This document shows, in pieces, positions 1 through 64,000 of a stretch of 64,000 bases of DNA. The stretch covers positions 2,719,001-2,783,000 of the forward strand of contig NZ_QWDD01000001.1 of assembly GCF_003722355.1 (NCBI RefSeq), given 5' to 3'. The DNA is from Methylocystis hirsuta (GTDB taxonomy: Bacteria > Pseudomonadota > Alphaproteobacteria > Rhizobiales > Beijerinckiaceae). Each line of letters opens with the position of its first letter. The first letter of the stretch is position 1. A program made the translations under genes and the position numbers. The notes beneath the pieces were generated by a model. The model was not told where the DNA came from. It made no database searches and worked only from the letters and a program-made list of their open reading frames with translations.

Positions 1-525
1 GGCGAAAGCGGCGCGCAGTCTCGCAATCTGCGCTTCGACTGGACTGGACATCGGCGCCGGCGCGGCAAGAGCCGGCTCGAGCGCATGGATCAGCCGGTCA
101 AGGTGGATAATCCGCGCCTGCAGACGCAGCGACTGCAGCGACAATTCGCGCAAACGGAGCGGCAGGCGCTGGAAGAGGTCGGGGGCGGAGGCCAGCTCCT
201 GTTCGCGAAGCTTGACGCGATGCCGGTTGCTCGCCGCCTGATGGCGCGTCAGCTCGCCCTGATTCACCGCGCGCTGCAGCAACAGCCAGGACGCAATCTG
301 CATCAACCTTGTGGTCAGCCGCATGCTCTCAGCCGCATAGGCGAGAGCTTCGGCCCGTGGCAGCGCCTTGGCGTCGAGACGTCCGTCGCCGTCGAGATAG
401 GAAGCGGCCTCCTCCACGAGGCTCATTCCTTCGCGGAACAGAGCGCAAAAGCCCTCGGATCCCGCCAGTCTCTCGATGAAAGAGACCGGCTGCTTCTCCC
501 CCACGCTGCCTTTGACTCGAGCCAT
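1..525 (-). CDS. rcdA: RcdA-like DUF1465 protein (3' end outside window)
   Basis: An open frame of 175 codons starts at the ATG at 525 and runs off the left edge without a stop. The protein begins MARVKGSVGEKQPVSFIERL and contains the segments FREGMSLVEEAASYLDGDGR and AESMRLTTRLMQIASWLLLQ, which are hallmarks of the DUF1465 family. That family includes RcdA, an adaptor that helps ClpXP degrade the cell-cycle regulator CtrA in Caulobacter. Family membership is a recognition from memory; the role here is inferred from it. A CtrA-type box lies about 240 bp upstream. The frame is helical and charged, with no signal peptide or membrane segment in the visible part, as expected of a cytosolic adaptor. 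Confidence 0.85.
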   Translation of the reverse strand, partial: MARVKGSVGEKQPVSFIERLAGSEGFCALFREGMSLVEEAASYLDGDGRLDAKALPRAEALAYAAESMRLTTRLMQIASWLLLQRAVNQGELTRHQAASNRHRVKLREQELASAPDLFQRLPLRLRELSLQSLRLQARIIHLDRLIHALEPALAAPAPMSSPVEAQIARLRAAFA

Positions 526-1085
526 ACGAACGTTCACGCAAATGCGACGCGGTTGCGTCTCTGATGGCATGAACTGTAACGCAGAGGACCGAGGGGCGCG
601 CGCTTAGCCTTTCCTTAACCTTAACGGGCCGCGGCGCGCCGAACGCAAAAAGAGAGCCGCGACGGCGGCTCTCAAGGCTTCTTGACAGGGAGGCATCAAG
701 GACGAGTGGAGAAGAAGCCACTCGGATGTCCCACTTAAGGGACGCATTCAGGCTGCACGATAATCCTTAATTTAAGGTTAACGCGCGCCAAACCGCCACT
801 GTGGCGAGCGTTTTTTGGCCAATGGAGACGAAGCGGCGGCAAAAGAGTCATTTCCAGTCACCGCTTCTCGGGCCGGTTAGCGCCGCTCGCCAGCATCGAC
901 GACGCAAAGAAGCGCCGGACAACGCCTCGGTCAACGCAACGTTCTGTCAATCAAGCCAAAAAAGGGACTGGCTCCAGGACGAAAACTGGCGCATTTGAAC
1001 AACCCTCCGCATGCGTCCCCGGGCGCCCCCGCCGCGCTCGAAAAGCGTTGAACCTCCCACAACCCTCCCCCTAGGCTCTCCTTAA
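526..1085. other. Intergenic region between divergent rcdA and suhB
   Basis: No convincing gene lies here. A 65-codon frame at 801-998 has no family resemblance and no clear ribosome binding site. The stretch holds several TTAA elements, including the CtrA-type box at 767-782 and a closely spaced TTAACCTTAAC at 615-625, and presumably carries the promoters of both flanking genes. Confidence 0.6.
767..782. promoter_or_regulatory. CtrA-type binding box
   Basis: TTAA at 767-770, seven bases, then TTAAC at 778-782. This matches the full CtrA consensus TTAA-N7-TTAAC of alphaproteobacteria. It lies 242 bp upstream of the rcdA-like start; rcdA transcription is CtrA-dependent in Caulobacter. Binding is inferred from the motif alone. 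Confidence 0.5.
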
Positions 1086-1877
1086 ATGATTCGCTCCGCC
1101 TTGATGAATGTGATGACCGCCGCCGCCTTGAAAGCGGGGCGCGGCCTTAAACGCGATTTCGGGGAGGTGGAGAACCTTCAAGTTTCGGTGAAGGGTCCAG
1201 GCGATTTCGTTAGCGCGGCTGACAAGCGCGCCGAGAAGACTCTGTTCGACGAGCTTTCGAAGGCGCGCCCCGGCTATGGCTTCATTCTGGAGGAAGGCGG
1301 CGTCGTCGAAGGCGCCGACAAGAGCCACCGCTGGATCATCGACCCGCTCGACGGCACGTCGAACTTCCTCCATGGCGTTCCAGTCTTCGCCATCTCTATC
1401 GGCCTGGAGCGCGAGGATCGTCTCGTCGCCGGCCTCGTCTATAATCCCGCCACCGACGACATGTTCGTCGCGGAACTGGGCCAAGGCGCCTATTTCAACA
1501 ATCGCCGCATGCGCGTCGCGGCGCGGCGTTCGCTCGGCGAGTCCATGGTGGCCTGCGGAATTCCGCCGCTGGCGCGGGTCCGCGATCATGAATCCTTCAA
1601 GCGCGAGCTTGCAGCCGGCATGGGAAAGATAGCTAATATTCGCCGCTTGGGCGCCGCGGCGCTCGATCTCGCGATGGTCGCCTGCGGGCGTTTCGACGGC
1701 TATTGGGAGCGCGGCATTAACTCCTGGGATGTGGCGGCGGGCATCGTGCTCGTGCGTGAAGCCGGCGGCTTCGTCAGCGACCTATCCGGCGGCGCAGACA
1801 TGCTTGGGAAGGGCGAGATCTGCGCAGGCAATGAGATGATTCATCGCCAATTGCTCGATCTGATGAGGAAGGCATGA
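1086..1877 (+). CDS. suhB: Inositol-1-monophosphatase family protein SuhB
   Basis: A 263-residue cytosolic Mg2+/Li+-sensitive phosphatase of the inositol monophosphatase family, the usual length. The metal-binding signatures are visible in order: EEGG near residue 70, WIIDPLDGTSNF near 83-94, and WDVAAG near 214-219. The N-terminus MIRSALMNVMTAAALKAGR matches alphaproteobacterial SuhB, which supports the start at 1086 although the ribosome binding site is weak. The substrate could be inositol phosphate or a related sugar phosphate; in enterobacteria SuhB also acts with the Nus transcription complex, which cannot be judged here. The stop overlaps the next gene's start by 4 bases (ATGA), so the two are probably cotranscribed. 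Confidence 0.9.
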   Translation: MIRSALMNVMTAAALKAGRGLKRDFGEVENLQVSVKGPGDFVSAADKRAEKTLFDELSKARPGYGFILEEGGVVEGADKSHRWIIDPLDGTSNFLHGVPVFAISIGLEREDRLVAGLVYNPATDDMFVAELGQGAYFNNRRMRVAARRSLGESMVACGIPPLARVRDHESFKRELAAGMGKIANIRRLGAAALDLAMVACGRFDGYWERGINSWDVAAGIVLVREAGGFVSDLSGGADMLGKGEICAGNEMIHRQLLDLMRKA

Positions 1878-2353
1878 ACGCCCCGCCCGCACATGCGTCG
1901 CTGAATCTGCGTTCGCGCGTCGACGACGACTGGCCGTTCATTCTCGACCTTTGGGTCGCCTCCTGGCGGGCCACCTACCCCGAGATCGACTTCGAGGCGC
2001 GCCGCGACTGGCTCCAACGCCGCCTTCGAGAGCTAGAAGCGATTGGAGCGGTGACGCTCTGCCTGTTTGACGCCCAGTCGACGCTTGCAGGCTTCGTCGT
2101 GATCAATCCGGCGGACGGCTGGCTCGATCAGATTTGCGTCGCTCCCGATCGATTCGGCGCAGGCTTCGGCGCGGCGCTGCTGTCTGCGGCGCGAAACGTC
2201 TCGCCAAGGCTTATTCGGCTGGACGTCAATGCGGACAACGCTCGCGCCATCCGTTTTTACGAACGTGACGGATTTTCGCGCGTCGGGCGCGGCGCGAACA
2301 CATTGTCCGGGCGCGAAACCATCATGATGGAATGGCGACCGCTGGGAGACTAA
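1874..2353 (+). CDS. GNAT family N-acetyltransferase
   Basis: A 159-residue protein with the GNAT fold: the V-A-P-D-x-F-G-A-G-F-G-A acetyl-CoA loop (LDQICVAPDRFGAGFGAALL) near residues 90-110, followed by LDVNADNARAIRFYERDGF, the typical beta5/alpha4 region ending in the N-x-x-A-x-x-F-Y-x-x-x-G-F motif. The substrate is unknown. It overlaps suhB by 4 bases and is likely translationally coupled to it. The ISNCY element is inserted 18 bp after its stop, so the reading frame is intact but any downstream cotranscription is broken. Confidence 0.85.
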   Translation: MNAPPAHASLNLRSRVDDDWPFILDLWVASWRATYPEIDFEARRDWLQRRLRELEAIGAVTLCLFDAQSTLAGFVVINPADGWLDQICVAPDRFGAGFGAALLSAARNVSPRLIRLDVNADNARAIRFYERDGFSRVGRGANTLSGRETIMMEWRPLGD

Positions 2354-2354
2354 C

Positions 2355-2371
2355 AATTCTCGCCTGCCGGG
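2355..2371. repeat. Target-site duplication of ISNCY copy 1, left
   Basis: AATTCTCGCCTGCCGGG here is repeated exactly at 3761-3777 on the other side of the element. The next base is T on both sides, so the boundary could be read as 17 or 18 bp. Long duplications of this kind are known in the IS1202-like part of ISNCY. Confidence 0.9.
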
Positions 2372-3760
2372 TGTCGATAGCGAATTAAGTTGGCCGGATT
2401 TGGTAGCACATCATCTGTCCGCTGCTTCTACTTTTGTTCTCCTGTGGGATTGTGGGCAAGGCGAGAGCCTTGTCCACACTTCCACAGGCTGGCCGCCGAG
2501 CGGATTCAAGCGGCTTTTCTTTCTTCCTGGAGGGCGCCCTTTTCGTCGTAGCGCGCGAGGCATCGCGGGCCGTGGAAGACGGCGTGGGTTCCATCGGGAT
2601 AGCAGCGCACCTTCACCCGCGCCTTGACGAAATGCGCGCGCAGCGGGCTTTCGGGAATCTGAAGCTTGAGCCGGTTGAACGACACGCAGTTGTCGTTGCC
2701 GACCTGGCGCTCCTCCTGCACGCATAAAATCTCGCAAAGATCGACGCCGGAGATCGCCACGAAAGCCGAGCCCTCCTGCGTTGGCGCCACCGCGAACCGG
2801 GCGTTGTGCGACGGAATATAGACCTCGCGCAGGAACCGGTTGGCCGCCGCGACCGTGTCGATCCCCGCAAGCGCCAGCTCCTTCACCAGTCGATCCTGCA
2901 AGGTCTGGAACACCCGCTCCGAGCGCCCGCGCGCCTGCGGAGAATACGCCGCGATATGCTCGACGCCCAGATGCGCCAGCGCCCGTCCGACCTGCGTCGG
3001 CTTCGACCGGTCGACCTTGCCGCCCGCTTCCGGCGTGTGAAAATAATGCGCGCCGCGATCCGTGTAGAGCGAAAGCGGCAGGCCATGTTCGCCAAACACC
3101 TCCGCCAGCGCGCGGAAGGTCGAAGCCGTCCCTTCCTCCTCGACCAGAAACGCCGAGTAGATTTGGCTCGTCGCGTCGTCCAGCGTGACGATCAGATCGA
3201 GCGCCGGCCGCCCCTCGAGCCACACATGCCGCGATCCGTCCTGATGCAGCATCATGCCGGGAAGCGGGCGCCGCTCGCGCTTGCGCCGATGCGCGCCGCG
3301 CTTGGGCGCCTTCTCCAGCAAACCCCGCCCATGCAGGAAGGTCTTCGTCCAGGTGTAGCCCCATTTGAACCCGTGCATGCGCACCAGATGCTCGTGAAAA
3401 TGCTTCGCGGTGAAGCCAGCGTACCGACCGCGATACAGAGCCTCCACTTCTTCGCTCCGATCAACCGGAACCCGCTTGACAGACGCCTTGCCGAGCCGCC
3501 GGTCGAGAAGGCCCGCTTCGCCCTCCTCCTCATAGCGTTGACGCCAGCGCCGGAACGTCCGCTCGCCAACCCCCAACAGTTCCGCCGCTTCCAGCTGACT
3601 AAACTCAGCCGCCTCGTAACGACTCAATAGGCTCAGGAACTTGATCATTCGCACACCCTGAAGGGCTTCCGTCCGGCGCATCAAACCCTCCGAAAAGGGC
3701 CCCGACGCTACCGGACAGATCGTGCGCTACCTAAACCGGTCATATCGTGTGCTACTGACA
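2372..3760 (-). mobile_element. ISNCY-type insertion sequence, copy 1 (1389 bp)
   Basis: A complete element with one transposase gene. The ends are imperfect inverted repeats beginning TGTC (TGTCGATAGCGAATTAAG at the left; TGTCAGTAGCACACGATA read inward from the right). Each end holds two tandem copies, about 25 bp apart, of a GTAGC...CCGG-like block, presumably transposase-binding sites. It is flanked by a perfect 17-bp direct repeat. It differs from copy 2 at one base that I can see (A at 2476 versus the equivalent of G at 53784). A long hairpin (2441-2488) follows the transposase stop. Confidence 0.93.
2506..3681 (-). CDS. ISNCY family transposase (copy 1)
   Basis: A 391-residue DDE-type transposase from the ATG at 3681; a TTG three bases upstream is also possible. 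The N-terminal helix-turn-helix reads [20 protein letters not shown]. The integrase-like core contains [12 protein letters not shown], a beta strand [11 protein letters not shown], then YTDRGAHYF and [20 protein letters not shown], giving the acidic residues D, D and E expected of an rve catalytic core. The C-terminal region resembles ISNCY/IS1202-group proteins. The protein is identical to that of copy 2, so it is probably still functional or only recently mobile. Confidence 0.9.
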
Positions 3761-3777
3761 AATTCTCGCCTGCCGGG
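3761..3777. repeat. Target-site duplication of ISNCY copy 1, right
   Basis: Exact 17-bp match to 2355-2371, immediately outside the right inverted repeat of the element. Confidence 0.9.
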
Positions 3778-3945
3778 TTTTCATCGGGCTTCCGCTCCTA
3801 TAATATTCATCGCGCATTCGAGTTTCGGCCGAACGATCTTGCTCTCTCGTCTCAAGACGCGCGGCGCCTGACCTTTCCCAAGCTTCGATTGACTGAGAAG
3901 AACGCAGCGTTCCGCAGCGTCCCCGCGATTTTGAAAGGAAAACCC

Positions 3946-4158
3946 ATGCCGACAGGCGCCGTGAAGTGGTTCAACGCACAAAAGGGCTTCGGCTTCATTC
4001 AGCCGGATGCCGGCGGCCAGGACGTCTTCGTTCACATCAGCGCCGTCGAGCGCGCAGGCCTAGACAGCCTCGCTGAAGGCCAGAAGGTTTCCTACGAACT
4101 CGTCGTGGACAAGCGCAGCGGCAGGTCCTCGGCCGATAAGCTGCAACTGCAGGATTAG
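3946..4158 (+). CDS. Cold-shock domain protein
   Basis: A 70-residue CspA-family single-stranded nucleic acid binding protein. The start at 3946 is chosen because GAAAGGAAAA lies just upstream and the protein then begins [23 protein letters not shown]1 (KGFGFI) and RNP2 (VFVHISAV) are both present. It acts as an RNA chaperone in the cytosol. The element inserted upstream leaves 168 bp between its right duplication and the start codon, so the native promoter may be kept or replaced. The 3' end overlaps the convergent pyk gene by 4 bases. Confidence 0.93.
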
Positions 4159-5597
4159 ACTTCGCCGCCTTGGCGCTGCTCGCCCAGATGTGCGATGCGG
4201 ATCATGTTTGTCGCGCCCGGCGTGCCGAAAGGCATGCCGGCGACGATGATGACCCGGTCGCCAGGGCCGCCGAACCCCTCGCTCTCCGAATATTCGCAGG
4301 CGCGGCCCACCATATCTTCAATGTCGACCGCGTCGCGCGTCTCCAGCGCGTGCACGCCCCAGACAAGCGCCAGGCGACGGGCGGTGTCGCGCTTCGGCGT
4401 CAGCGCGAGAATCGGCGACTGCGGCCGTTCGCGGGCGATACGCAGCGCCGTCGTGCCGGATGACGTCCAGGCGATGATCGCCTTCGAATGAAGCGTTTGC
4501 GCCACGTCGCGGGCGGCGACGGCGATGGCGTCGGCTGAGGTCGGATTGGGCAATTCGCCGCGCTGGGCGTTGATGATTGATCGGTAGATCGCGTCCGTCT
4601 CGACCTCTTCCGCGATCCGGCTCATGGTGGCGACGGCTTCGTGCGGATATTGCCCCGCCGCGCTTTCGGCGGAGAGCATGACGGCGTCCGCGCCTTCGAA
4701 GACGGCCGTGGCGACGTCGGACACCTCGGCGCGCGTCGGCAAGGGCGACAGGATCATCGACTCGAGCATCTGCGTCGCGATGACCACCGGCTTGCCCAGC
4801 CGTCGCGCCGAACGGTTGATGCGTTTTTGAAGTCCCGGGACGCGCTCAAGCGGCACTTCGACGCCAAGGTCGCCGCGCGCCACCATCAGCGCGTCGGAAA
4901 CCTCGATCACCTCCTCGAGCCTCGAAATCGCTTGAGGCTTCTCGATCTTCGCCATGACCATCACTCGGCCTTGCGTGATCTGCTTCACTTCAAGGACGTC
5001 TTCGGGACGCTGGACGAAGGAGATCGCAACCCAGTCGACGCGCTCTTTGAGCGCGGCGTCGAGATCGGCGCGATCCTTGTTGGTCATCGAGGTGATGGGA
5101 ATTTCCGTATCGGGCAGGCTGACGCCCTTGCGGTTCGAGAGGCGTCCAGCGACGTCGACGACGGCGTGCGCCCGCTCCGGCGACGTTTCGACGACATGCA
5201 GCCGCACGCGGCCATCGTCGATGAGGATCGAATCATTGACCTTGAGCGCAGCAAGAATCTCGGGATGCGGCAAGCGCACGCGCGTGGCGTCGCCAGGTTT
5301 GGGATCGCTGTCGAAGACAAAGACGTCGCCTTTGCGCAGATGCACTGAGCCTTCCTCGAAGGCGCCGATGCGCAGCTTCGGGCCCTGAAGATCGACGAGC
5401 ACGGCGATGGCGCGCGAGATGTCATTCTCGATTTCGCGAATGATCCGCACATAGCTCGCGAGGCCCGCATGATCCGTGTGGCTCATGTTGATGCGGAAGA
5501 CGTCGGCGCCGGCGCGCACGAGCCCCGCGATGACCGCTTTGTCGACCGTCGCCGGACCAAGGGTTGCGATAATTTTGACGCGCCGCGACCTTCTCAT
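4155..5597 (-). CDS. pyk: Pyruvate kinase
   Basis: A 480-residue glycolytic enzyme converting phosphoenolpyruvate and ADP to pyruvate and ATP, full family length. It starts [20 protein letters not shown] and shows the conserved [18 protein letters not shown], the catalytic-lysine segment [11 protein letters not shown] and [10 protein letters not shown]. The C-terminal allosteric domain (about residues 340-475) is complete, with [15 protein letters not shown]. In serine-cycle methanotrophs this enzyme affects the balance of C3 and C4 metabolism. It is convergent with the cold-shock gene and stands alone on the minus strand. Confidence 0.97.
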
Positions 5598-5620
5598 GAT
5601 GAAGCCGTTCCTGAATTGAG

Positions 5621-6040
5621 TTATTGCGCGGGCGCGGCGTTGGGGTCAGTGAGCTGAACCGTCCAGCTCTTCGCGTCCCGTCCCGTGTCGATTTCGAAAA
5701 ATCCGGTTCGATCAAAACCGCGCGCGAAACAGTCCTCTCGGCCGTCGATGCGGAATTCCCGATCACGCGTGCACATGAACGCCTTGCCCTTCCACTCGCC
5801 GCCGCGCTCGTCCATCGCGTAGACATAGTAATATTGGGCGGCGAGCGGACCGCGCAGAAGCGTTTCGCAAACGCTCGGCCGAAGGTTCCACCAACCCTCC
5901 GACAACCAGTTGCGCCCGTCGGTATAAGCGATGGCGACGCTGACGCGCGCGCTCGTGTTGTTGCACAGACGAAAATCCGCTCGGGCCGACCCGGCGGCGC
6001 AAAACGTTAGAGCGGCAACAAGAACGGCGCGTCGAATCAT
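5621..6040 (-). CDS. DUF1036 family periplasmic protein
   Basis: A 139-residue exported protein. The start at 6040 gives a clear signal peptide, MIRRAVLVAALTFCAAGSARA, followed by DFRLCNNTSARVSVAIAY, the start of the DUF1036 domain; the longer frame upstream to 6217 lacks such a feature and is rejected. Conserved cysteines occur at CNN, VCET, MCTRD and DCFARGF and may form disulfides. The function of DUF1036 is unknown; it is widespread in alphaproteobacteria. Confidence 0.8.
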   Translation of the reverse strand: MIRRAVLVAALTFCAAGSARADFRLCNNTSARVSVAIAYTDGRNWLSEGWWNLRPSVCETLLRGPLAAQYYYVYAMDERGGEWKGKAFMCTRDREFRIDGREDCFARGFDRTGFFEIDTGRDAKSWTVQLTDPNAAPAQ

Positions 6041-6269
6041 ATCTTTAGCGAGGCCTGGAGGGGGCTGAAGATAGCTCGCTGACGCGCGCGCAAGCGGCGC
6101 AGCTGGCGGTCCTGCAAACCATGCTTGCGAGTCTTTGTCCACCCCGCGACCGCGGAGTGTCGCCGCGCCGCCCGCCCTACCGGCGCGCCCGCCGTGCAAA
6201 CCGCCGGAACAAAGCAATCGGCCTAATGTTTAGGACCCGTACGTGCTTGCGTGTTTGGGAGGCAGGAAA

Positions 6270-6710
6270 ATGGAAAAGTCCGAAGTCATCACCACATTGA
6301 ATGAGCTTGCCGAAATCAGTCGTGACGGCGAGCAAGGATTTCTGGCCGCGGCTGAAGACGTCGAAAATCCGACGCTAAAGACTGTGTTTCGAACGGCGGC
6401 CGCGCGCTGCGCTGAAGGCGCGAGGGAACTCGAATCGAAGATCGTCAGCTTAGGCGGCGAACCTTCGAAGAGCGGCTCCATGACCGGCGCCATGCACCGT
6501 GCTTGGACAAATCTAAAGGCCGCCCTGACAAGCCGTTCGGAACTGGCGGTGCTGGAGGAGGTCGAGCGCGGCGAAGACGCCGCCAAGGACGCCTATCAGC
6601 AGGCCATAGCGCAACCTCTCCCTCCGGAGATCCGATCGATGGTCCAGCGCCAGTATCAGGGCGTGAAGGAAAACCACGACCGCGTACGCAGCCTGCGCGA
6701 CGCGGCATGA
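6270..6710 (+). CDS. PA2169/DUF2383 family four-helix-bundle protein
   Basis: A 146-residue cytosolic helical protein. The start at 6270 is preceded by GGGAGGCAGG. The sequence begins MEKSEVITTLNELAEISRDG and contains a D/E-rich set of helices (AEDVENPTLKTVFRTAAARCAEGARELESKIVSLGGEP, read in parts) typical of the ferritin-like DUF2383 family. Members are stress-associated, but their activity is not established. The gene ends just before a 32-bp perfect palindrome shared with hemB. Confidence 0.75.
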   Translation: MEKSEVITTLNELAEISRDGEQGFLAAAEDVENPTLKTVFRTAAARCAEGARELESKIVSLGGEPSKSGSMTGAMHRAWTNLKAALTSRSELAVLEEVERGEDAAKDAYQQAIAQPLPPEIRSMVQRQYQGVKENHDRVRSLRDAA

Positions 6711-6720
6711 CGATCCTTTT

Positions 6721-6752
6721 GGAAGAAAGTGACGCGCGCGTCACTTTCTTCC
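6721..6752. terminator. Bidirectional terminator-like 32-bp palindrome
   Basis: Two perfect 16-bp arms (GGAAGAAAGTGACGCG and its reverse complement) with no spacer. The palindrome covers the hemB stop codon at 6741-6743 and lies 10 bp after the stop of the DUF2383 gene. CCTTTT precedes it on the plus strand. It probably ends both convergent transcripts. Confidence 0.65.
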
Positions 6753-7766
6753 TTGCAGCGCCCGCGCCGCGCTGAGCGCGAAATAGGTCAGGACGCCTGA
6801 GGCGCCGGCGCGCTTGAAGGCGAGTAGACTTTCGAGCATGGCGCGTTCGCCGTCGATCCAGCCGTTTTGCGCGGCGGCGACAATCATCGCGTATTCGCCC
6901 GACACCTGATAGGCGAATGTCGGCACCCGGTAGACGTCGACGACGCGTCGCACGATGTCGAGATACGGCATTCCGGGCTTCACCATCACCATATCGGCGC
7001 CCTGCTCCAGGTCGAGACCCACCTCGCGCAGCGCTTCGTCGGAATTGGCCGGATCCATCTGATAGGTCCGCTTGTCCCCTCTCAGCGTCTTGCTCGTGCC
7101 GATTGCGTCGCGGAACGGCCCATAAAACGCCGACGCATATTTCGCGGCGTAGCTCATGATCTGAACGTTCTCGAAACCCTCGGCGTCGAGCGCGTTGCGG
7201 ATCGCTTCGACGCGTCCATCCATCATATCGGAGGGCGCAATGATGTCCGCGCCTGCGCGCGCTTGGGTGACCGCCTGCCGCGCCAGCACGGCGACCGTGG
7301 CGTCGTTGACGATCTCGTCGCCGACGAGAAGGCCGTCATGCCCGTGGCTCGTATAAGGATCGAGCGCAACATCGGTAATGAGGCCGATGTCGGGAACGGC
7401 GCTCTTGATCGCCTGGCAGGCGCGGCAGACGAGATTCTCGGGATCGAGCGCCGCGCTCGCGCGTTCATCGCGCAAGTCCGGATCGGTATAGGGGAACAGC
7501 GCAACAGCGGGCACGCCGAGCGCGGCCGCCTCCGCGACGGCTTCAACCGCCGCGTCGACCGAGTAACGGAACACGCCCGGCATCGAGGATACGGGCTCGC
7601 GTCGATCCGTCCCGTCGATCAAAAAGAGGGGCCAGATGAGGTCCGAGACCTCAAGCGCGTTTTCCCTGACGAGACGGCGCGCCCATTCGCTCTTCCGGTT
7701 CCGACGGGGGCGCTGTAGCAAGCTCAGCCGCGCTGCCGCTTCGACGGGCTTTCGTGCATCGTTCAT
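6741..7766 (-). CDS. hemB: Delta-aminolevulinic acid dehydratase (porphobilinogen synthase)
   Basis: A 341-residue enzyme that condenses two 5-aminolevulinate molecules to porphobilinogen in haem synthesis. The start at 7766 (MNDARKPVEAA) is preferred over the longer frame because the conserved core begins RPRRNRKSEWARRLVREN. The metal segment reads DVALDPYTSHGHDG: the cysteines of zinc-dependent HemB are replaced by Ala/Asp, so a Mg2+-type enzyme is likely, as in other alphaproteobacteria. The Schiff-base lysine region VMVKPGMPYLD is present. Supplying haem fits the many cytochromes encoded at 25-39 kb. Confidence 0.96.
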   Translation of the reverse strand: MNDARKPVEAAARLSLLQRPRRNRKSEWARRLVRENALEVSDLIWPLFLIDGTDRREPVSSMPGVFRYSVDAAVEAVAEAAALGVPAVALFPYTDPDLRDERASAALDPENLVCRACQAIKSAVPDIGLITDVALDPYTSHGHDGLLVGDEIVNDATVAVLARQAVTQARAGADIIAPSDMMDGRVEAIRNALDAEGFENVQIMSYAAKYASAFYGPFRDAIGTSKTLRGDKRTYQMDPANSDEALREVGLDLEQGADMVMVKPGMPYLDIVRRVVDVYRVPTFAYQVSGEYAMIVAAAQNGWIDGERAMLESLLAFKRAGASGVLTYFALSAARALQGRK

Positions 7767-7893
7767 GGCGCCTCCGCTCTCTCTGCTCGCTGACATGCGC
7801 CCTCCTTCGATCATCACCGTCATCCGGTTTCGAGGCGAACGGACTTCAGGCTATAGAGGATCGACGGCCATTGCGCTTGCGCGAGGAAAAGCA

Positions 7894-8370
7894 TTGAAAA
7901 TCGGCTCGCGCAACTCTTCTCTAAGCCGCCTGGCGCGCGCTTCGGCGATCGCCGCCGGCGCACTTCTCGCTGCGAGCGCATCACTCGCACAGGTCAAGCC
8001 GGCGACGCCAACGCCGCCGGTTCGAGCCCGCTCCGGCCCGGCGCAGCAAAAGCAAAGAACCCCCTCGCCTCCGCAGGAGGTTGGGCAACCGCCGGCGCGG
8101 CAGCCCCGTGCGACGCGACCTCCGACGGTCGTATCGCCGACGCCGAGCGCGAAGCCCGTTCCGCAAACTCCGCGGGCGCCTAGCGTAGACGCGCTGTCGC
8201 CGCCGCAAACGCCGCCTCCGGTCGATACAAGCCAGCCGCCGCCGACTCTCCCCCGCGCGCCGCGTGAAAAGATGCGGGCCTGCGCCGAGGAATGGGACAG
8301 GATGAAACGCGAGTCGAAAGAGGGTTTGCCGATGTGGCGCGATTTCGCGACGGAATGCCTGACGCGCTAG
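7894..8370 (+). CDS. Proline-rich exported protein with PsiF-like C-terminus
   Basis: A 158-residue protein read from the TTG at 7894, chosen because GAGGAAAAG lies immediately upstream and because the next residues form a signal peptide ending ASASLAQ. The middle, about residues 40-115, is rich in proline and likely disordered. The last 35 residues (REKMRACAEEWDRMKRESKE and WRDFATECLTR) resemble the Cys-containing tail of small PsiF-like periplasmic proteins. The frame also extends upstream with ATGs that overlap the divergent hemB promoter; these look less likely. Function unknown. Confidence 0.6.
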   Translation: MKIGSRNSSLSRLARASAIAAGALLAASASLAQVKPATPTPPVRARSGPAQQKQRTPSPPQEVGQPPARQPRATRPPTVVSPTPSAKPVPQTPRAPSVDALSPPQTPPPVDTSQPPPTLPRAPREKMRACAEEWDRMKRESKEGLPMWRDFATECLTR

Positions 8371-8433
8371 GCGCTCGGCGCCGCTAACGGCTGACGCGCG
8401 TCGGACGCGGCCGAAAATGCAGTGAGCAATGCT

Positions 8434-8476
8434 ATCGCCCGGGATGCGTCTCACTGGACGCGCGCCCCCGGGCGAT
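8434..8476. repeat. Inverted repeat (hairpin) downstream of the proline-rich gene
   Basis: ATCGCCCGGG at 8434-8443 pairs perfectly with CCCGGGCGAT at 8467-8476, and an inner GCGTC/GACGC pair extends the stem. There is no T run, so it may be an RNA-stabilising or cruciform structure rather than a simple terminator. Confidence 0.45.
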
Positions 8477-8538
8477 GAGTGCATGAAGCGCTGCCGCAAT
8501 GACGCGAAAGACCGATCGCGCATGCGAGGCGCTTCGGC

Positions 8539-8841
8539 TTACGCGGTCACTGGCGCAGCTGGCGGAGTTGGCGTTTTCGCCTTGCGCGGAGTGCGCTTCT
8601 TCGCGGTCGCCTTGCGCGCGCTCTTCTTGGCGCCGGCCTTTTTCACGGCGCCGCGCTTTTTCGTCGCCACCTTGCGGACGCCCTTGCGGGCCGTCTTTTT
8701 CGCAGCGGACTTTCGCGTAGCCTTGCGGGCGCCCTTCTTGGCCGCTGACTTCTTCGTCGCAGCCTTCCTTGCGGTTTTACGCGCACCTTTCTTCGCCGCA
8801 GCCTTCTTGGCCGGCTTACGCTTCATTGTAGCTCTCGCCAT
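8539..8841 (-). CDS. Histone H1-like Lys/Ala-rich DNA-binding protein
   Basis: A 100-residue very basic protein made almost entirely of AAKK-, ARK- and TARK-type repeats and ending in TPTPPAAPVTA. It resembles bacterial H1-like proteins (the C-terminal domain of eukaryotic H1, Chlamydia HC1/HC2, alphaproteobacterial KAAK-repeat proteins), which coat or bridge nucleoid DNA. The start at 8841 (MARATMKRKPAKK) has AGGGGAC upstream; the internal Met at 8826 is also possible. The repeat content makes it prone to length variation by slippage. Confidence 0.75.
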   Translation of the reverse strand: MARATMKRKPAKKAAAKKGARKTARKAATKKSAAKKGARKATRKSAAKKTARKGVRKVATKKRGAVKKAGAKKSARKATAKKRTPRKAKTPTPPAAPVTA

Positions 8842-9503
8842 AATAAGTCCCCTTGATCCGAATTGCCGGAACTATGGTCCACCGACAATACGCGCAAATA
8901 GCGTAACGCGGTTAAGCAGTCGTTCAAGTGCTGCGCGCGCAGAAGTGATCGACGCAACGCATGACGAGGCATGTTGAGCGCTGTCGCGCGACAAGCAAAA
9001 TGATCGTGAAGCTGCTTTGCAAACGCTTCGTCGAGACTATCGCAACAGGTTTGCGCCGCGCGTTTTATTGACGACGATCCGTGCGCGGAATCGGTTGGCG
9101 ACATCCCTTCCGAGAAGGCCTCCAGACATGCGGCCACACGCTATGGCGCAAGTCGTACCTGTTGTTCAATTACTTGATTTGCTTTTGTATCCGCGAAAAG
9201 TTGCGACTCGCGCACGCTGCCCGAGATCGGCCATGGCGTGATATATCGTAACACGATTAAAAATTGCGGTGCGCGCCTATAGCGGTCGGGCGACTCGACG
9301 CCGGTAGAGAGACGGAGGACGTGGAGCGGCGCCGACCTCGCGCGCCTCGTAGGCGCGCGCGAGGTCGCGCATTCGAAGAGAAAAAAAAATTGTGATCAGC
9401 GCGGTCGGATCAAAAAAAAATGACGCGCGACAGCTGCGCTGGGAGAAGAATCGCGCAGCGCACGTCGTGAACTGATTCGTTTTTTTCGACGAACGGGCGC
9501 GCG
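8842..9503. other. 662-bp gene-poor region with A/T homopolymers and a hairpin
   Basis: Short frames here have no recognisable family. A strong inverted repeat (GACCTCGCGCG ... CGCGCGAGGTC, about 9334-9365) is followed by two runs of nine A (near 9382 and 9411), and a T7 run lies at about 9480. On the minus strand, downstream of gatB, a GCTGCGC/GCGCAGC stem followed by a T9 run could act as the gatB terminator. The upstream part presumably carries the H1-like gene promoter. Confidence 0.4.
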
Positions 9504-10973
9504 TCAGACGCCCAACTTGCGTTTGAGCAGCTCGTTCACCGCCTGCGGATTCGCCTTCCCGCCCGTCTGCTTCATCACCTGGCCGACGAACCAGCCGAGC
9601 ATTGTCGGCTTCGCCTTCGCCTGCTCCGCCTTGTCGGGATTGGCGGCGATGACGGCGTCGACGGCGGCTTCAATGGCGCCCGTGTCGGTCACCTGCTTCA
9701 TGCCGCGCGCTTCGACGATCTTCTTGGGGTCGCCGCCTTCCGTCCAGACGATCTCGAAAAGATCCTTGGCGAGCTTGCCGGAAATAACGTTCTGCGAGAT
9801 GAGGTCGATGATCGCGCCCAGGGCCTGTGACGACACTGGCGAGCGCGCGACGTCGAGCCCCTCCTTGTTCAGACGGCCGAACAACTCGTTGATCACCCAG
9901 TTGGCCGCAAGCTTGGCGTCGCGTCCCTTCGCCGTCTCCTCGAAATAGTCGGCGGCCGCGCGCTCCATCACAAGCACGCCGGCGTCGTAAGGCGGCAGGC
10001 CGTATTGTTCGATAAAGCGCGCGCGCTTCGCGTCGGGCAGCTCCGGCAACTGCGCCCTTAGCGCGTCGACATATGGCTGGTCGAACTCGAGCGGCAGCAG
10101 ATCCGGATCGGGGAAGTACCGATAATCATGCGCCTCCTCCTTGGAGCGCATCGCGCGCGTCTCTCCCCTCCCTGGATCGAAGAGCCGCGTCTCCTGGGCG
10201 ATCGCGCCGCCGTCTTCGAGAATGCCGATCTGTCGACGCGCCTCGACGTCGATCGCCTGGCCAATGAAGCGGATGGAGTTGACGTTCTTGATTTCGCAGC
10301 GCGTGCCGAGCGGCGCGCCGGGACGGCGCACGGAGACGTTGACGTCGGCGCGCAGCGAACCCTGCTCCATGTTGCCGTCGCAGGAGCCGATGTAGCGCAA
10401 GATCGTCCGCAGCTTCGAAACATAGGCGCGCGCCTCCTCAGCCGAGCGCAGGTCGGGCTTGGAGACGATCTCCATGAGCGCGACGCCGCTGCGATTGAGA
10501 TCGACGTGGCTTTCCGTCGCCGAAAGATCATGCAGCGACTTGCCGGCGTCCTGCTCGAGATGCAGACGCTCGATGCCCACGGTGATGCGCTCGCTCGGCG
10601 ACACGTCGACGATCACGGCGCCCTCGCCGACGATCGGGTGCTTGTACTGAGAGATCTGGTAGCCCTGCGGCAGGTCGGGATAGAAATAGTTCTTGCGGTC
10701 GAACACCGAACGCAGGTTGATCTTGGCCTCTAACCCGAGACCTGTGCGGATTGCCTGTTTGACGCATTCCTCGTTGATGACCGGCAGCATGCCCGGCATG
10801 GCCGCATCGACCAGGGAGACGTGATCGTTCGGCGCGCCGCCATACTCCGCGGAAGCGCCGGAGAAGAGCTTGGCGTTGCTCGTCACCTGCGCATGTATCT
10901 CCATGCCGATCACGACTTCCCAGTCGCCGGTTGCGCCGCTGATGAGCTTGTTGGGAGCCGCCTGTGTCGTCAT
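9504..10973 (-). CDS. gatB: Asp/Glu-tRNA(Asn/Gln) amidotransferase subunit B
   Basis: A 489-residue subunit that binds the misacylated tRNA and activates the carboxylate with ATP, so that ammonia from GatA can convert Glu-tRNA(Gln) or Asp-tRNA(Asn). The start at 10973 gives [30 protein letters not shown]; the 44-residue upstream extension is rejected. Signatures include [30 protein letters not shown] and [10 protein letters not shown]. The C-terminal YqeY-like tail is complete, ending [11 protein letters not shown]. It is separated from gatA by a chorismate mutase gene and a gene on the other strand. Confidence 0.97.
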
Positions 10974-11049
10974 ATCCGCCTCGCTAAACTTACGCCTTCC
11001 ATATAAACCACGCTTCGCAAGAGCGGAACGGCGGAGGGGAACGGGCGAG

Positions 11050-11382
11050 ATGGCCACGGAACGGAATTCTGAGGACAGCCGCCGTAAGAGCCTCATCGCC
11101 CGCATGCGCGGCGCGCCCCGCTATGTGAGCATTCCTGTGGGCGTCGGCCTGATCCTCGGCGGAACCATTCTTGCGCCGCTTCCCGTCTTCGGGGTGTGGA
11201 TGTTCCCTTTGGGCCTTGCGATCCTCGCCCCGCACTCCCCGGGCGCTCACAGGCTATCGCGGCGTTTTCATTGGTGGTCGCTAAAGTTCCTGCGCTGGTC
11301 GATCCGTAACGGTTTCGTCCGCGTCAAGAGAAAGGCCCCCAACGGCGATCAGGAAGAGCGGTCGCCGTCCGCCGATCCTTGA
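11050..11382 (+). CDS. Small PGPGW-like membrane protein
   Basis: A 110-residue protein starting at 11050 ([20 protein letters not shown]). One hydrophobic hairpin, about residues 27-62 ([20 protein letters not shown] then [17 protein letters not shown]), is followed by a basic tail. The layout resembles the short PGPGW transmembrane family, though the exact motif is degenerate. The 3' end overlaps the convergent chorismate mutase gene by 34 bp. Function unknown. Confidence 0.6.
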
Positions 11383-11732
11383 GAGACGCCCTTTAGCGCG
11401 CGAGCGCCCATCAGCCGCTCTTCGTACTGGATCGACCAGTCGATCAGCGCCCGCCACAGGGTCATCGCGACCTCGACCGACAGTCCCTCGCGGCGTGCGG
11501 CGCCAAGCACATGCGCCAATACTTCGTCGACGCGCTCGGGGACATTGGCGGGGATTCCCAGCGCGGGTTTGATCCTTGCGGCCCGCTCGATCTGTCGCTG
11601 GCGCTTTGCGAGCAGCGCCACAAGCTCTTCGTCCAGCTCGTCGATCAAGCGACGCACGTCGGACATTTCGTCCTGCAGCGCTTGCTGCGGGCGCTCCGCA
11701 ATGTCCTTTTCAGCGCTCGGCGTCGTCATCAT
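11349..11732 (-). CDS. Chorismate mutase (AroQ type)
   Basis: A 127-residue protein converting chorismate to prephenate in Tyr/Phe synthesis. The segment SDVRRLIDELDEELVALLAKRQRQIERAARIKP (read in parts) is the characteristic first AroQ helix with D-x-L-x-x-L-L-x-x-R. The start at 11732 overlaps the gatA stop by one base (TGATG), which suggests translational coupling to gatA; the longer start at 11750 is possible. Pairing with a tRNA amidotransferase is not a pathway link as far as I can see. Confidence 0.85.
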   Translation of the reverse strand: MMTTPSAEKDIAERPQQALQDEMSDVRRLIDELDEELVALLAKRQRQIERAARIKPALGIPANVPERVDEVLAHVLGAARREGLSVEVAMTLWRALIDWSIQYEERLMGARALKGVSQGSADGDRSS

Positions 11733-13222
11733 CAGCCCTCGCGCCACCATGGCTGCGGAAGTTCGATCTTGGGCGCCGCCCGTTCGATCGCCGCAGCGAG
11801 AGAGAACAGCGTCTCTTCGTCGAATGCTTTGCCGATGAGCTGCAACCCGAGCGGCAAGCCGTTCGCTGCGAGGCCGCCCGGAACGGCGACGCCGGGAAGA
11901 CCGGCCATGTTCACCGTAACGGTGAACACGTCGTTGAGATACATTTCGACAGGATCGGCCGAACCCTTCTCTCCTTGCGCGAAGGCGGTCGACGGCGTCG
12001 CCGGCGTCAGGACGGCGTCGACGCCGGACGCGAAGGCTTCGTCAAAGTCGCGCTTGATCAGGCTGCGGACTTTCTGCGCACGGACGTAATAAGCGTCGTA
12101 ATAGCCGGCGGAGAGCACATAAGTGCCGATCATAATGCGCCGCCGCACCTCCGGACCAAAGCCCGCTGCGCGCGTCTTCTCGTACATTTCGCTGACGTCG
12201 CGGCCCTGCTCACGACACCCGTAACGCACGCCATCATAGCGCGCGAGATTGGACGAGGCTTCAGCCGGCGCGATAATGTAATATGTCGGCAAGGCGTAGC
12301 GCGTATGCGGCAGGGAGATTTCGACGATCTCTGCGCCCGCGTCTTTCAGCCAAGCGGCGCCTTTATCCCATAAGGCGGCGATCTCCGCCGACATTCCGTC
12401 GAGGCGATATTCCTTCGGCACGCCGATGCGGCGTCCCTTCACGGAGGCGCCGACGGCGGCTTCGTAGTCCGGCACAGGCGCGTCGACGCTAGTCGTGTCT
12501 TTCGGATCGTGGCCGGCCATCGATCTGAGCATGATCGCTGCGTCGCGCACGGTGCGCGTGATCGGACCCGCCTGATCCAGCGACGAGGCGAAGGCGACGA
12601 TGCCCCAGCGCGAGCAGCGGCCATAGGTCGGCTTGACGCCGACTGTGCCCGTGAAGGCGGCGGGCTGACGGATCGAGCCGCCTGTATCTGTCGCCGTGGC
12701 GCCAAGGCAAAGACGCGCGGCCACCGCCGACGACGAGCCGCCCGAAGAACCGCCCGGCACGATCTTGGCGTCGGGATCCGCGGCGCGGCGCCACGGCGAA
12801 ACAACGGGGCCGAAGGCGCTCGTTTCGTTCGACGACCCCATCGCGAATTCGTCGAGATTGAGCTTGCCGAGCATGGCCGCGCCGTCGCGCAGCAGATTTG
12901 CTGAGACCGTCGATTCATATGTCGGCGTGAAGCCGTCGAGAATTCGACTTCCCGCCGTCGTGCGCACGCCTTTGGTGCAATAGAGATCCTTTATGCCGAG
13001 CGGCAGACCCTCGAGCGGGCGCGCGTCGCCGCGGGCGATGCGGGCGTCGCTCTCCTGCGCCTGCGCCAGCGCGAACTCCGGCGTCTCCGTGATGAAGCAA
13101 TTGAGCGCGCGCGATTTGCTGACTGCGTCGATGTGCGCCTGCGCCAGTTCAACGGCGGAGAGCTGTTTGGATGTGAGAGCGTCGCGCGCCTCGGCCAATG
13201 AAAGTTGCGTGGGGTCGGACAT
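11732..13222 (-). CDS. gatA: Asp/Glu-tRNA(Asn/Gln) amidotransferase subunit A
   Basis: A 496-residue amidase-signature enzyme that releases ammonia from glutamine for GatB. The Ser-cisSer-Lys triad is visible: Lys in [11 protein letters not shown], and the serines in [17 protein letters not shown]. The start at 13222 ([16 protein letters not shown]) is standard. It lies 52 bp downstream of gatC and overlaps the chorismate mutase gene by one base, so gatC-gatA-chorismate mutase form an operon. Confidence 0.97.
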
Positions 13223-13274
13223 TTGTCCCTTTATATCTGAGGCCGCCGCATGCGCGGCGCCGGCGCGACAAGCG

Positions 13275-13562
13275 CTATTCGATCACCTTGGGCACGACGA
13301 AATAATGATCCTCGCGCAAAGGCGCGTTGGCGAGAATCTCATCGGCGATGCCGCCGTCGGTCACGACGTCGGCCCGCTTCTTCATTTGCATCGGCAAAGC
13401 GGAGGTCAACGGCTCGACGCCGTCGACATCGACCTCGCTCAGCGTCTCCACGAAAGCCAGGATGGCGTTGAGTTCGCCGCGCAGGCGCTCGACCTCGCTG
13501 TCTTCGATGGCGATACGCGAGAGATGGGCGATCCGGCGGACGGTCGCGGAATCAACGGACAT
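13275..13562 (-). CDS. gatC: Asp/Glu-tRNA(Asn/Gln) amidotransferase subunit C
   Basis: A 95-residue stabilising subunit of GatCAB. The protein begins [20 protein letters not shown], with the family features [30 protein letters not shown] and [13 protein letters not shown] at the C-terminus. It is first in the gatCA operon and divergent from ruvX with a 121-bp gap. Confidence 0.95.
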
Positions 13563-13683
13563 CTAGGGCTCCGCAAGAAAGGTCTCGACGGGCGCTATAG
13601 CGCCTGGCCTTTCGCGGCGCAATGTTGCGAAGCGGATCGCAGAGGCAAAAAGCCGAGGCGCGGAGCCAGCTGAGTTTGCGGAA

Positions 13684-14181
13684 ATGCGGCGGCGTGTTAG
13701 CGAAATCACGGTGACCATGCGCGCGACGACCCTTGAAGAACTGGCGGCGCTTCTGCCGCCGAAGGGCCGGCTGATGGGATTGGATCTCGGGACCAAAACC
13801 ATCGGATTGGCGCTTTCGGACGTCGAGCGGCGGCTCGCGTCGCCGCTCGATACGATCGGGCGCGTGAAGTTTTCTCAGGACGCCGCCGCCTTGCTCAAAC
13901 GCGCGGCCGACTTCGATATTTGCGCGCTGGTCGTCGGGCTGCCGCTCAATATGGACGGCACGGAAGGGCCGCGCGCGCAGGCGACGCGCGCCTTCATGCG
14001 CAACCTTTCAAAGCTCGCGTCCCTGCCCTTCGCGTTCTGGGACGAGCGCCTCTCGACTGCGGCTGTAACGCGCGAATTGATCGCGCAGAACGCCTCGCGC
14101 GCCAAACGCGCCGAAGTCGTCGACCGAATGGCGGCCGCCTATATCCTGCAGGGCGCGCTCGACCGTTTGAGACGTCTGTAG
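13684..14181 (+). CDS. ruvX: Putative pre-16S rRNA nuclease / Holliday junction resolvase YqgF
   Basis: A 165-residue RNase H-fold nuclease. GLDLGTKTIGLALSD (first acidic residue), ALVVGLPLNMDGTEGPRAQ and FWDERLSTAAV (second and third acidic positions) are all present. The start could be 13684 or the in-frame ATG at 13717 (MRATTLEEL), which gives a more usual length. In E. coli the family processes the 5' end of 16S rRNA. It faces away from gatC. Confidence 0.93.
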   Translation: MRRRVSEITVTMRATTLEELAALLPPKGRLMGLDLGTKTIGLALSDVERRLASPLDTIGRVKFSQDAAALLKRAADFDICALVVGLPLNMDGTEGPRAQATRAFMRNLSKLASLPFAFWDERLSTAAVTRELIAQNASRAKRAEVVDRMAAAYILQGALDRLRRL

Positions 14182-14319
14182 TGGCCTCAATCGCAGCATT
14201 GCAACTTTTGATAGAATTTTGTTCTTGACACGGGATGGGCGTGATGGAAGAAAAACATAAGAAAGTCTGATGTTTATCCTATTCATTACCCGCCTCGTGG
14301 TCCGTGGAGACTGACAGCG

Positions 14320-14565
14320 ATGCCCCGGCCGAACGTGCCTCAAAAAAATCCCAGTGAGCCCAGCGGAACGACCACGGAGAACGCCAAAATCAACGAGGAA
14401 GCGGCGTCAATTGCATCGTATATCGCTGACATGTCAGACGAAATGGCGAAACTCGCCAGTCGCTGCGACATGCCCATGCTCTGCTATTTCTTGAACCTCG
14501 CCCGCGCCGAGGCGGACATGCGGGCCCGCGAGCTTGGCGGCTATTCAATCGACCGCTCGGCCTAA
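14320..14565 (+). CDS. Conserved small protein of unknown function
   Basis: An 81-residue soluble acidic protein, MPRPNVPQKNPSEPSGTTTE followed by a helical region (IASYIADMSDEMAKLASRCD) and a C-terminal NLARAEADMRARELGG. I recognise similar small proteins in Rhizobiales genomes but no assigned function. The gene sits between ruvX and the convergent dprA, ending one base before dprA's stop. Confidence 0.6.
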   Translation: MPRPNVPQKNPSEPSGTTTENAKINEEAASIASYIADMSDEMAKLASRCDMPMLCYFLNLARAEADMRARELGGYSIDRSA

Positions 14566-14566
14566 T

Positions 14567-15835
14567 TTACAACTTATAGTTGAGTGCGAGGGAAACGCTG
14601 TTCGCGCCGTGACGCTGCAAGCGCCCCTCGATGTCGAGCTCGACGAGGACTCCCTGCACCTCGCGCGCCGTCAATCCGGCAACGCGGATGAGATCGTCGA
14701 TCGCGATAGGCGCAGGCCCGAGCAGAGACAGGATGACCTCATGCGCGTCGCGCTGCGGCGACTCGTCGCCTCGCGTGCGCGCGTCAAGATCGGCGACGCA
14801 ATCTGCTGGCGGGCTTGGCGGCGAGAATTGTTTGGGAGCGGCTCTTTCCTCAAACGCCGAACCGTCGAGGCCGGCGAAAAGATCCAGTTCGTCGATCAGA
14901 GCGTCCTGTCCTTCGAGAGAGTCGTCGTCAAAGAGAGTCTTGCGCGGCGGGGTCCCCGCGTTCTCGGCGAGCACCGAAATCACGTCCTCGGGGCGCGCAC
15001 ACAACGTCGCGCCTTGGCGGATGAGATCGTTGACGCCTTCGGCGCGCGGATCCAGCGGCGAACCCGGAACGGCGAAGACCTCTCGCCCCTGCTCATTGGC
15101 GAAACGCGCCGTGATCAGCGAGCCGGAACGCCGCGCCGCCTCGACGACGATGGTCGCGCGGCTCAACCCCGAAATGATGCGATTGCGGCGCGGAAAATCG
15201 CGGCCGCGCGGCTCCCATTCGATGGGCATTTCAGAGACGATCAGTCCCCTCTCGGCGATCTCTTCGACAAGCCGCGCATGTTCGGCCGGATACGGTCGCG
15301 CATGGCCGCCGGCGAGCACGGCGATCGTGCCTGTTTCAAGCGTGGCGCGATGCGCGACGGCGTCGATGCCGCGCGCGAGGCCCGAGACAATGACGTAATT
15401 TTCGAGGGCGAGGCTGCGCGCGAGCCGTTCGGCGAAGGCGAGACCTGCGGCTGAAGCGTTGCGCGAGCCGACAATCGCCACGCCGTCGCGCTGCGCGGTC
15501 CAGGAAACGCCGCGCATTGCGATGAGCGGCGGCGCATCGGCGATTTCCCGAAGCAACGGCGGATAGTCCGGATCGCCCGTGGTGGCGAAGCGAACGCCGA
15601 GCGCGCGCGCCGCCTCGATCTCGCGCAGCGCTTCCTCACGGGTGGCGATGCGGATGGTCCGCCCGCGCAGGGACCGCGCCGCGAGGGACGGCAGCGCGTC
15701 CAGCGCCGCGCCGGCGCCGCCGAAGCGATTGATGAGCTGTCTGAACGTGCGCGGCCCGACATTTTCGCTGCGGATGAGCCTCAGCCAGTCGACGAGCTGC
15801 TCTTCGCTCAACCGACCTGGCGACGCCTCGGTCAC
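14567..15835 (-). CDS. dprA: DNA-processing protein DprA
   Basis: A 422-residue Rossmann-fold protein that binds incoming single-stranded DNA and loads RecA during transformation. Conserved pieces: an N-terminal SAM-like domain, [37 protein letters not shown] and [21 protein letters not shown]-terminal winged-helix domain, about residues 350-420, ends in the dispensable LALNYKL. The start overlaps the plsY stop by 4 bases, a common alphaproteobacterial plsY-dprA arrangement. Confidence 0.95.
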
Positions 15836-16425
15836 GCCTTCTGTCCTATGCGCGTTTCGGTGCCGGCGCGCAGACGCGCGATGTTCTCTCGATGCCTATA
15901 GAAGATGAGACTCGCCATGACGGACACGACGAGGGCTTCAGCTGTGTGACCGAGCGCGAATAGAGCGATGGGCGCCGCAGCGCTCGCGGTCAGAGCGCCA
16001 AGCGACGAGTAGCGAGAAAACCCTGCCGCCGACAGCCAGACGGCGCAGAACATCAACGCCGTCGGCCAGTTGAGCCCAAAGAGCACGCCAAGAAAGGTCG
16101 CAACGCCCTTTCCGCCCTTAAACTGCAGCCAGACCGGCGCAATATGGCCGATGAACGCTGCAAGGCCGGCGATCATGCCCCCTTCGGGCGAAAGCGAGGC
16201 GCCGATGAGCGCCGCCGCCGTGCCTTTCAGCCCGTCCAGCAGCAGGGTCGCCGCCGCGAGATCCTTTCGACCGGTGCGCAACACATTGGTTGCCCCGATA
16301 TTGCCGGAGCCGATCGCGCGCAGGTCGGTCGTGCCCGCGAGGCGCGTCAGCAGGAGACCGAAGGGAATGGAGCCCAGCAAATAGCCGATCGTAAGGGCGA
16401 CGATGTCGTAAATGATGGAGTTCAT
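15832..16425 (-). CDS. plsY: Glycerol-3-phosphate acyltransferase PlsY
   Basis: A 197-residue inner-membrane acyltransferase that transfers the acyl group from acyl-phosphate to glycerol-3-phosphate, the first step of phospholipid synthesis. Signatures: [31 protein letters not shown], and [12 protein letters not shown]. Five or so hydrophobic segments are visible. It is the upstream partner of dprA; the promoter lies in the 231-bp gap before the divergent YcjF-like gene. Confidence 0.95.
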
Positions 16426-16656
16426 CCGTGAAAACGCGATACTTCTCGACAGCGAAAGGCCGGAGGATGCTAAAGGAGGCGCTATCGCGCCGCAATAAGC
16501 GTTTTCAGTCGCGACGACCGCCTATATTTCAGGACGGCCGTCGAGGCCATGTGGGCGCCTTTTTTAATTGAAATCGCTCTCTGGAAGCTCGCGAGACACA
16601 TCCGCGCGTCGCGTTTTCGAACTCGAGACGGTAAGAAGGCTAAAATCAGGAATCGA

Positions 16657-17733
16657 ATGACTGAGCAACGCAGGCCGCGCCCACGGGCTTTTCGCCTCGA
16701 AGGCGACCAGACGGTCACAGCCATGGCGACGCCGCAGATCGACGCTGCCGGGAGGCCGTCTATCGAGGTCGTCGAAGCGGAATTTGACGCTTTCGCGCTT
16801 GAGGCCGCCCAGCTCGCGGACGGCTTGACCGGGGATGAAGCCGCCGTCGAAGCGGCGCAGGCCGACGGCATGCTGCGCCGCTACGTTTTCTCATGGGGCG
16901 GCGTCTTTTTGTCGGCGCTCAGCGGGCTTATGTCCCTGGCCTTCACGCTCTGGATATGGGGGTTTGTCGAAGACCTATTCCAGCGCTCCGCCATTCTCGG
17001 CATGGTGGGATTGAGCCTTGCGGGTCTCGCCGCCGTCGCCGCCCTCATCTCCATCACGCGCGAGTTTCGCGCCATCGGCCGGCAGAATCGTATCGCCAAG
17101 CTGCATGCCGCGCTGGCCGAGGCGCATGCGAGCGATGACGGTAAGGTGGCGCGCGAGCGCGTCAGCGAACTTTGCAAGCTCTATGAAGATCGTCCGAACA
17201 CCGGCAGGGCGCGCGCGCTGCTCAATGACTATTTGAAGCAGATTATCGACGGACGCGATCTCATCACCCTCGCCGAGCGTAATCTCGTCGCGCCGCTCGA
17301 CGAAGAGGCGCGGCGCGAAATCGCCGGCGCCGCCAAACGCGTCTCCGTCGTCACCGCGATCAGCCCGCGCGCGCTCCTCGACGTGCTTTTCGTCGTCGGC
17401 CAGGCGATCGTGCTGATGCGAAAAATCGCGGAGATTTACGGCGGTAAGCCGGGGCTGCTCGGTTTCTTCAAGCTGGCCCGCTCGGTCGGCGCGCATCTCG
17501 CCATCACCGGCGGCGTGGCGGTCGGCGACTCTATCCTTCAGCAGGCGCTCGGCCACGGCATCGCCGCACGCATTTCGGCAAAGCTCGGCGAAGGCGTATT
17601 GAATGGGCTTCTCACCGCGCGAGTCGGCCTTTCCGCCATGGCCGTCTGCCGTCCGACGCCTTTCATCGCCGAGAAGCAGCCGGGCGTCAGGGACGTCGCG
17701 CCTTTCCTCTTCGGCGACAAGACCAAGAGCTGA
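16657..17733 (+). CDS. YcjF/TIGR01620 family membrane protein
   Basis: A 358-residue inner-membrane protein. The start at 16657 (MTEQRRPRPRAFRLEGD) is preferred over a 36-residue extension because this N-terminus is family-typical. A soluble N-terminal part is followed by two membrane helices near residues 75-97 and 110-130 (GGVFLSALSGLMSLAFTLWI, GMVGLSLAGLAAVAALISI), and then a DUF697-like C-terminal region with ITGGVAVGDSILQQALGHG. YcjF is usually encoded after the GTPase-like YcjX, which is absent here. Function unknown, possibly envelope stress. Confidence 0.75.
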   Translation: MTEQRRPRPRAFRLEGDQTVTAMATPQIDAAGRPSIEVVEAEFDAFALEAAQLADGLTGDEAAVEAAQADGMLRRYVFSWGGVFLSALSGLMSLAFTLWIWGFVEDLFQRSAILGMVGLSLAGLAAVAALISITREFRAIGRQNRIAKLHAALAEAHASDDGKVARERVSELCKLYEDRPNTGRARALLNDYLKQIIDGRDLITLAERNLVAPLDEEARREIAGAAKRVSVVTAISPRALLDVLFVVGQAIVLMRKIAEIYGGKPGLLGFFKLARSVGAHLAITGGVAVGDSILQQALGHGIAARISAKLGEGVLNGLLTARVGLSAMAVCRPTPFIAEKQPGVRDVAPFLFGDKTKS

Positions 17734-17739
17734 TCCGCC

Positions 17740-18555
17740 TTGAAAGCAGCAAGCCTGAAGATCACCACCTGGAACATCAATTCCGTGCGGCTGCGCCTGC
17801 CGCTGGTCGCCGATTTTCTCAAGAGCCAGGCGCCCGACGTGCTCTGCCTGCAGGAGACGAAATGTCGGGACGCCGAATTCCCGATGAAGGATCTCCATTC
17901 GCTGGGCTATGAGCATATCGCGATCAACGGCCAGAAGGGTTACCACGGCGTGGCCGTCATTTCGAAGCGGCCTTTACGTTTCGTCGAGAAGCGCGATTTC
18001 TGCGAAAAGGGCGACGCGCGTCATATCTGCGTGGAAATTGACGCCCGGAGCGGCCCGATATCGCTGCATAATTTCTATGTGCCGGCCGGCGGCGACGAGC
18101 CCGACGTCGACATCAATCCAAAGTTTCAGCACAAGCTCGATTTTCTCGATGAAATGCGCGACTGGATTGTCACCGAAGGGGTCGCGCGCGGCCGCGTGGT
18201 GCTGGTCGGAGATCTAAATGTCGCGCCGCTCGAACATGACGTTTGGAGCCATAAGGCGTTATTGAAAGTCGTGAGCCATACCCCAGTCGAGGTGGAGAAG
18301 CTGACCGCGGTGCTACAGGCGGGCGCATGGATCGACGCCATGCGCCATTTCGTCCCCGCGGAAGAAAAGCTTTATACGTGGTGGAGCTATCGCGCCGCCG
18401 ATTGGGAGGCGTCGAACCGGGGTCGCCGGCTTGACCATATTCTGGTGAGCGAGGCGCTTGGCGGCGGGCTAAAACGTCTAGACGTGCTGCGCGACGCGCG
18501 CAGCTGGACCCGCCCGTCTGACCACGTGCCGGTGACGATCGAACTGTCAGACTGA
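17740..18555 (+). CDS. xth: Exodeoxyribonuclease III (AP endonuclease)
   Basis: A 271-residue Mg2+-dependent nuclease of base-excision repair. Motifs in order: TTWNINSVRLR, LCLQETKCRDAEFP, ISLHNFYVPAGG, LVGDLNVAPLEHDVW and the catalytic RRLDHILVS and SDHVPVTIEL. The start is a TTG at 17740, 6 bases after the previous stop; a CTG at 17755 giving LKITTWN is the other option. Close spacing suggests cotranscription with the YcjF-like gene. Confidence 0.93.
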   Translation: MKAASLKITTWNINSVRLRLPLVADFLKSQAPDVLCLQETKCRDAEFPMKDLHSLGYEHIAINGQKGYHGVAVISKRPLRFVEKRDFCEKGDARHICVEIDARSGPISLHNFYVPAGGDEPDVDINPKFQHKLDFLDEMRDWIVTEGVARGRVVLVGDLNVAPLEHDVWSHKALLKVVSHTPVEVEKLTAVLQAGAWIDAMRHFVPAEEKLYTWWSYRAADWEASNRGRRLDHILVSEALGGGLKRLDVLRDARSWTRPSDHVPVTIELSD

Positions 18556-18588
18556 GCGCACACGAGGATCGGGAGGCGAGACGGCGGC

Positions 18589-19530
18589 ATGATCGCGCGC
18601 GATCTGATGAACAGCGACTTTCCCTATGTAACGGCGGACGCCGATCTCGATTACGTCGCGAAACTTCTCGCTGAATGCGGGCTGGGCGCCGTGCCGGTCG
18701 TCGACGACGAGCTGGCGCCCATCGGAATCGTGACGCGCAGCAATCTCGAACAGGCGCGCCCGCACCCCTTGCCCGACCTTGGCGCCATTCCGGGATTTCT
18801 GCTGCGCAACAGGCCTAAACCGGTATTCCACGCGAATGGTCGCGCGTTGCGCGAAGTGATGACGTCGCCGGCGATATCGATTTCCGACTTCGCCAAAGTT
18901 CCCGACATCGCGCGAATTATGGAAAGCCATAGCCTCAAGCGCATCCCCGTCGTCGAAGGGCACAAGATCATCGGCCTCGTGCTGCGCAAAGAAGTCATGG
19001 AGGCGATGGCGGGAGGCTTTACCGCCATGGCTTTGGAGGCGCATCGGCGTCGTCCGCTGATCTCCCTTCCGCAGCAAACCGGCGATCGCTGCGCCGTCGC
19101 GACGGCGCGGGAATTTCGCGAACTCGTCGCAGCGCATGAGCGTCAGCTCGACCTCGAACGCGTCGAGCGTCGACGGGGGGCGATCGAGCTGCGCGAACAA
19201 CGCATTCGTGATCTCGCGAACCAGCGGCTGACCGACCCGCAATGGCGAGAGATGCTGGAGCAGGCGCGACGCAGCGCAGCGGCCGGGCTCACCGAACATT
19301 TGCTCATCCGGTTCCCGTCGCAGCTTTGCGCCGACGGCGGCCGCGCGATCAATGCGCCAGACCCCAATTGGCCGGCGACTCTGCGCGGCGAGCCAGCCGA
19401 CGTCTTCCACCGGTGGCGTAATGAACTGCACCCTCGCGGCTTTCGTATCGCCGCGCAAATCGTCGATTTCCCAGAGGGTCTGCCAGGCGACGCTGCACTC
19501 TTCCTGATGTGGAGCGCGGCGCGTATTTAA
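18589..19530 (+). CDS. CBS-domain protein
   Basis: A 313-residue cytosolic protein. Residues 1-150 hold two CBS motifs (MIARDLMNSDFPYVTADADL with GAVPVVDDELAPIGIVTRSN; then MTSPAISISDFAKVPDIARI with RIPVVEGHKIIGLVLRK). CBS pairs bind adenosyl ligands and regulate partner domains. The remaining 160 residues form a charged helix and a compact C-terminal part that I do not recognise. It lies 33 bp after xth on the same strand. Confidence 0.75.
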   Translation: MIARDLMNSDFPYVTADADLDYVAKLLAECGLGAVPVVDDELAPIGIVTRSNLEQARPHPLPDLGAIPGFLLRNRPKPVFHANGRALREVMTSPAISISDFAKVPDIARIMESHSLKRIPVVEGHKIIGLVLRKEVMEAMAGGFTAMALEAHRRRPLISLPQQTGDRCAVATAREFRELVAAHERQLDLERVERRRGAIELREQRIRDLANQRLTDPQWREMLEQARRSAAAGLTEHLLIRFPSQLCADGGRAINAPDPNWPATLRGEPADVFHRWRNELHPRGFRIAAQIVDFPEGLPGDAALFLMWSAARI

Positions 19531-19537
19531 GTGGCCG

Positions 19538-19993
19538 TCACCCTCCGCGGACGCCCGTGTCGGCGCGCAAAGCCGCAAGCGAAGGATAGCGCCGCGCGGC
19601 GCCATCGGTCTGGACTTCGACCGATCCGTCGGAAAACATCACATAGACAGATCCGCTGGCGGAATAACGGTCGACTTCAACCGGCGGCTTCGGCGGCGGC
19701 GTGGCGGCGACAGGCTGCTGCTTCTGTTGCGGCGCCTGCGTGTCTTCAACCAAATCTGCCGCGCTCGCCTGCGTCGCCGGAACTTTGTCGGCGATGCGGC
19801 CCAAAACGCCGATTGCGCGCCCAAGCGCTATCGTCACCACGCCGCCAGAGACCGCCGTGGCGCCGCCGATGAACAGGCTCCAACCGCGCTCAAGCTGAAT
19901 GTAATCCCAGCCGGCCCACATCCCATAGGCGCCGGAAAGCGCAAGCGCGAGCCCGAGAAAAATGACGCCCAGGCCGTATCGTCTCATCGCCAT
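19538..19993 (-). CDS. Hypothetical membrane protein with proline-rich linker
   Basis: A 151-residue protein (start at 19993, or 19987 giving MRRYGLG). Two hydrophobic segments near residues 5-25 and 38-60 anchor it, followed by a P/Q-rich linker (APQQKQQPVAATPPPKPPVE) and a C-terminal strand-rich piece, SGSVYVMFSDGSVEVQTDG. Function unknown. It is convergent with the CBS gene, 7 bp apart. Confidence 0.6.
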   Translation of the reverse strand: MAMRRYGLGVIFLGLALALSGAYGMWAGWDYIQLERGWSLFIGGATAVSGGVVTIALGRAIGVLGRIADKVPATQASAADLVEDTQAPQQKQQPVAATPPPKPPVEVDRYSASGSVYVMFSDGSVEVQTDGAARRYPSLAALRADTGVRGG

Positions 19994-20357
19994 CCTTCAG
20001 TGATTGTCCCGGCCGGAACCTATCACAAGCCGCGCCGACCGCCATACGCACGCACGTCCCCGGGAAAGACGCGCGAATACTTACACGCGCGCGCAGCGCC
20101 GCGCCGCCGGCAAATTTAAAAACAATATATATGTATGTTAGTGCATATAACATCAATATGTAGTGGTTGAATTTATCTGCCATGCCCGCACTGGAGTATA
20201 TTTTTTCGTTTATTTTCAATTATATAATAGTATTTGTAAGATGCGGCATGGTGTCACATCGTAATTCGATCAATCAATACAAACGTCATCGTCACAGCGT
20301 CGACGCGCGCGTGCGGTGGAAGAGCGCCGCCGTCGGCAATCGTGGGGAGAACCGTAG
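19994..20357. promoter_or_regulatory. AT-rich upstream region of pmoD1
   Basis: About 20105-20300 is far richer in A and T than the surrounding DNA, with runs such as AACAATATATATGTATG and TTTCAATTATATAATAG. No gene is supported here; the short frames lack ribosome binding sites. It presumably contains the pmoD1 promoter and, on the other strand, the promoter of the membrane protein gene. Confidence 0.5.
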
Positions 20358-20969
20358 ATGACAAGTTTAACTGGCGTGCGCGGGCTGCTGGCTGGCGCAG
20401 TGATTGCGGCCGCAGCTTTTTTCGTCCCGCCATCAGCCGCTTTCGCGCATGGCGGCGTGATGCTCGAGCAAGACGAGTGCGTGCTGCGGATCGGTCCGAA
20501 CACCATGCACTTCATCGGCTATCAGCGCTCGGGAGAAGAAGCGGAGTTTTGCGAGGACATCGCCAAAACCGGGCCGACCGTCATTGCGCTCACCGCGGTT
20601 TCGCCTGAGCTGCGCGACATGGCGATCGGCATCCGCATCGTTAAGGATGTCGGCGAAGAAAAAGAAAAGACCAACCTCAATGCGGTCACCGTCGCCTTTA
20701 TCGAGCCGAAGGTCTATCGCAACGGCACCATGACCTTCGAACATGACTTCAAGGATGCTGGTCGTTATGTCGGAATCGTCACTGTGCGCGACGATCTTGG
20801 CAATGAATGGGTCTCGCGGTTTCCCTTCTCGGTGGGGCTCTACACCTTCTGGGGGCTGATCGAATATATCCTCTACGCCGTCGGCTTCTTCTCGCTTGTC
20901 GGCCTGATGTGGTGGATGCTGCGCGCAGGCGCAAAGAAGAAGACGCAAGCGGGCGACGCGATCGCCTAA
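20358..20969 (+). CDS. pmoD: PmoD-type periplasmic copper protein, paralogue 1
   Basis: A 203-residue protein: signal peptide to about Ala30 (SAAFA), a periplasmic domain starting HGGVMLEQDECVLRIG, and one C-terminal membrane helix (about residues 168-192, EYILYAVGFFSLVGLMWWML) with a basic KKKTQ tail. Cys41 and Cys65 plus Met50 match the conserved Cys/Met set of PmoD, for which a dinuclear CuA-like site in a homodimer has been reported in methanotrophs. Here it is encoded apart from pmoCAB, with its own AT-rich upstream region and a strong terminator. The role is probably copper handling for pMMO; that is family inference. Confidence 0.85.
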   Translation: MTSLTGVRGLLAGAVIAAAAFFVPPSAAFAHGGVMLEQDECVLRIGPNTMHFIGYQRSGEEAEFCEDIAKTGPTVIALTAVSPELRDMAIGIRIVKDVGEEKEKTNLNAVTVAFIEPKVYRNGTMTFEHDFKDAGRYVGIVTVRDDLGNEWVSRFPFSVGLYTFWGLIEYILYAVGFFSLVGLMWWMLRAGAKKKTQAGDAIA

Positions 20970-20990
20970 GCAAACGGCCCGAAGATTGCA

Positions 20991-21024
20991 GCATGGCTCG
21001 GTCGCCGACGAGCCATGCTTTTTT
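20991..21024 (+). terminator. Rho-independent terminator after pmoD1
   Basis: GCATGGCTCG at 20991-21000 pairs perfectly with CGAGCCATGC at 21009-21018, followed by T6. It separates pmoD1 from sodB. Confidence 0.9.
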
Positions 21025-21156
21025 GTCGCTACAAAGCGAACATAGCTGCGCCGTTCGGGATCTCGCGATATTGCCGCATGCGGCGCGCGGGTTTAGTTAA
21101 GCGCGTGCAGCTGAGGCTGACAGGCTACGCTCGTCTAACGTATTCAGGAGAGAATT

Positions 21157-21750
21157 ATGTCCTTCACCCTGGAAGATCTGCCTTATCCTTACGACGCTCT
21201 GCAGCCTTATCTTTCCCGCGAGTCCTTCGAATATCACCATGACAAGCATCACGCGACCTATGTCGCCAATGCAAATAATCTGGTGAAAGGCACCGAATAC
21301 GAAGGCAAGCCGATCGAAGAAGTGATCGTCACCGCCTACAATCGCAACACGCCGATCTTCAATAACGTCGCCCAGCATTTCAACCATCACCATTATTGGA
21401 AGTGGATGAAGCCGAACGGCGGCGGCGCCATTCCCGGCAAGGTCGAGAAGGCGATCATCGAGTCCTTCGGCTCGGTCGACAAATTCCGCGAAGAATTCCA
21501 GAAGGAAGGCCTCGGCCAATTCGGCTCCGGCTGGGTGTGGCTCGAAGCTAAGGATGGAAAGCTCGCCATTCGCAAGACGCCGAACGCGGAAAATCCGCTC
21601 ATCCATGGCGCAGCGCCGATCCTCGTCGCCGACGTCTGGGAGCACTCCTATTACATCGACTATCGCAATCGCCGCGCCGACTATCTGAAGGCGTTTCTCG
21701 ACCATCTCGTCAATTGGGAGCATGTCGAGGAAATGTTCGACGCGGCGTAG
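21157..21750 (+). CDS. sodB: Iron-type superoxide dismutase
   Basis: A 197-residue enzyme dismuting superoxide to peroxide and oxygen. The Fe/Mn ligands are visible: His in YHHDKHHATYV, His in NNVAQHFNHHHYW, and Asp/His in VADVWEHSYYIDY. The close resemblance to alphaproteobacterial SodB favours iron. GAGAGAATT precedes the ATG. Position beside copper genes is suggestive of protection from copper- or pMMO-derived oxidants, but it has its own transcription unit. Confidence 0.95.
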   Translation: MSFTLEDLPYPYDALQPYLSRESFEYHHDKHHATYVANANNLVKGTEYEGKPIEEVIVTAYNRNTPIFNNVAQHFNHHHYWKWMKPNGGGAIPGKVEKAIIESFGSVDKFREEFQKEGLGQFGSGWVWLEAKDGKLAIRKTPNAENPLIHGAAPILVADVWEHSYYIDYRNRRADYLKAFLDHLVNWEHVEEMFDAA

Positions 21751-21775
21751 CGTCCTTTCATTCCGCGCGGCGCGC

Positions 21776-22243
21776 CTAATTCGCGCGCCGCGCATCTTTT
21801 GAGTTGTGAATAAGCGCCGAGGCGGCAAGCAGTAAAAGCGCCGCAAAGGCGAGCACGGCCGCCACAGCATGCGAATCTTCCCATTGACGTCGCGCCGCCT
21901 CGAACGCCGCCGGCATCTTGGTCCAATTCTGCGTCGCGACATTCATGGGATAGGTCCACGTCCAGAAGATCGCCTGCGTTCCCGTGAGCGTCACGAAGGA
22001 GGCGAACGAGAGGACCGCGGCGATCCGGTTGCGGCGAACGGCGATCGTATGCGCCAGCGTCGTCAATAATGCGAGGACGACGGCGATTCCGAAATAGGCC
22101 CAGCCGGCGTAGATCTGCTGAACGCTCATGTAGTCGGCCGGCGAAAGCGCCATCTTGTTGGCGCGCTCGAAAAAATGCGCGCCGGCCGGAATCACGCATA
22201 GCGTGACGCTCGTGATCGCGGCGATCTGCAAGCCAAAAAGCAT
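21776..22243 (-). CDS. DUF1772-like small membrane protein
   Basis: A 155-residue protein with four hydrophobic segments (about 1-22, 45-68, 78-100, 128-148). The segment PAGAHFFERANKMALSPADY resembles the first loop of DUF1772-type proteins. Function unknown. It is convergent with sodB (25 bp between stops). Confidence 0.6.
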   Translation of the reverse strand: MLFGLQIAAITSVTLCVIPAGAHFFERANKMALSPADYMSVQQIYAGWAYFGIAVVLALLTTLAHTIAVRRNRIAAVLSFASFVTLTGTQAIFWTWTYPMNVATQNWTKMPAAFEAARRQWEDSHAVAAVLAFAALLLLAASALIHNSKDARRAN

Positions 22244-22283
22244 CAGCGGCTTCCTTCACGGTGCCATAGGCCGCTCGGCGCGG

Positions 22284-22832
22284 TCAATCAGCGGCGATTT
22301 TCGGCTGCGACTCGACGATTCGCTTTAGGTCAGCGAGGCCGCGATCGAATTGCGCCCCCACGGTCTTGTCGATGTTCAAAAACTTATGCATCGCCTTGCC
22401 CACAAATTCATGGTGGCCGGACATCGCCCAGGTGACTTCCGTGCTGTTCTCGCCCAAAGGCTTCAGATTGAATTGCACGTCGTTCTTGGCTTTGAACGGC
22501 TTTTTGAATTCGAGCTTGACGCCGACGCGCTCGCCCTGGCGGCTCTCGACGATCTCCATCTGGCCGACCCCGACCTGCTTGTCGCCGGACCATGAATAGG
22601 TCGCGCCATAGCCCTGCGGCGTCCCTCCATATTCTTCCTTCATATTGGGGTCGAGCTTGGCCCAGGGCGACCAGTCGGCCCAATTGTGAAAGTCGTTGAT
22701 GTGACGAAAAACCACTTCCGGCGGCGCGTCGATCACGATCGAGCGGGCGATGCGGAATTTATCGGGCAGGAAGGAGATGTAGGCGATCAGCGCGCTGACG
22801 AGAGCAAGGAGAAGGAGAGCGAAAATCGTCAT
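22284..22832 (-). CDS. SRPBCC family protein
   Basis: A 182-residue protein. The start at 22832 (MTIFALLLLALVSALIAYIS) gives an N-terminal hydrophobic anchor; the longer frame is rejected. The rest is a START/polyketide-cyclase-like SRPBCC fold with IDAPPEVVFRHINDFHNWADWSPWAKLDPNMK (read in parts), a lipid or hydrophobic-ligand binding fold. The ligand is unknown. It follows the DUF1772-like gene's start by 40 bp on the same strand, so the two may form an operon. Confidence 0.8.
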   Translation of the reverse strand: MTIFALLLLALVSALIAYISFLPDKFRIARSIVIDAPPEVVFRHINDFHNWADWSPWAKLDPNMKEEYGGTPQGYGATYSWSGDKQVGVGQMEIVESRQGERVGVKLEFKKPFKAKNDVQFNLKPLGENSTEVTWAMSGHHEFVGKAMHKFLNIDKTVGAQFDRGLADLKRIVESQPKIAAD

Positions 22833-23016
22833 GGTGCAGGTCTCCGCAAGAGCGTGAGTCCGTCGAGCGAACGGCCCACGGACTTGCAATTTAGTTCCGC
22901 GCTCTCCGGGCCGAGAGATTTTGCTCTCCTGGCGAAGCTGCTCGCCCACGGCCCGCCGCCTGACGCGCTGGGCGTCAGTTTAGAGCGGCGGGCGCAATGC
23001 GCAATGCATTGTGGGG

Positions 23017-24685
<1,669 letters not shown>

Positions 24686-24919
24686 ATGTCGCTCGTTGAC
24701 AAATTTGAAGATCAGATGGAGCCCGCCTTCACGCGCAGCTTCGATAGGGATTCGGCGCGTCGCCAGTTTCGAGTTTCGCTCCTGCTGGTCGCCGCCATGG
24801 CGATGGCCGCATTCGTGCTCGGCTTCGCCCTCCCGATCGGTTCGCCCGCGCAGAAGGCCACGCCTGTTGCGACCGACGGCGGCGTTTTCGCCGGGCGACT
24901 GGTGACGATCGACCGCTAA
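24686..24919 (+). CDS. Small single-pass membrane protein
   Basis: A 77-residue protein, MSLVDKFEDQMEPAFTRSFD then a membrane helix (LLLVAAMAMAAFVLGFALPI, about residues 32-53) and a short hydrophilic tail ending GRLVTIDR. The start at 24686 is chosen over longer options because GAGGATTAGGG lies just upstream. It stands alone and is followed by two terminators. Function unknown. Confidence 0.6.
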   Translation: MSLVDKFEDQMEPAFTRSFDRDSARRQFRVSLLLVAAMAMAAFVLGFALPIGSPAQKATPVATDGGVFAGRLVTIDR

Positions 24920-24950
24920 TCTTCCGCAAATTTCGCAAGCGGCAAGCAAG

Positions 24951-24982
24951 GCGCGCGTCTGTCGACGCGCGCAATCTTTTTT
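24951..24982 (+). terminator. Terminator after the small membrane protein gene
   Basis: GCGCGCGTC (24951-24959) pairs with GACGCGCGC (24964-24972) around TGTC, followed by AATCTTTTTT. Confidence 0.85.
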
Positions 24983-24992
24983 GGCGGGTTCC

Positions 24993-25024
24993 AAACCGGC
25001 TGCTTTCAAGCGGCCGGTTTTTGA
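24993..25024 (+). terminator. Second tandem terminator-like hairpin
   Basis: AAACCGGC (24993-25000) pairs with GCCGGTTT (25013-25020) and runs into T. On the opposite strand the A-rich start gives a T run too, so it may also end the pmoF transcript. Confidence 0.65.
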
Positions 25025-25059
25025 TTGCGTCACGCTGACAAGACCCTCTTAGTCCGGGA

Positions 25060-25638
25060 TCACTTCTTATCCATGTGATGGTGCTCGTGATGCGGGGCGC
25101 CGCCTTCCTTAGGCCCGGCGGAGTCCTGGCCATGCGCCTTTTGCCAGCGTTCCATAGCTTCGGCGTCATGCGCATGGGCCGCGTCCGGCGCATCGATCGC
25201 CGCGTCAATAACCACTTCGCCGGCCTTTTCGAAGACGAGCGTCATCTCCAGGCCCCAGCCCACCTCAAGATGCTTCTTGATGTCCAAGAGCGTCACATAC
25301 ACGCCGCCCGGCGCGAGCGTGACTTTCGACTTGGGCGGCAGGACGACAGGCGTGATGAGGTCGAGCTTCTTGGGGTCGCCGTGGATCTCGGCCTTCCCGA
25401 ATTTTTCCGACTTGACGGCGATGAGCTTGTCGGGCGTCGCGCCATTATTGTGCAGCATTGCGTAGAACTGCGCCTTGTTGTCGCCGTCGACGGGGGCGCG
25501 AAGCCAAGGATGCTCCACTTTCAGATTGCCGACGTCGTATTCATGCGCAGCCGCGGAACCGCGCCCGGCGAAGAGCCCGAGCGCCGTCCCGGTAAGCAGA
25601 GTCCCGCCGGTCAGCAAAAATTCACGCCGCTTTAGCAT
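25060..25638 (-). CDS. pmoF: PCuAC-domain periplasmic copper chaperone (PmoF-like)
   Basis: A 192-residue exported protein. The twin-arginine-like N-terminus MLKRREFLLTGGTLLTG leads to a signal ending SAAA, so the mature protein would start HEYDVGNLKVEHPW. His32 (mature 1) and His43 (mature 12) could form a histidine brace, the copper site described for methanotroph PCuAC proteins. The usual PCuAC H-x-M...M-x-M set is degenerate: His86 in AEIHGDPKK is kept but the following methionines are lost. The tail PHHEHHHMDKK is a further metal-binding stretch. Last gene of the pmoD2-copC-copD set; probably passes copper towards pMMO or CopCD. Confidence 0.85.
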   Translation of the reverse strand: MLKRREFLLTGGTLLTGTALGLFAGRGSAAAHEYDVGNLKVEHPWLRAPVDGDNKAQFYAMLHNNGATPDKLIAVKSEKFGKAEIHGDPKKLDLITPVVLPPKSKVTLAPGGVYVTLLDIKKHLEVGWGLEMTLVFEKAGEVVIDAAIDAPDAAHAHDAEAMERWQKAHGQDSAGPKEGGAPHHEHHHMDKK

Positions 25639-25755
25639 CTCGCTTCTCCCTTTTTGCGCCGGAGTTCTCTCTCGCCGGTCTGATTGGCATCATGACGAAG
25701 GATGCGCCCCTCCGATAGGCTCGCGCCTCGTTCACGCTTGCGACAATATGGCGCG

Positions 25756-27681
25756 CTAATGCGAATGCAGGCTGATCTCGATCAAGGGTTCACGGGCGAG
25801 TTCGGCGGCGAGTCCAGATAGTTTCTGAGTATTCCCGTCGTCGGGCGCGAATGTGCGGAAACGCGCCCGAATGTAGCCGGAACGATCCACGAGGAAATGC
25901 GCCTCTTCGATCTCCTCGGAGGGCGTTTCATTGGGGTAGCGATTGATCACCGAATAGGCGGTCTCGACCGCCTTGGGATGAACAACCTCTCGAGCTTTCG
26001 CCTCCTGCGGGCAGGCCGCGTCATAGATCGTCACCTGGTTGACGCCAGCGGCCTTGGCGGCTTCATGCGCGATCTTGACGCTTGCCGCGCGCGCCGTGGG
26101 ATCGCCGTTTGACGACCCGCAGCGCGCAAAGGAGATCAGCGTTGGAACGCCGCGCAGCTTGAAGAGAGACGTTGCATTCTCCTCTGGATCGATCAGCGCG
26201 AAATCCGGGGCGATCAGCCATTGAATCATGGGCTGAGGGCTCATGAAGCGCGCGCGATTTGAATAGGACATCATCAGCAGGAAGTTGATCACGTCCCAGC
26301 GGTCATCGACGTCGAGCTGCTCGCGGAAGGCCGGCATGACGCCGCTTTGTCCGCCGTGCGTCAGCCAGTGGAAAATGTCGCCAATCGTATGAGTGCCGAC
26401 ATGCGGGGCAGTCAGATCGGCGGGCTGCACGAGGAGTCCTTGCTGGTTCTTGAGATCCTTGGCGAGGGGACCATTGCCCTCGCCCTGCGCGCCGTGGCAG
26501 CCGATGCAGTTCTCCTGAAAATGCGCCAGCCCGCGCGAAACCGATTCCGCAGTGTAGTCCTGCGTCGGATCGTCGTACGTGTCTGTGTAGGCTTCTGTCG
26601 CAAAGGACACGGAAAGCGAGATCAACGCCGCCGCGGAAATGGCTGGCGTCGCATAGAGGCGATACTGGCGCGTCCTTGGCGTCCACCAAATCAGCGCCGC
26701 CATGATCGCGAGTACGACTGCGGCGATGCCCCACCACCAGATCGGGCTGAACATCGCTGGGTTCTGTCCCCAAGTCGCGATGTAGGACAGGCGAAAGGGC
26801 AACGGCCAATAGAGACTGGTTTCATGCGCGGCTGGCGTGATGACCGCGATGTAGCCGGCGATCGACAGCAGCGCGAGCGCAAAGACCGACTCGCCCGCGC
26901 CGACCTTGCTGTACCAGGCAAAATTGAATTCGCCTTCGGGTCTCCGGGTGATGTAGCGCGCGAGCGCCAACGCCGCGAGCAACACAGCGCATAGAAAAAC
27001 CAGCTTCAGCGTCAGCATCCGACCATAGGGCGTCGCCAGCATATTCGGGATGCTTCCAACGTTCTCCCAGGCGATCGCAAATCCCGTAACGGCGACGATC
27101 GCCATAGCGACCTTTGCGATGAACGACCAGCGTTCGGCGAGCTGCGCCGCAACTTCCGGCGGTTTGCCGCGCGCCGTGAACATCCACCAGACCAGACCGA
27201 GCAAGCCGCCAAGCCAGGTGAGGCCGGCGGCCGTGTGGAGAAGGAAGCTCAGCTGCGTCCAGCGCGGCAGGCCGTCGTCGATGGCGTGGCCGGTCACTGA
27301 AACAATGGCGATGAGGACGACGCCGACCCACAGCGTCACCTGATCGAGCAAATCTGAAGCGACGAAGAGGCGCGCCGCCGCGAGAGCCGCGAAGAGGAAC
27401 GCGACAAGTTGCGTCCCGATCCAGGCGTTTCCGACGCTCGTGTTGACGGTAAACTCCCACAGCGTGTCGAATTCAATCGGACGATCGGCGGGAAAGATCG
27501 CACGCGCGGTGACATACAGCAGCGCGAAGCCGAAAACGGCGCGGACCAGCGCCAGCGCCGCGACGGCAGGTTTGAAGCGCCCGCCATCCTCGCCGATGAG
27601 ACGCGGCAGGAGCAGGAGCCCGACCGCGAGGGCCGAAGGCAAGCTCAGAAGGAAGCGGATCGCCGCAAGAGAGAGATACAT
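25756..27681 (-). CDS. copD: CopD copper-transport membrane protein fused to cytochrome c and redoxin-like domain
   Basis: A 641-residue fusion, roughly twice the length of simple CopD. Residues 1-335 hold about eight or nine membrane helices of the CopD type, with histidines in SVTGHAIDDG and SFLLHTAAGLTWLGGLL. A further helix (about 342-362) leads to a periplasmic cytochrome c domain with CIGCHG at 392-397 and a likely axial Met449 in GVMPAF. Residues about 500-641 resemble a redoxin/SCO fold (LRGVPTLISFARCGSS, HFLVDRSGYIRARF), but only one cysteine of a CxxC is seen. It sits between copC and pmoF. The domain order suggests copper import coupled to periplasmic redox; that is inference. Confidence 0.85.
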   Translation of the reverse strand: MYLSLAAIRFLLSLPSALAVGLLLLPRLIGEDGGRFKPAVAALALVRAVFGFALLYVTARAIFPADRPIEFDTLWEFTVNTSVGNAWIGTQLVAFLFAALAAARLFVASDLLDQVTLWVGVVLIAIVSVTGHAIDDGLPRWTQLSFLLHTAAGLTWLGGLLGLVWWMFTARGKPPEVAAQLAERWSFIAKVAMAIVAVTGFAIAWENVGSIPNMLATPYGRMLTLKLVFLCAVLLAALALARYITRRPEGEFNFAWYSKVGAGESVFALALLSIAGYIAVITPAAHETSLYWPLPFRLSYIATWGQNPAMFSPIWWWGIAAVVLAIMAALIWWTPRTRQYRLYATPAISAAALISLSVSFATEAYTDTYDDPTQDYTAESVSRGLAHFQENCIGCHGAQGEGNGPLAKDLKNQQGLLVQPADLTAPHVGTHTIGDIFHWLTHGGQSGVMPAFREQLDVDDRWDVINFLLMMSYSNRARFMSPQPMIQWLIAPDFALIDPEENATSLFKLRGVPTLISFARCGSSNGDPTARAASVKIAHEAAKAAGVNQVTIYDAACPQEAKAREVVHPKAVETAYSVINRYPNETPSEEIEEAHFLVDRSGYIRARFRTFAPDDGNTQKLSGLAAELAREPLIEISLHSH

Positions 27682-27795
27682 TTTTGTTTCGCCCGATGTT
27701 CTCTGGCGCTCATCTCTTCAGCTCGCACGAGAAGTGAGAAACGAGCAGCGTGTCGCGCAAGCGTAGCCGCGAGCCTGTCACTCGCCCGATGGCGC

Positions 27796-28233
27796 TTACT
27801 TCGCGTCCACGGTGAACTCATAGTTTCCCTCGACGATGTGGCCGTCGGTGGAGAGCACGCGGTAGCGTACGATATATTTGCCGGGCGCCAGCTCCGGCGC
27901 ATTGGCCGACAATTCGCGCGGCTTGTCTGGAACCGCGCTGTTCCCTTGGGCGAGAACCTTGCCGTCGGGCGTTTCTATGGTGATCTTCGAATAAGGCGGT
28001 TCGACTCCGCCGCCGAACCGCAACTTGATGGTCTTAGGCGGCGCCGCAACATGTTCCTTTGAAGAAGGCGTCGCGTCGACAAGGAAAGAATGCGCGAGCG
28101 CCGAGTTCGTCCCAAACGCGGCTGCTATGACGATGGCGCAAGCCCCGGCGGCGGCGGAGAAGCCGAACCCGGCCTGACGGCGCACGCGCGCCGGCGAAGT
28201 TCTGTCAGCGTTAGTCATGGCGTCATTAGTCAT
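27796..28233 (-). CDS. copC: CopC periplasmic Cu(II)-binding protein
   Basis: A 145-residue protein with a signal peptide ending SALA. Cleavage there leaves an N-terminal His48, and Asp130 and His132 in LSTDGHIVEG then fall at mature positions 83 and 85. This reproduces the His1/Asp83/His85 copper(II) site of known CopC proteins. The methionine-rich Cu(I) loop is absent. It probably delivers or buffers copper for the CopD fusion encoded next. The start could also be the internal Met six codons on (MTNADRT). Confidence 0.93.
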   Translation of the reverse strand: MTNDAMTNADRTSPARVRRQAGFGFSAAAGACAIVIAAAFGTNSALAHSFLVDATPSSKEHVAAPPKTIKLRFGGGVEPPYSKITIETPDGKVLAQGNSAVPDKPRELSANAPELAPGKYIVRYRVLSTDGHIVEGNYEFTVDAK

Positions 28234-28296
28234 GGCGTCCCTCCCCAGAGGCCTGAGCCCCTTTTTGTTTTGAGATGTTTACGCATGTCGCCGCGA

Positions 28297-28911
28297 TCAA
28301 GACACAGCGGCGGCGTCGGCATCCTTCTTCTTGCCGGAGGGATGCGTGTGCTTCCAATATACGAAAACAATGCCGGTGATGAGCACGGTCCCGGCGATCT
28401 GCGGCACCCAGGCCCACAGCGTTTCGCCAACCGTGAATTTGAATTCTGACGTCTCCTGCGCGCCGTCCGGGCGGGTCAGCGTGACGAGTCCGATATAATG
28501 GCCGTTGTTCTTGAAGTCGTGCTCCAGATTGAAAGTGCCCTTGGTGTATTTGGTCGCGGGACGATAAACTTCGGTGAGCGCCTCGAGATCGGTGTCCTTC
28601 GTGATTGGCGTCAGCGGATCGCGAATGATGCGCAATTCCAGCGGCATGTCGCGAAAGGCCGGATTTTCGATGTCGAACACCAGAATGGTTGGTCCGGAGG
28701 TCGGAATCTCGGCGCAATATTCGCTGCGCGATTTTCCGGGTTGATAGGCCGTAATGTGAATCATGTCGTAGCCGAACATGACCATGCACATATTGCCCAT
28801 CGACATGGCTTCCGGGCCTGCGCCGCCCTCCGATGCGCGCAGCGGGGCCGTCAACGCCAGCGAGAAAAGCGCGCCAAAAACAGCAGCTGCAACGCTACGC
28901 CAATTCTTCAT
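28297..28911 (-). CDS. pmoD: PmoD-type periplasmic copper protein, paralogue 2
   Basis: A 204-residue protein from the ATG at 28911, chosen because GAGGG lies seven bases upstream; ATGs at 28917 and 28929 are in frame. The signal peptide ends near PLRA, followed by a Met-rich start (AMSMGNMCMVMFGYDM). Cys42 and Cys66 repeat the 24-residue spacing seen in paralogue 1. A single C-terminal helix (AWVPQIAGTVLITGIVFVYW) is followed by a basic tail. First gene of the copper set pmoD2-copC-copD-pmoF, 63 bp before copC. Copper binding is inferred from the family. Confidence 0.85.
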   Translation of the reverse strand: MKNWRSVAAAVFGALFSLALTAPLRASEGGAGPEAMSMGNMCMVMFGYDMIHITAYQPGKSRSEYCAEIPTSGPTILVFDIENPAFRDMPLELRIIRDPLTPITKDTDLEALTEVYRPATKYTKGTFNLEHDFKNNGHYIGLVTLTRPDGAQETSEFKFTVGETLWAWVPQIAGTVLITGIVFVYWKHTHPSGKKKDADAAAVS

Positions 28912-29226
28912 TTCCATCCCTCGATCCATATTGAGTCCCGGGCTGCCGCTCTTGTTGGCGACCGTTGCTGAGCCCTGGATCTTCTATAGCGGATTTTTGG
29001 TTCGCGGCTCGACTATTGTCATGCCAATGCATCGCCAGCGCCGATGGACGCTCATCCTACTTTTGACAAATGCCAGAAATTGACGCGAGGAAAAACGACC
29101 ACGTCATTTGCGTCGAAAGGACGCACCGCTCATCGAGGCATGACACGGCTTCTGCTTTAGCGAACGCGTTGCGCGGGATTTCGCGGGGCTTCTGCAGAAC
29201 GCCTCTCGACGCTCAGCGAACGTCTT

Positions 29227-29289
29227 CGCGCGGAAGGCGCGTCAGAGTTCGCGCGGAAGGCGCGTCAGAGTTCGGGCGGAAGACGCGTC
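29227..29289. repeat. Tandem repeat, 23-bp unit, 2.7 copies
   Basis: Two exact units (29227-29249 and 29250-29272), each starting CGCGCGGAAGGCGCGTCAGA, and a third truncated, diverged unit (29273-29289). It lies between the pmoB terminator and the copper operon. Confidence 0.85.
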
Positions 29290-29350
29290 GTCATGGGAAG
29301 CCGCGCTGGGCTTGCGCGGACAGGCGGCGCGGGGCGGCTCCAAACGAAAA

Positions 29351-29378
29351 CCCCCGGCCTTTTGGGCCGGGGGCTTTT
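29351..29378 (-). terminator. Rho-independent terminator of pmoCAB
   Basis: CCCCCGGCC (29351-29359) and GGCCGGGGG (29365-29373) form a perfect 9-bp GC stem with a 5-base loop. On the minus strand it is followed by TTTTCG, 27 bp after the pmoB stop. It should isolate pmoCAB from the copper operon downstream. Confidence 0.9.
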
Positions 29379-29399
29379 AGTTCAATTCGTCAGTATCGC

Positions 29400-30662
29400 T
29401 TAGGGCATATCGCCGGCGACGAACTTCGGAATGACCGGTCCGCCGATTTCGGCCGCGAAGCGGCGACCCGTCGGCGAGAAGAACATCAAGAGGCCGCCGA
29501 TCTGGCTGTCGGTGTCGTAAGCCAGGTCAGACAGACGCTCGATGTCCCAACGCGCGTCCTGCACCTTCACGGCGATTTCCTTCGTCTCGCCCGGCGCGAT
29601 CGGCGTCGGGTCCGTCGACAGACCGCGGTCGGCCAACAGATAGTCCGGGAAGTCGGGCTTCGTCGTGAACACGTCAGGGTTCAGGAAGCGCAGGCCGGCC
29701 GCCGTATATTCGCCAAGGCGAAGCGGCTCGGAGGTCGTGTTCGTGACCTTGACGTTGATCGTCAGCTCACGGCCAGGAACCTTGTAGACGCCGCCGTTCA
29801 GATCGGCCGTCACGCGCTCCTTGCCGACGCCCGCCGTGCCGTCCGTAACGAGCGGCGTCAGAGGCTTCTGCAAGCCCGCCTGAAGCGGGATCGTGCGCGG
29901 GAAGGTCGAGTTGGTCACAGCGTAGCCGACGATCGTCGCCAGAATGGTCAACGCCAGCACAATCGCGCCAATCCGCTTGTCGTCGTCGGTCACCTGCTCG
30001 TCAACCTTGCCGGTGGCGACACGGAGATACGAAGCGATGATGCCCTTGCGAACGAACCAGAACAGGATCCACGCCGCGCCAACCGCGAGCCACGGCAGAT
30101 GCCACGCGTAAACGCGGCTGATGCCGTAGGTCTCGAGGTCGACCGTCGAGCCATCAAGCAACGTCACCGGATCGGTGAAGTCCTTCATGTCGCCCTTGAT
30201 CTCGATCCACTGGCCGGGGCCGATGATCGGACCGCCGCCCTCGACGTTGACCTGCGCATGAACATGCCAACGGCCCGCGCGACGACCGCGAAGGTTGATG
30301 GAGAAGGCGTAGTCGTTGCCAGGAACAAGCGACACCGAACGCGGCGCAAACTGCTCGCCGATGAACTGCGCCGTGCGAACCAGAACCGGACCGGGCTCGC
30401 CGGCGTTCAGGAACGACACGCGCGGATTGGCGACCGCTTGCGGCCAGGCCGAGAACACATGGATCTTGCCCGACAGCACCATCTCTTCATTGACGTTCAC
30501 CGTCGTCTTCGACCACTGAACGTCATACCAGTTCAACGTGCGCATCCGAAGAAACGCCTGCTGAGACTTTTCGCCGTGCGCCGACGCAGGAGCAACAGCT
30601 CCCAGGGTCGCCGCCACAGCCGCCGCCGCGCCAATCGCGGCGAGCTTGACGAACTTTTTCAT
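29400..30662 (-). CDS. pmoB: Particulate methane monooxygenase subunit B
   Basis: A 420-residue subunit with two periplasmic cupredoxin-like domains joined by membrane helices. The start at 30662 (MKKFVKLAAIGAAAAVAATL) gives a signal peptide ending APASA, leaving an N-terminal His (HGEKSQQAFLRMRTLNWYDV). The HVHAQ pair further on completes the copper site formed in known pMMO by the amino-terminal His and two later histidines. Membrane helices lie near residues 185-205 and 230-250. GGGAGG precedes the start. Last gene of pmoCAB, with a strong terminator just after. Confidence 0.98.
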   Translation of the reverse strand: MKKFVKLAAIGAAAAVAATLGAVAPASAHGEKSQQAFLRMRTLNWYDVQWSKTTVNVNEEMVLSGKIHVFSAWPQAVANPRVSFLNAGEPGPVLVRTAQFIGEQFAPRSVSLVPGNDYAFSINLRGRRAGRWHVHAQVNVEGGGPIIGPGQWIEIKGDMKDFTDPVTLLDGSTVDLETYGISRVYAWHLPWLAVGAAWILFWFVRKGIIASYLRVATGKVDEQVTDDDKRIGAIVLALTILATIVGYAVTNSTFPRTIPLQAGLQKPLTPLVTDGTAGVGKERVTADLNGGVYKVPGRELTINVKVTNTTSEPLRLGEYTAAGLRFLNPDVFTTKPDFPDYLLADRGLSTDPTPIAPGETKEIAVKVQDARWDIERLSDLAYDTDSQIGGLLMFFSPTGRRFAAEIGGPVIPKFVAGDMP

Positions 30663-30824
30663 CGATAAACCTCCCAGGTTCCTCTTCCCGGCCGCCGCCT
30701 CGCGCGCCAACCGGTCTTGTCTCTCGCAGCGGACCTTGGCTTTTAAAAAAAGCTCACAGTCCGCCGCTCTTCTTTCTTGCAGGCCGCCGCGGCGCCGCTT
30801 CAGCGCCGCAGCAAGCGACGTGGC
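30663..30824 (-). promoter_or_regulatory. pmoA-pmoB intergenic segment with hairpin
   Basis: A 162-bp spacer. GCGGCGC (30789-30795) pairs with GCGCCGC (30803-30809) 16 bp after the pmoA stop, and a T7 run occurs further on, on the minus strand at about 30746-30752. It looks like an mRNA processing or partial-termination element inside the operon. Confidence 0.45.
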
Positions 30825-31583
30825 TTAGATCGTGTCGATGATCTTGGTCGTCGAATACCAACGGCCCATGAACCACCACAGGAAGTACACCATCATCGAG
30901 ACGAAGCCCGAGAAGAACGCCGCAACCGGCACAACGTCCTTACCGAAGGTGCGCAGCGTGCCGCGCTCGACCATGCGGATATATTCCGGCATCGACGTGC
31001 GGACGAAGTGGAAGCCGATCAGATCCGCAAGCGTCATCAGCTGACCATGCTGCTCCGTCGCCTGATGGAACGCCGCAATCGCCGGCCAGTTGTTCGGGTA
31101 GAACAACAGACCCCAGCCCAGCGAACCAACAATCGCCGTGATCACATAGGAGCCCGACAGAAGCAGGATCACGTCAAGCCAGATCGCCGGAACGATCAGA
31201 GCGGACGGGAACACAAGGCTGATCGGGAAGTAGGTCCAGCCCCAGAAGTTGACGTAGCGGTTGATCCACTCGCCAACCAGCAGGCCAAGAGCCGCGAACA
31301 CCGCGCCGAACGGCAGACGGAAGTTCACCCACCAGAACGCCTGCGCCGCGGCGCAGAAGGTCACGCCGAGAATCGGCACCACCGTCGGCCACATACGACG
31401 ATCCTTCCAGTCAACCCAGAAGTCCCAGTCGCCCGCCGTCAGCATGAAGTGGACGTGGTAGCCGCCAAGAACGGCGAAGAACAGAAGAACAAGAAGCATC
31501 CAGTCGACCGTCTGAACGCAACCCGCCGCCTCGGCGACGGAGTTGAACGGACCGACCGCCCCCCCGCTTTTCGATTGTGACAT
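30825..31583 (-). CDS. pmoA: Particulate methane monooxygenase subunit A
   Basis: A 252-residue integral membrane subunit, exact family length, MSQSKSGGAVGPFNSVAEAA onward. It contains the marker segments GDWDFWVDWKDRRMWPT and LTLADLIGFHFVRTSMPEYI (last one read LMTLADLIGFHFVRTSMPEY), used worldwide to identify methanotrophs. The sequence looks like conventional PmoA1 of Methylocystis/Methylosinus rather than PmoA2 or a type I form. GGAGAAGAG precedes the ATG at 31583. Middle gene of pmoCAB. Confidence 0.98.
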   Translation of the reverse strand: MSQSKSGGAVGPFNSVAEAAGCVQTVDWMLLVLLFFAVLGGYHVHFMLTAGDWDFWVDWKDRRMWPTVVPILGVTFCAAAQAFWWVNFRLPFGAVFAALGLLVGEWINRYVNFWGWTYFPISLVFPSALIVPAIWLDVILLLSGSYVITAIVGSLGWGLLFYPNNWPAIAAFHQATEQHGQLMTLADLIGFHFVRTSMPEYIRMVERGTLRTFGKDVVPVAAFFSGFVSMMVYFLWWFMGRWYSTTKIIDTI

Positions 31584-31822
31584 CACTCTTCTCCTTGGTG
31601 TTTCTCGAACCCGTAAAGCCCGAGTTCTTTCCTTATGGCCTCCGGCAGGCCTTCCCGCCGCCGGCGCCCGGACGGCGGAGCTCCCGCCGGCCGCATCCTT
31701 AAAGCCCTTCGCCCCCGATCGACCCAGAGCCCGAAGACCCCTGCTCGACCGCAACAAGCCAACCCACGCGCCAAAGCGACAGGCAAAAGCTCTCTGGTTT
31801 TCGCGAAAAGCTCAGAGCCAGA

Positions 31823-31848
31823 CGCCGCCCGCCGCGAAGCGGGCGGCG
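31823..31848 (-). promoter_or_regulatory. Strong hairpin immediately after pmoC
   Basis: CGCCGCCCGC (31823-31832) and GCGGGCGGCG (31839-31848) form a perfect 10-bp stem with a 6-base loop, ending 11 bases after the pmoC stop. No T run follows on the minus strand, so it is more likely an mRNA-stabilising or processing hairpin than a terminator. Confidence 0.6.
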
Positions 31849-31858
31849 AAGTCTCGGA

Positions 31859-32629
31859 TTACTCGGTCAGGAGGGCGACGCCTTCCTTGCCGATCAGACG
31901 CTGAACGTTGATCAGCAGCTGAAGCACGACGCCGAACACGCCGAGCGCCATCCAGCCGAAGAACACGAAGCCCCAATGCAGCGGCGCAACGAACAGTTCT
32001 TCCATGAACCAGAACGTGTGGCCCCATTCATTCAGGCCGACGTTCGGGATGATCATGAACGGGCCAATCGCCACGATCAGATAGGCCACCGAATAGCCCT
32101 TGGCGAAATACGGAAGACGCGTCTTCGCATAGAAGAAGCCGCCAACCGCGATCACCGAGTAGATCGGGTAGCTCATGTAGAACTCGATGATGTGCGACGG
32201 CGTGAAGTCCGTGTCGCGAATCACCGTCATGTGCCAGGTGCCGTCCTGCTCCGTGAAGAACGACGCGCCCCAGTAAATGGCCGCGGCGTAAACCACCAGC
32301 CACTGCACCTCAACCACCAGGCGGCGCATTTCTTCGCGCGCCGTCAACGTCGAGAAGTCGCGCGTGCGCGTCTTCCAAAGAAAGCCCGCAAGGCCAATGC
32401 CAGAGATCAGCTCAAGCGGAATCTCGGTCCATAGGATCGACATCCAATAGGTCTGGAACTCCGGCGCAAACGAGTCCAGGCCAGCGCGCCAGCCATAAAT
32501 CTGCTCGTAAATGCGAACGACCAGATAGAACCCGTTCAGAACGGCCAAGCCGATCCACATGCCCTTAAGGTCTACTACAGCTTCCGTGCCAGCAGCAGCC
32601 CGGGCTGCTGTGTCAGTCGTTGAGCTCAT
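31859..32629 (-). CDS. pmoC: Particulate methane monooxygenase subunit C
   Basis: A 256-residue membrane subunit. The start at 32629 (MSSTTDTAARAAAGTEAVVD) has a perfect GGAGGAGAAGGG just upstream; the longer frame is rejected. Six or so membrane helices; the conserved metal-ligand region DFTPSHIIEFYMSYP, with Asp and His of the PmoC copper site, is intact. First gene of pmoCAB. The 275-bp gap to pmoA, with its hairpin, may set the subunit ratio. Confidence 0.98.
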   Translation of the reverse strand: MSSTTDTAARAAAGTEAVVDLKGMWIGLAVLNGFYLVVRIYEQIYGWRAGLDSFAPEFQTYWMSILWTEIPLELISGIGLAGFLWKTRTRDFSTLTAREEMRRLVVEVQWLVVYAAAIYWGASFFTEQDGTWHMTVIRDTDFTPSHIIEFYMSYPIYSVIAVGGFFYAKTRLPYFAKGYSVAYLIVAIGPFMIIPNVGLNEWGHTFWFMEELFVAPLHWGFVFFGWMALGVFGVVLQLLINVQRLIGKEGVALLTE

Positions 32630-33227
32630 ACCCTTCTCCTCCAATGTGCTCCCAGGGAATTGCGCGTGACCGGTATCGCTCCGCCTCCCACAACGGAGCC
32701 GCTTCGTCCTCGTTTCGTAAAGCAAAGCGAAAGCGCGTCTTCTTCTAAAAACACGCAAAACCGCCCTTGTCTGCCGCAGCCTTCCCGAACATTCCAGAAA
32801 ATCCCCCCGCCCACAGGCGAGCAAATCATTCCAAAATCCCCGGAACCCGGCTGCTTGTTGTTATCGGACGAAAACCGACGTCGCCGCCTAAGCCAAAATC
32901 TACAAATCCGCCCCCTTGAAAGAGCAGACCGCAGACCCAGCTCAGCGTGCCGCAACATTCCAATAACCCCCAATATTCACAATACCCGTTAGTATAGAGG
33001 AAAACAATCTATCGAATAGCTAATGCAACCCTAGTGGATGGTGTCATAACCACTCTTACAGGTTGGGTAGGACTGCGAACGCGCGTGTGGTCGGATGAGT
33101 AATCTCGCTTGGTATCAGTTGCTTAAGCAGCGTGGCGCCATCGGCAGCAATTTTTTGGCATAACCGTGGCTGTTTGTGGCGGTCTCCTCGCCAGTTGGAC
33201 AGACCCTCTTGCGCAATCGACCGGAAC
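32630..33227 (-). promoter_or_regulatory. pmoCAB promoter and leader region
   Basis: A 598-bp region with no supported gene upstream of pmoC. An AT-rich patch at about 32950-33030 contains TATACT on the minus strand (32991-32996), a good -10 element, with CTATTC 17 bp upstream as a weak -35. That would give a leader of about 350 bases. A 78-codon frame at 33056-33292 is probably chance. Confidence 0.45.
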
Positions 33228-34667
33228 TCACGGCGCGACCAGGGCATTGCGCAGATCCGTCGCCCTCGCGTCGCGCTTGGAAAGCGGCGCAACGCCGAAG
33301 CGGAGCTCGATCGTGCGCAGCACGGACAGGGTGTCGTAGACAGTCTTGTCGACGAAGCCCTTCTTGGCGAAGGGAGAAATGATCAGCGTCGGCACGCGGA
33401 TGCCGGGACCGTAGTCGTCTCTTTTGGGCGGCGCGACGTGATCCCAGAACCCGCCATTTTCATCGGCCGTGACGATGATCAGCATGTCGACCCAATTGGG
33501 GCTCTTGCGCAGCCTTGCGACGACGTCCGCGACATGAGCGTCGCCGGCGGCGAGATCCGAATAATCCGGATGCCCGTTGAACACGCCGAGAGGCTTGCAA
33601 AAGCTCACCTGCGGCAGATCGCCTTCGTCAATGGCTTTGTAAAATTCGTCGGCGTCCTTGAGGTTGTTGCGGCCGTTCTGGCCCGGCGCGTAATTGGCGA
33701 AATAGGCGAACGGCTGATGGTGAGTCTGAAAAAAGTCGGGCTTGCCTTCGCCATAAGGCTTGAGGCGCCCCTCGACGACGTCGCGCCAGCCGCCCGCGTA
33801 CCAGGCCCAAGTGACGCCCTTCTCGGTCATGCGATCGCCGATCGTCGGCAAATGCGATGGCGGAAGCCGCTCCTGCGCTTCCGTCCTGTCATGCTTCGAC
33901 ACCGGATTTCCCGGCTGAAGCGTTCCAATCGCCTCCAGTTTCTTGGTCAGCGGGGCGAGGTTCATATGGCGCGGCGGGCCGTCGAGCACGCTTCGCGGCG
34001 AGTCGGGCTGTCGAGCGCGAATGACGAGCGCCGCCCCCTTGGCGTCCTTGATGGCGTCGAGCTTCGGATCGAATTTCTTTTTCGTTGCTTCAACCGGATT
34101 GTCGAAGACCGGCGCGCAGCCGCAGATAAGGAAGAAATGGTTGAGCATCGAGCCGCCGAACGCCGCGTGAAAGAAATGGTCGGCGAGGGTGAATTCCTTC
34201 GCCAGGGCCCATTGTTTCAGCTGTGAACCGTCGTAATAGCCCATGACCAGCGCGCCGGCGTTCGACGCCTCGACGAAACGGTCCATTTTTCCGCCGTCGA
34301 TCTGCTCCTGCTCGAGATAGAAATCATGCACCGGGTCCATGGTGTGACCATCGATGTCGACATAAGGCTCGAGGCGAAACGGCGCGTTGGGCAAGCGTCG
34401 CGGGAAGCGATCGTCCCATCGGGGACGCGGCAGCGCGGGCAGCGGGCTTCCGTCAAAATCCACTTGTGGCGGGTGCTGAGCCGAGTTGACGCCCTCGGCG
34501 TCCGGAAACAGCCCGAACACATGGTCGAAGCTGCGATTTTCAGTGAAAATGACAACGACATGGCCAATTCGCGCGAAAGGATTTTCTTGGTCCTGCGCCT
34601 CGGCGCATGCGCAGGTCGCGGCCGCACACATGGCCAGCGAGATTACGAATCGTCCGACAGCTTTCAT
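33228..34667 (-). CDS. AcpA/phospholipase C-family phosphoesterase
   Basis: A 479-residue exported enzyme of the PF04185 phosphoesterase family. The start at 34667 gives a signal peptide MKAVGRFVISLAMCAAATCA cleaved near CAEA. Signatures: HVVVIFTENRSFDHVFG with the metal Glu-Asn and the nucleophile region, TLADHFFHAAFGGSMLNHFF, and VTADENGGFWDHVAPP. Family members are acid phosphatases or phospholipases C; the substrate here is unknown. It is 116 bp downstream of the diheme peroxidase gene on the same strand, likely cotranscribed with it, and lies just upstream of the pmoC promoter region. Confidence 0.85.
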   Translation of the reverse strand: MKAVGRFVISLAMCAAATCACAEAQDQENPFARIGHVVVIFTENRSFDHVFGLFPDAEGVNSAQHPPQVDFDGSPLPALPRPRWDDRFPRRLPNAPFRLEPYVDIDGHTMDPVHDFYLEQEQIDGGKMDRFVEASNAGALVMGYYDGSQLKQWALAKEFTLADHFFHAAFGGSMLNHFFLICGCAPVFDNPVEATKKKFDPKLDAIKDAKGAALVIRARQPDSPRSVLDGPPRHMNLAPLTKKLEAIGTLQPGNPVSKHDRTEAQERLPPSHLPTIGDRMTEKGVTWAWYAGGWRDVVEGRLKPYGEGKPDFFQTHHQPFAYFANYAPGQNGRNNLKDADEFYKAIDEGDLPQVSFCKPLGVFNGHPDYSDLAAGDAHVADVVARLRKSPNWVDMLIIVTADENGGFWDHVAPPKRDDYGPGIRVPTLIISPFAKKGFVDKTVYDTLSVLRTIELRFGVAPLSKRDARATDLRNALVAP

Positions 34668-34783
34668 TGACAGGCGTCCTCCGCGCGGCGCGACGCCGCG
34701 CGGAGAATTTAATTGGCGACGCCGCACGATTTGTGACGGCGCCGTCTTCCTTTCATTTTAGCGGGCGTTTCGCTCAAGTCCGC

Positions 34784-35821
34784 TTACTGGGGGAGCGGCG
34801 TGTCCTTGGTGCGTGGCGGCAGCACCGGATAAACCGCCTTAGGCTGGTCGCCATTCAGAGTCCCGAGGAATGCGACGATCGCCTTGATGTCCGGATCGGA
34901 GAAATTTTCGCCGAGCTGGTCTTTGGCCATCAGGTCGACCGCCTCTTCCAGAGTCCAGACGGTGCCGGTGTGGAAGTAAGGCGCGCGCAACGCCACATTG
35001 CGCAGGGGCGCAGAGCGGAAGACGAAATCGTCCGCTGCGTCATTGGTGACCTTGGAGCGGCCCTTATCAGCGACGGGCATGATCTCGACGCCCGGCTTTT
35101 GAGCGACCCCGAAGGGGAAATAGCCGTTGCCGCCGATGTTGACGCCGCCGTGACAAGCGGCGCAGCCCTTGTCGATGAAAAGACGCAGGCCTTTTTTCTC
35201 AACGTCATTGAGCGCGTTGACGTCGCCCTTCAGGAACTTGTCGAATGGCGCGTTCGGCGTCGTCAGCGTCGCCTCGAAAGCCTCGATGGCCTTCGCCATG
35301 TTGTCGAAACTGACCGGCTTGGGGTCCGCCGGAAAGGCGGCCTTGAACTCCGCAACATAGGCCGGCATGCTATTCAGCATCTTTTCGACCTGCGCCGGCG
35401 TGTTGTTCATTTCGACGTCGGCCTGGACCGGGCCTTTCGCTTGCGCCTTAAGGTCGACGGCGCGCCCATCCCAAAATTGCGCGACGTTGAATACGGCGTT
35501 GAGCACGGTCGGCGCGCGGCGCGGTCCCTTCGCCCAGCCGTGGCCGATCGACGTCGGGCCGGCGTCAACGCCGCCGGTTCCGAGATTGTGACAGCTGTTG
35601 CAGCTGATGATCTGACTCTTGGAAAGCCGCGGATCGAAAAAGAGCTTGCTGCCGAGGTCGATCTTGGCCGGCGTGATCTCGTTATTCTTGACGACGCTCG
35701 CGACGCTCGCGGCGTCGATCGGCTTGAAGACCGCGTTGGCGTCGGCGCGCAAATCGCCCGCGACGGCCATGGCCGGCGCCAGCAGAGTCGCTGCGAGCGC
35801 GGCGAACCTGGTCAAATACAT
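34784..35821 (-). CDS. Diheme cytochrome c peroxidase (CcpA/MauG superfamily)
   Basis: A 345-residue periplasmic protein with a signal peptide ending AVAG and two c-haem motifs, CNSCH at 74-78 and CAACH at 220-224. The segment RRAPTVLNAVFNVAQFWDGR is typical of bacterial cytochrome c peroxidases, and RSAPLRNVALRAPYFHTG closes the second haem domain. It would reduce H2O2 with electrons from a small cytochrome. Divergent from the second diheme gene. Confidence 0.9.
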   Translation of the reverse strand: MYLTRFAALAATLLAPAMAVAGDLRADANAVFKPIDAASVASVVKNNEITPAKIDLGSKLFFDPRLSKSQIISCNSCHNLGTGGVDAGPTSIGHGWAKGPRRAPTVLNAVFNVAQFWDGRAVDLKAQAKGPVQADVEMNNTPAQVEKMLNSMPAYVAEFKAAFPADPKPVSFDNMAKAIEAFEATLTTPNAPFDKFLKGDVNALNDVEKKGLRLFIDKGCAACHGGVNIGGNGYFPFGVAQKPGVEIMPVADKGRSKVTNDAADDFVFRSAPLRNVALRAPYFHTGTVWTLEEAVDLMAKDQLGENFSDPDIKAIVAFLGTLNGDQPKAVYPVLPPRTKDTPLPQ

Positions 35822-36213
35822 CCCTTACTCCTGCAGTTGATTTGCGGAGGCGCCGTTTCGCGCCGCGAGGAAGGCCTCTCTGCGGACGTCAGCTACCACA
35901 GCCACGCTGCCGGCGGAAGGGCGCCTGAGCAGTGACCCTGTTTAAAAACAGTCCAGTGTAGCATGAACACGACTTGAAGAGCGTCGCGCCAAAAACGGAA
36001 CGCCAAGCACAGCCCAAGCATGAGATCGTGCGGTTTATTGCGTCACTCTAATGCAATGCACAATCATTACTCGTCATGACGGATATTCGTCCGGCGAGTT
36101 CTTTTACGCCCGCGCCGAGCGTCACAGCCATGACTTGCCCTGCCGCTAAAAGCAGAGCAAACTTAACGTGAAAACAAAAGCCGGCGAGAAGCCGAGCGGT
36201 CGCGGAGGGGCTC
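35822..36213. promoter_or_regulatory. Divergent promoter region between the two diheme genes
   Basis: A 392-bp gap between divergently transcribed peroxidase genes. It should carry both promoters and perhaps the operators of the LuxR-type regulator encoded nearby. No clear inverted-repeat operator stood out. Confidence 0.4.
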
Positions 36214-37362
36214 ATGGCGCGCGTTCCTAAGTTTCGCAAATCCGTTGAGGCGGCGCTTGTCGCGCTTCCGCTTGCGGCGCTGCTCGCCGCCGGCGGCTGG
36301 GCGATGGCTGAGCCGCTCGGCCTGCCAAAAGTCCCCATCCCGGCGGACAATCCGCAGTCGCCGGAAAAGATCGCGCTCGGCGACAAGCTGTTCCATGACG
36401 CGCGCTTCTCGATCGACGGCACGGTGAGCTGCTCGACCTGTCACAACGACAAGAAGGCGTTCACCGACAGCCCGCTGCGCGTCTCGGAGGGCCATCACAA
36501 GCTGACCGGCACCCGCAACGCTCCGACGGTCATCAACGCGGCCTATTACACCTCGCAGTTCTGGGACGGGCGCTCGATCTCGCTGGAGGATCAGTCGCAG
36601 CACCCGATGGTCAACCCCGTCGAAATGGGGCTGCCCGATCACGAGCCGGTGCTCAAGATCGTTCGTGAAGATCCCGCCTATGTCGAGGGCTTCAAGAAGG
36701 CGTTCGGCAAGAGCGGTCGCGATGTGACGATGGATGACGTCAAGAAGGCGATCGCGAGCTTCGAGCGCACGGTCATCTCGGGCGATTCGCCCTTCGACAA
36801 ATGGTATTTCGGCGGCGACCGCAACGCCATCAGCGATCAGGCCAAGCGCGGCTTCGACCTTTATGTCGGCCAGGGCCGCTGCGTCTCCTGCCATGTCATC
36901 GAACAGACGCAGGCGCTCTTCACCGACAATCGGTTCCACAATATCGGCGTCGGCATCAACCGCATTCAAAACGACGTCCCGCGCCTCGCCGCCGAATTCC
37001 TCAAGGCCAAAGCGGCGGGCGCCTCCGTCGACAAGACGGTGCTCGCCGATCCGAAAGTCTCCGACCTCGGCCGCTTCGCCGTGACGAACGCTTTCGACGA
37101 GATCGGCGCTTTCAAAACCACGACGCTGCGCAATATCGCGATGACCGCGCCTTACATGCACGACGGCTCGCTCAAAACGCTCAAAGATGTCGTCAAGCAT
37201 TACAACGAGGGCGGCAAAAGCCCCGGCGATCCGTGGCCGGTCAACCCTTATCTCTCAGGCGGCATCCGGCCGTTGGATCTGAAGGATCAGCAGATCGACG
37301 ATCTCGTCGCCTTCCTGGAGACGCTGACGAGCCCCGCTTATGTGACGGCGCAGACAAAATAA
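36214..37362 (+). CDS. MauG-like diheme cytochrome c protein
   Basis: A 382-residue exported protein with an N-terminal signal/anchor ending WAMA. The two haem motifs are CSTCH at 73-77 and CVSCH at 223-227, with FWDGRSISLEDQSQHPMVNP and FHNIGVGINRI. The latter pattern is closer to the MauG/MbnH branch than the neighbour encoded at 34784. That branch includes peroxide-using enzymes that modify partner proteins, but classical peroxidase activity cannot be excluded. It is 72 bp upstream of the metallophosphoesterase gene and is probably the head of that operon. Confidence 0.88.
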   Translation: MARVPKFRKSVEAALVALPLAALLAAGGWAMAEPLGLPKVPIPADNPQSPEKIALGDKLFHDARFSIDGTVSCSTCHNDKKAFTDSPLRVSEGHHKLTGTRNAPTVINAAYYTSQFWDGRSISLEDQSQHPMVNPVEMGLPDHEPVLKIVREDPAYVEGFKKAFGKSGRDVTMDDVKKAIASFERTVISGDSPFDKWYFGGDRNAISDQAKRGFDLYVGQGRCVSCHVIEQTQALFTDNRFHNIGVGINRIQNDVPRLAAEFLKAKAAGASVDKTVLADPKVSDLGRFAVTNAFDEIGAFKTTTLRNIAMTAPYMHDGSLKTLKDVVKHYNEGGKSPGDPWPVNPYLSGGIRPLDLKDQQIDDLVAFLETLTSPAYVTAQTK

Positions 37363-37434
37363 CCGCGAGACCAAAGCGCAGGAGAGAACAAGCGGCGTCG
37401 CCACGAAAGCGCGAAGCCGCGAGGGAGGATAGAA

Positions 37435-38508
37435 ATGACCAGACTCATCACCCGACGCAGCGTGATCGCCGCCGGCGCCGCCGCCGGAACGCTCACGACC
37501 CTGCCGATCTCCATGGTGCGCCTCGCCTTCGGCGGAACGCGCGAGGATTTCAGCTTCACCTATATTTCCGATTCGCACATTCAGCAGATCAAGGGCGCAA
37601 GTTTCGTGCGCAACTGGGACATGGGCCTGAAGCGCGCCGTCGCCGAAGCCAATCTCATCCTCCCTGAAGCAGATTTCGTCATGTTCGGCGGCGATCTCGC
37701 GCAGCTCGGCAAGAAGGAGGAGCTCGACCACGGCGGCGAGATGCTTTCGCATGTGAAAGGCAAGCTCCACTGCGTCATGGGCGAGCATGACTATTATCTC
37801 GACCTCGGCGAATATTGGTCGAAGCTCTATGGTCCGCAGTGGTACAGCTTCGACCATAAGGGCGTACATTTCGTCGTGTTGAATTCGATTCTCACGACGG
37901 ATGAATGGACGTTTCATCGGTGGCCGTCGGCCGAGCAGCGCATGCTCGAGATGGCCGGCCTGGACAATCCGAACGGCTCGCCGTTCATGGTCGGCGAAAA
38001 GCAGCGCGCCTGGCTCAAGGATGATCTCGACAAAGTGTCCAAGGACACGCCGCTCATCGTCTTCTCGCATTCGCCGCTGCAGAAGATCTACAAGGGCTGG
38101 AATTTCTGGACCGACGACGCCGAGCAGGTGCAGGAGCTGTTGCAGCCGTTCAAGACCGTCAATGTGATCTACGGCCATGTGCACCAGATCCAGTACAATC
38201 AGATCGGCAACATCGCCTTCAATGCGGTGATGGCGACGGCCTGGCCCTGGCCATATCCCGACACCTATGCGCAAGCCGGCGCGCATGTGCCTGTGCTGAC
38301 GGTTCCGATGAACCGCGCTGACCCCTTCTTCGAACGCGACGCCACAGGCTGGCAGATGATCGACGTCAACTCCGGCCGCGTCACCGCGCGCTATCAGCTG
38401 TGGGACAACCAGGAGCGCGTCGTCGGCTACGATCCGAGGCTCGGGAAGCCCGTCGACAAGCGATATCAAGAGGCGATCGTCCGCAAGGCGCCGCAGCTGC
38501 ATTACTAG
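37435..38508 (+). CDS. Tat-exported calcineurin-like metallophosphoesterase
   Basis: A 357-residue protein. The N-terminus MTRLITRRSVIAAGAAAGTL is a twin-arginine signal. All dimetal motifs are visible: ISDSHI, GGDLAQLG, GEHDYY (a variant of GNHE), FSHSPL and YGHVHQIQ. It acts in the periplasm on an unknown phosphoester. GGGAGGATAGAA lies upstream of the ATG. Its placement between a diheme protein and a cytochrome c is unusual for a simple phosphate-scavenging enzyme. Confidence 0.9.
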   Translation: MTRLITRRSVIAAGAAAGTLTTLPISMVRLAFGGTREDFSFTYISDSHIQQIKGASFVRNWDMGLKRAVAEANLILPEADFVMFGGDLAQLGKKEELDHGGEMLSHVKGKLHCVMGEHDYYLDLGEYWSKLYGPQWYSFDHKGVHFVVLNSILTTDEWTFHRWPSAEQRMLEMAGLDNPNGSPFMVGEKQRAWLKDDLDKVSKDTPLIVFSHSPLQKIYKGWNFWTDDAEQVQELLQPFKTVNVIYGHVHQIQYNQIGNIAFNAVMATAWPWPYPDTYAQAGAHVPVLTVPMNRADPFFERDATGWQMIDVNSGRVTARYQLWDNQERVVGYDPRLGKPVDKRYQEAIVRKAPQLHY

Positions 38509-38618
38509 AGCGCTTCCCGATCACATGGAATCATGTGATCGATAAGGAATCGCTCAAAAGCAAAATGTTGGAGCAGGTTCTCATCGAAAAAGTCTGTCAA
38601 CTTTTTCGGAACCGGCTC
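38508..38618. repeat. Double-hairpin intergenic repeat element
   Basis: Two consecutive imperfect palindromes: 38508-38555 (arms GAGCGCTTCCCGATCACATG and CATGTGATCGATAAGGAAT continuing to CGCTC) and 38571-38618 (arms GAGCAGGTTC...GAAAAAGT and ACTTTTTCGGAACCGGCTC). This resembles the mosaic REP-type repeats scattered through Rhizobiales genomes. It starts at the stop codon of the metallophosphoesterase gene and ends 20 bp before the cytochrome gene. Confidence 0.75.
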
Positions 38619-38637
38619 TGGGTTGAGGAGAATGACG

Positions 38638-39036
38638 ATGCGCCGCTACACGATTGCGCTTGTTTTAAGCGCTGTGCTGCTTTCCCCGGCAACGCTCGCC
38701 GACGAATTTTCGACGACGGACGTCGACCGCTGGCAGGGCGAATTTGATTCCGTCGCCAAGAAAGGCCGCGAGCTTTGGACCAGCGGAGCCGTCGGCACGA
38801 ACGGCGTGGCCTGCGCGCAGTGCCATCCCAACGCCGCCAACACCCATCCCGAGACTTACCCGAAATTCCAAAAGCAGCTCGGCAAGGTCGCGCAGCTCTT
38901 TGAAATGGTGAACTGGTGCATCAAAAATCCGCTGCAGGGGGCCGCGCTTCCGGCCGACGATCCGAAGATGACGGCGCTCGTCGCCTATATTCATAAGGAG
39001 CGCAAGGGAGTCGCGATCGACGCCGGCAAGCACTGA
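38638..39036 (+). CDS. Small monoheme cytochrome c
   Basis: A 132-residue exported cytochrome. The ATG at 38638 has GAGGAG seven bases upstream; TTG at 38623 and ATG at 38632 are alternatives. Signal peptide MRRYTIALVLSAVLLSPATLA, haem motif CAQCH at 59-63, a probable axial Met in DDPKMTALVAYIHKE. It is a plausible electron donor to one of the diheme proteins next door. Separated from the metallophosphoesterase gene by a repeat element. Confidence 0.85.
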   Translation: MRRYTIALVLSAVLLSPATLADEFSTTDVDRWQGEFDSVAKKGRELWTSGAVGTNGVACAQCHPNAANTHPETYPKFQKQLGKVAQLFEMVNWCIKNPLQGAALPADDPKMTALVAYIHKERKGVAIDAGKH

Positions 39037-39991
39037 CCCAAATTCGCGGCCGGCTGGAACCATCCGGCCGGCCGGACGTTTGCATACGGTTTATTTCAAA
39101 GCGTACGCGCCTTTAGCGCGACCGCCAGCAAGAGATTTTGAAGATGGTTCAGGAACTCATCGATCGTATTTACGAATGCTCCTTCGCGCCGGACATGTGG
39201 CCCGACGTGCTCGACGAACTTTCACATCTTGCCGAGGCGCAGGGCGGCGTGCTCTTCGCGGCGCGCGAAAAAGTCTCCCGCTGGACGGCGTCTCCGGCGA
39301 TCTGCGAGCATGTCGAAAACTTCATGCGGGGCGACTGGCTCAGCAACTGCACGCGCGGCGGCAGGCTGTTCAGTCGCCGCCATCCGGGATTCCTCACCGA
39401 CGACGACGTCTATACGGCGGAGGAGCTTGAGCGCGACACCAACTATAGCGACTTCCTGCGGCCACGCGGGCTGGGGTTCAGCGCGGCGACGGCGATCTCG
39501 CTGCCCACCGGCGACACCGGCATCATCTGCCTCGAACGCGCGCATAACCGCGGACCGGTCGAGCCGTCCGTCATCCGCAAGCTCGACGAATTGCGGCCGC
39601 ACCTTGCGCGCGCCGCCTTCCTCGCCACCCGTCTGCAACTCGAGCGCGCCCGCGTCGCCGGCGAAACCTTCGCGCTCATCGGCCTTCCGGCGCTCGTGCT
39701 CGACGAAGACGGGCGCGTCATCTCCGCCAACGACCCGAGCAATGCGCTGAACAAATATGTCCGCTGGCGCGCCCATGACCGCGTGTCGCTCATCGACGCC
39801 TCCGCCGACGGGCTGCTGCGTCAGGCGATGGACACGCTCGACGACGATCTCGTCGGCGCGCCGAAATCCTTCGCCGCCCGGGCTGGCGAAGACGAAAGCC
39901 CAATGATCGCCAATCTGGTGCCCATCCGCGGCGCGGCGCGCGACATTTTCGTGCGTTGCGCGGCCGTTCTGGTGATGACCCCGGTGGGCTC

Positions 39992-39999
39992 GCCGCAGG
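39992..39999. repeat. IS66 target-site duplication, left
   Basis: GCCGCAGG, repeated exactly at 42845-42852. Eight bases is the normal duplication size for IS66. Confidence 0.95.
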
Positions 40000-40042
40000 G
40001 TAGCCATCCGGCGTAGACCGCGGGCTTCGCAGTTTCCTGAGT

Positions 40043-40275
40043 TCAACGCTTCAAAAGCGTTGGATCATCTTTGTAGAGTTTGATCAGCTCGACCAAGGTT
40101 TCGATCCCGAAGGCGGTGAACGCCATAACGCCGTCGTCCCCGATCCCGTAGACCATATGAGGCCGTCTTCAGGCTCCATCTCGGCGGCGACGTCAAACAG
40201 CCAATCCTCGTTTTCGCCGAGTTGTTTGGCGACGAGGCTGATCGTCCTGACGTGGGCGATTTTGTTGACGTGCAT
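40043..40275 (-). pseudogene. Frameshifted IS66 passenger ORF
   Basis: The frame from 40275 reads MHVNKIAHVRTISLVAKQLG then EPEDGLIW. The continuation VYGIGDDGVMAFTAFGIETL and KLYKDDPTLLKR stop lies in the next frame. One G appears to be missing after TGG, at about 40152-40155, so the protein is broken there. Similar small proteins accompany IS66 elements of alphaproteobacteria; their function is unknown. Confidence 0.7.
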
Positions 40276-40277
40276 GA

Positions 40278-41930
40278 TCAGGCCGCACGAGCGGAGATTG
40301 TCGAACCTTGTGGCGCCCAGTTCCACGGCAGCAGTTCATCAATCCGGTGGGCTGGATGGGCGGCGATACGTGACAAAACGTCTGCGAGCCAAGCCTGCGG
40401 ATCGACGCCATTCATTTTGGCTGTGACAATGAGACTGTACATGGCCGCAGCGCGCTGCCCTCCGCGATCTGACCCGCAGAACAGCCATGATTTTCTTCCC
40501 AGCGCGATGCCTCTTAGCCCTCGTTCCGCAGCATTGTTGGACAAGCACACGCGTCCGTCGTCAAGGAATAGCGTGAACGCGGCCCAACGCTTGAGCATGT
40601 AATTGATAGCCTTGACCAGGTCGTGCCCGCGCGAGAGCCTGGCCGCCTGCTCGCGCAAATAGACCCGCAGATCATCGACCAGCGGCCCGCTCAGCGTGCG
40701 GCGGACCGCCAGGCGTTCTTCGGCGCTCTTTCCATTGATGGACCGCTCGATCTCGAACAGGGCGTCGATGCGGCGAACGACCTCGATCGCGATCGGCGAC
40801 AAAGGGATTTCCTTTTTGCCAGCAGCCTTGCGGCGCGCGTTTTCGTCCAGATCAGCCATGGCGAAGAAGGGGCGCCGCGCGTGAACCCAGCACGCCGCCT
40901 CTTTGACCGGGCCAGGCTTGCGGTCCGCCAGATAGAGCCTGTTGTATCCGTCATAGGCGTCGGCTTGCAGGATGCCGGCATATCCCGCCAGATGCGCCTG
41001 CGGATGCTCGCCCCGGCGATCGCGCGAGTAATAGAACATCGCCGCCGGCGGCCCGGCGCCGCCGAACGGCTTGTCGTCTCGAACATAAATCCAGCACCGC
41101 CCGGTATCGGTTTTGCCTTCGGCCAGAACCGGCACGGTCGTATCATCGCCATGCAGGCGTTCGGCCGCCATGACGTGAGATTCCACAAGGCGAAGGAGCG
41201 GTTCGAGCGTTGTGCACACCGAGCCCACAGCGTCGGCCATGGTCGACAGCGCGATCGGCACGCCTTCCAGGGCATAACGCTCGGCCTGACGGTTCAAAGG
41301 CTGGTGCTGGCCGAACTTCTCGAACACGATCATCGCCAGCAGGCTCGCCCCCGCCCATCCCCGCGCAATCACATGGAATGGCGCCGGCGCCTGGCTGATC
41401 TTCTCGCAATCCCGGCAGGTGAACTTCTCCCGAACCGTCTCGATGACCTTCCACTGACGGGGCGTCGTTTCCAATGTGCGCGTCACATCCTCGCCGAGCT
41501 TGCGCAGGCGAGCGCTCCCGCAGCATTCGCATGCCGTCGGCGGGTCGATCACCACGCGCTCGCGCGGAAGGTGGTCGGGGAACGTATTGCGCTCCGGGCG
41601 CTTGCGCGTAAATCCAGCGACCGTCGTCGTCCTGGCGACGGCCCTTTCGGCGGCAAGCTCGTCTTCCGTCGCGCTGGTTTCCAGCTCTTCGAAGGTGAGC
41701 GCCAGTTGATCGATCAGCCGCGCCGAGCGCTCCGACCGCTGCCCATAGACCTGACGCTCCAGTTTCGCAATCCGAAGCTTCTGCTGCGCGATCAGCGCCA
41801 TGTCTTCCGACGCTTTCGCGCGGGCGACCGCCAGTTCCGCCGCAACGTCCAGGCTCTTGGTCTGCGCAACGGCCAGCGCCGCTTTCAGGGCGGCGTTTTC
41901 TCGGGCAAGAACGGCGCGAGCGGCATCCAT
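40278..41930 (-). CDS. tnpC: IS66 transposase TnpC
   Basis: A 550-residue transposase. An N-terminal leucine-zipper-like helix ([40 protein letters not shown]) precedes a zinc-finger-like part with [15 protein letters not shown] and CRDCEKISQ. The DDE core has [33 protein letters not shown] and the C-terminal segment [20 protein letters not shown], as in IS66. The full length suggests an active enzyme. Confidence 0.95.
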
Positions 41931-42014
41931 GAGACGAAGTGAATCATAAATCGCGTGATTTGAGGCGCCCTAAAATGCACGCGACCCCAATTTTTTCGAC
42001 GCAATCCGCGCACG

Positions 42015-42362
42015 CTAACCGGCGCTCTTGGGCCGCCATGTCAGTTGCGGATTCCGCCAGTCTATCCCTTCGAGCATATACGCCATCTGCGCCGCCGAGA
42101 TCGACACTGCGCCCCCCGACGCCGACGGCCATATGAACTTTCCGCGGTCCAATCGTTTGGCGTAAAGCGATAGCCCGATTCCATCGTGCCAAAGGATCTT
42201 GGCGAGATCACCGCGGCGACCTCGGAAAATATAAAGATCGCCCGCATGAGGATCGCGCTTCAGAGTCTCCTGAACCTGAAGCGCCAGACCCTGCATGCCG
42301 CGCCGCATGTCGGTATGCCCAGTCGCAATCCAGACCCTGACGCCGTTCGGAATCGGAATCAT
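42015..42362 (-). CDS. tnpB: IS66 accessory protein TnpB
   Basis: A 115-residue protein, MIPIPNGVRVWIATGHTDMR then GLALQVQETLKRDPHAGDLY and IFRGRRGDLAKILWHDGIGL, the classic IS66 Orf2. It overlaps tnpA by 4 bases (ATGA). Required with TnpA for IS66 transposition, though the mechanism is not fully known. Confidence 0.95.
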   Translation of the reverse strand: MIPIPNGVRVWIATGHTDMRRGMQGLALQVQETLKRDPHAGDLYIFRGRRGDLAKILWHDGIGLSLYAKRLDRGKFIWPSASGGAVSISAAQMAYMLEGIDWRNPQLTWRPKSAG

Positions 42363-42739
42363 CGCCGCGACAGCGCCTTCAATACGCGCGACAACGCCGC
42401 CGTCTCGACATCAGCCCAGACGAGGATCCGGTCGCCTTCCGAAAGAACGATTTCCATCTGGCCGCGCGATCCCGAAGTGGAACCTTCTGCGGCGGTGTCC
42501 GGCGCGATCGTCACCGGTAGTATTGGCGTGATAGTCTTCCGCGCGGCAGGGTCGAGGTTGAACTCTCGGCGCCAGGTGAAAAGCTGATTGGCGTTAAGCG
42601 CGTGCCGCCGCGCCACTTCGGCAATCGATGCGCCTTCTTCGCGGCTCTCATCGACGATCCGACGCTTGTCGTCCCGGTTCCAGGACCGACGTTTGCGCCT
42701 GATCGGCGCCAGTTCGCCGTCTTTGCCGACCGATATCAA
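42359..42739 (-). CDS. tnpA: IS66 accessory protein TnpA
   Basis: A 126-residue protein with a helix-turn-helix of the IS3/IS66 orfA kind: RRSWNRDDKRRIVDESREEG and ASIAEVARRHALNANQLFTW. It is the first gene of the IS66 operon; its promoter must lie in the 105 bp between 42739 and the element end at 42844. Confidence 0.93.
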   Translation of the reverse strand: MISVGKDGELAPIRRKRRSWNRDDKRRIVDESREEGASIAEVARRHALNANQLFTWRREFNLDPAARKTITPILPVTIAPDTAAEGSTSGSRGQMEIVLSEGDRILVWADVETAALSRVLKALSRR

Positions 42740-42844
42740 TGATAGTGTCCATGTGGCTCAAGTGGACACGATCATCGAGCCACTCTTCAGACAGCTATCT
42801 CCAAAATCGAGTTCAAAGCCAGGCGGCCGCCGGCGAAGGGATAC

Positions 42845-42852
42845 GCCGCAGG
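42845..42852. repeat. IS66 target-site duplication, right
   Basis: GCCGCAGG, identical to 39992-39999, directly outside the right end of the element. Confidence 0.95.
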
Positions 42853-43119
42853 CGCCGGCGATCGAATTGGTTCAGTCCCTCTATGACCTCACGCCGGCCG
42901 AGGCGCGCGTCGCGCGTGGACTTGTCACGGGCAAAACGCTCGAGGAAATCGCCACCGATCAGTCCGTGTCGCGCAACACCGTGCGCACCCATCTGCGCGG
43001 CGTGATGGAAAAGACCGGATGCAACCGCCAGGCGGAAGTGGTCGCGCTCCTGGGTGGACTCGCCCCGCTCAACCCGCCAAGGGGCGAATAAGCGTATACA
43101 TTTAATTTCAAGCAATTGA

Positions 43120-43160
43120 GGGGCCGGCCTCATCCGTTTGGATGATGCCAGCCCCTTTCT
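43120..43160 (+). terminator. Terminator after the interrupted regulator gene
   Basis: An imperfect stem, GGGGCCGGC...CATCC with GGATGATGCCAGCCCC, and then TTTCTTT. It starts 29 bp after the regulator stop. Confidence 0.7.
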
Positions 43161-43573
43161 TTCGTCTTAACGTTTTCTCGAACGTCGGGGGGGCGGACGA
43201 AATTGCCGCGGACGCTTCAGTAACTCGGGGTTCGATACTACGCGCTCAATTTTCAGCCTGCCTTTTGAGCTCGACTCTTTTAGCAGCCCTTTTGAGCTTA
43301 AATTTGGAGGGTCTTCGCGAGGCCCTCTGTTTGCCCACGTCAGCTTAAGGGCGCAGGTTCGGCGAATACTTGAGCCACGCTTCAAAAAAACCGCCGTCAT
43401 CATCAATTCGAATGACGCGGAGAAGCGATTTTGGTCGTAGTTTTTTTATGAACAGTGAGAGGCGCAAGGAGTTAGACGAGCGCAAATGCTCTCAATGTTC
43501 GCCTATCTGGCGCTTACTTCTCAGTGAGACTTTTACCTGGATGTTTCCTCCTCGACTTTTCTCCCATCTCTTA

Positions 43574-43600
43574 GGGGCCGTTGCGCGGCCCCATTTTTTT
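43574..43600 (+). terminator. Plus-strand terminator facing guaB
   Basis: GGGGCCG (43574-43580) pairs with CGGCCCC (43586-43592), followed by AT7. The T run is on the plus strand, so it ends a transcript coming from the left, although no protein gene lies just upstream. Confidence 0.8.
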
Positions 43601-43610
43601 GCCCAGCGTC

Positions 43611-45098
43611 TCAGACGCCCGTCGGATAGTTCGGGCTCTCGCGGGTGATCGAGACGTCATGCACATGGCTCTCGCGCAATCCGGCGTTGGTGATGCGCAC
43701 GAACTGCGCGCGCTCCTGGAACTCCTTCACCGTCGGCGCGCCCACATAGCCCATCGCCGCGCGCAGGCCGCCCGCGAGCTGGTAGAGAATCGGCGCGATC
43801 GGGCCACGATAGGGCACCTGTCCTTCGATGCCCTCAGGAACAAGTTTGAGCTGTTCCTTCACGTCGCCCTGGAAATAGCGGGTCGCCGAGCCTGCGGTCA
43901 TCGCGCCCACTGAACCCATGCCGCGATAGGCCTTGAACGAGCGGCCCTGATACAAAAACACCTCGCCGGGCGACTCCTCGGTTCCCGCGAACAGCGAGCC
44001 GATCATGACGACGTCGGCGCCCGCCGCGATCGCCTTGGCGAGGTCGCCGGAATATTTGACGCCGCCGTCGCCGATCACCGGCACGTCGGCTTTGCGCGCT
44101 TCGTCCGCAGCCTCCATGATCGCGGTGAGCTGCGGCACGCCGACGCCCGCAACGATGCGCGTCGTGCAGATCGAGCCGGGGCCGATGCCGACTTTGATCG
44201 CGTCGGCTCCGGCGCCGATCAGCGCCTTGGCCGCTTCGGCGGTGGCGATGTTGCCGGCGATGATCGAGACCTTGTTCGACGCCTTCTTGACCCGCATCAC
44301 TTGGTCGATCACTGACTGCGAATGACCATGCGCGGTATCGATCACCACGCAGTCGACGCCGGCGTCGATGAGCTGAAGCGCGCGCTCGAAGCCGTGGTCG
44401 CCGACGGTCGAGGCGGCGGCGACGCGCAGCCGTCCCTCGTGATCCTTGCAGGCGTAGGGATGCAGCGTCGCCTTCTCGATGTCCTTGACGGTGACGAGGC
44501 CGACGCAGCGGTAATCCTCGTCGACGACGAGCAGTTTCTCGATGCGATGTTCGTGAAGCAGCCTCTGCGCCTCCGCCTGCCCCACGCCTTCTTGAACCGT
44601 GATGAGCTTTTTCGTCATCAGCTCGGCCACGGACTGGCTGCGATCCTGGGCGAAGCGCACGTCGCGATTGGTGAGAATGCCCACGAGCTTGCCCCTGCCG
44701 CCGTCGCTGGCGCGCTCGACGACCGGAATTCCCGAAATGCCGTGGCCCGCCATCAGAGCAAGCGCGTCGGCGAGGGTTTCATCGGGGAAAATGGTGATCG
44801 GGTCGATCACCATGCCGCTTTCGTAGCGCTTGACCTTGCGCACCTCGGCGGCTTGCGCGGCGGGCGACAGGTTCTGGTGGATGACGCCGATGCCGCCCGC
44901 CTGCGCCATGGCGATCGCGAGACGCGCCTCGGTGACGGTGTCCATCGCGGCCGAAACGATCGGCAGATTGAGCGTGATCTCGCGCGTCAGCCGGGTCGTG
45001 ACATCGACGGCGGAGGGCATTACCCGCGAATGGCCGGGCCGCAGCAACACGTCGTCGAAGGTCAATGCTTCGGTCAACGTGACGGGCGATATGGCCAT
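43611..45098 (-). CDS. guaB: IMP dehydrogenase
   Basis: A 495-residue NAD-dependent enzyme oxidising IMP to XMP, the committed step of GMP synthesis. The start at 45098 gives [20 protein letters not shown], the family N-terminus. Two CBS domains occupy roughly residues 95-210. The catalytic cysteine loop [20 protein letters not shown] and the flap region are present. It stands alone; the promoter lies in the 287 bp before the divergent cyclase gene. Confidence 0.97.
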
Positions 45099-45385
45099 TG
45101 GCGCCAACTCCTCTGAGCGGCGAAGCAAACGCGTCAGCCGCAGGATGGAAATTTGACGGCCTGCGCCGTCTGGGGTTGGCGCGTGCTCATAGCATTATTC
45201 AGGACGAAGGCAAATGACAGGAAAACTCGCCTTGAACAGCCGACGGACAGAGCCTTCGAGAAATAGCTCCGTTTGGAGAGTCCCCTGGCTGCGCGCCGCT
45301 TCCTTGGGCGTTTTGGGCGTATACGCGGCCAGCAGCCGAGAAAATTTGCTATGCTTTCAAGGAGTGATCCGAACGCGAGCAGATT

Positions 45386-47398
45386 ATGCGCCTTATTCAA
45401 CTTAGTTTTGCTTCGCGCCTGGTTGCATTGGTCGCCGCGCTAAGCGTCGGCGCGACGCTGATGTCCTCGATACTGCTCTCCTGGTCCAACTACCGCGCCA
45501 TGCTCGCCGAAGCCGAAGTTGAAGGCGAAAGCGTCGCGCGGCTTCTGGCGCGAAGCGCAAGCCTCGCGCGTGAACTTCCGCTTGAAGTCGAGCAGATGCT
45601 TTCGCAGCACATGATCGTCTCGGCCGAGCTTCTGGCGCAGTTTGTCGACGCCGCGGAAAAGGCTGGCATGACGTCGGCCGAGATCAAAAGCCGGCTCAGC
45701 GCAATCACCGAGAAAACCGTTCTCGACGAGTTCTGGGTGACCGACGAAAAGGGCTACGCCTACATTCACCGCGACAACAACGCGGACTTCCAGTTCAGCG
45801 CGTCCGCCGAGGCGCAGCCACAGGCGCATGAATTTTGGAAGCTATTGAGCGGCAAGACAGACGCGGTCGTCCAGGACGCCAGGAAGCGGGAAATCGACAA
45901 TGAGCGGTTCAAATATGTCGGCGTGCGCGGCATAGACAAACCGCGGATCGTGCAGGTCGGCTACAATGCGCGCATTCTTGAGAAAGTTGACGAGCAGATC
46001 GGGCTTCCGCGCGCAATCGACAACCTTCTGGGCAGCGGCGAAATCGACGCGATCTTCGTTTTCAACAAGGATTCGAAGCTGATCGCCAGCCCCAAGGCCG
46101 CACGGCTCAACAACGGCCGCGATCGGCTGACGGACGAGGAGCTGGCGCCCGTCCGGTCCGTTATCGCAAGCGGGAAGCCACGGTCGGTGAATGGCGCCGG
46201 CAAGCTCAGCGTCATCTCCCCGATCGATGCGGAAGACGGCGGCGGCGCGATCGGCGCCGCTTTGATCAGAATGCCGACGGCGCGACTGAACAGCGCGCTC
46301 GCCTCGCAGATTGAAACGGCGCTCGGGATCGCTTTGGCGGCAACCCTGCTCGGCGGCGGCATCGCGGTCTGGATCGCGCGAAAACAGACGGCTCCTGTCG
46401 TGGCGATCACCAAGGCCGCGCATAATGTCGAGCGCAGAGCGTTTTCGGCCGGCGAATTGTCGGATGTCGAGGAGCGCACCGACGAAGTGGGACAATTGGC
46501 GCGCGTCTTCAAGAAAATGGCGCTCGACTTTCTCGATCGCGAACGGACGCTCGATGCGCTCGTGACGCAACGAACCCAGGCGCTCCAAGAGAGAAATACG
46601 GAACTCGAAAGACTGTCGGCGCGCCTCTCGAAATATCTTTCGCCCCAGCTTTACGGCACGCTTTTCAAGAACAAAACTGTCGCCTCCATTTCGGCGAAGC
46701 GGAAGAAGCTGACGATCTTTTTTTCCGATGTCGTCGGCTTCAGCGAAATGGCCGAGCGGCTGGAATCCGAAGACATCACGCGCATGCTCAACGATTTCCT
46801 CAACGAGATGGCGAACCTCGCGCTGGCCTATGGCGCCACCATCGACAAATATATCGGCGACGCGGTCATGATTTTTTTCGGCGACCCGGAGACGCGCGGC
46901 GTCAAGGAAGACGCCGTGGCGTGCATTCTCATGGCCCTCGACATGCAGGCGATGACCCGACAATTGGAGCGCCGATGGCGCGAACAAGGCTTGGACCAGA
47001 GATTCCAGATCCGCATCGGCGTCAATACGGGTTATTGCACCGTCGGCGATTTCGGCAGCCAGGAGCGGATGGATTACACCATCGTCGGTCATCAGGTGAA
47101 TGTGGCGGCGCGACTTGAGCAGTCGGCCGCGCCGGGCGCGATCCTCATCTCGCATGAGACGATGACGCTTGTGAGCGACGCGATCGAAGTCGAAGAACAA
47201 TCTCCGCTGCATGTGAAGGGCGTCAGCGGCCCGATCCGCACATATAAGGCGATTGGCAAAAAGACGCCGTCCATGACGGAGGCCATTCACGAAGAGCGTG
47301 AGGGTCTACGCGTCGACGTCGACCTCCTGAGAGCCAATAAGGATGAGGCGATCAGTCTGCTGAAGGCGACGATCGAGCGCATCCGTTCAAGCGAATAA
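45386..47398 (+). CDS. Membrane-bound class III adenylate/guanylate cyclase
   Basis: A 670-residue sensor enzyme. One membrane helix near residues 10-35, a periplasmic sensing domain to about residue 305, a second helix near 310-330, a HAMP-like linker and coiled coil (VTQRTQALQERNTELERLSA), then the catalytic domain from about residue 440. Metal-binding aspartates are in FFSDVVGFSEMAE and DKYIGDAVMIFFGD, and QVNVAARLEQSA is conserved. It would make cyclic AMP (or cGMP) in response to an external cue. The domain order is common in Rhizobiales. Confidence 0.92.
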   Translation: MRLIQLSFASRLVALVAALSVGATLMSSILLSWSNYRAMLAEAEVEGESVARLLARSASLARELPLEVEQMLSQHMIVSAELLAQFVDAAEKAGMTSAEIKSRLSAITEKTVLDEFWVTDEKGYAYIHRDNNADFQFSASAEAQPQAHEFWKLLSGKTDAVVQDARKREIDNERFKYVGVRGIDKPRIVQVGYNARILEKVDEQIGLPRAIDNLLGSGEIDAIFVFNKDSKLIASPKAARLNNGRDRLTDEELAPVRSVIASGKPRSVNGAGKLSVISPIDAEDGGGAIGAALIRMPTARLNSALASQIETALGIALAATLLGGGIAVWIARKQTAPVVAITKAAHNVERRAFSAGELSDVEERTDEVGQLARVFKKMALDFLDRERTLDALVTQRTQALQERNTELERLSARLSKYLSPQLYGTLFKNKTVASISAKRKKLTIFFSDVVGFSEMAERLESEDITRMLNDFLNEMANLALAYGATIDKYIGDAVMIFFGDPETRGVKEDAVACILMALDMQAMTRQLERRWREQGLDQRFQIRIGVNTGYCTVGDFGSQERMDYTIVGHQVNVAARLEQSAAPGAILISHETMTLVSDAIEVEEQSPLHVKGVSGPIRTYKAIGKKTPSMTEAIHEEREGLRVDVDLLRANKDEAISLLKATIERIRSSE

Positions 47399-47413
47399 GC
47401 GACATCCGCGCGC

Positions 47414-49363
47414 TCAGGCGGCGGCGCCGGCGCGGTCGGTGTCGAACTGCAGTTTCGCAAGCCGCGCATAAAGGCCGCCGGCGGCGGTCAGGCTCGAGTG
47501 CGTGCCCTGCTCGACGATGCGGCCTTCGTCGATCACGATGATTCGATCTGCTTCCAAAACCGTCGCCAGACGATGGGCAATGACCAGGCTCGTGCGCCCC
47601 TGCATGACGTCATGCAGCGCCGCCTGCACCAAAGCCTCGTTCTCGGCGTCGAGCGCCGAGGTGGCTTCGTCCAGGAGCAGCACCGGCGCGTCGGCGAGGA
47701 TTGCGCGCGCGATGGCGAGGCGCTGCCGCTGCCCGCCAGAAAGCGTGATGCCGCGCTCGCCGAGCAGCGTGTCGTAGCCCATCGGCAGCGCCATGATGAA
47801 GTCGTGCGCCTGGGCGCGCTTCGCCGCGGCGACGATCTCCCCGCTCGACGCGTCGTCGCGGCCGTAGGCGATGTTTTCAGCGACGGAGAGCCCGAAGATC
47901 ACCGGATCCTGCGGAGCGAGCGCGATCGCCCTGCGCAGCGCCACAGGATCAAGATCGCGCAGGTCGACGCGGTCCAGAGTAATGGAGCCGGAGTCGACGT
48001 CGTAGAAGCGAAGCAGCAGCGCAAAGGTTGTCGATTTGCCCGCGCCGGACGGCCCGACCAGCGCGACGCGCTCGCCGGGCGCGACGACGAGCGAGAAATC
48101 CTGCAGCGCGGGCTTCTCCGGCGCCGTCGCATAGGCGAAGCGCACATGATCGAAGGCGATGCGCCCCTGCCAGCGCGCGGGCGGCGGAGTCGGCCGCGCC
48201 GGGGCCACGATGCGCGGTTGGATGGCAAGAATTTCGGCGATGCGGCCGGCGGCGCCGGCGGCTGCGGAGAGCTCGCTCCAGGTCTGAGTGAGTTCGCCGA
48301 GCGAGCTTGCGCCAAGCACCGCATAGAGGACGAACTGGGACAGAACGCCCGACGTCATGTGTCCGGCGAGCACGTCCTGGGCTCCCAACCAAAGCACGCC
48401 GACAACGCTCGTGAAGACGACGAGAATCGCTCCGGCGGTCACGAAGGCGCGAAGCAGCGTCGCGGCCTGCGCGGCGTCATAGGCGGCCACCACCGCGCGC
48501 GTGAATCGCGCCGTCGTCGACGCCTGCGCGCCGTTCGCCTGCATGGCGCGCACGGCCGAGAGATTTTCCCCGGCATAGGCGGAAGCCTGCGCCAGCGTGT
48601 CCTGAGCGGAGCGGGAGCGCTGGCGTACCGCCCGGCCTGACGCGATGAGCGGCAGAACGATGATCGGGATGGCCGCGAGCGTCATACCGGCAAGCTTGGG
48701 GCTCGTCGCCACCATCATGACGATTGCGCCGAAGAACATGAAGAGATTGCGCAGCGCGACCGACGCCGATGAGCCAAAGGCGGACTTCAGCTGCGTCGTG
48801 TCGGCGGTCAGCCGCGAGAGAAGCTCGCCCGTTTTCGCGGTGTCGTAGAAGGCGGCGTCGAGAGCTGTGAGGTGTTTGAAGAGATCGGCGCGCAGGTCGG
48901 CGACCACATGCTCGCCGAGCGTCATGACGAAATAGTAGCGTGTGCCCGACGCGATCGCGAGCGTCGCGGCGACTGCGATCATTGCGCCGAAATAGGCGTT
49001 CACCGCGCCGGCGCTGTCGGCCGAAAAGCCATGGTCGATCATGCCGCGCACGGCGAGCGGCAGGGTGAGAGTCGCGCCCGCCGCCATGAGGAGCGCGACG
49101 AAGGCGAACACGATCGTTCGCTTGTAGCGCAGCGCATAGGGCAGCAAGGGCCGAAGCGGAGAGAGAGTGGCTTTCAAACCGCGATCTGGTTTGCGCGCCA
49201 CGGGATCGACGGAATCGACGTCAGCGTTCTTTTTGTCATCGGCAGGGGGTATAACGTCCGAGTTCGACGAAAACGAATTGAAGCGCGCGTTCCGCGACCG
49301 AAACCGCCGCTGAAGCGTGTTGAAATCGAAATTTCTTTTTCGCTGTTGAACGGCAAGAATCAA
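47414..49363 (-). CDS. ABC exporter (ABCB/MsbA-related half transporter)
   Basis: A 649-residue fused membrane/ATPase half transporter acting as a dimer. Six helices lie in residues about 85-370. The ATPase has Walker A VGPSGAGKSTT, the Q-loop ALAPQDPVIFG, signature LSGGQRQRLAIARAILADAP and Walker B VLLLDEATSALD. The annotated ATG at 49363 gives a poorly structured 60-residue N-terminus; a later non-ATG start is possible. The substrate is unknown (lipid or drug). It ends 16 bp from the convergent cyclase gene. Confidence 0.9.
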   Translation of the reverse strand: MILAVQQRKRNFDFNTLQRRFRSRNARFNSFSSNSDVIPPADDKKNADVDSVDPVARKPDRGLKATLSPLRPLLPYALRYKRTIVFAFVALLMAAGATLTLPLAVRGMIDHGFSADSAGAVNAYFGAMIAVAATLAIASGTRYYFVMTLGEHVVADLRADLFKHLTALDAAFYDTAKTGELLSRLTADTTQLKSAFGSSASVALRNLFMFFGAIVMMVATSPKLAGMTLAAIPIIVLPLIASGRAVRQRSRSAQDTLAQASAYAGENLSAVRAMQANGAQASTTARFTRAVVAAYDAAQAATLLRAFVTAGAILVVFTSVVGVLWLGAQDVLAGHMTSGVLSQFVLYAVLGASSLGELTQTWSELSAAAGAAGRIAEILAIQPRIVAPARPTPPPARWQGRIAFDHVRFAYATAPEKPALQDFSLVVAPGERVALVGPSGAGKSTTFALLLRFYDVDSGSITLDRVDLRDLDPVALRRAIALAPQDPVIFGLSVAENIAYGRDDASSGEIVAAAKRAQAHDFIMALPMGYDTLLGERGITLSGGQRQRLAIARAILADAPVLLLDEATSALDAENEALVQAALHDVMQGRTSLVIAHRLATVLEADRIIVIDEGRIVEQGTHSSLTAAGGLYARLAKLQFDTDRAGAAA

Positions 49364-49547
49364 TCAAACGCCGAACGATATTATTTATCATTTGGTTACA
49401 TGCGCGACATCCTGTCGCATGCGCAATTGACTCAGCGCCAACTTGTGCTAACCTCCCGCCTGCGTCGAAATGACGCGCCCATGGGATGAGAATGCGCCGG
49501 CGGACAAGGCGCGACTCAGGGAACGAAAATAAGAGGAGTGAAGAACG

Positions 49548-49715
49548 ATGGCTCAGAAAGAACTCGAAATCACCACGAACACCTACATCTTCGCTGGCAT
49601 CGGCGCCGTGATCCTCGGCGGTCTCGCCTCTGTCGCGCTTGGCGGCATTCCGAACACGATCGCGGCGGCTGTCGTCGGCGCTCTGGCTGGCGGCTGCCTC
49701 GGACTCTTCTTCTAG
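49548..49715 (+). CDS. 55-residue glycine-rich membrane peptide
   Basis: An intact small frame that begins MAQKELEITTNTYIFAGIGA and ends AGGCLGLFF. It is almost wholly hydrophobic after residue 12, with Gly/Ala-rich helix-pairing patterns (GIGAVILGGLASVALGG). GAGGAG lies 10 bases upstream and a strong terminator follows 52 bp after the stop, so it is a complete transcription unit. I do not recognise it; a membrane-embedded regulator, toxin-like peptide or glycine-zipper protein would all fit. Confidence 0.7.
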   Translation: MAQKELEITTNTYIFAGIGAVILGGLASVALGGIPNTIAAAVVGALAGGCLGLFF

Positions 49716-49766
49716 ATTCAAGCGACATAGCGGGGTGCGGAAAGTTTCGGCCTTCCGCCCCCGACG

Positions 49767-49805
49767 CGAAGCCGGCAGTCGTAAAGACTGCTGGCTTCTC
49801 TTTTT
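49767..49805 (+). terminator. Rho-independent terminator of the small peptide gene
   Basis: GAAGCCGGCAGTC (49768-49780) pairs with GACTGCTGGCTTC (49786-49798) with one G-T pair, followed by TCTTTTT. Confidence 0.9.
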
Positions 49806-49826
49806 GGGCCGTTCCTTCGGCATCTT

Positions 49827-51485
49827 TTAAAGGGACGCCGTCGTCGCGCTCGCCGGCCAGATTTCTCGAGCGCGTTCGCGCAGAACATATTTGCGAATCT
49901 TCCCTGTCGAGGTCTTCGGCAATTCGCAAAAGACGACGTGGCGCGGGCATTTGAAATGGGCCAGATGCTGGCGCGTCCAGTCGATCAGCTCCTCCGCGCT
50001 CGCCTGTTCGCCATCCTTCAGCTCGACGAAGGCGCAAGGCGTTTCGCCCCATTTATCGTCAGGGGCGGCGACCACCGCGGCGGCGCGCACCTTGGGATGG
50101 CGAAACAGCGCGTCCTCGACCTCGATCGAGGAAATATTTTCGCCGCCCGAAATGATGATGTCCTTCGAGCGGTCCTTCAGCTGGATGTATCCGTCGGGAT
50201 GGCGCACGCCCAGATCGCCTGAATGAAACCAGCCGCCGTGGAAGGCTTTCTCCGAGGCGCTCTTGTTCTTCAGATAGCCCTTCATCACGACGTTGCCGCG
50301 GAACATGACCTCGCCCATCGTCGCGCCGTCGCGCGGCACCGGCTGCATGCTGTCCGGATCGATCACGTCGAGATTTTCGAGAACGAGATAGCGCACGCCT
50401 TGACGCGCCTTCATCTGCGCCTGTGCGCCGCCGTCCAGCGCATCCCAGTCCTCGTGCCATTCATTGACGGCGGCAGGGCCGTAGGTTTCAGTCAGTCCAT
50501 AAAGATGGGTGACTTCGAATCCGGCGGCCTTCATGCCGGCGAGCACCGCCTGCGGCGGCGGCGCGGCGGCGGTAAAGAAGCGCGCGGCCCGCTTCAGCGG
50601 CTTCTTTTCCGATTCGGTCGCGTTGAGAAGCGTCGACATGACGATGGGCGCGCCGCACAGATGCGTGACCCCGTGCTCCGCCATCAGCTCATAGATATGG
50701 CTGGCGCGCACCTGCCGCAGACAGACATGGGTTCCGGCGTTGACCGAAATCGACCAGGGGAAGCACCAGCCGTTGCAATGGAACATCGGCAGCGTCCACA
50801 GATAGACCGGGTGGCGGCCCATGTCGCCGGTGAGGACGTTGCCGAGCGCGGTCAGATAGGCGCCGCGATGATGATAGACGACGCCTTTCGGATCGCCCGT
50901 CGTTCCGGAGGTGTAATTGAGTGAGATCGCGTCCCATTCGTCCCCCGGCGGCGACCATTGATAATCGGCGTCGCCCGAGCTCAGGAACTTCTCATATTCC
51001 ACAGAGCCCAACCGCTCGCCGGGCCCGTCATATTCCGGATCGCTATAGTCGATGATCACGGGCTTCGCCTTCGCGAGCGAGAGCGCTTCGCGAATGACGT
51101 CCGAGAACTCCCGATCGACAATCAGCGCCTTCGTCTCGGCATGGTCGAGCGTGAAGGCGAGGATCGAAGCGTCAAGCCGCGTATTCAGCGTGTTGAGCAC
51201 CGCGCCCATCATCGGAACGGCGTAGTGGCATTCAAGCATCGCCGGCGTGTTCGCGAGCATGACGGAGACGGTGTCGCCGCGACCAAGCCCCGCCTTCTCA
51301 AGCGCGCTCGCAAGCCGCAGGCTGCGGGCGTAAAAGTCGCGATAATTGCGCCGCAGCTGGCCGTGCGCGATCGCGACGCGTTCGGGAAAGACGTCTGCGG
51401 CGCGCTCCAGAAAGGTGATCGGAGTCAGCGGCTGGAAATTGGCGGGATTTCGTTCGAGGTCGCGATCATAAGGCGAGTTGGTCAT
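49827..51485 (-). CDS. Acyl-CoA synthetase (AMP-forming)
   Basis: A 552-residue ANL-superfamily enzyme activating a fatty acid with ATP and CoA. The start at 51485 gives MTNSPYDRDLERNPANFQPL. Motifs: LNYTSGTTGDPKGVVYHH (P-loop), THLYGLTETYGP, GDLGVRHPDGYIQLKDRSKD and the C-terminal catalytic lysine in LPKTSTGKIRKYVLR. The length and N-terminus resemble medium-chain or methylmercaptopropionate-type ligases; the exact acid is not clear. It stands alone. Confidence 0.93.
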   Translation of the reverse strand: MTNSPYDRDLERNPANFQPLTPITFLERAADVFPERVAIAHGQLRRNYRDFYARSLRLASALEKAGLGRGDTVSVMLANTPAMLECHYAVPMMGAVLNTLNTRLDASILAFTLDHAETKALIVDREFSDVIREALSLAKAKPVIIDYSDPEYDGPGERLGSVEYEKFLSSGDADYQWSPPGDEWDAISLNYTSGTTGDPKGVVYHHRGAYLTALGNVLTGDMGRHPVYLWTLPMFHCNGWCFPWSISVNAGTHVCLRQVRASHIYELMAEHGVTHLCGAPIVMSTLLNATESEKKPLKRAARFFTAAAPPPQAVLAGMKAAGFEVTHLYGLTETYGPAAVNEWHEDWDALDGGAQAQMKARQGVRYLVLENLDVIDPDSMQPVPRDGATMGEVMFRGNVVMKGYLKNKSASEKAFHGGWFHSGDLGVRHPDGYIQLKDRSKDIIISGGENISSIEVEDALFRHPKVRAAAVVAAPDDKWGETPCAFVELKDGEQASAEELIDWTRQHLAHFKCPRHVVFCELPKTSTGKIRKYVLRERAREIWPASATTASL

Positions 51486-51640
51486 CCGGAGAGTCCAAAG
51501 GTTCGCCAGCGAGAATGTAGTCACGGCGAAAGCGACCTCGCCAGCGCGATATGCGTTCAGTCCGCGCGGCTAAGCTCTGTGTAAAAGATACGCGCGAGCG
51601 ACCGGTTGATCAATTGGCGCTCGCGCGAAGACCAGCGTCG

Positions 51641-52357
51641 TTACTCGCCGAAATCGACATCCTTGAGTCGTCCAAACACACGATCGGCGTCGAAATTATC
51701 TTCGTCGTCCGGCGGCGCCGCGGGTTTGGCCTTGCCGAAGACGTCCTCGGTCGTGGACGGCTCGGGCCGCGGACTGGTGGTGACGCTTGCAGGCACCAGC
51801 GTCTGGCCATGATCCTCCACGGTCGCCGGCTTGTCCTTCGCCGCGCGATTGACCTCAAAGTCGAGATCAATCTGCGAGCAAAGCCCGAGCGTCACCGGGT
51901 CCATCGGCGTCAGCGCCGCGGAATTCCAGTGGGTGCGTTCGCGGATCGCCTTCAGCGTCGTCTTTGTGGTGCCGACGAGACGCATGACTTGGGCGTCCTT
52001 CAGCTCCGGATGATTGCGCACGAGCCATAGAATCGCGTTCGGACGGTCCTGGCGGCGCGACAGGGGCGTATAGCGCGGACCGCGCGCCTTCTTGACCTCC
52101 GGCACGACGACCTTTGAGACGGAGAGATGGAGGCGATGGGCAGAGTTTTTCTCGGCCTTTTCGATCTCCTCGCGCGTGAGCTGCCCGGAGGTGATCGGAT
52201 CATGGCCACGAATTCCAGCCGCGACCTCGCCGTCGGCGATGCCCTTCACCTCGAGCGGATGCAGTTTGCAGAAATCGGCGATCTGATCGAACGTCAGCGA
52301 TGTATTTTCGACGAGCCAAACGGCCGTGGCCTTCGGCATCAGCGGGGCGTTGCCCAT
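51641..52357 (-). CDS. trcR: DUF1013 cell-cycle transcriptional regulator TrcR
   Basis: A 238-residue cytosolic DNA-binding protein of the alphaproteobacterial DUF1013 family. The start at 52357 has AAGGAG seven bases upstream and gives MGNAPLMPKATAVWLVENTS. Helix-turn-helix-like segments are TFDQIADFCKLHPLEVKGIA and VMRLVGTTKTTLKAIRERTH; the tail is acidic. TrcR associates with RNA polymerase and cell-cycle transcription in Caulobacter. ISNCY copy 2 is inserted 143 bp upstream of its start and may have changed its promoter. Confidence 0.88.
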   Translation of the reverse strand: MGNAPLMPKATAVWLVENTSLTFDQIADFCKLHPLEVKGIADGEVAAGIRGHDPITSGQLTREEIEKAEKNSAHRLHLSVSKVVVPEVKKARGPRYTPLSRRQDRPNAILWLVRNHPELKDAQVMRLVGTTKTTLKAIRERTHWNSAALTPMDPVTLGLCSQIDLDFEVNRAAKDKPATVEDHGQTLVPASVTTSPRPEPSTTEDVFGKAKPAAPPDDEDNFDADRVFGRLKDVDFGE

Positions 52358-52482
52358 CTGCAAACTCCTTGATCAGGCATGGGGGCGACGTCTGGCGCCG
52401 CGCCGCCCGGCGCCAGCGACCCACAGAACGACCGTCCATGTTGGGATTTCGCCTATATAATCCGCCGCCGCCTAAAGCGCAA

Positions 52483-52499
52483 TCAATCCGGAAACTCCC
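52483..52499. repeat. Target-site duplication of ISNCY copy 2, left
   Basis: TCAATCCGGAAACTCCC, repeated exactly at 53889-53905. It differs from the duplication of copy 1, so the insertions were independent. Confidence 0.9.
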
Positions 52500-53888
52500 T
52501 GTCAGTAGCACACGATATGACCGGTTTAGGTAGCGCACGATCTGTCCGGTAGCGTCGGGGCCCTTTTCGGAGGGTTTGATGCGCCGGACGGAAGCCCTTC
52601 AGGGTGTGCGAATGATCAAGTTCCTGAGCCTATTGAGTCGTTACGAGGCGGCTGAGTTTAGTCAGCTGGAAGCGGCGGAACTGTTGGGGGTTGGCGAGCG
52701 GACGTTCCGGCGCTGGCGTCAACGCTATGAGGAGGAGGGCGAAGCGGGCCTTCTCGACCGGCGGCTCGGCAAGGCGTCTGTCAAGCGGGTTCCGGTTGAT
52801 CGGAGCGAAGAAGTGGAGGCTCTGTATCGCGGTCGGTACGCTGGCTTCACCGCGAAGCATTTTCACGAGCATCTGGTGCGCATGCACGGGTTCAAATGGG
52901 GCTACACCTGGACGAAGACCTTCCTGCATGGGCGGGGTTTGCTGGAGAAGGCGCCCAAGCGCGGCGCGCATCGGCGCAAGCGCGAGCGGCGCCCGCTTCC
53001 CGGCATGATGCTGCATCAGGACGGATCGCGGCATGTGTGGCTCGAGGGGCGGCCGGCGCTCGATCTGATCGTCACGCTGGACGACGCGACGAGCCAAATC
53101 TACTCGGCGTTTCTGGTCGAGGAGGAAGGGACGGCTTCGACCTTCCGCGCGCTGGCGGAGGTGTTTGGCGAACATGGCCTGCCGCTTTCGCTCTACACGG
53201 ATCGCGGCGCGCATTATTTTCACACGCCGGAAGCGGGCGGCAAGGTCGACCGGTCGAAGCCGACGCAGGTCGGACGGGCGCTGGCGCATCTGGGCGTCGA
53301 GCATATCGCGGCGTATTCTCCGCAGGCGCGCGGGCGCTCGGAGCGGGTGTTCCAGACCTTGCAGGATCGACTGGTGAAGGAGCTGGCGCTTGCGGGGATC
53401 GACACGGTCGCGGCGGCCAACCGGTTCCTGCGCGAGGTCTATATTCCGTCGCACAACGCCCGGTTCGCGGTGGCGCCAACGCAGGAGGGCTCGGCTTTCG
53501 TGGCGATCTCCGGCGTCGATCTTTGCGAGATTTTATGCGTGCAGGAGGAGCGCCAGGTCGGCAACGACAACTGCGTGTCGTTCAACCGGCTCAAGCTTCA
53601 GATTCCCGAAAGCCCGCTGCGCGCGCATTTCGTCAAGGCGCGGGTGAAGGTGCGCTGCTATCCCGATGGAACCCACGCCGTCTTCCACGGCCCGCGATGC
53701 CTCGCGCGCTACGACGAAAAGGGCGCCCTCCAGGAAGAAAGAAAAGCCGCTTGAATCCGCTCGGCGGCCAGCCTGTGGAAGTGCGGACAAGGCTCTCGCC
53801 TTGCCCACAATCCCACAGGAGAACAAAAGTAGAAGCAGCGGACAGATGATGTGCTACCAAATCCGGCCAACTTAATTCGCTATCGACA
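52500..53888 (+). mobile_element. ISNCY-type insertion sequence, copy 2 (1389 bp)
   Basis: Same length and, apart from one visible base (C at 53784), the same sequence as the element at 2372-3760, in the opposite orientation. Ends TGTCAGTAGCACACGATATG and, read inward, TGTCGATAGCGAATTAAGTT. Flanked by its own 17-bp duplication. Confidence 0.93.
52579..53754 (+). CDS. ISNCY family transposase (copy 2)
   Basis: A 391-residue transposase identical to that of copy 1: helix-turn-helix [20 protein letters not shown], core segments [21 protein letters not shown] and [15 protein letters not shown]. The start at 52579 follows GGAGGG. The intact reading frame and near identity to copy 1 point to recent transposition. 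Confidence 0.9.
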   Translation: MRRTEALQGVRMIKFLSLLSRYEAAEFSQLEAAELLGVGERTFRRWRQRYEEEGEAGLLDRRLGKASVKRVPVDRSEEVEALYRGRYAGFTAKHFHEHLVRMHGFKWGYTWTKTFLHGRGLLEKAPKRGAHRRKRERRPLPGMMLHQDGSRHVWLEGRPALDLIVTLDDATSQIYSAFLVEEEGTASTFRALAEVFGEHGLPLSLYTDRGAHYFHTPEAGGKVDRSKPTQVGRALAHLGVEHIAAYSPQARGRSERVFQTLQDRLVKELALAGIDTVAAANRFLREVYIPSHNARFAVAPTQEGSAFVAISGVDLCEILCVQEERQVGNDNCVSFNRLKLQIPESPLRAHFVKARVKVRCYPDGTHAVFHGPRCLARYDEKGALQEERKAA

Positions 53889-53905
53889 TCAATCCGGAAA
53901 CTCCC
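53889..53905. repeat. Target-site duplication of ISNCY copy 2, right
   Basis: Exact 17-bp match to 52483-52499 directly outside the element. Confidence 0.9.
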
Positions 53906-53933
53906 GCTAAAGCGCCGCCAACTCGGCATGCGC

Positions 53934-55019
53934 TCATGCGGAGTCCTGCTCGCGGGCATGCGCCGGGCGCAATCCGCGCAAATGCGCCGGCAACAATTCG
54001 CCGATCTTTTCGCCGATGGCGGCGCCGTAGCGGTGAAACAAGAGGCCGAAGACGATGAGCAAAACGCCGATGCCCGACAGCGCGAAGGGGAAAAGGATCG
54101 AATCCTTGAAAACGCTGCCAGCGAGATAGCCCAGATAGGTCGTGACGCCCACGGCGCCGAATACCGCATAGACGCGGCGCATCAGGAAGAGCGACAGAAA
54201 AATCAGTCCCACGTTGACGCCGCAGTAGAGCGCCTTACCCAATTCGTCGCCGCTGTGCTGGGCCGTCAGCCCGCCCCAAAAGGCCAGCAGCCCGAAAAGA
54301 TGCAGCCAGAAAGCGAAATCGCCGTTCCGCCACCGCTTCAGATCGACGAGCCAGGCCACGGCGAGAACGACAAGTCCAAAATACATGCTCACCGTCGCCC
54401 GCTGATCCCATGAAAATTCAGCCACGCCCATCAGCCAGGGCGTCAGATCCATCGACATGAACCAGAGCGCAAAGGCGATGATCATGACGAGGAACGGAAA
54501 GGGAAAGGCGAGCAGCGCGACAGACGCCGCGCCGATCGTTCCAAGCTCCATGGGCAGCCAGCTGGATTGAATCCAAACGTAGAAGTCCCGGTAGGGGCGC
54601 GCCTCCCCCGCCGGACTGACGTCGTACATCGACTGCAGCGCGAAGATCGCGAGCGGCGCCATGCCGACCGCGCAGGCGATGAGCAGCCCGCCGGGCGTAT
54701 GCAGGTCGCGACGACGCCAGAGATAAGCGCCGGCGAAGGCGAACATGGCGGCGTAGACGATCGCGGTGACCAGCAGCGCCTTGTCGCCCCAAAGGCCAAA
54801 GGCCGTCGTCGAAAACATGCCCATGGCGCCGAGCACGATCAGCGCGCCGGCGTACCACAGCAGGTTGACGACGTCATAGCGCGGCGCTTGGGATGTCGCC
54901 TCCGCTGCGGCCGCGCGCCGCGACGCAAGAAATTGCGACAGCCGCTCGAAGGACGCCGCGTCAATCGCGCCGGCGTCGCGGGCGGCCGCGATATCGTCAA
55001 TGGTGAATCGAATCTTCAT
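53934..55019 (-). CDS. DUF2157-like multi-pass membrane protein
   Basis: A 361-residue protein. The start at 55019 ([20 protein letters not shown]) gives a soluble N-terminal segment of about 50 residues, followed by nine or ten hydrophobic helices. The N-terminal helix with [10 protein letters not shown] and the helix array resemble DUF2157-type membrane proteins, but I am not certain of the family. The stop lies 28 bp from the right duplication of ISNCY copy 2. Function unknown. Divergent from purM. Confidence 0.6.
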
Positions 55020-55167
55020 GGCGCTGCTCCTTTGCGGCGACATTCATATGCCGCGCTTCGGAAAAAACGTTGTGCAAACGCACAAGAGCGTAGCCGTTCC
55101 GAGCGGATTTGACAGCCGCCGCCGCTTGCGCCCATCTAACGCCGGCGCCCACGACGCGAAGGATGAA

Positions 55168-56229
55168 ATGCAACAGAGAAATTCGGGCCTTACCTACGCC
55201 GGCGCCGGCGTCGATATCGACGCAGGCAATCGCTTCGTCGACATGATCCGTCCCGCCGTGCGTTCGACGCGGCGCTCCGGCGCCGACGGCGAGATCGGCG
55301 GCTTCGGCGGCGTGTTCGATCTCAAGGCCGCCGGATTTTCCGATCCCGTCCTCGTCGCGGCGAACGACGGCGTCGGCACCAAGGTGAAGATCGCGATCGA
55401 ATCCGGTCTGCATGAGACGATCGGAATCGATCTCGTCGCCATGTGCGTCAACGACCTGATCGTTCAAGGCGCCGAGCCGCTTTTCTTCCTGGATTATTAC
55501 GCCGCGGCCAAACTCGACCCGAACGTCGCGACGTCGGTGGTGAAGGGCATCGCCGCCGGTTGCGTCGAGGCGGGGTGCGCCCTGCTTGGCGGCGAGACCG
55601 CCGAAATGCCTGGCCTCTACGCGCGCGGCGACTATGACCTCGCCGGATTCGCGGTCGGCGCCGCGGAGCGCGATCGCCTTCTGCCCCGCGACGTTCATGC
55701 CGGCGACGTGCTTTTCGGACTCCCCTCCTCCGGCGTCCATTCCAATGGCCATTCGCTCGTACGCAGCGTTGTGAAGCGCGCCGGCCTTGCGTGGAGCGCC
55801 ACCGCGCCTTTCGCGCGAGACCTCAATCTGGCCAAGGCGCTGTTGACGCCAACCCGCATCTACGTGAAGCCCCTGCTCGCGGCCTTGAAGGCGACGCCGC
55901 ACATCGTCGCCCTCGCCCATATCACCGGCGGCGGCTTTCCCGACAATCTGCCGCGCGTGCTGCCAAGCGGGCTAGGCGTCGCGCTCGATCTGTCGACGTT
56001 CGCGCCGCCGCCGGTTTTCCGTTGGCTCGCCGAGACGGGAGGCATCGCGGCAAGCGAGATGCTGCGCACGTTCAACTGCGGAATCGGCATGGTGGTGGTG
56101 GCCTCCGAGCCCGCCGCCGGCGAGGTGGAGTCGACCTTGCGCGCCGTCGGCGAAAAGCCCGTGCGCATCGGCAAAGTCATCGAGACCGACGGCGAGCGGG
56201 TCGTTACGCACGGGACTCTGACGTTGTGA
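55168..56229 (+). CDS. purM: Phosphoribosylformylglycinamidine cyclo-ligase
   Basis: A 353-residue AIR synthetase of purine synthesis. The start at 55168 gives [20 protein letters not shown] with AAGGATGA just upstream. Signatures: [49 protein letters not shown] (read in parts) and [16 protein letters not shown]. It overlaps purN by 4 bases (GTGA), a conserved purMN operon. Confidence 0.97.
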
Positions 56230-56897
56230 CGCGGCTGCGCACCGCGATTCTCATCTCGGGTCGCGGCTCAAACATGGACGCGCTGATCGCCGCCGCCAGG
56301 GACCCCAGCTTTCCGGCTGAAATCGCCCTTGTGCTTTCCAATCGCCCCGATGCGCCAGGCCTCGCCAAGGCGAAGGCCGCCGGCGTCGCGACGGCCGCGG
56401 TCGACCACAAGATTTATGCGGGACGCGAGGAATTCGAGCGTTCGCTACAATTGGTGCTGGAAACCTATCGCATCGAATTCATTTGCCTCGCAGGCTTTCT
56501 GCGCATGTTCACGCCCTGGTTCGTCGGCCTCTGGCGCGGACGCATGCTCAACATTCACCCTGCCCTGCTGCCCTCCTATCGCGGGCTCGACACGCACGCG
56601 CGTGCGCTGGCCGACGGCGTAAAGATTCACGGCGCCACCGTGCATTTCGTCGTGCCGGAAATGGACGAAGGTCCGATCGTCGCGCAGGCCGCCGTGCCCG
56701 TGCTCGACGACGACACGCCGCAGACGCTCGCCGCCCGTGTGCTTGCGCAGGAGCATGTCATCTATCCGATGGCGCTGCGGCTGGTCGCGTCAGGCGCCGT
56801 ACGGATCGAAGGCAATCGCGTGCTCGCGGCGCCGACGCCCCGCGAGGCAACGCTTATTGTTCCCGACGCCATCGCGCCGACCCAGAGAATTTCATGA
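56226..56897 (+). CDS. purN: Phosphoribosylglycinamide formyltransferase
   Basis: A 223-residue enzyme transferring formyl from 10-formyl-THF to GAR. The GTG at 56226 overlaps the purM stop and gives [20 protein letters not shown]. The active-site segment [18 protein letters not shown] and [20 protein letters not shown] carry the catalytic Asn, His and Asp. In methanotrophs 10-formyl-THF also ties into one-carbon flux. It overlaps the next gene by 4 bases. Confidence 0.96.
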
Positions 56898-57607
56898 CGA
56901 TCACGCTTTACTGCTTCCGCCCTGTCGCCGGACTGCCGGACGCGTCGCCTTTCGTGACGAAGGCGATGGTGCTTTTGAAGATGGCGGGCCTCGACTATGT
57001 CGAAGACCGCAGCGGGTTCTCGAAAGCGCCGAAAGGAAAGCAGCCCTACGTCCATGACGATGGCGAAGTCGTCGCCGACTCGACCTTCATTCGCTTCCAT
57101 ATCGAAAAGAAATACGGCAAGGACTTCGACGCGCAGTTGAGCGCCGAGCAAAAGGCCGTCGGCTGGTGCGTCGATAAGATGTGCGAAGAGCATCTCTATT
57201 GGGTCATCGTCCATACGCGCTGGATGGATGACGCCAATTTCAAACGCGGTCCCGCGCGTTTCTTCGAAAGCGTGCCCGCCGTCGCGCGCCCGCTGGCGAA
57301 ATGGTTCATTCGACGCAGGATCGCCAATTCGCTTTGGGCGCAGGGCATGGGCCGTCACAGCCCAGTGGAAGTCGACGCGCTCGGCATGCGCGATATCGAG
57401 GCGCTCGCGACGCTGATCGGCGACAAGCCCTATCTCTTCGGAGATGCGCCCTGCGGCGCCGACGCTACGGTCTTCGCCTTTGTGGCGTCGGTCTTATCGC
57501 CGATGTCGGAGAGCGCCATTCGCAACGCAGCGCTCGCGAACGCCAACCTCGTCGCCTATCGCGACCGGATGATGCAGGCGTATTTCCCTGAGAACGCGGC
57601 GGCCTAA
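56894..57607 (+). CDS. Glutathione S-transferase-like protein (Fax/metaxin type)
   Basis: A 237-residue protein starting [20 protein letters not shown] with a thioredoxin-like N-terminal domain (SPFVTKAMVLLKMAGLDYVE, PYVHDDGEVVADSTFIRFHI) and a helical C-terminal domain with GDKPYLFGDAPCGADATVFA. It resembles the failed-axon-connections branch of the GST superfamily. The substrate is unknown. The ATGA overlap with purN shows operon membership, though no purine role is implied. Confidence 0.85.
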   Translation: MTITLYCFRPVAGLPDASPFVTKAMVLLKMAGLDYVEDRSGFSKAPKGKQPYVHDDGEVVADSTFIRFHIEKKYGKDFDAQLSAEQKAVGWCVDKMCEEHLYWVIVHTRWMDDANFKRGPARFFESVPAVARPLAKWFIRRRIANSLWAQGMGRHSPVEVDALGMRDIEALATLIGDKPYLFGDAPCGADATVFAFVASVLSPMSESAIRNAALANANLVAYRDRMMQAYFPENAAA

Positions 57608-57661
57608 TTTCCGCGCCGGGCCGTGATGGCCGGGCTTGGCCCGGCCATGCAATGACCTTGA

Positions 57662-58084
57662 TTAGCCGACGATCTCGTTGCCGGAAAAGAACTGCGCGAT
57701 TTCCACCGCCGCGGTTTCCGGCGCGTCCGAGCCATGCACCGAATTCTCGCCGACGCTCAATGCATGTTCCTTACGAATTGTGCCCGGCGCGGCGTTCGCG
57801 GGATTGGTTGCGCCCATGACTTCGCGGTAGCGCGCAATGGCGTTCTCGCCTTCAAGCACCTGCACGACGACCGGTTCGGAAATCATGAAGTCGACGAGTT
57901 CGCCGAAAAACGGCCGCTCCTTATGCACGGCGTAAAAAGCTTCCGCCTGTTCACGCGACATGCGGATACGCTTCTGAGCGATGATGCGCAGGCCCGCATC
58001 TTCGATCAGCGCGTTGATCTTGCCTGTGAGATTGCGCTTCGTCGCGTCGGGCTTGAGAATGGAAAAAGTGCGTTCGATCGCCAT
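57662..58084 (-). CDS. ndk: Nucleoside diphosphate kinase
   Basis: A 140-residue enzyme balancing NTP pools. The start at 58084 gives [20 protein letters not shown]. The phospho-histidine is in [13 protein letters not shown], and [19 protein letters not shown] binds the nucleotide. Full family length. A GC-rich hairpin (GGCCGGGCTTGGCCCGGCC, 57629-57647) lies between its end and the GST-like gene. Confidence 0.97.
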
Positions 58085-58158
58085 AGGAGCGCGTCGCCTC
58101 GTCGTTGGAGTATTAGTAGGCGCCGCGCTTATATCGGTCGCTTGACGAGGCGGCAAGC

Positions 58159-59244
58159 CTACATCGCCTCGGCCTTTTCCGCTTCGCTGCCCGTTGGCGA
58201 GGGCCGGAACCTGGTCGCCGGATCGTTGCGATCGATCCGCCAATTCGGATGGTGGAAATGCAGGACGCGATCGCCGTTGTAGGAAACGACGGCATTGTCG
58301 AACGTCAGCGCGCCGATCCGCCGCCAATTGCGAAACGTCCCTTTCTTAAATCCGGTGCGGCCGGTCACTTCGCCATCCTCGGTGACCTCGATGGTGAAAA
58401 CGATCTCGCGCCTCGGCGTCGGATCGCCCTTGTCGAACATCATCGCCAGCAATTCGTCGCGTGAATCGAGGTCATCTCCTTCAATTCGCGGATGACCCGG
58501 CGCAAGCTTCAGGCGCATGAAGCGCGGCGCTCGGGTAGGCATGTCGCGAGGCTTGCCGAGCTCGGCGACTTCGTGGAGCTGCCGCTCGGTCGGATCCTTA
58601 TCGGTGATCGCGAACACGATTCCCGCCGTCATGACGATGGGCGACGTCGCCCAATCGTTTGAGAGCGTGACATTCGGCGCATTGACGAAATCGACATCGT
58701 TGATGTAGCGCGTCGATGCGCCGACGATATCGTCGATCGTGAAGAAGTTCGCCGTCTGCAACGGCTCTTTATGGTCTGGGTCAGTCGTCGGAAAGAGCTT
58801 GCCGGCGATGCCCTGCCCGCGCGGTTTGCCGCGCTTCACCGCCCCGCCGTTGGAATAGCGCGCGACGACAAGCGCCTTGCTGCCCTTCTGGAAATAGCCG
58901 GTGTAGCCGCTGTCCTCGGTAATTTCCCAGAGCCCCGTCAGAACGACGCCCCAGGGATGCACGATGCGTCTGAAGCCTTTTTTGTCAGGTCCCCACCTGA
59001 GGTCGCTGCGCGCGTCGACCGATCGCTCGGCGGCCTGCGTCAGGAAGTGCCTGCCCCTCCAAAGCGCGCGCAACATGTCGAAAAAGGTCGGCATCACGAA
59101 GGGGAGCGGCTCTTCTCCGGGCGCCCCCCAGATCTTTTGATAGGGATTGGCGAACACCGCGTCGCGCACTTCGCTGAATCGCGAACCGGGATAGACACGG
59201 TCTTCTTCGACCAGTTCAATGGCGCCAAAATCATTCGGGCTCAT
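58159..59244 (-). CDS. Catalase-fold protein of unknown role
   Basis: A 361-residue protein. The segment [20 protein letters not shown] then [18 protein letters not shown] and [12 protein letters not shown], followed by [12 protein letters not shown], mirrors the catalase core: the distal His with a following Gly, the R-x-S strand, R-G-x-A-x-K-x-F and the FF..D stretch. No signal peptide is seen. It may be a catalase-like haem peroxidase or lipid-peroxide enzyme. An 8-bp inverted repeat lies just upstream. Moderate confidence in the fold, low in the activity. Confidence 0.55.
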
Positions 59245-59264
59245 GACACGCCCCTCTCAATCAA

Positions 59265-59289
59265 TTTAGAGAAAACCAGTCTCTCTAAA
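59265..59289. promoter_or_regulatory. Operator-like inverted repeat upstream of the catalase-fold gene
   Basis: TTTAGAGA (59265-59272) and TCTCTAAA (59282-59289) are perfect 8-bp arms with a 9-base spacer, 21 bp upstream of the start. Size and position fit a repressor site. Confidence 0.5.
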
Positions 59290-59333
59290 CACAGGACTTT
59301 ATCGGCCCCCATCCGATTGTCCAGCTTTGCTTG

Positions 59334-60086
59334 TCAGACATAGGCGCTCGCGACGCCGATGAACTCCTTGGCCGTCAAACTCGCGCCGCCAACCAGCGCG
59401 CCGTCGACATTGGCGACATGCATCAATTCGCGGGCGTTCGACGGCTTGACCGAGCCGCCGTAGAGAATGCGCACATCGCCGCTCTTGCCGCCGCCGAGCC
59501 TGGCTTCAATCCGCTCGCGCGCGAAGGCATGCATTTCGGCGACGTCATCGACGGTCGGCGTCAAGCCTGTGCCGATCGCCCAGACCGGCTCATAGGCGAC
59601 GACGATATGCGCAGGCGCGTCAGCGGGGAGAGAGCCCTCGATCTGCGCGCCGACGACGCTCAGCGCATCGCCTGCCTCTCGCTCGGCGCGCGTTTCGCCG
59701 ACGCAAATGATCGGCGTGAGCCCGGCGCTCAGGGCGGCGGCGGCCTTCGCCCGCACGTCGGCGTCGGTCTCGCCATGGTCCGAACGACGTTCACTGTGGC
59801 CGACGATGACGTAGGACGCGCCGGCGTCCTTGAGCATCTCGGCGGAAATGTCGCCCGTGTGAGCGCCGCTGGCCTCGGCATGGCAATCCTGCCCGCCAAC
59901 GCCCAAGCCGCCCCGCGTCGCAATCTCGCGCGCGAGGGCGATCAGCGTGGCCGGCGGGCAGACGATCAGTTCGGCGCGCACGCGTAGCGCATCGTCATAG
60001 GCGGCGCCCATCGCCTCGATCTCGGCCAGCGAGGCGCGCAGCCCGTTCATTTTCCAATTTCCGGCGACGAGCGGACGAAGGATCAT
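59334..60086 (-). CDS. tpiA: Triose-phosphate isomerase
   Basis: A 250-residue glycolytic enzyme. The start at 60086 gives [20 protein letters not shown]. Catalytic Lys is in GNWKMNG, His in [11 protein letters not shown] and Glu in [12 protein letters not shown]; the phosphate loop is [12 protein letters not shown]. It stands alone, divergent from arsR with a 113-bp gap. Confidence 0.97.
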
Positions 60087-60184
60087 GCGAAATGCTCCTG
60101 ACAATACGCCTGGGTAACAGAGCGACGGGCGCGCAACAATGCGGGCGCGCGCCCAAGGAATGTCATTGCGCCGTCATTTATTTC

Positions 60185-60192
60185 GATATATC
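60185..60192. promoter_or_regulatory. Possible ArsR operator
   Basis: The 8-bp palindrome GATATATC lies 8 bases before the arsR ATG in an AT-rich patch (TTATTTCGATATATCTGG). ArsR-family repressors bind AT-rich inverted repeats at their own promoter; the exact operator extent is not clear. Confidence 0.4.
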
Positions 60193-60199
60193 TGGATTT

Positions 60200-60538
60200 A
60201 TGGAAATAGAAGCGGCTCTCGCCTGTCTGTCCGCGCTTTCGCAGCCGACGCGGCTCGAGACCTTCCGTTTGCTCGTCCGGCACGAGCCCGAGGGTCTGCC
60301 GGCCGGCGACGTCGCGCGGGCGCTCTGCGTTCCGCAAAACACGCTCTCCGCCCATCTCAACGTCCTTTCGCAGGCGAAGCTGGTCATCAGCGCCCGCACC
60401 GGCCGCAGCATCGTCTATCGGGCGGATCTTTCGCGGCTGAATGCGCTGGCGCGCTTCCTCGCCGAAGATTGTTGCGGCGGCGCGCCATGCGCGCCCGCCG
60501 ACGCTCTTGCACGCATCAAATGTGAGTCTCGCCAATGA
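60200..60538 (+). CDS. arsR: ArsR-family metalloregulator
   Basis: A 112-residue winged-helix repressor. The ATG at 60200 gives MEIEAALACLSALSQPTRLE; no clear ribosome binding site precedes it, so a leaderless mRNA is possible. The DNA-recognition helix is VPQNTLSAHLNVLSQAKLVI. Cysteines 91, 92 and 97 (EDCCGGAPC) at the C-terminus resemble the As(III) site of Acidithiobacillus-type ArsR rather than the E. coli CVC site. It overlaps arsC by 4 bases and should repress the operon until arsenite binds. Confidence 0.92.
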   Translation: MEIEAALACLSALSQPTRLETFRLLVRHEPEGLPAGDVARALCVPQNTLSAHLNVLSQAKLVISARTGRSIVYRADLSRLNALARFLAEDCCGGAPCAPADALARIKCESRQ

Positions 60539-61062
60539 CAGACAGGATCTACAACGTGCTGTTCCTCTGCACCGGCAACAGTGCGCGTTCGATCGTGGCC
60601 GAAGCGCTGCTGCGCGAGCGCGGCGCCGGCCGGTTCAACGTTTTTTCCGCCGGCAGCCATCCCAAGGGCGAGGTGAACCCTTACGCGCTCAAAACGCTGG
60701 AGACGATGGGCCTTCCTTCCGAAGGCTATCGTTCCAAAAGCTGGGACGAGTTCGCCCGCCCTGACGCGCCCCGCAGGGATTTCGTCTTCACCGTCTGCGA
60801 TAGCGCGGCGGGCGAAGCCTGTCCGGCGTGGCCCGGTCAGCCGATGACGGCGCATTGGGGCATCGAAGACCCTGCGGCGGTCGAAGGAAGCGACATAGAA
60901 AAGCAGCGCGCCTTCGCCACGGCCTTCCGCTATCTGCGCAACCGCGTCGATCAGTTCTGCGCGATTCCGCTGCATCGCCTCGACAAACTCGCGCTCAGCC
61001 AGCGCCTGCGCGAGATCGGCGAGATGGAAGGCGCAACATCGCCGAACGCGACCGCGGAGTAA
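60535..61062 (+). CDS. arsC: Arsenate reductase (low-molecular-weight phosphatase type)
   Basis: A 175-residue enzyme reducing arsenate to arsenite. The P-loop FLCTGNSARSIVAEAL has the catalytic Cys12. FVFTVCDSAAGEACPAWPGQ supplies further redox cysteines, and HWGIEDPAA is typical of this family. It is longer than the 130-residue S. aureus form. Second gene of arsR-arsC-acr3. Confidence 0.95.
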   Translation: MTDRIYNVLFLCTGNSARSIVAEALLRERGAGRFNVFSAGSHPKGEVNPYALKTLETMGLPSEGYRSKSWDEFARPDAPRRDFVFTVCDSAAGEACPAWPGQPMTAHWGIEDPAAVEGSDIEKQRAFATAFRYLRNRVDQFCAIPLHRLDKLALSQRLREIGEMEGATSPNATAE

Positions 61063-61065
61063 GTC

Positions 61066-62133
61066 ATGACCATTTTCGAACGCTATCTCTCGCTCTGGGT
61101 GGCGCTCTGCATCGTCGCCGGCGTCGCGCTTGGACATTTTCTGCCGGGCGTATTTCATGCGATCGGCGCGATGGAGGTCGCAAAGGTCAATTTGCCCGTC
61201 GCGGCGCTCATCTGGTTGATGATCACGCCGATGCTGATGAAGATCGACTTCGCCGCGCTTGCGGAAGTCGGGCGTCACTGGCGCGGGATTGGCGTCACGC
61301 TCGCGGTCAACTGGGCGGTGAAACCTTTCTCTATGGCGCTGCTCGGATGGATTTTCATCGGCTATCTGTTTCGACCCTATTTGCCGGCGGACCAGATCGA
61401 CTCCTACATCGCCGGCCTGATCCTGCTCGCGGCGGCCCCTTGCACCGCCATGGTGTTCGTCTGGTCGAATCTCACCAAGGGCGAGCCGCATTTCACGCTG
61501 AGCCAGGTCGCGCTCAACGACGCAATCATGATCGTCGCTTTCGCGCCCATCGTGGGGTTGCTGCTTGGACTGTCCTCGATCGTCGTGCCCTGGGACACGC
61601 TGTTTCTCTCGGTGGTCCTCTATATCGTCGTTCCGGTGATCATCGCCCAGCTCGCCCGCAAACGGCTGCTCGCGGCAAGCGGCGAAAAGGGTCTCGCCAG
61701 GACGCTCGCGCATATCGGCCCGGCGTCGCTCATCGCGCTGCTCGCGACGCTCGTTCTGCTCTTTGGTTTTCAGGGGGAACAGATCATCCGGCAGCCCGCG
61801 ATCATCGCCATGCTCGCGGCGCCCATACTGATCCAGGTCTATTTCAACGCCGGGCTCGCCTATCTGCTCAATCGCGCGGCGGGAGAAGCGCATTGCGTCG
61901 CCGGCCCTTCGGCGCTGATCGGGGCGAGCAATTTCTTCGAACTGGCGGTCGCGGCGGCGATCAGCCTCTTCGGCTTTGATTCGGGCGCTGCGCTCGCCAC
62001 CGTTGTTGGCGTCCTGATCGAAGTTCCAGTGATGCTGAGCGTCGTCTGGATCGTCAATCGGAGCAAGGGCTGGTATGAGCGCGGAGCGCTCCGATCTCCC
62101 GATCGAGTCTCCGCGCCCGTCGATCTACCCTAA
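61066..62133 (+). CDS. arsB: Arsenite efflux permease ACR3
   Basis: A 355-residue inner-membrane arsenite exporter of the ACR3 family with about ten helices. The conserved cysteine region LAAAPCTAMVFVWSNLTKGE and ALIGASNFFELAVAAAISLF are present. It starts 4 bp after arsC and completes the arsenic operon: ArsC makes arsenite, this protein exports it. The symbol arsB is often used for ACR3 genes, although E. coli ArsB is unrelated. Confidence 0.95.
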   Translation: MTIFERYLSLWVALCIVAGVALGHFLPGVFHAIGAMEVAKVNLPVAALIWLMITPMLMKIDFAALAEVGRHWRGIGVTLAVNWAVKPFSMALLGWIFIGYLFRPYLPADQIDSYIAGLILLAAAPCTAMVFVWSNLTKGEPHFTLSQVALNDAIMIVAFAPIVGLLLGLSSIVVPWDTLFLSVVLYIVVPVIIAQLARKRLLAASGEKGLARTLAHIGPASLIALLATLVLLFGFQGEQIIRQPAIIAMLAAPILIQVYFNAGLAYLLNRAAGEAHCVAGPSALIGASNFFELAVAAAISLFGFDSGAALATVVGVLIEVPVMLSVVWIVNRSKGWYERGALRSPDRVSAPVDLP

Positions 62134-62135
62134 GA

Positions 62136-62573
62136 TCAGCAGAGGCGGTAGCCGTACGCCGCGAGCTGGCGGCCGGTAATCCGCAGCATGGGCGCAGGAG
62201 CTTGATTGCCGTGGCGCCGCACGTGAGCCATGAAGGCCTGGCGCAGCCCGGGCTTATAATGCGCGGCGAAGACCGCCGTCATGCGCGGATCGACAACGCC
62301 CCCCTCGGGGCCGCCAAACCAGGGCGCATGGAATCCGAAAACCGCGCCCTCCGAAACACAGGACTGGGGATGCGCCAGATAGAGCGTGCATGAGGAATCG
62401 CATTCAGTCGGGCCAATCCGGATTGGCTCGCCCCGAGCCCGCGCCTTCGCAAGCCTAGCTTCATATTGCTCCACGCGTCCGCCATAATCCGGAGACATGA
62501 CATCGAAAGCGTTCGCGGGCGCAGTCAAAAGTACAAGCGTCATCGTTCCTGCAAGACCAAGAGATCGCAGCAT
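62136..62573 (-). CDS. ClpP-like periplasmic protein
   Basis: A 145-residue exported protein with signal MLRSLGLAGTMTLVLLTAPA ending NA. The segment ECDSSCTLYLAHPQSCVSEG then AVFGFHAPW matches the S-A/S-C-T...V-x-P-x-A-x-L-G-F-H pattern of ClpP/crotonase-fold proteins exported in alphaproteobacteria. The Ser in DSSCT sits where the nucleophile would be; the His of FGFH could complete a site. Enzymatic activity is not established. It ends 3 bp from the convergent acr3 stop. Confidence 0.65.
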   Translation of the reverse strand: MLRSLGLAGTMTLVLLTAPANAFDVMSPDYGGRVEQYEARLAKARARGEPIRIGPTECDSSCTLYLAHPQSCVSEGAVFGFHAPWFGGPEGGVVDPRMTAVFAAHYKPGLRQAFMAHVRRHGNQAPAPMLRITGRQLAAYGYRLC

Positions 62574-62929
62574 AGGATTTCCTTTTGGGGCGCTCGTAAG
62601 GGGCGGCCGCGCCGCCCACTGCTGTCAGGGCTCAGTCGACCGAGCGCATGTCTCGGGCCCATCGGGAAGGGGAAGGGCTATAACTACGCCTCTTCCAGCT
62701 TCAGCGTTCCTTTTTTAAACAAGCGATATCTGCAGTGCAAGCAGGGCCTTAACTTTATGGTTAAATATTTTTGAAGATAGCTCTTGGCGAGATCGCAATG
62801 CGCCCTAGCGCCTTTAGCCCAACGATAGGTCCAGATCCACGGCGCGCGGGACGTTCGGCCTAATAGACGCAGCGGATCCATCTCCAGAGCTGCTAAATTT
62901 ATTTTCCCGCATTTGCAAAGGAGCGAAGG
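62574..62929. other. 356-bp intergenic region between divergent genes
   Basis: No supported gene; a 65-codon minus-strand frame at 62684-62881 lacks family features. An AT-rich patch at 62690-62775 includes, on the minus strand, TTAACCATAAAGTTAA, which contains a CtrA-like half-site TTAACCAT but has an 8-base spacer. Promoters for both neighbours are expected here. Confidence 0.4.
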
Positions 62930-64000
62930 TTGAAACTCCCTCCATTTCGCGTCGCGCTCGTCGTTCTTCTTGGACTCACGTTCGCGTGGCTGCAGTTAGC
63001 GGAGCAGGCCAGCCCGCCGCCTGCGCAGATCGACTGGCGCGAGGACGGCCAGCTGCATGTATTTTTCTCGCCCGACTGTCCGCATTGCCATGAAGCCATC
63101 GAGTTTCTCAAACAGCGACGCAAAATCGCTTACGTGCTACATGACATTTCAAAGCCGTCGAGCGAGGCGCTCTTTCGTAGAGTTGTGAAGCACTACGGCA
63201 TAGAAGACCCAGCCGTTCCCCTCTTCGTGCGCGGCTCGCGCTATGTCGTTGGCTTTGACTCAGCGCAAACGACCGGGCGCGAAATTCTCGCGCTCCTTTC
63301 CGGCCAGGAAACTGGCGCGCGACGCGCCGCCGAATCGAAAATCATCATTCCTCTCATCGGCGAAATCGATCCGACGCATCATTCCCTTCTCGCGCTGACA
63401 GCGCTCATGGGTTTGTCGGACGGGTTCAACCCGTGCGCGATGTGGGTGCTGATCTACCTGATATCTCTCATCGTGAATATTCAGGATCGGCGAAAAATCT
63501 GGTGGCTGGTGGGCACGTTCGTGCTCGCTTCAGGAGTCCTGTACTTCCTGTTCATGACCGCGTGGCTCAACACTTTTCTTTTCATTGGATATATTCGTCC
63601 GCTCACGCAGCTCATCGCGCTGACGGCCATCGGTTTCGGCCTCGACCATGTCATCGGCGTCGCAAGGGCGCGCGGAGAACTCGTTTGCGAAGTGGGCGAC
63701 CTGGAGCAGCGCCAGCGCACGATGCAATGGGGACGCAAGATTGTCGCCGCGCCCGTAGGGATCGGCAGCCTCGTCATGGTGATTGCGCTCGCCTTCGCGG
63801 TGAACGCGATCGAATTCATCTGCTCTGCAGCATTGCCGGCGATCTACACGCACTTGCTTGCGTTAACCGATCTGCCGATCGCTCTGCACTATGCCTACAT
63901 CGGGCTCTATGTCGTCTTTTTCATGCTGGACGATCTCATCATCTTCGGATTGGCGGCCCTCGCCGTGCAGAAAATTGTCAATACCCGCTACGCCGCCATC
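62930..64000 (+). CDS. Glutaredoxin-like domain fused to DsbD/CcdA-type membrane protein (3' end outside window)
   Basis: An open frame of 357 codons from a TTG at 62930, with AAGGAG six bases before it; it runs off the right edge. An N-terminal membrane anchor (residues 7-24) is followed by a glutaredoxin/thioredoxin-like domain with CPHC at 50-53 (FFSPDCPHCHEAIEFLKQRR). Then come several membrane helices, with DGFNPCAMWVLIYLISL, resembling the electron-carrying core of DsbD/CcdA. It probably moves reducing equivalents across the membrane, perhaps for cytochrome c maturation; the partner is not visible. Confidence 0.8.
   Translation, partial: MKLPPFRVALVVLLGLTFAWLQLAEQASPPPAQIDWREDGQLHVFFSPDCPHCHEAIEFLKQRRKIAYVLHDISKPSSEALFRRVVKHYGIEDPAVPLFVRGSRYVVGFDSAQTTGREILALLSGQETGARRAAESKIIIPLIGEIDPTHHSLLALTALMGLSDGFNPCAMWVLIYLISLIVNIQDRRKIWWLVGTFVLASGVLYFLFMTAWLNTFLFIGYIRPLTQLIALTAIGFGLDHVIGVARARGELVCEVGDLEQRQRTMQWGRKIVAAPVGIGSLVMVIALAFAVNAIEFICSAALPAIYTHLLALTDLPIALHYAYIGLYVVFFMLDDLIIFGLAALAVQKIVNTRYAAI

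What the first reader, a model, noticed from the sequence alone, without database searches (positions are those of the whole stretch)
39144..43091. Regulator of the haem/phosphatase cluster knocked out by IS66
The two halves of a LuxR-type regulator flank a complete IS66 with an exact 8-bp duplication (GCCGCAGG at 39992-39999 and 42845-42852). Deleting 40000-42852 restores a single 364-residue frame, so the insertion is recent. The regulator is encoded directly after the diheme/metallophosphoesterase/cytochrome genes, so this strain may have lost control of them, or reveals what the regulator does.
Basis: seen in the sequence. Interest (0 to 1): 0.72.

Follow-up and report, generated by a model that had tools for sequence, protein, structure and literature searches.

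The report
IS66 insertion breaks a LuxR regulator
In this methane-eating bacterium a jumping DNA element has recently cut a well-conserved switch gene in two just before its DNA-binding part; related strains carry the whole gene, and at least one other strain seems to have lost it in a different way, so this is an ordinary kind of event with one mildly unusual twist.

Summary
A complete 2845-bp IS66-family element (40000-42844; TnpA, TnpB, TnpC) lies inside a 364-codon LuxR/GerE-type regulator gene, flanked by an exact 8-bp duplication. Five full-length copies (three identical, two with one base change) sit in the genome, each with its own 8-bp duplication: a real, recent transposition. Contig sizes equal those published for Methylocystis hirsuta CSC1 (PacBio). 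Fifteen genomes of the genus hold the gene uninterrupted at 90-98% identity in the same place, under purifying selection (pN/pS 0.11). The insertion cuts off the DNA-binding domain: null allele is the best reading.

The gene follows the pmoCAB/phosphatase/diheme/phosphoesterase/cytochrome cluster, but three Methylocystis genomes and four of a sister genus have the cluster without it, M. parvus has them about 104 kb apart, and one Methylocapsa has the gene without the cluster. Control of the cluster is unproven; a shared upstream word is at chance level.

Repeated loss is suggestive, not significant after allowing for ascertainment.

The parts
39144..39999 (+). 5' part of the LuxR/GerE-type regulator gene (285 codons plus one base); now reads 5 residues into the IS and stops at 40016 (290 aa from the ATG at 39144)
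   Evidence: no Pfam family matched in this half
39992..39999 (.). left copy of the 8-bp target duplication GCCGCAGG
40000..42844 (-). complete IS66-family insertion sequence, 2845 bp; five full-length copies in the genome
40000..40023 (.). left end of the element (GTAGCCATCC...), 15 of 24 bases match the inverted right end
40278..41930 (-). TnpC, IS66 DDE transposase, 550 aa
42015..42362 (-). TnpB (IS66 Orf2-like), 115 aa
42359..42739 (-). TnpA accessory protein (ISRel24-like), 126 aa from a TTG
42821..42844 (.). right end of the element
42845..42852 (.). right copy of the 8-bp target duplication
42853..43091 (+). 3' part of the regulator gene with the whole GerE helix-turn-helix; open in frame back to a TTG at 42588 inside the IS
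43117..43164 (+). intrinsic-terminator-like hairpin after the regulator gene, -28.9 kcal/mol (z -5.9), then T-rich; the simple terminator scan did not list it
38623..39036 (+). SoxA/TsdA-type cytochrome gene directly upstream (107-bp gap)
37435..38508 (+). calcineurin-like phosphoesterase gene of the neighbouring cluster
36214..37362 (+). MauG/MbnH-like diheme enzyme gene
34784..35821 (-). second MauG-like diheme enzyme gene, divergent
33228..34727 (-). acid phosphatase/phosphoesterase gene

Best explanation
An active IS66-family element (five full-length copies in this genome) transposed into codon 286 of a conserved LuxR/GerE-type regulator gene and duplicated 8 bp. It separates the N-terminal (probably ligand-sensing) 285 residues from the C-terminal helix-turn-helix (residues 297-350). 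The truncated 290-aa product lacks that DNA-binding domain and the HTH half has lost its promoter and start, so the allele is most likely null. Shown: insertion, duplication, copy number, intact orthologues, purifying selection, loss of the HTH from the frame. Inferred: null phenotype, ligand-sensing role. The regulator's targets are unknown; local control of the cytochrome/diheme operon is plausible from position only.
For: Exact duplication and restored 364-codon frame; five full-length copies, three identical and two with one base change, five different duplications; IS66 TnpA/B/C domains; 15 uninterrupted orthologues of 90-98% identity between the same cytochrome and guaB genes; pN/pS 0.113 pooled over the pairs of those 15 relatives and one window-private residue, at position 311, so the loss is recent; the GerE domain lies wholly in the 3' half and at residues 297-350 of an intact relative; no promoter-like site of the scanned type in the IS on the + strand; an independent frameshift in G022 suggests that the gene can be lost.
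Against: No expression or phenotype data. The HTH half is open in frame about 85 codons back into the IS (167-aa ORF 42588-43091), so a hybrid HTH protein is not excluded. The promoter scan is a simple sigma-70 consensus and alphaproteobacterial promoters can be missed. Only one assembly of this strain was seen, so the insertion might be a variant of that culture.
Confidence: 0.9

Rival explanations
1. Repeated loss: this regulator is being lost in parallel in the hirsuta/SC2/suflitae group, perhaps because it is useless or costly in laboratory culture (domestication).
For: Three different lesions in three strains that lie near one another: IS in codon 286 (window), 2-bp insertion frameshift at about codon 278 (G022), 9-bp in-frame deletion of residues 304-306 in the HTH (NLS-7; GerE score 26.6 bits against 33.0-36.1 in the five intact relatives scanned). 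They lie within 29 codons; chance of such clustering 0.018, post hoc. Of 117 complete copies of ten neighbouring genes none was broken (one tblastn piece over 96-100% of the gene, no stop), against 2 of 18 regulator genes (p 0.017).
Against: The window's lesion was the reason for looking; without it 1 of 17 against none of 107 gives p 0.14. Cultured strains 3 of 9 (G019, unnamed, counted as cultured) against metagenome bins 0 of 8 gives p 0.21, and bins tend to lose IS-broken genes at contig ends. The NLS-7 deletion keeps the frame and its GerE score stays above the cut-off of 23.5. Five named cultured strains are intact (M. silviterrae FS, M. rosea SV97, H62, L43, B8). On the tree the fewest changes of state are 2, not 3; that the events are three rests on the lesions being different.
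Confidence: 0.25
2. The regulator controls the pmo-adjacent phosphatase/diheme/phosphoesterase/cytochrome cluster, and this strain has lost that control.
For: Cytochrome gene adjacent and co-oriented, 106-188 bp upstream in the 16 genomes measured; every one of 19 genomes of the genus with the orthologue also has the cluster marker.
Against: Cluster without the orthologue in G007, G023, G034 and four genomes of a sister genus; about 104 kb apart in G009; gene without cluster in Methylocapsa S129. The longest word shared by the two upstream regions (CGGTTTATT) is matched in length in 107 of 300 shuffles, and in the divergent region it is present in 5 of the 12 relatives aligned.
Confidence: 0.35
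3. The insertion makes a new HTH-only (or IS-HTH hybrid) protein that acts without its sensor half: gain of function rather than loss.
For: 167-aa open frame 42588-43091 runs from the IS into the complete GerE domain.
Against: The IS genes are on the other strand, no promoter-like site of the scanned type lies on + in the element, the start is a TTG in antisense IS sequence. Whether any relative keeps an HTH-only form was not searched for as such.
Confidence: 0.05
4. Assembly artefact joining unrelated IS copies.
For: Five near-identical copies exist, which can confuse short-read assembly.
Against: PacBio ~20-kb library assembled with HGAP 4.0, different perfect 8-bp duplications at all five copies, flanks colinear with the 15 relatives.
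Confidence: 0.02

Closest known systems
IS66-family insertion sequences (ISRel24-like TnpA); best matches seen in plasmids of Methylovirgula sp. HY1 (89.6% over 78% of the element) and Methylocystis sp. MJC1 (84.2% over 64%)
   Same: TnpA/TnpB/TnpC order, DDE transposase, 8-bp duplication, ends beginning GTA
   Different: No record of the plasmid collection covers 80% of it in one place (near mode, records of the window's own genome may be left out); ends begin GTA rather than the GTAA that I recall for the family. ISfinder was not available, so no IS name is given
LuxR/GerE-type single-protein regulators ('helix-turn-helix / CsgD-family transcriptional regulator'), a family with 1813 proteins at E<=1e-20 among the 8000 candidates scored
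   Same: C-terminal GerE HTH, same full length, same N-terminal signature (Y10 and W19 invariant in 49 aligned members)
   Different: This copy is split before the HTH; sequence searches of solved structures firmly match the HTH region only
Intact orthologue in Methylocystis silviterrae FS (L037)
   Same: 98% identity, same neighbours on both sides
   Different: Uninterrupted

Membership tests
IS66 family | IS66 DDE transposase (TnpC) with zinc-finger, leucine-zipper and C-terminal elements | tested here: met
   PF03050, PF13817, PF13007, PF13005 and NF033517 above their cut-offs
IS66 family | TnpA and TnpB accessory genes upstream | tested here: met
   NF047595, PF05717, NF033819 above their cut-offs
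IS66 family | 8-bp target duplication | tested here: met
   five of five full-length copies
IS66 family | imperfect terminal inverted repeats beginning GTA(A) | tested here: met
   GTA at both ends, 15 of 24 matches, 20 of 40; the usual GTAA is recalled and is not exact here
LuxR/GerE-type regulator | C-terminal GerE HTH | tested here: met
   PF00196 above cut-off in the 3' half and in 48 of 49 relatives at E<=0.01
LuxR/GerE-type regulator | N-terminal sensing domain | tested here: inconclusive
   weak MLTR_LBD matches in 19 of 49 relatives at E<=0.01; structure prediction failed and was then not available
Quorum-sensing LuxR (autoinducer-binding) | autoinducer-binding domain | tested here: not met
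   no autoinducer-binding family among the 12 Pfam families matched by the 49 relatives at E<=0.01

The most novel reading that the evidence does not exclude
A strongly conserved LuxR-type regulator beside the particulate methane monooxygenase operon is inactivated in parallel, each time at or just before its HTH, in cultured Methylocystis strains, because losing its DNA binding (while keeping its sensor half) is advantageous in laboratory or bioreactor growth.
Probability: 0.1. Interest if true: 0.55.

Novelty: new member of a known kind. Interest (0 to 1): 0.3.

Why it matters
M. hirsuta CSC1 is a high-yield bioplastic (PHB) producer and Methylocystis sp. SC2 a reference strain for methane kinetics. 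If both lack a regulator that their relatives keep under purifying selection, results on pmo-linked electron-transfer or phosphatase genes from these strains may not represent the genus, and the natural mutants offer a ready comparison for finding what the regulator does.

Tried and rejected
Shared operator: the 9-mer CGGTTTATT occurs only twice in the window, in the divergent diheme promoter region (36031) and upstream of the regulator (39087), and TRCGGTTTATTNC only at those two places in the whole genome. Rejected: the pattern was derived from the two sites; 107 of 300 dinucleotide shuffles of the two regions share a 9-mer and 184 of 300 reach 11 of 13. Of 20 relatives searched with the longer pattern, 12 have a match and only G004 has both sites. 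In its favour: the plain 9-mer is also present in the divergent region of G004, G005, G014, G006 and G019, but not of G022, G036, G012, G010, G009, G007 or G023.

Sequence profiles against solved structures match the HTH, apart from marginal matches of other regions.

Literature: no paper in the held library holds Methylocystis, IS66 and LuxR together. Searches showed nothing on this gene in their listings. The CSC1 genome paper PMC6562138 (part 1 of 2 of the text read; terms searched in the whole main text) has no occurrence of LuxR, IS66 or transposase. The SC2 genome paper PMC3794950 (start of abstract in a listing, passages) has no occurrence of LuxR, frameshift or pseudogene. PMC9601215 and PMC9239053: passages only, no information on this cluster.

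Rows dropped: abc47 was left out of the lesion count because its query starts upstream of the likely start (one match, G036, holds a stop). Gene copies cut by a contig end were not counted. In the tally typed for two per-gene numbers (PLC33, cyc45) are off by one in opposite directions; the total of 117 is right. In one search NLS-7 (G014) counts as intact although it lacks three residues; small in-frame gaps of the neighbouring genes were not counted either. One search scored at most 13 candidates per genome, and G204 and G205 were searched for the phosphoesterase but not for the regulator.

A PHROGs scan of part of L005 used an arbitrary stretch and says nothing.

Full report
What is there. 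The window belongs to G000 (4,213,043 bp in 4 contigs; contig 1 3,776,027 bp, contig 3 260,028 bp). These figures equal those published for Methylocystis hirsuta CSC1 (PMC6562138), so I take the strain to be CSC1. At 39144-43091 a gene is split by a 2845-bp element at 40000-42844 with an exact 8-bp duplication. The element carries TnpA, TnpB and TnpC of the IS66 family.

Is it a genuine transposition. Five full-length copies lie in the genome: three identical to one another and two with a single base change each. Each has its own different 8-bp duplication. A sixth match is a 69-bp end piece beside withheld sequence (L006). The published assembly is from PacBio reads of ~20-kb fragments. An assembly join is therefore very unlikely. 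The other copies hit another IS66 transposase gene (L004), an NTPase-like open frame of 741 codons stop to stop (L005), and two places where the interrupted sequence is unclear (L001, L002).

What was hit. Without the insert the frame has 364 codons. Residues 297-350 of an intact relative are a GerE helix-turn-helix (PF00196), and the window's 3' half holds it whole. The first 280 residues match nothing firmly; 19 of 49 relatives match the MLTR ligand-binding domain weakly. The family is large: 1813 proteins at E <= 1e-20 among the 8000 candidates scored. Of 61 genomes searched, 15 hold the gene uninterrupted at 90-98% identity (14 with 364 codons, one with 361), two more at 60-62% (G009, G010), and two hold it broken (G000, G022). 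Pooled pN/pS over the pairs of the 15 relatives is 0.113, and the window copy has a single private residue, so the gene is constrained and the loss recent.

What the break does. The 5' half now ends five residues into the element (290 aa) and has no HTH. The 3' half keeps the HTH but no native start; it is open back to a TTG in the element (42588-43091), with no promoter-like site of the scanned type in front. I infer a null allele. A strong hairpin with a T-rich tail follows the gene.

Does it regulate its neighbours. The order pmoCAB - phosphatase - diheme - diheme - phosphoesterase - cytochrome - regulator - guaB is kept in close relatives as far as contigs allow. Of 39 genomes of the genus, 23 have the phosphoesterase (one, G002, only at 49%). 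All 19 genomes with the regulator (>=60%) are among them, and the cytochrome gene is adjacent in 18 (in G018 the phosphoesterase itself is on another contig). But G007, G023 and G034 have the cluster and no such regulator (best other matches 38, 26 and 39%), and in G009 the two lie about 104 kb apart. In a sample of 149 genomes of the family, four of a sister genus (g66, probably Methylosinus, unnamed) have the cluster without it in the stretches fetched and are not among the 5 of 149 with a regulator match at E <= 1e-90; G182 of another genus has a diverged cluster (47-52%) without it. That searches drew the same 149 genomes is my inference from the handles. Linkage inside the genus is real but may be inherited position. 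The search for a shared operator failed.

Independent lesions. G022 (one contig of 3,773,444 bp; by size Methylocystis sp. SC2, whose chromosome is given as 3.77 Mb in the abstract listed; the identification is my inference, and the plasmids of SC2 are not held) has a 2-bp insertion about 23 bp upstream of the IS site that puts the HTH out of frame. The inserted bases are not in a homopolymer run. M. suflitae NLS-7 (G014) lacks three residues (304-306) at the start of the HTH; its GerE score is 26.6 bits against 33.0-36.1 in the five intact relatives scanned, and the match begins at profile position 13 instead of 2 or 3, but it stays above the cut-off. On a tree of four neighbouring genes the three strains and M. 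silviterrae (intact) lie near one another, with almost no support for the fork that joins SC2 (51/11); the fewest changes of state are 2, so that the losses are three rests on their being different lesions. A further database protein (P0014, 279 aa) looks frameshifted in its N-terminal part; it may be a sequencing error. Statistics are suggestive only: clustering within 29 codons p 0.018 (post hoc); 2 of 18 against none of 117 neighbouring gene copies p 0.017, but p 0.14 without the window; cultured strains against metagenome bins p 0.21.

Verdict. A well-seen, correctly described IS66 knockout of a conserved LuxR-type regulator: ordinary in kind, useful as a natural mutant. The claim that the haem/phosphatase cluster has lost its control is a hypothesis, not a finding.

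Noticed in passing
L023 / G022:C1:3641241-3642334: Independent frameshift (2-bp insertion) in the same regulator gene in the genome that by size is Methylocystis sp. SC2.
   Followed up: partly
L012/L040 (G014, M. suflitae NLS-7): 9-bp in-frame deletion at the start of the HTH of the orthologue.
   Followed up: partly
L004 (G000:C1:2197075-2199919): A copy of the same IS66 element is nested inside the transposase gene of a different IS66 element.
   Followed up: no
L005 (G000:C1:948606-951450): A copy of the element interrupts a 741-codon (stop to stop) NTPase-like open frame.
   Followed up: no
L006 (G000:C1:2589932-2590000): 69-bp end piece of the element directly beside withheld (N) sequence.
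   Followed up: no
33228-34727: The phosphatase gene is 86-88% identical to several close relatives (G004, G005, G006, G019, G028) but 94-96% to others (G022, G016), while the diheme, phosphoesterase and cytochrome genes of these genomes are 94-99%: possible recombination or allele exchange.
   Followed up: no
L077 (G007:C2:57820-58884): A second, 75% identical phosphoesterase copy on another contig of G007, without the other cluster genes in the 18 kb fetched.
   Followed up: no
P0014: Database protein of 279 aa whose first ~24 residues look like an out-of-frame reading of the orthologue.
   Followed up: no
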